DNA of 26,420 nucleotides from a virus. The stretch is taken from the IMG/VR virus record IMGVR_UViG_3300039112_000061, positions 1-26,420 of that record, one strand, 5' to 3'. Shown piece after piece: positions 1-26,420 of this stretch (positions within the stretch are counted from its first letter, which is position 1; every line of letters starts with the position of its first letter). Made by a program: the position numbers and the translations under genes. The notes below the pieces were generated by a model. It did no database searches, had not been told where the DNA came from, and saw only the letters and a program-made list of their open reading frames with translations.

Positions 1-215
1 GGCGGGGGTGTGTCCTATCCGACGAAGATAACGACACCCTCAGTGTGCAAAACGCCCCTCTTGAGGGCGGTATAAACACCCCTCTTGAGGGTGGCATAAA
101 CTCCCCTCTTGAGAGGGGTTGGGGGTGTGTCATAGACGAAGACCCCGACGACGACCTCTACATCAAACTCTACGACCGCCTTCAAACGGCCAAACCCAAT
201 AAAAACGCATCATAA
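1..215 (+). CDS. 3' end of upstream gene, probably the phage transposase
   Basis: A reading frame is open from the window edge (first full codon at position 3) to TAA at 213-215, 24 bases before the MuB-like gene. The visible C-terminus is acidic, with DEDNDT and later DEDPDDD, and ends in AKPNKNAS. Three copies or part-copies of the interspersed repeat lie in frame and are read as APLEGG, TPLEGG and SPLERGWG. In Mu-like phages the gene just before the B ATPase is the DDE transposase A, so position suggests the transposase C-terminus. No catalytic domain is visible, so identity is by inference only. Confidence 0.55.
   Translation, partial: RGCVLSDEDNDTLSVQNAPLEGGINTPLEGGINSPLERGWGCVIDEDPDDDLYIKLYDRLQTAKPNKNAS
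103..130 (+). repeat. Interspersed 28-bp hairpin/G-rich repeat, with two part-copies before it
   Basis: This is a full copy of the repeat family in this window: the near-palindrome CCCCTCTTGAGAGGGG followed by TTGGGGGTGTGT. Part-copies of the left half (CCCCTCTTGAGGG) lie at 55-67 and 79-91, and the right half of another copy occupies the window edge at 1-13. All lie inside the upstream reading frame without breaking it. Further copies are listed at 1119, 1626, 5003, 5061, 5118, 5371, 5901, 7350 and 7434. Confidence 0.9.
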
Positions 216-239
216 ACCCCTTAAAACAACCCAACACCA

Positions 240-1106
240 ATGCAAACCGCAGACAAACAGCGCATCGTCGATGCCCTCCAACGCCTCAAAGCCGCAGGCC
301 GCAGCCAGCGCCACATCGCCACCCTGGCAGGCATCAGCCCCGCCAACATCACCCTAATGCTCCAAGGCCGGTGGGGGGAAACCATCAGCGACGAGCTATG
401 GCGCAAGGTGCAGGCCGAGCTGCGCCTCACCGACGCGCAGTGGAACACCGTCGATATATGGAACTACAAAAAAACCTACTCTATATGCCAGGTGGCGCAA
501 AGGATGCGCACCGCCCGCATCATTACCTACGACGCAGGCTTTGGCAAATCGCACGCCCTACTGGCCTACGCTGCCGAAGCCCCCAACGTGGTCTATCTAC
601 AGTGCGAGCGCCACTACACCCGCCGCGTGCTGCTGTCCAAATTTGCCCGCGCCCTCGGTATGCCCCACCTCAGCGGCTCGGTGGCCGAACAAATAGACGA
701 CATCACCGCCCGCCTCAAGTCGCTGCAAACCCCTTTGGTCATCTGGGACGAGTTCGACAAAGTCATCGACAAGTCGGGCGTGTTCGACCTGTTCAAAACC
801 TTCTACGACGCCACCCTTGGCCACGCGGCCTTTGTGCTATGCGGCACCCCCGCCCTGCAAGAGTACCTACTGCGCCGCGTGCGTGCCAATAAAATAGGCT
901 ACGTAGAGCTCTACTCGCGCTGCGGGCGCACCTTCAACACCCTGCGCCCCCTATCTGCCGACGACATCAGCCGCCTATGCCGCGCCAACGGCCTGACCGA
1001 CCCCGAGGCCATCCAACACATACGCCTGCGCATAGGCAAAGACGGCGACCTGCGCCAGCTCCGCGCCCTCGTCGAAGAAGCACAACTCAAAATGACCATA
1101 CAGTAG
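240..1106 (+). CDS. MuB-like AAA ATPase, transposition target-selection protein
   Basis: This 288-residue protein has the two-part plan of phage Mu B: an N-terminal helix-turn-helix (about residues 1-60, with RSQRHIATLAGISPANITLML) and a C-terminal AAA+ ATPase. The Walker A motif is DAGFGKS (98-104), Walker B is LVIWDEFD (166-173), and an arginine-rich segment follows near 270 (GDLRQLRALVEEA). In Mu, B binds DNA in an ATP-dependent way, picks the integration target, stimulates the transposase and gives target immunity. It follows the presumed transposase by 24 bases, the usual A-B operon order. The length is close to Mu B (about 312). The ATG at 240 is the first in the frame and leaves the HTH complete. 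Confidence 0.88.
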   Translation: MQTADKQRIVDALQRLKAAGRSQRHIATLAGISPANITLMLQGRWGETISDELWRKVQAELRLTDAQWNTVDIWNYKKTYSICQVAQRMRTARIITYDAGFGKSHALLAYAAEAPNVVYLQCERHYTRRVLLSKFARALGMPHLSGSVAEQIDDITARLKSLQTPLVIWDEFDKVIDKSGVFDLFKTFYDATLGHAAFVLCGTPALQEYLLRRVRANKIGYVELYSRCGRTFNTLRPLSADDISRLCRANGLTDPEAIQHIRLRIGKDGDLRQLRALVEEAQLKMTIQ

Positions 1107-1118
1107 CAATGTCAAACT

Positions 1119-1146
1119 CCCCTCTTGAGAGGGGTTGGGGGTGTGT
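1119..1146 (+). repeat. Interspersed hairpin/G-rich repeat between genes
   Basis: Full 28-base copy, 12 bases after the MuB-like stop. The bases after it (1147-1177: an ACGAAGACCCC block, then TACATCAAA) resemble those after the copy at 103-130, so this may be a copied end of the upstream gene rather than the bare repeat. Confidence 0.9.
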
Positions 1147-1205
1147 ACTACACGAAGACCCCTATACATCAAAATCAACAGTGCTTATACAAAAAATTCT
1201 AAATT

Positions 1206-1599
1206 ATGAACTACACCCAAGCCTTAGAAATCGCCCAATACTGGCATCAGTACCCCTTCGAGGGGCGGGTAAAAACCAACCAAACCCGCCACGCCGAAGC
1301 GATGCTGGCGGCCCTTACAGACTACCAGCTGGGGCAAATGCTCCAGATAGAAGCCCAAGTACGAAGCACCACCAACCGCCCCCGCCGCCTCGCCTTGCGC
1401 GCCCACCAAGCGCAGCTGCTGCGCAAGTGGCGCATACCCCGCCGCCGTGTGGGCCTATCTCAAAAACATTGTCGGCCTCAAGCTGCCGCCCAACGCCGCC
1501 AACCTCAACGACCTCGACACCCAAACCCTGCGCCAAGCCAACGCCAAACTCGACGCCATAGAGCGCAAACTAAGGCAGCCAAGGCGCGGGGGTGTGTAA
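1206..1599 (+). pseudogene. Hypothetical early protein, frameshifted; 3' part duplicates the 2249-2659 gene
   Basis: From ATG 1206 one frame reads about 77 sensible residues (MNYTQALEIAQYWHQYPF to LLRKWRIP). It then enters a segment (1441-1599) that nearly duplicates the 3' end of the GemA-like gene (2500-2659) but is read one base out. In the +1 frame that segment reads AAVWAYLKNIVGLKLPP and on to TAA at 1597-1599, as in the intact gene. The junction is ATA CCC CGC. Either an indel broke the gene, a recombination fused two unlike pieces, or ribosomes shift +1 at CCC-C. The sense N-terminal part carries no motif I recognise. The unshifted frame stays open to 1706 but looks like noise. Confidence 0.5.
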
Positions 1600-1627
1600 T
1601 AATCAATCACCCAAAAACCCAAACTCC
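1441..1627 (+). repeat. Near-identical duplication, first copy (second copy 2500-2687)
   Basis: Positions 1441-1599 match 2500-2659 with two base changes (both synonymous in the true frame), one 3-base indel and one change near the stop. Weaker similarity continues to the shared AAACCCAAACTCCC at 1614-1629 and 2674-2687. Confidence 0.9.
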
Positions 1628-1652
1628 CCTCTTGAGAGGGGCGGGGGTGTGT
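1626..1652 (+). repeat. Interspersed repeat, variant with GAGAGGGGCGGGGG
   Basis: A 27-base copy starting exactly where the 1441/2500 duplication ends. The second copy of the duplication lacks the repeat at the matching place (2681-2690), making this a possible filled-versus-empty site pair. Confidence 0.9.
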
Positions 1653-1709
1653 CATAGGCGAAAACACCTTTTAAACAGCATTTTATCAACCCTTAAACCC
1701 TTATAGATT

Positions 1710-2177
1710 ATGTTAGAACAACCCAAAAACAAACCCGCCAAACTATTCAAATGGCTGGTAGGCAGCTCCGACGCCGAAAAGCAAGCCCTCAATGACTTGG
1801 CTAAAGCCGAAAGCAACGAAAGCCTTGCCGACCAACTGCTGCAAGTATCGCAGCAAATCAAACAGCTACAGCAGGCCAAAGAAACCCTGCAACAAGCCCT
1901 GCTCGAAAGGCTCGAATGGAAAAAAGGCACGCGCCAAGTCAACACCCTACACCTGGGCAAGTTCACCGTGAAGCGCACGCCTTCTTACCGCCTCACAATG
2001 CCTTATGGGTTCGACATAGAAGCATTTGCCGAAAGGCAGCCCAACTATGTAAAGCTATCGGTCAACCGCGACAAAGTAGCCAAACACATCATAGAAACCG
2101 GCGACGCCCTTGGCCTCGACGGCGAAGGATTCAGCACAGGCATCGCCTATGCCGTTTCGGTGGCTTTGCAGTCCTAA
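1710..2177 (+). CDS. Gam-like host-nuclease inhibitor (probable)
   Basis: This 155-residue protein has a long charged helix (about 25-75, rich in Q, K, E and L) predicted to form a coiled coil, followed by a compact domain with GKFTVKRTPSYRL and then VKLSVNRDKVAKHIIETGDALGLDG. Mu Gam has the same layout: an N-terminal helical coiled coil, a short beta region with an R-x-P-S pattern, then I-N-K-E-A and a terminal G-I-x-V strand. Mu Gam binds DNA ends and blocks exonucleases. The gene lies in the early operon at roughly the Gam position. Similarity is by layout and short motifs, so the call is moderate. A terminator-like stem lies just downstream. Confidence 0.45.
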   Translation: MLEQPKNKPAKLFKWLVGSSDAEKQALNDLAKAESNESLADQLLQVSQQIKQLQQAKETLQQALLERLEWKKGTRQVNTLHLGKFTVKRTPSYRLTMPYGFDIEAFAERQPNYVKLSVNRDKVAKHIIETGDALGLDGEGFSTGIAYAVSVALQS

Positions 2178-2190
2178 CAACCCCAACCTA

Positions 2191-2226
2191 CCCGGCTTTC
2201 GGCAAAGCCCCAAGGCCGGGTTTTTT
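2191..2226 (+). terminator. Intrinsic terminator after the Gam-like gene
   Basis: CCCGGC (2191-2196) pairs with GCCGGG (2215-2220), and TTTTTT follows directly at 2221-2226. An alternative inner hairpin GGCTTT/AAAGCC (2194-2199 with 2204-2209) shares bases with the outer stem. It would end or attenuate transcription 23 bases before the next gene. Confidence 0.75.
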
Positions 2227-2248
2227 CCAAAAAAGAAAACAAAAAGCA

Positions 2249-2659
2249 ATGTTCAGGAAAGACGTAATCGAAATAGTAGCCTACTTGCTACAGCGCACCC
2301 ACACCACCCACGCCCAGCTCGAAGCCCTGCTGGCGTGCAGCCTGCCCGACGGGCTACACAGCGCCACCGACGACCAACTGATGCAGGCATACGCCCACTT
2401 GCTGGCGCTCGGCAACACAATGCAAGCCCAACGCCGCCGCATTTTCGCCAAGATGCGCAGCATTTGCGGCATACCCGCCCATCAGCACCTCGACCCCGCC
2501 GCCGTGTGGGCCTATCTCAAAAACATTGTCGGCCTCAAGCTGCCGCCCAACGCCGCCAACCTCAACGACCTCGACACCCAAACCCTGCGCCAAGCCAACG
2601 CCAAACTCGATGCCATAGAGCGCAAATTAAGGCAGCCAAGGCGCGGCGGGGGTATGTAA
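2249..2659 (+). CDS. Small early protein, possibly GemA-like (DUF1018)
   Basis: This is a 136-residue basic, helical protein. The second half (RRRIFAKMRSICGI, WAYLKNIVGLKLPP, then NDLDTQTLRQANAKLDAIERKLR) has the helix, loop, 'L..L....L..A..KL' plan seen in Mu GemA-type proteins, which modulate host gene expression and supercoiling. The match is by pattern only. ATG 2249 is chosen over the longer open frame because upstream codons overlap the terminator and the Gam-like gene. The last codons (RRGGGM) come from a remnant of the interspersed repeat's G-rich half. The 3' end is duplicated at 1441-1599. Confidence 0.5.
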   Translation: MFRKDVIEIVAYLLQRTHTTHAQLEALLACSLPDGLHSATDDQLMQAYAHLLALGNTMQAQRRRIFAKMRSICGIPAHQHLDPAAVWAYLKNIVGLKLPPNAANLNDLDTQTLRQANAKLDAIERKLRQPRRGGGM

Positions 2660-2694
2660 CAATGAACCACTCAAAACCCAAACTCCCATAATCA

Positions 2695-3051
2695 ATGAAA
2701 GTAAAAGTCGAAATACCCCAAGCCGATATGCACCTCCTGTCAGAGCTGCTCGGCCTCACCGTCGTAGCCCCCATCAACCTGGCAAACGACAAACGCAACC
2801 TACAGTCTTTCGTCATTTGGCGCACCGTGCAGCACGTATTTATGCGCCATTTCAACCGCAAGATATTCGACCAAGGCCAATACGCCATCGCCCTCGAACC
2901 CGAGCAGGCCGCCGCCTTGTACCTCTATTTAGACCAACAAATCAAGCGAGGCAGCTACGACCTCGCCGTCGTCGATTTATTCGGGCAGTTAGACCAAGCC
3001 CTCACCAACCTTCCCACTTACACCGAAAACCACCCCCAAAACAATGCCTAA
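2695..3051 (+). CDS. Hypothetical early phage protein, 118 aa
   Basis: I do not recognise a family. The protein starts MKVKVEIPQADMHLL and mixes strand and helix. A central stretch (WRTVQHVFMRHFNRKIF) is aromatic and basic, and the C-terminus is hydrophilic (YTENHPQNNA). It starts 35 bases after the GemA-like gene and its end overlaps the next gene by 8 bases, so it is translated as part of the early operon. Codon use matches its neighbours. Confidence 0.75.
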   Translation: MKVKVEIPQADMHLLSELLGLTVVAPINLANDKRNLQSFVIWRTVQHVFMRHFNRKIFDQGQYAIALEPEQAAALYLYLDQQIKRGSYDLAVVDLFGQLDQALTNLPTYTENHPQNNA

Positions 3052-3268
3052 CATAGAAAACCAGCTCCTCAGCCTCATCCAAGAGGCCGTGCCCCTGCGC
3101 TACTTCATTATTTTGGTCGATTGCAAAGGCGTTTACCAAGCCTACTATGCCGACGAGCTACCCGCGCAGCTCGGTGGCTTGGGCTATGTCATCGACTTTG
3201 CCGCCCACACCTGGGCAGTATTCAGCCAAGGCAACATCACCCCGTTCAAACCCATCAAAACAATCTGA
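3044..3268 (+). CDS. Hypothetical small early protein, 74 aa
   Basis: This short protein (MPNIENQLLSLIQEAVPLRY) has alternating hydrophobic strands (FIILVDCKGVYQAYYA) and a second strand-rich half (GYVIDFAAHTWAVF). No signal peptide, membrane segment or known motif is seen. Its ATG lies inside the last codons of the 2695-3051 gene, and the RecA-fold ATPase gene starts 4 bases after its stop, which supports coupled translation. Confidence 0.65.
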   Translation: MPNIENQLLSLIQEAVPLRYFIILVDCKGVYQAYYADELPAQLGGLGYVIDFAAHTWAVFSQGNITPFKPIKTI

Positions 3269-3272
3269 TACA

Positions 3273-3908
3273 ATGACCAAACAACGTGTACTTTCGCTCA
3301 ACACCCTGCGCCAAAAGCAGTTCAAAACCTTTGCCTTCGACGGCCAATGGCTCGAATGGTTTGGCGCTATCGAAACCAACACCAAGTTCCTGTTCTACGG
3401 CCCCTCAGGCTCGGGCAAGTCCACCTTTGTACTGCGCCTGTGCGACTACCTTGCCCGCTTTGGCAAAGTAGGCTACAACTCCTGGGAGGAGGGCATCAGC
3501 AAAACCTTCCAGCAGCGCGTCATCGCCCAAGGGGTAAAGCACTTAGACCGCATTTTCCTGTTAGACAAGTTCTCGGTCGATGAAATGCTTACCGACACCT
3601 TCAAGCGCAAGCGCTACCGCCACATCGTCATAGACTCTACCAACTTTATGAACCTCACCAAAGACCAGTATCAAGCCTTGGTCGACAAATACCCGGGCAA
3701 AGTATTCATTTTCATCGCCCAGGTCAACGGCAAAGGCAACGTAAAGGGCGGCACCGACCTACTCCACGCCGTCGATGTGAAGGTGAGGTGCATCAACGGG
3801 CGCGCCAAAATACAGTCGCGCTTCACAACCGAGAAAACCATCGAAATCTTCAACCCAGCCCACAGCACCCACCAAGGGCAAACCTTTACCATCGATTTCC
3901 AACAATGA
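3273..3908 (+). CDS. RecA/RadA-fold P-loop ATPase
   Basis: This 211-residue protein has Walker A GPSGSGKST (43-51) and Walker B RHIVIDS (116-122). A segment near 145-172 (VFIFIAQVNGKGNVKGGTDLLHAVDVKV) fits the sensor and L2-type region of RecA, RadA and DnaB-fold ATPases, where a G-x-x-x-G-x-x-x-L-x-H-x-x-D pattern is typical. A short beta C-terminus follows. Proteins of this kind in phages (for example Sak4-like) assist DNA annealing or replication. It lies in the early operon and shares ATGA with the next gene. ATG 3273 is preferred over longer frames because it starts 4 bases after the previous stop. The substrate cannot be told from sequence. Confidence 0.75.
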   Translation: MTKQRVLSLNTLRQKQFKTFAFDGQWLEWFGAIETNTKFLFYGPSGSGKSTFVLRLCDYLARFGKVGYNSWEEGISKTFQQRVIAQGVKHLDRIFLLDKFSVDEMLTDTFKRKRYRHIVIDSTNFMNLTKDQYQALVDKYPGKVFIFIAQVNGKGNVKGGTDLLHAVDVKVRCINGRAKIQSRFTTEKTIEIFNPAHSTHQGQTFTIDFQQ

Positions 3909-4018
3909 AACTCATCCTACAACTATTTGCCATCGCAGGCGGCTTGCTTTACGGCATTGCCCTCCTCACCTTGGCGCTAAACAAAGCCAAACAATGGAAA
4001 AAAACCAAGAAAAAATAG
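3905..4018 (+). CDS. Single-pass small membrane protein, 37 aa
   Basis: The protein is one hydrophobic helix (LILQLFAIAGGLLYGIALLTLAL) followed by a very basic tail (KAKQWKKTKKK), which predicts a tail facing the cytoplasm. It overlaps the ATPase stop by ATGA and the next gene's start by 25 bases, so it is tightly coupled in the operon. No function is evident. Confidence 0.6.
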   Translation: MKLILQLFAIAGGLLYGIALLTLALNKAKQWKKTKKK

Positions 4019-4203
4019 TAGAAAACATCCTACTATTGGCCGCCCACGAAGACACCTGGGCGCTTGCCCTGATGCAAGCCTTTGCCCAGTTCGACAACCG
4101 CCCCACACGCAGCTTGGTAATGCTTATATTAAAAGCAGCCAATGAACTTGACATAAATGAAGAAACTTATTACAATAGGAAGTCTTTTAACCCATCTACT
4201 TGA
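3994..4203 (+). CDS. Hypothetical small helical protein, 69 aa
   Basis: It starts MEKNQEKIVENILLLAAHEDTW and appears all-helical and acidic, with no membrane segment or known motif. It overlaps the small membrane protein gene by 25 bases and ends 3 bases before the next ATG. The base composition becomes more AT-rich toward its end (4130-4200). Confidence 0.6.
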   Translation: MEKNQEKIVENILLLAAHEDTWALALMQAFAQFDNRPTRSLVMLILKAANELDINEETYYNRKSFNPST

Positions 4204-4206
4204 GCA

Positions 4207-4545
4207 ATGAAACAAATCGCTTTTTCATACAACTGGAACAACAAGCTCGACTGCCGCAGCTTCACCACCTTCCGCCTACACGCGGCCCACTACCGCGTAG
4301 GCGAGCCATACGAAATACTGCTCGACGGCCACCCCCACAGCACCGCCATCTGCGTAGGGCTAAAAACCCTCAAGCTGGAGCAGGTCAACGAGTTCATCGC
4401 CCGCCTCGACACCGGCTACTCGCGTGCCGAGTTCATCGCCCTGGTACAAAAAATGTACAAAAACGTAAGAAATTTAGAAGAACGCACCTTTTGCCTATTG
4501 TTGTTATGCAAAACCGAACCCGAAAATGCCTATTCAGAAGTTTGA
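4207..4545 (+). CDS. PUA/ASCH-like phage protein (probable)
   Basis: This is a 112-residue protein. The N-terminal half carries the pattern FTTFRLHAAHYRVGEPYEILLDG then HSTAICVGLKTLKLEQVNEF, which resembles ASCH/PUA-like small beta-barrel domains (a strand, 'vG..yei.l', a strand, then 'l..i..'). The C-terminal half is helical (DTGYSRAEFIALVQKMY). Such domains usually bind RNA or modified bases. Fold assignment is by pattern and unconfirmed. It overlaps the next gene by 20 bases. Confidence 0.5.
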   Translation: MKQIAFSYNWNNKLDCRSFTTFRLHAAHYRVGEPYEILLDGHPHSTAICVGLKTLKLEQVNEFIARLDTGYSRAEFIALVQKMYKNVRNLEERTFCLLLLCKTEPENAYSEV

Positions 4546-4951
4546 CATTCGCAGCTCCAAGCTGCCCGACCTCACCCTGCGCCTCTACTACTCCGAGCAA
4601 GGGCAGCTGCTCGGCTTCCGCCTCAGCCGACCCACCGACGAAGCCACCTTCAACCAGCTCGCCGTAGCCGTGCAATACAACTTGGCCGACTTGCTGCACC
4701 TCTACCGCAACAGCCGGCACCTCATCACCCGCGTGGTCGAAAACCTCACCTTCGACCACTTCTGGCTACGCTACAACTACAAGGTACACAAGCACCAGGC
4801 GCAAAAAATATGGGAAAAGCTCCGCGACGACGACCGCCAAGCCGCCTACGACAAAATACCCCTATACGACCGCGAACTGCGCCAAACCCACGCCGCCAAG
4901 CTGTTTCCAAAAACCTACCTCAACCAACGAAAATGGGAAGACTACCTCTAA
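4526..4951 (+). CDS. Early phage protein with replication-organiser-type C-terminus
   Basis: This is a 141-residue protein. The N-terminal part (residues 1-85) is unrecognised. The C-terminal part has W-E-K-L (about 96), a helix with R-Q-A-A, K-I-P-x-Y, and ends FPKTYLNQRKWEDYL. The 'P-x-T-Y/W-L-N-x-R-x-W-E-D' ending is common in phage replication organiser and helicase-loader-like proteins. That suggests a replication accessory role, though a Mu-like phage replicates by transposition. The stop codon lies in the loop of a terminator stem. Confidence 0.55.
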   Translation: MPIQKFDIRSSKLPDLTLRLYYSEQGQLLGFRLSRPTDEATFNQLAVAVQYNLADLLHLYRNSRHLITRVVENLTFDHFWLRYNYKVHKHQAQKIWEKLRDDDRQAAYDKIPLYDRELRQTHAAKLFPKTYLNQRKWEDYL

Positions 4952-4970
4952 AGTCTTCCCATCTTAGTTT
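4933..4970 (+). terminator. Terminator overlapping the stop of the 4526-4951 gene
   Basis: The ten bases ATGGGAAGAC (4933-4942) pair with GTCTTCCCAT (4953-4962), with a 10-base loop holding the TAA stop. CTTAGTTT follows, a weak T-tract. It separates the main early operon from the small regulator gene that follows. Confidence 0.65.
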
Positions 4971-5002
4971 AGAAACCCACCCACTTCAGAGCGCCATCAA
5001 CT

Positions 5003-5163
5003 CCCCTCTTCAGAGGGGTTGGGGGTGTGTCGTATTCCACAAACAACCACCGCATAACCGCCCCTCTTGAGAGAGGTTGGGGGTGTGTCGTATTCCACAA
5101 ACAACACCGCATAACCGCCCCTCTTGAGAGGGGTTGGGGGTGTGTCGTATTCCACAAACAACC
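5003..5163 (+). repeat. Three-unit tandem array of 57-58 bp built on the interspersed repeat
   Basis: Repeat cores lie at 5003-5030, 5061-5088 and 5118-5145. Each is followed by CGTATTCCACAAACAAC and, after the first two, by CACCGCATAACCG or a 1-base shorter form. Unit lengths are 58 and 57 bases. The array fills the space between the early terminator and the next promoter. No open frame here looks genuine. Confidence 0.9.
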
Positions 5164-5170
5164 TGTTTTT

Positions 5171-5185
5171 CCGTATATTTACACA
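5171..5185 (+). promoter_or_regulatory. Bacteroidota-type promoter -7 box for the small regulator gene
   Basis: TATATTTA (5174-5181) lies in CCGTATATTTACACA, directly before ATG 5186, and fits the Bacteroidota -7 consensus TAnnTTTG except for the last base. No clear TTG -33 box is seen upstream. Almost the same string lies at 6019-6034. The short distance to the ATG implies a leaderless or nearly leaderless transcript. Confidence 0.55.
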
Positions 5186-5380
5186 ATGAACACCCCCGCC
5201 GCCGACCCTAAAACAAGCCGGCAAAAGCGCATCGAAGCGCGCAACCGGCACATCCAAAAGCGCTTCTACCACCTCGTAGCCAAGCGCAAATACCGCATCG
5301 ACTACCTACTACAGCGCCTCAGCCTCGAAACAGGCCTCCACCCCGAATACATCCGCCAAATCGTAAAACTCCCCTCTTGA
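5186..5380 (+). CDS. Small HTH-like protein, candidate middle/late regulator
   Basis: This is a 64-residue, highly basic protein. The core RNRHIQKRFYHLVAKRKYR, then LLQRLSLETGLHPEYIRQIV, has the shape of a helix-turn-helix preceded by a basic helix, as in the C-terminal part of Mor/C-type activators (R..I...F....., LA..Y.LS...V..II). It sits at the early/late boundary where Mu carries mor and C. It has its own promoter motif, whose -7 box ends 4 bases before the ATG. Its last residues and its TGA stop (5378-5380) are supplied by a copy of the interspersed repeat, so the original C-terminus may be lost. Function is inferred from position and shape. Confidence 0.55.
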   Translation: MNTPAADPKTSRQKRIEARNRHIQKRFYHLVAKRKYRIDYLLQRLSLETGLHPEYIRQIVKLPS

Positions 5381-5398
5381 GAGGGGTCGGGGGTGTGT
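5371..5398 (+). repeat. Interspersed repeat that provides the stop of the 5186 gene
   Basis: Full 28-base copy (variant GGGGTCGGGGG). The TGA at 5378-5380 lies in its hairpin loop. A right-half remnant (CTGGGGGTGTGT) lies at 5424-5435, just after the stop of the minus-strand gpG-like gene. Confidence 0.9.
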
Positions 5399-5436
5399 CC
5401 TTCACAGCCGACCCAAGCAAACTCTGGGGGTGTGTT

Positions 5437-5880
5437 TCAAAACCCAAAATCACTGGCAAGCTTTTCTATCTTCTTCATCAGCGCCTTTTCCATACCCGCA
5501 AACTGGCGCTGTGGCATTCCCTTCAGCCCTTCGTTGTGGCGCTTGGCGTAGGGCACATTCGAGTAAATAACCACCCCGCGGCTATTGGTTTTATAGTCCA
5601 AGCTCCGCGAAAGCGTACCCTTGCCCACCAGCGTATGGCGGCTGGCATCGCGGGGCGAAAACCCTTTTCGGTAGCCCCTGCCGCGTTTGCGCCGTATGGG
5701 CCCGTCGGTTTTGCGTTTGGGCGCAGGCCAAGACTTGCCCTCCCAGTGGTCGTTGCCGTTGGTAAACTTATCTTGAAAATGGTTTACCGCTTCCACCCCG
5801 ATCAGCCGGGGCAGTTGTGCAGCCTTTTGTTTGAACGCCTTGGCCAGTTGCAGCAATTGTTGTGGCGTTTTCATCAGCAT
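5437..5880 (-). CDS. Phage virion morphogenesis protein (Mu gpG-like)
   Basis: This is a 147-residue basic protein. It has an N-terminal helix, a middle segment rich in W, K and R (WEGKSWPAPKRKTDGP), then the family's hallmark C-terminal half: LVGKGTLSRSLDY (a 'L..SG.L..Si' strand), VVIYSNVPYAKRHNEG ('v.iGs...YA..h..G') and MPQRQFAGM ('mP.R.flg'). In Mu and P2 this class (gpG, or tail completion S) is needed to finish the head or tail. It is last in the minus-strand block, 250 bases beyond the portal-MuF gene. The start may be ATG 5880 or 5874 (MLM). Confidence 0.8.
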   Translation of the reverse strand: MLMKTPQQLLQLAKAFKQKAAQLPRLIGVEAVNHFQDKFTNGNDHWEGKSWPAPKRKTDGPIRRKRGRGYRKGFSPRDASRHTLVGKGTLSRSLDYKTNSRGVVIYSNVPYAKRHNEGLKGMPQRQFAGMEKALMKKIEKLASDFGF

Positions 5881-5900
5881 AAAATATCAATTTAATAAAC

Positions 5901-5929
5901 CCCCTTCTTGAGAGGGGTTGGGGGTGTGT
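5901..5929 (+). repeat. Interspersed repeat in the gap between gpG-like and portal genes
   Basis: Copy with one extra base in the left arm (CCCCTTCTTGAGAGGGG), followed by TTGGGGGTGTGT. It lies just upstream (in minus-strand terms) of the gpG-like start. Confidence 0.88.
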
Positions 5930-6018
5930 TGTATTCTTGAGAACTATCCACTATCCACTTCGCCCTTGCTTATATCTTCGCCCTTATTTGTGTCCTCACA
6001 AACAAGTTTAATATTTTT

Positions 6019-6034
6019 ACGTATATTTGCACAA
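6019..6034 (+). promoter_or_regulatory. Promoter -7 box (TATATTTG) pointing into a hairpin-rich segment
   Basis: TATATTTG at 6022-6029 is an exact match to the Bacteroidota -7 consensus TAnnTTTG, in the context ACGTATATTTGCACAA. The same context precedes ATG 5186. No convincing -33 TTG lies at the usual distance. It points along the plus strand, against the flanking minus-strand genes. Confidence 0.6.
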
Positions 6035-6035
6035 G

Positions 6036-6135
6036 CGAACATCAAACTACTAAAGGGCAAGCGCCTGTTAGCGGTTTGACCGCTAGCCCCCCCATGTACG
6101 GGTCTCACAAGACCCCGAAAGGGGGCATTTTTATT
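6036..6135 (+). ncRNA. Putative structured antisense/small RNA ending in an intrinsic terminator
   Basis: No ORF is seen here. Downstream of the TATATTTG box lie a 7-bp hairpin TAGCGGT/ACCGCTA (6069-6085, loop TTG), a 6-bp hairpin GGGTCT/AGACCC (6100-6115, loop CACA), and CCCC-GAAA-GGGG (6113-6124) followed by GC and the T-rich ATTTTTATTTT. GCCCCC (6086-6091) can instead pair with GGGGGC (6121-6126) and enclose the second hairpin. The GNRA-type stem and the second hairpin share bases, so the two folds exclude each other. The T-tract gives plus-strand polarity. Function is unknown. It could act in cis on the portal-gpG transcript or be a free small RNA. Confidence 0.5.
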
Positions 6136-8581
6136 TTATAAGCTTCGACAACCTTGCTTTAGCCTTGTATCTTACCTTCGCATCAGCATTGATAACTTGC
6201 TTACGTTCTATAGTAATAAAACGCCCTTCCCAAAGCACCATTACCCGCTCCATTTTTTCCTTGTTTTTGAAGGCTTGTCGCAAGCCTTCAAAAAGTAAAT
6301 CAGCATCATAGGGTTTATATTCATCACTCAATGACACTACACATTCTGTAATGCGTTGGCTTCGCGCGCTATTGAACGCATTTACGAAAACCTTGAATTG
6401 GTTTTCGGTTTCATTGGTCTTCAAATCCGAAATCCTACCATTGATGGTTAGCTCAGGGTTTTTGCCGTCATTTTCCTTGTGTTGGCGTATTTCTACCTGC
6501 ATTCCATAGCGCGCCAGTACTTTGGCCGCTATTAGGTTCTCGGCCAAGTCGGCCTTGTAGGCTTGTTTGTGCTGCACCACAAACCCCGACTTTTTCACAT
6601 CTAAGTGAAAGTAGATAGGCTTATAGTTCTTATCTACGGCATACTTTGAAAAAGCCGCCACATTGCTGCGCATCGCAGAGGTAGTATAGCCAAAATACGG
6701 GTGTTCAAAGTCGAACGCCTTGCCGCTTTCGCCGGGGTTATGCCCCAAGCCGGGCGCAGGCTGCGGGATGCCTGCCGGCAAGCCGTCCGTAAGTGTGGCG
6801 CTTGCCGAGGACTGCCTTACCGTGCACCGGCAGTTGTAATCTATCGGCGGGAAATACCGCTGCCAAAAGTCATCGCGCAGCGGCTTCGTGATGCCATTGA
6901 GGCGGGCGTGGCTATCGCGCACATTGGCATCGCCTACGGTGCGCCAAGTAAGGTTAGGAAACAAATCTTCGCCCCTCACCAAGCGCTGCCATTGCACGGC
7001 TGCCTGCGCTGCCATCACAAAGGCCGTTTGTTCGGTTTCCAAGTGTTGGTTCATCGCCTGCATCACCTTTTTGGCCTCGGCTTGGCTCATCCCTTTGGTG
7101 CGTTCTACAAAAGTAGCGGCCTTGGCCAAGGCAAACTGGTAGGCATTTTCTCTAAATTTTTCGGTCAGGCTTTCGTTGGGCAAGCCCTGTTTAACCGGCG
7201 TATAAAAACGCTTTAAATACTGTTCAAACAGCGGATAAAAATCCTGTTCGCCCCATAGTTTCCCAAAGTCAAGGCGTAGCCTCAGGCGGTTGGGGCTTTT
7301 TTTTTTCAGCCCCTCCAGATAAGCAGCGTAGGCAACACTTGTCCCAGCTCCCCTCTTGAGAAGGGTTGGGGGTGTGTCCTTGTCGCCGTTGCTTGTGTCT
7401 GCGCCGTTGTTTGTGTCTGCTGGCAAGCCAGCTCCCCTCTTGAGAGGGGTTGGGGGTGTGTCCTTAGGGCTATGTGCCAACCCACTATCAGGCGACGGAG
7501 CAGCCTGTGGAGTGCGCGCTACAAAATACTCCCATTCAAAAACAGCCGCCTCGGGCAGCAAGCCCAATTTTTTCAGATGTGGCAACACCTTTTGGTTCAT
7601 TTGTTCTTCCACATAGCGCATATCGGCTTCCACATACCAGTCCAAGATACGCTCCTGAACCTCGGCGCTGCCCACAAAGCTCTTAGTGTCCGAGGTGGCC
7701 GTTTGGCCTACCAAGCACTTCGATATTTGCTCGTCGCAAAACTTAATCATCCTATCATACAGTTCGTGCGGGCTGCCGTTGCTTTTGGTATCTATGGCTG
7801 TCAGGTCTTCGTCCGGGTCCAGTATCACATAGGCATTGCGCCCAAACTCGCTCAGTGCTTTGTGGCGCTCTTGCAGGGCTTTGGTTTCGGTGATGGGTGT
7901 TTTCAGGCTTAGGAACGGCATCCCAAACAGTTCGGAGTGCCTGCTCCAGTCCGACACCGAAAACCGCTTATAAATGGCATATTGCGCCGCATAGGTCAGC
8001 AGCCCAAAATCTTCATCAGGGTTTACAAACACCAGCAGGTTCTCATAAGCCGCCCAAGGCGTGCCGGTCGAGAAATTGCTCACCACCAAGCTTTCCGTTT
8101 CGGGCACCAAGAAAACCGACGGCACCACATAAAAGCTGCCATCATCGGCCACTTCCATAGCGCTTGCCCAGTAGAGCAGGCTGTCCAAGACCACCCGCAC
8201 AGCTTTCTTAATCAAGCCCTTCGTTGGCTCGTTGGCTTCTATGCCCAAGCGCCAAGGTTCGGCCAGTGTGCCATTCAGGCGGGTTTGGCGTTGGGTTTTG
8301 ATTTGCCCGTCGAAGCTAATTTGCCGAATCACCTCCCACAACGAATCCTTGCGGTAGTAAGGCCCCGACACCGAGGCATCGACAGCCGCCTTCCAGTCGG
8401 CTATGTGTTTGTCGGCTGCAAACACGCGCGGGCTGTAGGCGTATGGCTTGCAGATGGCTGTTTGCACCTGCTTCGCCACTTCGAGGCGCTCGATGGCAGC
8501 CCTTAGTTTTGCTTCTTGTTGGGTGGCGGCGCTTTTCCAAGGCCAAAGCCCACCCCAGTTATTTGTCCACTTCATTGTCAT
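6131..8581 (-). CDS. Portal (gp29/DUF935)-MuF (gp30) fusion with C-terminal nuclease-like domain
   Basis: This 816-residue protein covers what Mu encodes as two proteins plus an extra domain. Residues 1-355 are portal-like (DUF935 type, with WRLGIEANEP, then NLLVFVNPDEDFG, then CDEQISKCLVGQT and ILDWYVEADMRYVEEQMNQ). Residues 356-415 are a linker holding two in-frame copies of the interspersed repeat, read as DTPPTPLKRGA and DTPPTLLKRGA. Residues 416-595 are the MuF minor-head domain, with its signature TVGDANVRDSHARLNG, then FPPIDYNCRC (574-586). Residues 640-800 form an alpha/beta domain with GKNPELTINGRISDLKT (706-722), which resembles the P-(D/E)...(D/E)xK core of nuclease toxins, followed by VVSLSDEY and VMVLWEG. 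The start is ATG 8581 or 8575. Its start lies 2 bases from the stop of the gp36-like gene. Confidence 0.85.
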   Translation of the reverse strand: MTMKWTNNWGGLWPWKSAATQQEAKLRAAIERLEVAKQVQTAICKPYAYSPRVFAADKHIADWKAAVDASVSGPYYRKDSLWEVIRQISFDGQIKTQRQTRLNGTLAEPWRLGIEANEPTKGLIKKAVRVVLDSLLYWASAMEVADDGSFYVVPSVFLVPETESLVVSNFSTGTPWAAYENLLVFVNPDEDFGLLTYAAQYAIYKRFSVSDWSRHSELFGMPFLSLKTPITETKALQERHKALSEFGRNAYVILDPDEDLTAIDTKSNGSPHELYDRMIKFCDEQISKCLVGQTATSDTKSFVGSAEVQERILDWYVEADMRYVEEQMNQKVLPHLKKLGLLPEAAVFEWEYFVARTPQAAPSPDSGLAHSPKDTPPTPLKRGAGLPADTNNGADTSNGDKDTPPTLLKRGAGTSVAYAAYLEGLKKKSPNRLRLRLDFGKLWGEQDFYPLFEQYLKRFYTPVKQGLPNESLTEKFRENAYQFALAKAATFVERTKGMSQAEAKKVMQAMNQHLETEQTAFVMAAQAAVQWQRLVRGEDLFPNLTWRTVGDANVRDSHARLNGITKPLRDDFWQRYFPPIDYNCRCTVRQSSASATLTDGLPAGIPQPAPGLGHNPGESGKAFDFEHPYFGYTTSAMRSNVAAFSKYAVDKNYKPIYFHLDVKKSGFVVQHKQAYKADLAENLIAAKVLARYGMQVEIRQHKENDGKNPELTINGRISDLKTNETENQFKVFVNAFNSARSQRITECVVSLSDEYKPYDADLLFEGLRQAFKNKEKMERVMVLWEGRFITIERKQVINADAKVRYKAKARLSKLIK
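7350..7377 (+). repeat. Interspersed repeat inside the portal-MuF gene (MuF-proximal copy)
   Basis: A 28-base copy with one change (GAGAAGGG). On the minus strand it is translated as DTPPTLLKRG, in frame. Confidence 0.93.
7434..7461 (+). repeat. Interspersed repeat inside the portal-MuF gene (portal-proximal copy)
   Basis: Full 28-base copy, read in frame on the minus strand as DTPPTPLKRG. It is 84 bases from the first copy, a multiple of three. The spacer reads as a low-complexity T/N/G/D linker (ADTNNGADTSNGDK). Confidence 0.93.
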
Positions 8582-8583
8582 TA

Positions 8584-8997
8584 TTAGTGTCTGCGGCGGG
8601 GTTCAGCCGAACCCCAACCAAATATTCCTTCCGTGTGCGCATCGGTAGCCTTTGCAGGCAGTTTAGGGTTGCGTTTGCCTTTTTCGCACTTGTCAAGCCA
8701 ATCCAAGGCAGCCTCATAGCGCATCAGGCGTGTTTCGGGTGTTTGGTTGCTGCTCAGGCGGCTGTGCAGGTGGTAAAGCACCATATCGACCACCACCTGC
8801 AGCAGCTTCGCATTGCGGGCTGTGGCTGTGGTTGCCCATATAGCCTCCACATCATAACGGCTACTCAGGTAGCTGCCCGCCTCTTCCAAGGCAGCCTCTT
8901 CGGCCTTGGTCAGCAGCGTTGGGTCGCCGCCAAGCAGCTGCACCAAGTGCTCGGGCTTTATTTGCGTGTGCAAATCATTTTCTGTTATCCAAACCAT
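8584..8997 (-). CDS. gp36-like head/connector protein (DUF1320)
   Basis: This 137-residue protein follows the DUF1320 pattern: an N-terminal MVWITENDLHTQI ('m.Yit..Dl...i'), a middle AALEEAGSYLSSRYDVEAIW ('a...A...i..yL..RY.l'), an IA.y.L-type helix (LLQVVVDMVLYHLHSRL) and a C-terminal RYEAALDWLDKCEKGKRNP ('ry..A..wL..ia.G'). In Mu, gp36 is a head-tail joining protein between capsid and tail terminator genes. Here it lies in the minus-strand packaging block, just before the portal gene. ATG 8997 is the first in frame. Confidence 0.8.
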   Translation of the reverse strand: MVWITENDLHTQIKPEHLVQLLGGDPTLLTKAEEAALEEAGSYLSSRYDVEAIWATTATARNAKLLQVVVDMVLYHLHSRLSSNQTPETRLMRYEAALDWLDKCEKGKRNPKLPAKATDAHTEGIFGWGSAEPRRRH

Positions 8998-9028
8998 AGC
9001 GCATTCATTATCAATTATTAATTATCCA

Positions 9029-10606
9029 TTATCCCCGTTCGCTCGACCGCTTAAACAAGCCCATTAGCCAAGGCTTGGCGGTTTCGCCGCCGCGCAGGTA
9101 TTTGGCAAACTGCTCTTTGAAGGCTTCGCAAATAAAATAGTCGTTCGCGTCCGAGGTGTGGCCATACAGTTCGAAGCTCACGCCGTTGGCCGTTTGGCGT
9201 TCTTTGTGCTTGGTGCCGTCGGCGGCTTCCTTCACGAAAGTATAATCGGCCACCGTGTTTTTGCAGCCTTCGTCTATACATAGGCTGATGTCGTAGAGGT
9301 TTTGCTCAAAAATCGCATTGATAAAATTACCCCGCATCACTACGGCAGGGGCTTTCACGGCTACGCGCATCGCAGGCTTGTAGTCTTTCAGTTCGTGGGC
9401 TATGATGGTATAGTCGTTATAGCCCTTTTCGCGGCGGGTGTCGGCGTGCCTGCCGCTTGGGTCGCCATACACAAACAGGCCGCTGCGGTGCGCCGGATAC
9501 AAGCGCTTAAACTCCCTACACAGGGCCGCCGTGTTGTTGCGCGGGTTAGCCAAGCAAAGCTCACCGATTTGGCGGGCTTCTGTGCCTGCTATTTGCCACA
9601 CACACACCGTTATGTAGGGGTTCACGTTAAAGTCGAAACTAATATGAAGCGGCAGGTCGGGGTCATATACCAAGCGCGCCAAGTGGCGGTTGCGGTCAAA
9701 CCCCTTGTAAAACTCGCCACCACTGCGGGCAAACGGGCAGCCAAATATCAGCATATCGTGCAGGTGTGTAGGCAACAGCGCCATCCGGTCGGCTATGTAG
9801 TTGTCGGGCAGGTTGCGCTGGTTGTGGTAAGCCGAGCATATCACCACGAAGGTATTGGGCGAAGTAGCCCGTGCAAAAAACTCGGTTTCGCTAAATATCT
9901 TCGCATAAATCTCGCTTTCATAGTCATAGAGCTTGAAAAACTCCGTCAAGAAAGGCTGCTTGGCGGGCGAGGTAAACACAAACAGCTTGTTGGGGCTGTC
10001 TTGGTTTTGGCGCAAGCGCCCCAGTATCACCTCCGTGATGGCGGCTGGCGGCGTGTCTTTGGTTTCGTCCAACACCGCCCATCCTATCTCCAGCCCATCT
10101 ATGGGCTTATAGTTGTCTAAGCTATAGTAGTGTATCACCGCGCCGTTGCAAAACGAAATAATACTGCGGTAGTTGTCGAAGTTGTGCCGCGAGGTGTCGA
10201 ACGTATCGGGCGGAATAACCCCCACCGTATAATGCCCCTCGCCGGTATAGGGGTTATACTCTTGCCATCCGAAGCTTTTCCACACCTCGCGAATCCTGAA
10301 CAGGGTTACCCCTGTCAGCTGGGCATAGGTGTTGGCGGCTATCAGCCCCTTGTACGGGGCAAAGGCTTGCACCATATAGGCGGACACCACGCCGCCCATA
10401 AAGGTTTTGCCACCGCCCTGCCCGGCCAAGAAAAGGTTAATCTTCAGGTTCTGCTCCATCAGTGCCAGCTGCGGGACCGAAAGCCCCGCCTTCAAAGCCT
10501 CGAAGTCAACCGCAGGCAGGGGCTTATGCCCCTTGGCCGGCTTGCGCTGTTGGGCTTTGTCCAAGGCATCCAACAGCCTATTGATATGTTTTTCGGTTTT
10601 AGGCAA
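9029..10606 (-). CDS. Terminase large subunit (Mu gp28-like)
   Basis: This 525-residue packaging motor has an N-terminal ATPase with Walker A AGQGGGKT (61-68), Walker B IGWAVLDET (174-182) with the catalytic acidic residue, and coupling motif FVFTSP (209-214). The C-terminal RNase H-type nuclease has SFDFNVNP (323-330), YGDPSGR (380-386) and a late acidic TSDANDYF (484-491). Terminase cuts and pumps phage DNA into the prohead through the portal. The start appears to be TTG at 10606: no ATG occurs before residue 50, and the frame upstream closes at a TAG without an ATG. It follows the small terminase by 90 bases. Confidence 0.93.
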   Translation of the reverse strand: MPKTEKHINRLLDALDKAQQRKPAKGHKPLPAVDFEALKAGLSVPQLALMEQNLKINLFLAGQGGGKTFMGGVVSAYMVQAFAPYKGLIAANTYAQLTGVTLFRIREVWKSFGWQEYNPYTGEGHYTVGVIPPDTFDTSRHNFDNYRSIISFCNGAVIHYYSLDNYKPIDGLEIGWAVLDETKDTPPAAITEVILGRLRQNQDSPNKLFVFTSPAKQPFLTEFFKLYDYESEIYAKIFSETEFFARATSPNTFVVICSAYHNQRNLPDNYIADRMALLPTHLHDMLIFGCPFARSGGEFYKGFDRNRHLARLVYDPDLPLHISFDFNVNPYITVCVWQIAGTEARQIGELCLANPRNNTAALCREFKRLYPAHRSGLFVYGDPSGRHADTRREKGYNDYTIIAHELKDYKPAMRVAVKAPAVVMRGNFINAIFEQNLYDISLCIDEGCKNTVADYTFVKEAADGTKHKERQTANGVSFELYGHTSDANDYFICEAFKEQFAKYLRGGETAKPWLMGLFKRSSERG

Positions 10607-10696
10607 TTTAAAGCGTTTTAAGAGGCTGTAACCAATAAGCTATAAATCTTATAAGGCAAAAAAAGATATTGAAAATTAAACACGATTAAACACTAC

Positions 10697-11146
10697 TTAA
10701 ACAGGGTGTTGGTTGCGGTTGCCATACCACTCGGCAAAGGCACGGTAAAAATCCAGATAATGGTCGCGGCGCTCCGGCATCCGCTCATCCAAAAACTGAA
10801 TCAGCGCGATGCCCACTTTTTCGACAGCGCTTGCCTCGGCTTGCTTGGGGGCGTTGCGGTCTAGCAGGTTCTGCAGTTTGTAAAGCTGGTCCACATCCAG
10901 ATCTTCTTCCTCCAGCTTGCGGTTCATCCAGTCCACCAGCTTGGCATACTGCCTGATGCGTTGGTCGGCTACCCGCATCAGCTCGTCGCGTAGGGTTTTC
11001 CACCCCAGGCTATCAATCCAGTTGGAAAGTGTTTGCTCGCTTACGCCGCTACGCTTGGCTATTTCGGCCTGGGTGTAGGGCGAGTACAGATAGTAGTCTT
11101 TGGCCAAGCGTTGCTTGTCGGCCTTTTCTTCTCCTTTCAATCCCAT
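10697..11146 (-). CDS. Terminase small subunit, HTH DNA-binding
   Basis: This is a 149-residue protein when started at ATG 11146 (MGLKGEEKADKQRLAKDYYL); a TTG four codons upstream is also possible. The N-terminus carries a clear helix-turn-helix (YTQAEIAKRSGVSEQTLSNWIDSLGW, about 22-48), typical of small terminases that recognise the packaging site. A helical dimerisation region follows (about 55-105), then a conserved-looking tail (FLDERMPERRDHYLDFYRAFAEWY). It lies directly before the large terminase on the same strand and is the first gene of the minus-strand block. Confidence 0.82.
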   Translation of the reverse strand: MGLKGEEKADKQRLAKDYYLYSPYTQAEIAKRSGVSEQTLSNWIDSLGWKTLRDELMRVADQRIRQYAKLVDWMNRKLEEEDLDVDQLYKLQNLLDRNAPKQAEASAVEKVGIALIQFLDERMPERRDHYLDFYRAFAEWYGNRNQHPV

Positions 11147-11158
11147 AGGTATTGTCAA

Positions 11159-11328
11159 TTATCGTCCCTGCAAACCTCTCTAAAAAATAAATGCAGCCTG
11201 CAAAGCATTTTACCCAGTTAGGTTTAAACCCAACTGGATAAGCCCCCCGCCCGCCGCTTTGCTAAACGCCCGCCAATTTTGCCCATCATTGATTTGCAAC
11301 CCATACCCCCCACCAAAACTTAGGCGCG
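11159..11328. promoter_or_regulatory. Divergent promoter region with a 24-bp near-perfect palindrome
   Basis: This gap separates the minus-strand packaging block from the plus-strand head and tail block, so promoters in both directions are expected. Its main feature is a palindrome at 11214-11237: CCAGTTAGGTTT then AAACCCAACTGG, with 11 of 12 base pairs matching and TTTAAA at the centre. There is no T-tract, which argues against a terminator. A dimeric regulator site is the likeliest reading. I could not place -7 boxes with confidence. Confidence 0.6.
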
Positions 11329-12234
11329 ATGACTAAAAAAGAAATAGTGTTGTCCGACGAAACCCTCAACCGCTATGGCTACCGCGTGCTTACCCGTGGC
11401 ATCCAGTTGGAGGCTTTCCTGCGCAACCCCGTAATGTTTTACAACCACAACCGCAGCACCCTGCCCATTGGCCGATGGGAAAACATCCGCCGCGACGATG
11501 GCAAGCTGATAGCAACCCCGGTGTTCGACACCGCGGATGCCTTTGCCCTCCAAATCAAACGTAAGTTTGAAGACGGATTCATCAACGCCGCCAGCATTGG
11601 GCTGAGCGTGGTGGCTACCTCCAACGAGCAGGCGGCTATGCTGCCCGGCCAAAAATGGCCTACCGTTACCAAATGCGAATTGTTTGAGGTAAGCATCGTC
11701 GACATTCCGGCCAATGCCAACGCCATCAAGCTCTACAAAGCCACCGCCGCCGAGTCGGGCGTAACCTATGAAGAAATTACGCCCTCAGCCGAAGCCTTGT
11801 TAGGCTTTGTCGAAACTACACAAACCGACGAAGACCCATCGGGCAGCGAACCCACCGAACAAACAACCTTCGAGTTGAACATCGATTTCACCCAAGAGCC
11901 TTTTGCCTCGCAAATCGCTGCCTTGCTATCCACCGTTTTGAAAATCGAAATCGAAAAGCTTGAGCAGGAAATCGTCCAAAAGGTGCTACACCAAGTAACC
12001 ACCCCCACCCAAGCCGACCCCGCCGGAGCGAAGCCCCCAACGGCAGGCTTGCAAGTGCCCAAGGTAATCATCAGCGCGGCCACTGCGCCCCCTGCGCCCG
12101 ACCCGCTGCTCCAAAAATTGGCAGCCCACCCCAACCGCACTTATGAACAGTGGTGGCTAAAAGACGCGGCCTTCTTAAAACAGCTCAAAGAAAAACACCC
12201 CGACCATTACGAAGCCCTTGCTTCGGCTCAATAA
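11329..12234 (+). CDS. Prohead protease with scaffold-like C-terminus
   Basis: This 301-residue protein has an N-terminal HK97/S78-type protease domain (about 1-140): FYNHNRSTLPIGRW with the candidate catalytic His40, INAASIGLSV with candidate Ser89, and KCELFEVSIVDIPANANA, the family's conserved strand. The remainder is acidic and low-complexity (QTDEDPSGSEPTEQ), then a coiled-coil-like helix (LKIEIEKLEQEIVQKVL, about 205-221), as expected for an internal scaffold that is cleaved. Such proteins guide capsid assembly and then mature it. It is the first gene of the plus-strand block, 34 bases before the capsid gene. Confidence 0.85.
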   Translation: MTKKEIVLSDETLNRYGYRVLTRGIQLEAFLRNPVMFYNHNRSTLPIGRWENIRRDDGKLIATPVFDTADAFALQIKRKFEDGFINAASIGLSVVATSNEQAAMLPGQKWPTVTKCELFEVSIVDIPANANAIKLYKATAAESGVTYEEITPSAEALLGFVETTQTDEDPSGSEPTEQTTFELNIDFTQEPFASQIAALLSTVLKIEIEKLEQEIVQKVLHQVTTPTQADPAGAKPPTAGLQVPKVIISAATAPPAPDPLLQKLAAHPNRTYEQWWLKDAAFLKQLKEKHPDHYEALASAQ

Positions 12235-12268
12235 ACCCTTTTAACCATCTTTTATTCCCTACACACGT

Positions 12269-13219
12269 ATGGCCATCAGAAAAGAACTATGGGTAAGCTA
12301 CTTGGTAGCCAACCTATTCAAAGACCAAGCATTTTTCAACTACTGCAAGCGCGAAGACGAGTTTGTGCTCAATGGCGCTGTGGTGCATATACCGCAGGCA
12401 GGCGCTAAGCCTACCGTGGTAAAAAACCGCTCTACCTTGCCCGCCACGGTCATCAAGCGCACCGATACCGACATCGTTTACCTGCTCGACGAGTTTAGCT
12501 CCGACCCCACCCTGATCAGCCTTGCCGAACAGTATGAAGAAAGTCCCGAGAAAATGGGCAATGTCTTAGGCGAACACGTCGAAACACTGCGCGAAAATAT
12601 CGGCGACGAACTTATCTTCAATTGGCTCTCGGCCTTTGCCGCTTCGGGTGCAGGCTCGCCATCGGCAGCCATTGCCGCCGCGCCTATGTTGCGCACCTCT
12701 GGCGCAGCCGTAGCCAACCATATGCCCGGCTCGGCCACCGGCAACCGCAAGCTTTTCGTCAAAGAAGACTTGCTCAAGGCCAAAACCTTGATGAACAAGC
12801 AAAACGTGCCCAAAGGCGAACGATATGCACTGTTTTCGTCTGAACTGCTCGACCAGCTCAACCAAGACCCCGACATCAAAAACCGCGTGCTCGACCGCGA
12901 CGCCGAACCCGAAACCAGCGGCGGCTCATTGGTGCGCATCTATGGCTTCAATATCTTAGAGCGTAGCTACACCGCTACCTATTCCAACACCGCCATCAAG
13001 GCCATCGGCGCAAACACCGCCGCTACCGACAACGACGTGGTAGTATGCTGGCAGCGCAACAGCGTAGCCCTTGCCTTGGGCGATGTGGATGTGCTCGAAG
13101 AAAAACGCAGCCCTATTTACTACGGCGACATTTACAGCGCTGTGATGCGCGCCGGTGGCCGCAAAACCCGCCGCAATGCCGAAGGCGTAGTGGCCATCGT
13201 ACAAGATGCCTCAGCTTAA
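12269..13219 (+). CDS. Major capsid protein
   Basis: This 316-residue protein lies directly after the protease, the standard place for the head gene. It has an N-terminal arm (MAIRKELWVSYLVANLF), a central mixed region (DEFSSDPTLISLAEQYEES, then ENIGDELIFNWLSAF), an A-domain-like part (KEDLLKAKTLMNKQNVP, then YALFSSELLDQL) and a C-terminal RSPIYYGDIYSAVMRAGGRKTR. This fits HK97-fold capsid proteins of Mu-like Bacteroidota prophages. Sequence recognition is moderate, but context is strong. Confidence 0.82.
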   Translation: MAIRKELWVSYLVANLFKDQAFFNYCKREDEFVLNGAVVHIPQAGAKPTVVKNRSTLPATVIKRTDTDIVYLLDEFSSDPTLISLAEQYEESPEKMGNVLGEHVETLRENIGDELIFNWLSAFAASGAGSPSAAIAAAPMLRTSGAAVANHMPGSATGNRKLFVKEDLLKAKTLMNKQNVPKGERYALFSSELLDQLNQDPDIKNRVLDRDAEPETSGGSLVRIYGFNILERSYTATYSNTAIKAIGANTAATDNDVVVCWQRNSVALALGDVDVLEEKRSPIYYGDIYSAVMRAGGRKTRRNAEGVVAIVQDASA

Positions 13220-13246
13220 TTAACCATTTTCAATTTACAACTCCCA

Positions 13247-13615
13247 ATGATTGAATCTATCGAACAAATGCCCCTTATAGGCAAATTAGGCATCACAGTC
13301 GTGTTGTTGTTTGCCCTGCTGTGGGCGCTCAACAAAATGCTGACCCTTATTGTGGACAACTACAACAAGCTGGTCGATGCCCAAGTCAAACTCAACGAAT
13401 CGGTTACGATGCTCATCGTGCCCAAGCTCGACCGCATCAGTGCGCAAATGGAAACCCTTGCCCTCGAAGACACCGCCCGCAGAAACCACGAAAAGATAAT
13501 GCAGGAAGTAGCCTCACTGGGCAAAGAACTGCACACCGTGTCCGAATTTCTAAAAACCCGCTACGCAGGGTCTAACAACAACAATGTTTCTGAAAACAAA
13601 AGCCCCTTAAACTAA
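13247..13615 (+). CDS. Membrane protein with periplasmic coiled coil; holin or inner-spanin candidate
   Basis: This 122-residue protein has one transmembrane helix near the N-terminus (about 12-32, LGITVVLLFALLWALNKML), then a long amphipathic helical region (about 33-105) and an asparagine-rich tail. This layout matches an inner-membrane spanin (i-spanin) or an accessory holin-like protein. Its stop overlaps the next gene's ATG by one base (TAATG), and that gene encodes a lipoprotein, as in spanin pairs. The assignment to lysis is inference. Confidence 0.6.
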   Translation: MIESIEQMPLIGKLGITVVLLFALLWALNKMLTLIVDNYNKLVDAQVKLNESVTMLIVPKLDRISAQMETLALEDTARRNHEKIMQEVASLGKELHTVSEFLKTRYAGSNNNNVSENKSPLN

Positions 13616-13956
13616 TGAAAAAATACTTAGCCTTTTTGGCGGTCTCAGCCTTGCTATTTGTCAGCTTGGTAGGCTGCACCGCCCTACTGCAAACCGCCAC
13701 CGACCAAGGTTTCGACTTGGCCGAGAAACACGGCGTTTTCGAGCCTAAAACCGTCGTCATTTCCAAGCTCCAAAAAGCCGACACCCAGGCGACGGCAGAC
13801 AGCCTCGTTACCGTCGCATTCGTCGCACAGGCCGACACCGCCGTCGTCGTCGCTTATAGGCTGCACCGAGCACCTTTGCAGCGCCTTACCGACACCCTCA
13901 TCGCGCAAGCCCTGCGACACGCCCAGCAGAAGCTCATACGCAAATCACGCCATTGA
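13615..13956 (+). CDS. Small lipoprotein; outer-spanin candidate
   Basis: This 113-residue protein has a clear type II signal peptide: MKKYLAFLAVSALLFVSLVGC, where LVGC is the lipobox and Cys21 the lipidated residue. The mature part is hydrophilic (EKHGVFEPKTVVISKLQKAD) with a basic end (QQKLIRKSRH). It is translationally coupled to the preceding membrane protein. A paired membrane and lipoprotein set next to a wall-active enzyme suggests outer-membrane disruption at lysis. It is longer than many o-spanins and could also be a surface-exclusion lipoprotein. Confidence 0.65.
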   Translation: MKKYLAFLAVSALLFVSLVGCTALLQTATDQGFDLAEKHGVFEPKTVVISKLQKADTQATADSLVTVAFVAQADTAVVVAYRLHRAPLQRLTDTLIAQALRHAQQKLIRKSRH

Positions 13957-13982
13957 CTTACGCTAACAACACATCATAAATC

Positions 13983-14003
13983 ATCCATTATCCATTATCC
14001 ATT
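13983..14003 (+). repeat. Heptanucleotide tandem repeat ATCCATT x3
   Basis: Three perfect head-to-tail units lie in the gap before the 14010 gene. Similar CATTATC/ATTATCC runs occur in the short gap near 9003-9030. No coding role is seen. Confidence 0.85.
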
Positions 14004-14009
14004 AACAAT

Positions 14010-14252
14010 ATGGCTAAGCCTACAGAAAAAGAACCAACCGACACCCAAGCCGCCGCGCCAACCGACGACACCCAACGCTACCAAGCCTTGTGGCCAATGT
14101 TTGCCAAGGCCGACACTTTGTTTGTGGTGGCGCTGACCGACACCGACGGCTATGCTGTGTTTACCGAACTCAGACTCGCCACCGAACACCAACGTCGCTT
14201 AGACGAACGCCAAACCCCCAACCATCTTGTAACCCTCAACCGCCCTGCCTAA
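14010..14252 (+). CDS. Hypothetical phage protein, 80 aa
   Basis: The protein begins with a hydrophilic, proline- and threonine-rich stretch (MAKPTEKEPTDTQAAAPTDD), followed by a compact part with a strand pair (TLFVVALTDTDGYAVFTELRLA). I do not recognise a family. It sits between the lipoprotein and the L,D-transpeptidase-like gene, 4 bases before the latter, so it is probably co-translated with it. Confidence 0.6.
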   Translation: MAKPTEKEPTDTQAAAPTDDTQRYQALWPMFAKADTLFVVALTDTDGYAVFTELRLATEHQRRLDERQTPNHLVTLNRPA

Positions 14253-14256
14253 AACG

Positions 14257-14895
14257 ATGAACAGAACCATTGACCAAATCAGACAAGCAATGGCCAAAAA
14301 AGGATATGCCTTTTTTGAACGGGGCGACTTCAACCTCAACCTGATAGCCATTCGCGAAAACGAGGTGTTTGACAACACCTTCGCCGACACGCTCCACATT
14401 GTCTATAAAGACAAGGGCGTTTGGCAAAACAGGGCTTTTAAGTTTACTACCCTTGCCGGAACCTTAGGCTTTGGAGGCGAGCAGTCGCCGCTCACGGCAC
14501 AGCAAACCGGCACAGGCGTGGATGGCACGGCGGTAATCGTCGAAGGGCAATACCGCAGCGCGCTCAGGCTCATCACCGACGGCGTGCGCTATCCATTTAC
14601 CACCTACTTGGCGCAGGTGCGGCCCTTTGTGTACCTACGCGACAACGACCGCAACGGCTTCATCACCCGCAACGCAGTGCGCCAAACAGGCAACTTCTTT
14701 ACGCACTGGCACGCGATGTCTCCCGAGAACACGAAAAGCGATCAGGTTAATTTCACCCATTCAGCCTGGAGTCAGGGCTGTATGGGCACCGATGCCGAAA
14801 CTTGGTTTGGCCAAATCGTACCCTTGCTGTTGCGCGGGGCGCAAGCCTATGGTGCTTTGTTTACTATGACTTTGCTGAATCGAAACGACTTATGA
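14257..14895 (+). CDS. L,D-transpeptidase-like (YkuD-type) protein, possible lysis enzyme
   Basis: This 212-residue protein carries FFTHWHAM (147-154) and, 20 residues on, HSAWSQGCMG (168-177). L,D-transpeptidases have a catalytic H...S-x-G-C pattern, and phages of Bacteroidota often carry proteins with a related S-x-G-C-Q/M signature. Cys175 would be the nucleophile. The first half has VWQNRAFKFTTLAGTLGFGG and VIVEGQYRSAL, matching a substrate-entry beta region. No signal peptide is present, so export would need a holin. Genes for a membrane protein and a lipoprotein lie just upstream. It could instead be a virion-borne wall-modifying enzyme. It overlaps the next gene by ATGA. Confidence 0.55.
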   Translation: MNRTIDQIRQAMAKKGYAFFERGDFNLNLIAIRENEVFDNTFADTLHIVYKDKGVWQNRAFKFTTLAGTLGFGGEQSPLTAQQTGTGVDGTAVIVEGQYRSALRLITDGVRYPFTTYLAQVRPFVYLRDNDRNGFITRNAVRQTGNFFTHWHAMSPENTKSDQVNFTHSAWSQGCMGTDAETWFGQIVPLLLRGAQAYGALFTMTLLNRNDL

Positions 14896-15401
14896 AGATG
14901 ATCAAGCTGCTGTATCAAGCCATTGCCCAACGCCTGCAAAACGTATTTGGCCCCAGCCTTTGGGTTGACCTGTGGAACGGCCAAACCACTCAGGAAGAAG
15001 CCCACAACTTCTTCACACCTGCCGTGTTTGTGCAGTTCGACGAAATAACCTACCGAACCACCGGCAAGGCCGGACAGCAGTATGCCACCGCCCAAATTAC
15101 GGCCAAGGTGGTGCAAACCTTGCTTACCGAAACCCACAGCGGAGCGGCTTCGCAAGCCCAAGCCCTCCAGTTGCTCGACTTTGCCGAGCAGGTCTATATA
15201 GCCCTGCAAGACCTGAGCAGCCCCGACTTTGCGCCTTTCGAGCGCACCCGCTTTGGGTTCGATACGCCTTATGGCTCGCTGATAACCTTCGACTGGGTGT
15301 TTAAAACCACCCTAACCGACAACTCCAAAGCCTTATCAATGCCTTACGAAACCGTAACGCCCGATTTGCAACCCGAACCCGATTATTTACCCTTGCCCTA
15401 A
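14892..15401 (+). CDS. Tail terminator/minor tail protein (Mu gp37-position)
   Basis: This 169-residue protein starts MKMIKLLYQAIAQRL at the ATG overlapping the previous stop. It has an alpha-beta layout (WVDLWNGQTTQEEAHNFF, VFVQFDEITYRTTG, TAQITAKVVQTLL, then LITFDWVFKTTL) that fits tail terminator proteins of the lambda U/Mu gp37 class, which cap the tail. Its position just before the sheath gene supports this. A longer reading frame begins upstream but lies within the previous gene. Confidence 0.65.
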   Translation: MKMIKLLYQAIAQRLQNVFGPSLWVDLWNGQTTQEEAHNFFTPAVFVQFDEITYRTTGKAGQQYATAQITAKVVQTLLTETHSGAASQAQALQLLDFAEQVYIALQDLSSPDFAPFERTRFGFDTPYGSLITFDWVFKTTLTDNSKALSMPYETVTPDLQPEPDYLPLP

Positions 15402-15416
15402 TCTTTCTTTTTGCTG

Positions 15417-16643
15417 ATGAGACCACAAGTAAAAATAACCAACATTGCAGGCTCGCTTGGCGGCAGCCCGCCCACCAACGACGGGGTCTGCCTGTTGGTA
15501 CACAACGCCCCGACGGCCTACACCCACACCGAAACCGTGTTTACCAGCCTTGCCCAAGCCGAGCAAGCCGGCATCACGGAAGCCAACGATGCCACCCGAA
15601 GCTATTTGCTATGGGAGCACATCAAAGACTTCTTTACGGTCAACCCGCTTGGCGCAGAGTTACACTTACTACAAGTGCCTGCTACCACCACTTTTCAACA
15701 GTTGTTTACCGTGGGCCATAGCGCCAACACCCTACTGCAAAGCACTTTGGCCGCCAAGGCCGGAGTCATCAAGACATTGGGCGTTAGCTTAGTGCCTGCT
15801 TCCGAAACCCACACCACCTCCATTTCTTCCGATTTGCAGGCGGCCATTCCTTTGGCGCAAGCCTTTTGCGTAGCCGAATACAGCCGGTTGCGCCCCATCT
15901 CAGCCGTATTGGAAGGGCGTAAGTTTTCGGGCACGGCCTCGGCAGCCCTCGATTTGCGGGGCTTGGCTGCCGGTTATGTATCGGTGGTGGTGGCGCGCAA
16001 CCAAACCCGGGCTACAGCCTTGGGGGCGCTGGCTGCTAACTTTGCCGCCATTGGCCTCGCCTTGGGCAGCATTGCAGCCAACCACGTAGGCCGAAACATA
16101 GGCCGTGTAAAAAACGGCACGCTACCCGTACAGCAAGCCGCCTTCAGCGATGGCAGGCTACCATTCAAAGACATCGCCGACCAAGACCTAAACACGCTCA
16201 GCAACAAGGGCTATATCTTTATGGACCAATACCCCGAGGTGAGCGGGTGGTACTGGGTGGACGACCATACCTGCACCCTGCCCGACCGCAACGATGCCTA
16301 CTTGTCGCTCACACGCCCAGCCAACAAGGCTGCCCGCATTGCCATCCGCACTTATGTAGACAACCTGAAGGACGAGTTCCGGGTGGATGCTACCACCGGC
16401 AGGCTGCCCAATATCGTGGTGCAAACCCTGCAAAACGAGCTTTCAAACGCCATAGAAAACGAAATGATTAGCAACCCCGACCCGGCACGAGTACCCGAAA
16501 TATCGGCGGTTACCGTGCGCATAGACCCCAATCAGAACGTACTTGCCTCCAGCAAAATAGTAGCCCGTTTGCGCATCGTGCCCTTGGGCATCGGGCGCAT
16601 CATCGAAACCGAAGTAGAATTATACAACCCTGCCAACGCCTAA
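15417..16643 (+). CDS. Contractile tail sheath protein (gpL/DUF2586-like)
   Basis: This 408-residue protein begins MRPQVKITNIAGSLGG at ATG 15417; a TTG two codons earlier is less likely. It has the sheath plan: an N-terminal alpha-beta domain (VCLLVHNAPTAY, SYLLWEHIKDFF), a middle domain, and a conserved C-terminal domain with KGYIFMDQYPEVSGWYWVDDHTC, RTYVDNLKDEF and a final strand (RLRIVPLGIGRIIETEVEL). Sheath subunits contract to drive the tube through the envelope. Its presence makes this a myophage. The tail tube gene follows by 5 bases. Confidence 0.87.
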   Translation: MRPQVKITNIAGSLGGSPPTNDGVCLLVHNAPTAYTHTETVFTSLAQAEQAGITEANDATRSYLLWEHIKDFFTVNPLGAELHLLQVPATTTFQQLFTVGHSANTLLQSTLAAKAGVIKTLGVSLVPASETHTTSISSDLQAAIPLAQAFCVAEYSRLRPISAVLEGRKFSGTASAALDLRGLAAGYVSVVVARNQTRATALGALAANFAAIGLALGSIAANHVGRNIGRVKNGTLPVQQAAFSDGRLPFKDIADQDLNTLSNKGYIFMDQYPEVSGWYWVDDHTCTLPDRNDAYLSLTRPANKAARIAIRTYVDNLKDEFRVDATTGRLPNIVVQTLQNELSNAIENEMISNPDPARVPEISAVTVRIDPNQNVLASSKIVARLRIVPLGIGRIIETEVELYNPANA

Positions 16644-16648
16644 ATACT

Positions 16649-17065
16649 ATGAGACAATTTTCAGGAAAAGACTGTAAAGTAGCGATGCTCGGGCGAGAAA
16701 CCGCCCTCATCAGCATCACCTATGGCGCCAAGCAAGAAAAGCGCGACGTGTTTGTACTTGGCCAACCATCGGCTGTGGCCGAGGTGGTAGGCCGCAAAAT
16801 ATTTGAAGGCGAAATCGTGATGATACAATCCGAGTTCGAAGCAATGGTTAGGTCGTTGCCCGAAGGGCAAGATATTTTAGACATTGCCCCTTTCGACATC
16901 TTGGTACTTTATTTAGACGAAACCACCAATTTGGCCGTGGTCGATGTGCTGAAAAATTGCAGCTTCAGAGAGTATAGCAAGTCGATGAAAAACGAAGACG
17001 ATATGATGGAAGTCAGCCTACCCATCCGCATCGGCAGCATCCAATTAGGCTTGCGCCAAAACTAA
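16649..17065 (+). CDS. Tail tube protein
   Basis: This 138-residue protein is nearly all beta (CKVAMLGRETALISITYGA, KIFEGEIVMIQSEFEAMV, then MEVSLPIRIGSIQLGLRQN), with one helix (about 70-80). Size and position directly after the sheath gene identify it as the inner tube subunit, the counterpart of Mu gpM. Sequence alone gives moderate support. Confidence 0.8.
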   Translation: MRQFSGKDCKVAMLGRETALISITYGAKQEKRDVFVLGQPSAVAEVVGRKIFEGEIVMIQSEFEAMVRSLPEGQDILDIAPFDILVLYLDETTNLAVVDVLKNCSFREYSKSMKNEDDMMEVSLPIRIGSIQLGLRQN

Positions 17066-17091
17066 TTGCCCCACACTAACCCCCTCAAACA

Positions 17092-17439
17092 ATGAAAGAA
17101 GAATCGTTAGACAACCTTACCCAACCCACACCCGAACAAGTAGAGGCTTGGGTCAAACAATATGGCAGGCTCAAAAAGGCTACCATCAAAGATGCAGAAG
17201 GCGACAAAGCAGGCGAGGAAATGGTGTTTTATTTCAAAAAAATCAGCCTCGATGCCCTGCGCTTGGCCAACCAAGCCCTGACCCAAGACAAAGACAACAT
17301 CAAGTATGCCGAAATCATACTGGCCAACAGCATTGTCAATGGACTGAACTACCTGAAGGATGCCGACGTGTTCATCGCTTTGCTGCCCATTGCCGACCAG
17401 CTGCTTACCAACAAAATAGCAACGCTTGAAAAAAACTAA
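17092..17439 (+). CDS. Tail assembly chaperone, short form
   Basis: This 115-residue acidic, helical protein (MKEESLDNLTQPTPEQVEAW) lies between tube and tape measure genes, the invariable place of tail assembly chaperones (lambda G/GT, Mu gp41/gp42). It ends GAA AAA AAC TAA. The A AAA AAC heptamer (17430-17436) is in the correct phase for -1 frameshifting and leads to a longer product. The chaperone coats the tape measure protein during tail assembly. A strand-helix segment EEMVFYFKKISLDALRLANQAL is its most regular part. Confidence 0.8.
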   Translation: MKEESLDNLTQPTPEQVEAWVKQYGRLKKATIKDAEGDKAGEEMVFYFKKISLDALRLANQALTQDKDNIKYAEIILANSIVNGLNYLKDADVFIALLPIADQLLTNKIATLEKN

Positions 17440-17633
17440 AATCCGCAAAAATCACTGCCAAAACAGGGTTTTTGCGGAAAATAGACGCACAACTGATGTA
17501 CTACTACCGGTGGACACCAAGCCAAATCGACCGTTTGACCGAAGCCCAATGGGCTGAGGCTTGGCAAGCCTTGGCCTGGTGCAGAGAGGAAGAGCGAAAA
17601 GCTTCTGAAAAACAAAATAACCGAAAAGGATAA
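17092..17633 (+). CDS. Tail assembly chaperone, -1 frameshifted long form (180 aa)
   Basis: After a -1 shift at 17430-17436 the frame continues from CTA (17436-17438) without a stop to TAA at 17631-17633, adding 65 residues. The first 20 read LKSAKITAKTGFLRKIDAQL; the extension then runs MYYYRWTPSQIDRLTEAQW, WQALAWCREEE and a basic end. The extension is too regular (helical, tryptophan-rich) to be noise. It matches the T-domain idea of lambda G-T, which contacts the tape measure protein. The same frame also has an internal ATG at 17496 that could start a separate 45-residue protein if no shift occurs. Confidence 0.75.
17430..17478 (+). promoter_or_regulatory. Programmed -1 frameshift signal: slippery heptamer plus stem-loop
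   Basis: A AAA AAC lies at 17430-17436, its phase matching codons GAA AAA AAC. The zero-frame TAA stop follows at 17437-17439. Five bases after the heptamer a 10-bp perfect stem begins: TCCGCAAAAA (17442-17451) with TTTTTGCGGA (17469-17478), loop 17 bases. Heptamer, spacer and stem match known -1 frameshift sites. Confidence 0.8.
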
Positions 17634-17692
17634 AAGCCACTATAATATTGAAGGATCGTAATCGTCTTCGTCTTTGTCCTTCCGCTAAACTT

Positions 17693-17848
17693 TTAAACTT
17701 TGTCCTGATCTTCCAATGCCTCGCGGATGGCACGCTTCATTTTGTCTTGGTTTTGGCGCTCCCATTGGCCAAACCAAGCATCCTGAATCAGCCAAACCGG
17801 AATCATCAGCAAAAAAACGAAAATTAAAAACGTTAGTAGATTAAGCAT
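17693..17848 (-). CDS. Small membrane protein on the opposite strand, 51 aa
   Basis: The reading frame starts MLNLLTFLIFVFLLMIPVWL, a strong membrane helix, then a charged helix (WERQNQDKMKRAIREALEDQ). It lies against the tail operon, filling the 218-base gap between chaperone and tape measure genes, with its ATG 4 bases from the tape measure ATG. The layout and sensible composition suggest a real gene, perhaps a lysogeny-expressed 'moron'. A frame starting further upstream would run into the tape measure gene and is rejected. No promoter box is evident. Confidence 0.45.
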   Translation of the reverse strand: MLNLLTFLIFVFLLMIPVWLIQDAWFGQWERQNQDKMKRAIREALEDQDKV

Positions 17849-17851
17849 TAT

Positions 17852-19948
17852 ATGGCTTTTGAGTTTGAAATTAAGTTTGGACGCACCCTGCAACTGCTCA
17901 ACGCCGTGGGCGATGGGCTGACCAAGGTCTATGATAAAACGACCAAGGTAGTGGCAGGGTTTCAAAAGCCTATCGACTGGGACAAGCTCGGCAGGGTAGA
18001 AGCCCAAATCAACCATTTCACCCAAAACCTACAACGCCTCGGCGACGGCCTGATGGGGGTGTTGCAACCCGGCATTAGCTTCGAGCAGAAAATGGCCGAG
18101 CTAAAAGCCTCGACCGGCATCACCAACAAAGCCCTCGTAGAAATAGGCAAATCGGCACGCGGCTTGGCCAAAGAGTTTGGCCTTTCGGCTGACGACATCA
18201 GCGACACGTACCTCCAGTTGCTTTCTAAGTTGAGCCCCGAACTGGCCAAAACCAAGGAAGGACAGCAGGCTTTGGCGCAAATGACCCGCACTACTGCTAT
18301 GCTTAGCAAAGGGATGGGGGGCGACATCAAGGGCGCTACCGAAGCCCTTACTACGATGATGAACGCCTACAACATCGACATCAGCAAGCCCGAACAAGCC
18401 GCCAAAGCGATGGCCACCATTGGCGATATGCTCACCGCTTCGTTCAAAGATGGCGCGGTAGATGTAGGCGATTTGGCCAATTCGATGAAAGCCCTCGGCG
18501 CAACCGGATATGCGGCCAACGTATCGCTTTCCGAAACCTTGGGCACGCTTCAGGTGATTGGCCAAAAAGGGGCAAAGATGGGGGCCGAGGGCGGGGTGGC
18601 TTTCCGCAACGCCTTGGCGCAGCTTGCTCAAGGCGAACTAATGCCCGAAAAAACCCTGAAGCTCTTGAAAGGCGCAGATGTTAAAATAAGCCAACTGACC
18701 GACAAAACCAAAACCTTTGCCGAGCGTATGGCAGCCCTGAAGCCCATCGCCAAAAACGATGCGCTAATGGGCGAGTTCTTCGGCAAAGAAAACGTGGTGG
18801 CGGGGCAGGCCATCTTACAAAACTTAGACCTCATCAAACAATATACCGCCAGTGCGCAAAACGCCCAAGGGGCTAATGCAGCCTTTGCAAGCGGGGTGAT
18901 GAACACCACCCAAGGCGCATTAGACAGGATGAAGGCCAATTTTACCGACCTTTCGTTGTCGATGTACGAAAGCCTAAAGCCCTATGTGCCAATGATTGCG
19001 CTCAGCTCGCAAATAGCTGTGGGCATAGGAGCCGTAGCGCCACTGTTTGCCACGGTGGGTACGCTGATGCGCGCCGGTGCGGGCTATGCTTTGCAGTATG
19101 GCTTAGGACTAACCGCCGTCAACGGCCAGTTGGCCTTTCAGCAGCGCAGTTTGGTAGGCGTAACCTTGGGCTTGTTCCGCTACATCGGGGCGATGGCCGT
19201 TAGTGGGGTGGGGGCATTGGGTTCTTTCTTGGTATCGATGGGCGCGGCCACCGTAGGCCAGTGGCTGCTCAATGCGGCGATGTATGCCAACCCCATCGGC
19301 TTGGTCATTGTGGGGGTAGCCGCTTTGGGGGGCTTGCTCTGGGCGCTCTCTTCCGCATTCGGAGGGGTAGGCAATGCCCTCAGCAAAATGTGGGAGTTTG
19401 TCAAAAACTATAACCCCTTCACCCTCATTGCCAAAACCATCGATTGGATGTTGGGCAGCAACCTCACCAAACAGTTGGGCGGGTTTTTCAACTGGGTAGA
19501 AGAAAAGATGCGTTGGCTGTGGGACAAAGTAAGCGGTTTAGGCGAAATGATTGGCTTGGTAAGTGGCAGTGCCAACGAAACCGCTACCGGTGCGCCCAAG
19601 TTTATGCAAACCATCATCGACAAGGTGGTCCCTAAAAAGGCCAAAACCAAGGAAGCCTCCGGTGAAGGGAGCAATAAAACCACCGATATTTTCGGAGGCG
19701 GTTCAGAAATGAGCAAGCTGCCTACCTTGGCAGGCGACAAAAAGGCCGATGCCAATGTGTCGGCAGGCTTGGCAGCCGTGGCCGGAGGCGGACAAAAGCA
19801 AACCAACATTACCATCAACCTCCAGAAGCTGCAAGACAAAACCGAAATACACACTACGAATTTTGACCAAGGCAGCGAACAGGCCGAGCGCAAAATCATC
19901 GAACTGATGATGCGAGTGCTCAATAGCACCTATCAATATACTACTTAA
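17852..19948 (+). CDS. Tail tape measure protein
   Basis: This 698-residue protein has the TP901-type tape measure core. It includes FEQKMAELKASTGITN (about 77-92), IGKSARGLAKEFGLSADDISDTY (about 97-119), then the typical ALTTMMNAYNIDISKPEQAAKAM and DLANSMKALGATGYAANVSLSETLGTL segments, to about residue 345. A hydrophobic section follows (about 383-505, several membrane-like helices such as VSGVGALGSFLVSMGAATVG), then a hydrophilic linker and a beta/helix end. The protein sets tail length and plugs the tube. At about 1.5 angstrom per residue (known rule) the tail would be near 100 nm. Confidence 0.9.
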   Translation: MAFEFEIKFGRTLQLLNAVGDGLTKVYDKTTKVVAGFQKPIDWDKLGRVEAQINHFTQNLQRLGDGLMGVLQPGISFEQKMAELKASTGITNKALVEIGKSARGLAKEFGLSADDISDTYLQLLSKLSPELAKTKEGQQALAQMTRTTAMLSKGMGGDIKGATEALTTMMNAYNIDISKPEQAAKAMATIGDMLTASFKDGAVDVGDLANSMKALGATGYAANVSLSETLGTLQVIGQKGAKMGAEGGVAFRNALAQLAQGELMPEKTLKLLKGADVKISQLTDKTKTFAERMAALKPIAKNDALMGEFFGKENVVAGQAILQNLDLIKQYTASAQNAQGANAAFASGVMNTTQGALDRMKANFTDLSLSMYESLKPYVPMIALSSQIAVGIGAVAPLFATVGTLMRAGAGYALQYGLGLTAVNGQLAFQQRSLVGVTLGLFRYIGAMAVSGVGALGSFLVSMGAATVGQWLLNAAMYANPIGLVIVGVAALGGLLWALSSAFGGVGNALSKMWEFVKNYNPFTLIAKTIDWMLGSNLTKQLGGFFNWVEEKMRWLWDKVSGLGEMIGLVSGSANETATGAPKFMQTIIDKVVPKKAKTKEASGEGSNKTTDIFGGGSEMSKLPTLAGDKKADANVSAGLAAVAGGGQKQTNITINLQKLQDKTEIHTTNFDQGSEQAERKIIELMMRVLNSTYQYTT

Positions 19949-19961
19949 AACAACTATTCAG

Positions 19962-20588
19962 ATGGCTTCTGTTTCTTTCGACATTCGCGAGTTATACGGC
20001 AGTGTATGGGGCGGCTTGGTGTTCCCCGAGTTGCTGCGCCGTGCCATTATGCAGTATGCAGCAGGCAACCGAAGCGCGCAGTTGCCTACGGCCAACACAG
20101 CCCAACTGGGTACACCGATACAAAGCGAATTGGCTCTTGGCTTGCAAGGTGAAACTTTGCGTTTGGCCATTCCGCCCATCATTACCATTCAAAGCAACCT
20201 CAATTTGGTCGAAACCGTGGTGGCAGGCTTAGACGGCAGTGTGCGCGAGGTAATAAGTGCCAACGATTATACGGTGAACATCAAGGGCTTTTTGGTCGAA
20301 ACAGCCCTGAAAGAAGTGGTAGATGATGTGCAAGGGTTTCGCTATCATCTCAACCCCAATACTTTTCCCGACGAAGCCCTTCGGCAGTTGAGGCGTTTTT
20401 ACGAATCGAAGCTGCCCGTGTTGGTGCTTGAAAGCAAGCTATTGGGATATTTCAACATCAACCGCTTGCTGCTCAAGTCTATCAACTTTCCGGAAACGGA
20501 AGGGTATGCCTTTGTGATGCCCTTCGAGATAGAAGCCGCAAGCGACCAAGACCACGAGCTGATACTCAATGAAACCCAAATGCAGTAA
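19962..20588 (+). CDS. Baseplate/tail protein, DUF6046-like
   Basis: This 208-residue, strand-rich protein starts MASVSFDIRELYGSVWGG and later shows DYTVNIKGFLVE, FRYHLNPNTFPDEALRQLRRFYESKLPVLV and SKLLGYFNINRLLLKSINFPE. This resembles a family typical of Bacteroidota myophages that lies between tape measure and hub genes (DUF6046, as I recall). It probably does the job of Mu N/gp43 at the junction of tube and baseplate. The stop overlaps the next ATG by one base. Confidence 0.65.
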   Translation: MASVSFDIRELYGSVWGGLVFPELLRRAIMQYAAGNRSAQLPTANTAQLGTPIQSELALGLQGETLRLAIPPIITIQSNLNLVETVVAGLDGSVREVISANDYTVNIKGFLVETALKEVVDDVQGFRYHLNPNTFPDEALRQLRRFYESKLPVLVLESKLLGYFNINRLLLKSINFPETEGYAFVMPFEIEAASDQDHELILNETQMQ

Positions 20589-21565
20589 TGAGCTACCTAC
20601 TGAGTTGTAAGTTAGAAATAGGCAGCTATAGCCTTCAGTATGCCAAGCAGGTGCGCATTAGCCAAAGCTTGGGCGAGTCGGCCAAGTGTGTCATCCAACT
20701 GCCACACCAAGCCTTGCTCAAGCCTGTGCAAAACCCCACGCAAGCAGAAAAAGTAAGCTTGGAGAAAACCCTTTCTACAGGGATGCCCGTGCGTGCTTAC
20801 TTGGGCTATAATGGTACTAACACCCTGCAATTCAGCGGCTACATCAACACAATCAAGCCTAACCAACTCTTAGAAATAGGCTGCGAAGATGGCTTTTACA
20901 AGCTGAAGCGCAGCGAAAAAATAAACACGGTTTTCAACGGTAGCCTACAGGCAATGCTGAAGCAATACCTGCCCCAAGCTACCCAACACCAAGCCGTGCC
21001 CAATGTTACGCTTACCAACTTTGTTGTGCAGCAAGCCACCCAAGCCGAGCTACTCGCCAAACTTAGCGAAGCCTACGGGCTTTCGGCCTACTTTGTAGAA
21101 GCCGACAAGCTCTACGTAGGGCTTCCTCATTTAGACACCACAGGCCGCCGGTGCTTGTTTCACTTTCAGCGCAACATCGTCAGCAGCCAACTGATTTACA
21201 ACAAGGCCGACGATGTACGCATTCAAGCCAAAGCCATCAGCTTGCTACGCGACAATACCACCTTGGACGTGCAAGTAGGTGATAAAGAAGGCGAGCAACG
21301 CACGCTACACTTTTACGAAATAAGGGACAAAGCCCAGCTAACCAAGTTTGCCGAAAACACCCTCAGCCAGTTGAAATTTGAAGGCTATCGGGGCAGCTTT
21401 ACAGCCTTCGGATGGCCCGAGGTTGCCTTGGGCGATGTGGTAGTTTTGTACGATAGGCGCTATGCCGAAAGACAGGGGCAAAGCTACCTTATAGAAAATA
21501 TAGAAAAAGAATGGGGCGATAATGGCTACAGACAAACCATCACACTAAGCAACAAACTGCAATAA
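20588..21565 (+). CDS. Baseplate hub protein (Mu gp44 / gpD-like)
   Basis: This 325-residue protein follows the gpD/gp27-type hub plan: an N-terminal beta domain (MSYLLSCKLEIGSYSLQYAK), a domain with VRAYLGYNGTNTLQFSGYI ('v.vylGy.g....f.G.V'), a middle with LLAKLSEAYGLSAYFVEADKLYVG, and a C-terminal part with AFGWPEVALGDVVVLYD ('g.P.l..Gd.v.l'). The hub joins tail tube and spike and is a fixed part of contractile tails. It follows the 19962 gene with a shared base. Confidence 0.8.
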   Translation: MSYLLSCKLEIGSYSLQYAKQVRISQSLGESAKCVIQLPHQALLKPVQNPTQAEKVSLEKTLSTGMPVRAYLGYNGTNTLQFSGYINTIKPNQLLEIGCEDGFYKLKRSEKINTVFNGSLQAMLKQYLPQATQHQAVPNVTLTNFVVQQATQAELLAKLSEAYGLSAYFVEADKLYVGLPHLDTTGRRCLFHFQRNIVSSQLIYNKADDVRIQAKAISLLRDNTTLDVQVGDKEGEQRTLHFYEIRDKAQLTKFAENTLSQLKFEGYRGSFTAFGWPEVALGDVVVLYDRRYAERQGQSYLIENIEKEWGDNGYRQTITLSNKLQ

Positions 21566-21575
21566 ACAATACATA

Positions 21576-21878
21576 ATGAAACAAGTATTTGACATAGCCT
21601 TGGACAACGACCTTGATTTAATCATTGAAAATGGCGATTTTAGGATAGCCGAAAGTACCATACAGCATATCAATTTGCTGCTCAAAACAAGCCCCGGCGA
21701 CTGGAAGCACGCCCCTACATTGGGTGCTGCCTTGGCTGCTTGGCTGAAAGAAGACAACTTGCTGTCGTCAGGACTTCAAAACAAGGTGCAATCCACCTTG
21801 GAAGCCGACGGGCTAAAGGTTAAAAAACTGAGCATAGAGGCCAATCAATTAGCAATCGAAGCACATTACAACCAATGA
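21576..21878 (+). CDS. Baseplate wedge protein, gp25/gpW-like (Mu gp46-like)
   Basis: This 100-residue protein has DNDLDLIIENGDFRIAES ('g.dl......gd......') and IQHINLLLKTSPGDWKHAPTLGAALAAWL ('i...l..llt..GerP..p..G..l..'), the small-wedge plan. A strand-rich end follows. It is next to hub and spike genes. It overlaps the next gene by ATGA. Confidence 0.75.
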   Translation: MKQVFDIALDNDLDLIIENGDFRIAESTIQHINLLLKTSPGDWKHAPTLGAALAAWLKEDNLLSSGLQNKVQSTLEADGLKVKKLSIEANQLAIEAHYNQ

Positions 21879-22435
21879 CAAATATAAAGACCCTAAGACA
21901 CGAACTACGCAATTTTGCCACGCAAGAAGTGTGTGTGCCTGCCATCGTAAAGGCTGTGCAAGAAGAAAAGGCTACCTGCACGGTTAGCTTGGCGCAAAAC
22001 GCTAAAATAGAGATGCCCGATGTAAGATTGCAAGCCTTGCCCTTGCAAGGCAATGCCATAGGTTTGCTGATAATTCCCAAAATAGGCAGCTCGGTCAATC
22101 TATTAAAAATCGACAATATGCCTTTTTATACCATAGTAGCTTATACCCAAATCGAAAAGCTGATACTCTACATCAACGAAACAAAAGTGGTCGAAATAGA
22201 GGCCGACAAAATAGAATTATTCGGAGGCCAATTGGGTTACTTGGTAGATTTGAACAAACTTTTACAACGTTTAAACAGCATTGAACAGGCGTTTAATAGC
22301 CTTTTAAACTATGTAAGCGGACACACACATCCGCATCCGCAAGGCAACACATCGGCTCCGGCTCCCGGACCCAGTCAGGGGCAGTTAAACATCACGCAAG
22401 AACAAGATGTAAAAAATCCTAAAATCAAGCAATGA
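21875..22435 (+). CDS. Baseplate spike protein, Mu gp45/gpV-like
   Basis: This 186-residue protein has an OB-type beta region (ATCTVSLAQNAKIEMPDVRLQA, then GLLIIPKIGSSVNLLKIDN) and a beta end (IEIEADKIELFGGQLGYLVD). Near 150 it has SGHTHPHPQGNTSAPAPGP; the H-x-H-x-H string followed by G-x-T-x-x-P is common at the tip of phage spike proteins, where histidines can bind a metal ion. The spike pierces the outer membrane. The gene is coupled to its neighbours at both ends by ATGA-type overlaps. Confidence 0.75.
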   Translation: MTNIKTLRHELRNFATQEVCVPAIVKAVQEEKATCTVSLAQNAKIEMPDVRLQALPLQGNAIGLLIIPKIGSSVNLLKIDNMPFYTIVAYTQIEKLILYINETKVVEIEADKIELFGGQLGYLVDLNKLLQRLNSIEQAFNSLLNYVSGHTHPHPQGNTSAPAPGPSQGQLNITQEQDVKNPKIKQ

Positions 22436-22671
22436 TGAGTACTTATACCCATACAACCGCACACGGACAAACACTGCTCGACATAGCCCTGCAATGCTGT
22501 GGCGATATATCGGTAGCCTTTGAAATAGCCGCCGAAAACAACCTTGCTTTGAGCGATTTGCCTTCTGAAGGGCAAATATTGAAGGTAAGCGCCGTAGTCA
22601 GACAACCGAAAATAGTAAAATACCTCCAAGAAACTAACCATATACTATCTACTGCTCCTTATGCGAACTAA
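22432..22671 (+). CDS. LysM-like tail protein (gpX type)
   Basis: This 79-residue protein reads YTHTTAHGQTLLDIALQCCGDISVAFEIAAENNLALSDLPSEGQILKV, the LysM plan (strand, helix, helix, strand with G-x-x-L-x-D-I-A and P-x-x-G-Q-x-L). In P2-like phages the LysM protein X sits beside the hub and may bind peptidoglycan. Its position among baseplate genes fits. The next gene starts inside its last four codons. Confidence 0.7.
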   Translation: MMSTYTHTTAHGQTLLDIALQCCGDISVAFEIAAENNLALSDLPSEGQILKVSAVVRQPKIVKYLQETNHILSTAPYAN

Positions 22672-23440
22672 AGAACAAATAGAGACGGAAATCAACCTCA
22701 ACAAAAACAAGCAGCCCGATTTACAAGCCCTTGACTCTAACTCCAATACAGCAGTATGGCGGCTTTGGGTAAAAATGACAGCTTTTATAATCGAGAGTGT
22801 CGAAAAATATGTAGAATCAGTACGCCAAGCGATTATTAAGTTTGTAGAATCCAATCGACAAGGTTATCTAATCGATTTTTACATACAAGAAAGCCTTGCT
22901 TTTCAGATGGGCCATACGCTAAACCCCCAAAATCAATACGATACCATCGACTTTGGCAAAAGAATCATAACCCGCAGTGCCGCCAGCGAACCACCAGCCG
23001 GGGGGGTGGTGCTCAAAGTAGCAAAAGGGTTGCCACCGGTGCAGCTCAACAACGAAGAGCTAACGCAGTTTCGCAACTATATGCACAAGCGCAAACCGGC
23101 AGGGGTAAAATTAACCATCATTAGTTTGCCCGCCGAGCCGATAGTATTATCGCTGAAAATAATCTACAACACACAAGTAGGAGAGGGAGCAGCCCGAACA
23201 CTTTTCGACGAAGCCCTTCAGCAATATATAACTACAACCATAGCCTTTGGAGGGCTTTTTATAGTCAATGACTTTGTAAAAGACACCCGCCAAAGACAAG
23301 CTATTTTGGATGTGGTTGTATTATCCATAGAAATAGATGGCAATGTAGTGGAAAATGGCAGCTATCAAGCCATATCAGGGTATTACTCCTACGACCCAAG
23401 CAGCCCCTTACATAGCATCGAAATGATAGGCCAATCTTAA
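22661..23440 (+). CDS. Baseplate J-like protein (Mu gp47-like)
   Basis: This 259-residue protein has an N-terminal helical part (TAFIIESVEKYVESVRQAIIKFV), a middle beta domain (SAASEPPAGGVVLKVAK), and the typical J-like C-terminal half: AGVKLTIISLPAEPIVLSLKI, ARTLFDEALQQYITT and GGLFIVNDFVKDTRQ. J-like proteins form the wedge arms that start sheath contraction. It is shorter than many J proteins. Base composition starts to become AT-richer here. Confidence 0.72.
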   Translation: MRTKEQIETEINLNKNKQPDLQALDSNSNTAVWRLWVKMTAFIIESVEKYVESVRQAIIKFVESNRQGYLIDFYIQESLAFQMGHTLNPQNQYDTIDFGKRIITRSAASEPPAGGVVLKVAKGLPPVQLNNEELTQFRNYMHKRKPAGVKLTIISLPAEPIVLSLKIIYNTQVGEGAARTLFDEALQQYITTTIAFGGLFIVNDFVKDTRQRQAILDVVVLSIEIDGNVVENGSYQAISGYYSYDPSSPLHSIEMIGQS

Positions 23441-23449
23441 AAAAATAAG

Positions 23450-23974
23450 ATGAAACAATTCAATATCATAGCCTTAATCAAGCAATATCTACCCAACATA
23501 CTGCGAAAACCCAAGCATATCGCTTGGTTGTCAGCCTTGTTACTTCCATTACAAGATTTGATTGATGGGTTATTTATTTTTGTGCAGCTTCAACAAAATG
23601 AAGCACTAAAAACACCCCAAGTAGGTAGCATTGAAAACATACTCAATAAGCAGTTCGACCCTGCTTTGAGACGAATATACATCAGCGAGAATACAAAGAA
23701 AGTGTTTACCAAAAGCAACAAGCGCTATTTCATACGCAGTAACAGAAAGCCTCTCATTATGTACTCGCTACAAGACCACAACCTTAGCTACGACTTTACT
23801 ATACACATCCCCACTTTTGAAAATCGCTTCTTTTTCAAAAGCAACATCCGTAGTTATAAACACCCTTATGTATTGCTCAAACAGCAGAGTGTGAACTCGG
23901 CAAACAACAATATAGCCTTGATGGCATCAAAGTATAAATTTTCAGGAGTAATCTTTAACATCCAAAATATATGA
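23450..23974 (+). CDS. Baseplate/tail protein at the Mu gp48 position
   Basis: This is a 174-residue protein. The N-terminal half, LIKQYLPNILRKPKHIAWLSALLLPLQDLIDGLF then VGSIENILNKQFDP, resembles a recurrent Bacteroidota prophage protein ('yLP..lRKPk.lAwL.all.Pl..l...f') that lies between J and fibre genes. The C-terminal half has aromatic strands (KRYFIRSNRK, FENRFFFKSN). It is AT-rich compared with the head genes. Likely it links baseplate to fibre. It shares ATGA with the fibre gene. Confidence 0.6.
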   Translation: MKQFNIIALIKQYLPNILRKPKHIAWLSALLLPLQDLIDGLFIFVQLQQNEALKTPQVGSIENILNKQFDPALRRIYISENTKKVFTKSNKRYFIRSNRKPLIMYSLQDHNLSYDFTIHIPTFENRFFFKSNIRSYKHPYVLLKQQSVNSANNNIALMASKYKFSGVIFNIQNI

Positions 23975-24834
23975 TAACAATCAAATACAACGACGGAGGG
24001 CAACCCTTCTTAAATGATGATGATGAACTTCAACAAGATGAGCTGTTCAAAGCCATCGAGCGCCAATTTGAAGCCGATGGAGCATTTGTTATATCAGGTT
24101 GTGTAGTTACAGGCAACAGCATTTCCTCCGGCCTTGTGTACATAGATGGCAAGATACGCGAAGTAATCGCCCAATCGAATCTTAGCTTTCCTTGTTACAT
24201 CAGAGCCTTGCCCGTGTATGAGTATGACATTCGTTTGCACGAAGAAGACCAGCAGCAAAAAACCACCAAGCGGGCATTCTTATCCCAGATAGAAACCCAA
24301 CAGCCAGTATCAGGGCAGTTTATCACCATAACCGCCAATGGGTCAAATAAGCGTTTAGCGCGTATATTTAGAAATGACTCAAACGGTCTTTACACAGTAA
24401 GTGGAGCGCAACTTAATGCTGGAACTGTAACTTCCGTTAAAGCTACACGTGCTCAGGTGATTGGCTTTACAGGTAATACTGTAATTTCTGGATATTCAAA
24501 GCTGAAAGACACCCTTAACGAATTTGACAATTCAACTGGCTTGTTTACAGCATCGGAGGCAGGGATATACATTGTTTCGGCCTCTGTAAGGGTTGACTAT
24601 ACTGCCAATCCTATTCAATATGCAGTTACGATAGAAAGTAATGAAAGTGGAAGTTTCACTTCCATAGGATATGTACTTTTTGCTATTATCCCGGCCTTTA
24701 CTCAAATGTGCGTTCCGGTGGTTGCACTTGCCATCTTGTCGGCGGGCAACAAATTAAGGATCAGACTTGATATATCGACATCCAGTAGCTCAAACTACGA
24801 GGTTTCAGATTTATCAATCGCTCGGCATTCATAA
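23971..24834 (+). CDS. Tail fibre with C1q/TNF-like C-terminal domain
   Basis: This is a 287-residue protein. Residues 1-115 form an attachment part shared in style with neighbours (MITIKYNDGGQPFLNDDDE; ISSGLVYIDGKIREVI). A hinge follows. The C-terminal part (about 150-287) has NEFDNSTGLFTASEAGIYIVSASVRV ('yD..tG.Ft.p..G.Y.fs..v') and a C-terminal NKLRIRLDISTSSSSNYEVSDLSIARHS, the plan of a C1q-type jelly roll. It would form a trimeric receptor-binding tip. DNA from about 24400 onward differs in composition from the first half. No fibre-assembly chaperone gene follows. Confidence 0.72.
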   Translation: MITIKYNDGGQPFLNDDDELQQDELFKAIERQFEADGAFVISGCVVTGNSISSGLVYIDGKIREVIAQSNLSFPCYIRALPVYEYDIRLHEEDQQQKTTKRAFLSQIETQQPVSGQFITITANGSNKRLARIFRNDSNGLYTVSGAQLNAGTVTSVKATRAQVIGFTGNTVISGYSKLKDTLNEFDNSTGLFTASEAGIYIVSASVRVDYTANPIQYAVTIESNESGSFTSIGYVLFAIIPAFTQMCVPVVALAILSAGNKLRIRLDISTSSSSNYEVSDLSIARHS

Positions 24835-24931
24835 TATCTACAAAAAATCATATTTACTATTTTTTAAGTATTCTTAGAGCATTATTTTCAACTAATTGAT
24901 AATCAATGTTTTATAATACTTAACATAATAA

Positions 24932-24969
24932 AAATGCAGCATAAGAAAGTCTATTCTTATGCTGCATTT
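24932..24969. terminator. Bidirectional terminator, 16-bp perfect stem
   Basis: AAATGCAGCATAAGAA (24932-24947) pairs perfectly with TTCTTATGCTGCATTT (24954-24969), loop AGTCTA. A-rich sequence precedes it and T-rich sequence ends it, so it can work in both directions. It would close the tail operon about 100 bases after the fibre stop. Confidence 0.8.
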
Positions 24970-24999
24970 GCTTTACTTCAGTCCAAAAAAATCAAAAAA

Positions 25000-25072
25000 T
25001 GTAACATTTCGTTTTACAACTATGTGCCAATGAAGCTACTCTAAAGTCTTTTTTTGTAACATTTTGATTTAC
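25000..25072 (+). repeat. Pair of 18-base direct repeats, candidate transposase-binding end sites
   Basis: TGTAACATTTCGTTTTAC (25000-25017) and TGTAACATTTTGATTTAC (25055-25072) differ at two positions, lie in the same orientation and are 55 bases apart. Mu ends carry several transposase-binding sites of about 22 bases, so these are candidates for right-end sites. They could alternatively be unrelated host repeats. Confidence 0.5.
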
Positions 25073-25212
25073 GGATTATAAATGTGCCTCAGTTGCCGCC
25101 CCATCTTTCAAAGTCTTCAAGCAGGCAGTGAAGCTATGTTCAGATATTTATAGGCTGCGCTGAATTTAGCGAAGCGGTTTTAGGAAAGGCGATCTGGTGG
25201 TTGCCCTGTGCT

Positions 25213-26214
25213 TCAATCAGGATTATACGCCCAGCGCAAATAGGTAGCGCCCCACACAAATCCTGCACCAAAGGCAGCTAAGAGGATGTTTTGTCCTTTG
25301 CGGAAATCATTTTCCCACTCCCAAAGACACAAAGGAATGGTGGCAGCGGTGGTGTTGCCATATTTTTGGATGTTGATGGTAACTTTTTCTAAAGGGATAT
25401 TGGTCATTTGAGCCGTCGCTTCTATGATGCGTAAGTTGGCTTGGTGTGGCACAAGGTAGTCGATGTCTTGGCTTGCCAATTGGTTTCTTTGCAAAATCTC
25501 CTGCGATACCGAAGCCATCCCTTGTACGGCATATTTGAAAACCTTTTTGCCATCTTGAAAAAAATAATGCTCTTTGTTGGCTATCGTTTCGAGGCTTGCC
25601 GGGCGAGCAGAACCTCCCGCCTTGAGGTAAATAAGGTCTTTGCCTACGGGATCGCAGCGCAAAATCGTATCAACGATGCCGTCTTCGTCCAGACTTGGCT
25701 CTAACAAAACAGCGGCGGCGGCATCGCCAAAAAGAATACAACTGCCGCGGTCTTCGTAGTCGGTAATGCTGCTCATTTTGTCGGCGCCCACTACGATTAC
25801 TTTCTTGTATCGCCCCGAGCGGATATAGTTGCAGCCGGTTTCTAAGGCATATAAAAAACCCGCACAGGCCGAAAGCATATCGAACGCCAGCGCTTTGCGT
25901 GCGCCTATCCGGTCGCAAATAAGGTTGGCCGTATTGGGAAACATCATATCGGGGGTGATGGTCGCACAAATAATGACCTCTATTTCGTCAGGCTCGATGC
26001 CTTTTTTTTCCAGCAGATTTTGCACTGCATTGGCAGCCATAAAGGAAGTTCCTAAATCTTTGCCTTTCAATATGCGGCGCTCTTCAATACCAGTGCGCGA
26101 GGTAATCCAATCGTGCGAAGTGTTGACCATTTCGGCCAAATTTTCATTGGTAAGGCGGTCAGGAGGCAGCCAAGCTCCTACACCTGTAATGCAAGGGTAA
26201 TTTTGATTATTCAT
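25213..26214 (-). CDS. fabH: 3-oxoacyl-[acyl-carrier-protein] synthase III (host)
   Basis: FabH starts fatty acid synthesis by condensing acetyl-CoA (or a branched acyl-CoA) with malonyl-ACP. The protein is 333 residues from ATG 26214 (MNNQNYPCITGVGAWLPPDR), the usual length. A longer frame to 26277 adds a hydrophobic stretch not seen in the family. The catalytic Cys is in LSACAGFLYALETG, His in LVPHQANLRIIEA and Asn in YGNTTAATIPL. Motifs ITSRTGIEERR and GDAAAAVLLEP are also typical. This is ordinary chromosomal DNA and marks the flank of the prophage. Regulation is not visible, though an AT-rich leader lies upstream. Confidence 0.95.
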   Translation of the reverse strand: MNNQNYPCITGVGAWLPPDRLTNENLAEMVNTSHDWITSRTGIEERRILKGKDLGTSFMAANAVQNLLEKKGIEPDEIEVIICATITPDMMFPNTANLICDRIGARKALAFDMLSACAGFLYALETGCNYIRSGRYKKVIVVGADKMSSITDYEDRGSCILFGDAAAAVLLEPSLDEDGIVDTILRCDPVGKDLIYLKAGGSARPASLETIANKEHYFFQDGKKVFKYAVQGMASVSQEILQRNQLASQDIDYLVPHQANLRIIEATAQMTNIPLEKVTINIQKYGNTTAATIPLCLWEWENDFRKGQNILLAAFGAGFVWGATYLRWAYNPD

Positions 26215-26400
26215 ACATAAAATGACTAAGAGTGTAATTACTATACTAAATGTATGAACTTTGGTCGATATTTCCAAAAATGACTATTGGTTATATATAA
26301 AAAATATTGTTGCATTTTCTTCCAAGGTGTGTTTTGGAGAACTATTCAAGCAGATTTTATTAAGAAGTTTACAGGTTGTGTCAACGATATTTCCGCCAAC

Positions 26401-26418
26401 GTCAGTGACTCCACTGAC
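26401..26418. repeat. Short hairpin at window edge
   Basis: GTCAGTG (26401-26407) and CACTGAC (26412-26418) form a perfect 7-bp stem with loop ACTC. It lies upstream of fabH at the window end, so whether it belongs to a terminator or a repeat element cannot be seen. Confidence 0.5.
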
Positions 26419-26420
26419 TG

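Follow-up and report, generated by a model that had tools for sequence, protein, structure and literature searches.

A putative -1 ribosomal frameshift site in the tail chaperone gene of a Mu-like phage and its relatives

The window analysed here is the complete stretch of 26,420 nucleotides of an IMG/VR virus record (IMGVR_UViG_3300039112_000061), which has Mu-like head genes and comes without a host genome. Between positions 15411 and 19948 the order of genes is sheath, tube, chaperone and tape measure, which places the putative chaperone gene between those for the tube and the tape measure. The features of this region are:

15411..16643, plus strand: tail sheath (DUF2586; PF10758, E 1.2e-40; phrog_907 tail sheath)
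16649..17065, plus strand: probable tail tube protein (phrog_4579 tail protein, E 7.7e-7; position after the sheath)
17092..17439, plus strand: putative chaperone ORF, short G-like product of 115 aa, 3' end CTT GAA AAA AAC TAA
17427..17429, plus strand: TGA of the -1 frame, which limits the overlap to the heptamer
17430..17436, plus strand: slippery heptamer A_AAA_AAC, in phase (the same in L002, L005 and L141)
17430..17633, plus strand: ORF in the -1 frame, encoding a T-like C-terminal extension (65 codons past the heptamer, TAA at 17631-17633)
17437..17439, plus strand: zero-frame stop codon TAA, abutting the heptamer
17442..17453, plus strand: 5' arm of a hairpin (z -5.4; two compensatory pairs among relatives)
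17467..17478, plus strand: 3' arm of the same hairpin (same z and compensatory pairs)
17496..17498, plus strand: ATG within the -1 frame, which might act as a start of its own (45 codons)
17852..19948, plus strand: tail tape measure protein (phrog_28, E 2.3e-57; PF10145, E 9.5e-19)

The ORF at 17092..17439 was regarded as a putative tail assembly chaperone. Its product matches phrog_19076 (E 9.7e-8), a family of unnamed function that is also matched by 40 of 42 chaperones of relatives, and none of the named chaperone family models matched its sequence. An AlphaFold model of the short product (pLDDT 79, built from 4 sequences) resembles 3fgx (Z 9.7, rmsd 2.6, 91 residues aligned), YqbN 3klu (Z 5.7, rmsd 4.8, 85 aligned) and, weakly, the HK97 tail assembly chaperone 2ob9 (Z 5.4, rmsd 3.5, 80 aligned). 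The predicted fold is consistent with a tail chaperone, a weak indication when taken alone. The best match of the neighbouring tube ORF (16649..17065) is phrog_9206, which is named major head protein.

The zero and -1 frames overlap at 17430-17439 only, and an in-phase X_XXY_YYZ heptamer (17430-17436) is present inside this overlap. Because the -1 frame has a TGA at 17427-17429, the heptamer is the only spot where a -1 shift can join the two frames. A first-pass annotation, made from the sequence alone, had described an in-phase A_AAA_AAC followed directly by TAA and an open -1 frame of 65 codons ending at 17633, and each of these elements was found as described. It had also called the site near-textbook. 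This view does not hold for a bacterium, since E. coli ribosomes slip far less on A_AAA_AAC than on A_AAA_AAG (PMC5009743, a review). AAAAAACTAA alone is weak evidence for a frameshift site, with one match counted against 0.23 expected by chance.

Five nucleotides past the heptamer lies the perfect 10-bp stem that the first-pass annotation had noticed, formed by UCCGCAAAAA/UUUUUGCGGA (17442-17451 / 17469-17478). The stem lengthens to 12 bp (17442-17453 / 17467-17478) plus an inner CUG/CAG. The hairpin has a minimum free energy of -19.8 kcal/mol and a z-score of -5.4, and none of 200 shuffled sequences was equally stable. The hairpins of three close relatives from separate assemblies (L002, L005 and L141) have z-scores of -3.3 to -4.7, and RNAalifold recovers the stem unaided from these sequences and the window. 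Two stem pairs are changed on both sides with pairing kept (C-G to U-A and C-G to A-U), which may be taken as modest covariation evidence from four sequences. Across the family, the mean z-score of downstream stems was -1.23, versus -0.05 and -0.19 for control windows (p-values of 0.005 and 0.03, which are indicative only because the sequences are related). Such stems are strong in about a quarter of the family loci and absent from many. The expectation that relatives keep both heptamer and stem was thus borne out for the heptamer (39 of 43 loci, see below), and for the stem in the close clade and some other loci, though not in all. No match was obtained in Rfam.

The hairpin might serve another purpose, as a terminator or as a signal on the antisense strand, in which case the heptamer alone would matter for frameshifting. 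The minus strand indeed has TTTTAGTTTTTTT after the hairpin, and the frequent absence of a strong stem among relatives would agree with such a role. However, a terminator scan does not call the hairpin, and both its distance of 5 nt from the heptamer and its preservation among the close relatives are in keeping with a stimulator of frameshifting. We therefore regard a different role as unlikely and the hairpin as a candidate stimulatory structure.

The close relatives are informative about how the -1 frame is read. The L002 sheath is 71% identical to that of the window, and the chaperones of L002, L005 and L141 share 55-67% identity with the window chaperone. All three have AAAAAACTAA at the same position, with the same abutting stop, a hairpin and a homologous -1 frame protein. 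Beyond G473 and G461, no further close relatives were found in the host family of L141. The -1 ORF could, in principle, be a separate small gene translated by reinitiation or coupling, once the chaperone stop has been passed, from the ATG at 17496 (45 aa) or a TTG at 17472, the heptamer being incidental. An ATG is present in the extensions of the window, L005, L141 and many relatives, and the depositors of fF4 and lotta8-2 annotate a small separate ORF at this place. However, the -1 frame protein is conserved 5' of the ATG, back to the slip site, and the heptamers are in phase and clustered at the gene end. In addition, the extensions of L002, L013, L017, L153, L162 and L174 have no ATG. Identical synonymous codons were found in 82 of 102 testable pairs for extension codons 1-22, as compared to 63 of 122 past codon 22 and 135 of 276 in the chaperone, a sign of synonymous constraint that runs from the heptamer to codon 22. 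For codons 14-22, which precede the ATG at 17496, all changes fall at third positions of the -1 frame. This finding and the absence of an ATG from L002 indicate that -1 frame translation of the extension begins at the slip site, and not solely at an internal start. A separate gene is accordingly very improbable; a minor additional internal start may exist besides reading from the slip site. The model of the extension is helical (pLDDT 84), and a search for a clear PDB relative returned none, the best match having a Z of 3.5.

Since the short chaperone as a query found no relative in viral contigs or phage records, relatives were reached through the sheath and the tape measure, the majority of them via the DUF2586-type sheath. 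In total, 49 tail modules were compared, originating from the window, cultured Winoviridae (fF4, lotta8-2, Peternella_1 and FPSV-S27), gut phage scaffolds, IMG/VR contigs and Bacteroidota genomes. Three modules were excluded: L007, another tail module with an unrelated chaperone; L142, in which the tail genes beyond the sheath are disrupted; and L146, which yielded no chaperone ORF. L004 was left uncounted as near-identical to L003.

A homologous -1 extension follows the chaperone in 43 of the 49 modules, and 40 of these extensions were aligned. The first-pass annotation had proposed that a -1 shift yields a short and a long chaperone, and had named, as an observation that would speak against it, related phages in which the heptamer is absent or the -1 frame is not open. 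The proposal is supported: an in-phase X_XXY_YYZ heptamer was found in 39 of the 43 loci with an extension, 3-27 nt before the end of the stop codon, and the close relatives keep the stem. Eight heptamer types occur in the family, AAAAAAG being the commonest (20 loci), followed by AAAAAAC (9), GGGAAAG (3) and AAAAAAT (3); GGGAAAC, AAAAAAA, AAATTTG and AAATTTT were found once each. When similar extensions were merged, the heptamer was present in 31 of 35. As a control, 338 other ORFs of these loci were examined, and both a heptamer at most 30 nt from the stop and a -1 extension of 100 nt or longer were present in only 10. The joint pattern of a heptamer near the stop and a -1 extension is not a product of chance. 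The loci L165-L169, which form one clade, have neither the -1 domain nor the heptamer, and were set aside together with L164, where a heptamer is likewise lacking and the -1 ORF is unrelated and does not contain the motif. No canonical heptamer was found in four extension-bearing loci (L015, L016, L158 and L174). L015 and L174 contain the weaker runs GGAAAAG and GGGGGAA, respectively, which, going by the motif names, fit the twofour and fivetwo motifs of PRFect (PMC10885494).

The tape measure gene has been moved in part of the family, as the annotated copy of fF4 lies in an operon on the opposite strand. No tape-measure-sized ORF follows the extension in L011, L148, L149, L152, L153, L158, L161, L162, L174 and L176. 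In L165-L169 the sheath, tube and chaperone are present and unrelated genes follow the chaperone; these loci may represent a decayed or domesticated tail module. In the window, the gap that separates the -1 extension from the tape measure contains a small membrane-like ORF of 51 aa on the minus strand (17693-17848). In L141 and L005, the minus strand of this gap also reads as a similar hydrophobic sequence; L002 has no gap there.

The survey also bears on the possibility that the fusion protein is made from an edited mRNA, after slippage of RNA polymerase on the A7 run has added one A. The window does contain seven consecutive A residues, and one inserted A gives the same frame. However, such slippage is unlikely on the A6G, GGGAAAG, GGGAAAC and AAATTTG sequences of relatives, in which the X_XXY_YYZ phase is nevertheless kept, and the conserved downstream hairpin fits stimulation of ribosomes. 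We thus give polymerase slippage hardly any weight. That a homopolymer error in sequencing or assembly split one gene, as the A7 run at the junction might suggest, is practically ruled out by the same frame relation in 43 loci from separate assemblies, cultured phages included.

The stop codon abuts the heptamer in 13 loci and is separated from it by one sense codon in 22, so that at most one sense codon lies between them in 35 of 39 loci; nearness of the stop is thus conserved as a trait of the family. A short overlap of the frames does not account for this closeness, because the stop is equally close in 13 of the 16 heptamer loci whose frames overlap by at least 40 nt (40-330 nt). It may reflect pausing, or merely the removal of useless codons past the site. 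In pea enation mosaic virus, a stop codon 3 nt past the shift site has a strong effect (PMC5009743). The resemblance to the window lies in the stop near the heptamer; the difference is that this is a plant RNA virus decoded by eukaryotic ribosomes. It is conceivable, if rather doubtful, that the stop codon is a working part of the signal and that pausing at termination helps to set the ratio of short to long product and to offset the weak A_AAA_AAC.

Altogether, we interpret the locus as a -1 programmed ribosomal frameshift of the lambda G/GT type, with a probability of roughly 0.93. Most ribosomes would read AAA AAC and stop at TAA, releasing the 115-aa chaperone. A minority would be delayed by the hairpin, which lies 5 nt further on, and perhaps also by the stop codon next for the A site; on A_AAA_AAC these ribosomes would move back by one base and continue for another 65 codons. 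The long product would then carry a small helical T-like domain at the end of the chaperone. In analogy with lambda, many copies of the short form would bind the tape measure, and the T-like domain of the long form would recruit the tube subunit. That ribosomes slip, how often they do so and what the two products do is our inference, while the anatomy of the sequence and the conservation of site, stem and -1 protein are directly observed. The frameshift reading is supported by the in-phase heptamer that exactly fills the frame overlap, by the turnover of the heptamer type while the phase stays, and by the lack of a heptamer in the five loci without the extension. It is weakened by the poor performance of A_AAA_AAC in E. 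coli (PMC5009743), by the four extension loci without a canonical heptamer and the many without a stable stem, and by the absence of a sequence match to any named chaperone family. The poor heptamer may be offset by the strong hairpin together with the stop directly behind it.

Lambda G/GT is produced by a -1 frameshift at G_GGA_AAG. The window resembles lambda in its gene order, in the short and the -1 extended product, and in the location of the heptamer towards the 3' end of the chaperone gene, and the lambda heptamer GGGAAAG is also used by the relatives L011, L143 and L145. In contrast to lambda, the window has A_AAA_AAC, an abutting stop, a strong hairpin and no sequence match to a named chaperone, and it represents a contractile-tail Mu-like phage of Bacteroidota. 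In lambda, the short and long forms are made at 30:1, the short form acting on the tape measure and the fused domain on the tube protein (PMC5009743). Mu itself is similar in having a sheath, tube, chaperone and tape measure, but its tail chaperone frameshift is -2 (PMC5009743), whereas the extension is in the -1 frame in 43 of 43 loci here. The haloarchaeal tailed viruses HCTV-1, -2 and -5 share the g-t arrangement; HCTV-2 uses A_AAA_AAC and HCTV-1 uses G_GGA_AAC (PMC5009743), heptamers that both occur in the present family. Their hosts, in contrast to those of the present family, are archaea.

The window sheath is approximately 27-28% identical to those of fF4, pippi/lotta and Peternella, and 36% identical over part of the sheath of the FPSV phages. 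The gene order agrees as well. Winoviridae are Mu-like phages of Flavobacteriia with a common set of core genes (protease, capsid, sheath, protein D and portal). The locus is best read as a frameshift system of Winoviridae-like phages of Bacteroidota. Frameshifted tail chaperones have long been known; the members described here are new. None of the related phage records examined carries a frameshift annotation, and no report of a tail-chaperone frameshift was found in the part of the literature covered on Winoviridae, P. gingivalis phages and Hankyphage. Our findings suggest a function for phrog_19076, and they account for the adjoining ORF, which in annotations of Bacteroidota phages is either overlooked or entered as a hypothetical gene of its own. 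Little was found in the literature searched on the rules of frameshifting on Bacteroidota ribosomes. With eight heptamer types in one gene family, a hairpin in some loci but not in others, and a stop that either abuts the heptamer or follows one codon later, the family provides a natural set for measuring these rules.

Several further observations concern the window and its relatives. A fabH gene lies at the edge of the window (25213-26277, minus strand); its nearest matches are from Bacteroidota, a Cytophagales MAG coming first at 65%, and it is probably host flank of a prophage. The large genomes G440 and G491 (L113, L115, L132, L133 and L135-L140) contain four and six DUF2586 sheath modules, respectively. 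Several of these modules closely resemble each other, a pattern that transposable phages might produce as they multiply. Lastly, an 816-aa ORF of the window (6131-8581, minus strand) combines Mu portal and Mu F domains and has at its C-terminus a weak, below cut-off match to a CdiA_C-like domain (PF18451, E 1.4e-3), so that it perhaps carries a MuF-linked polymorphic toxin domain.
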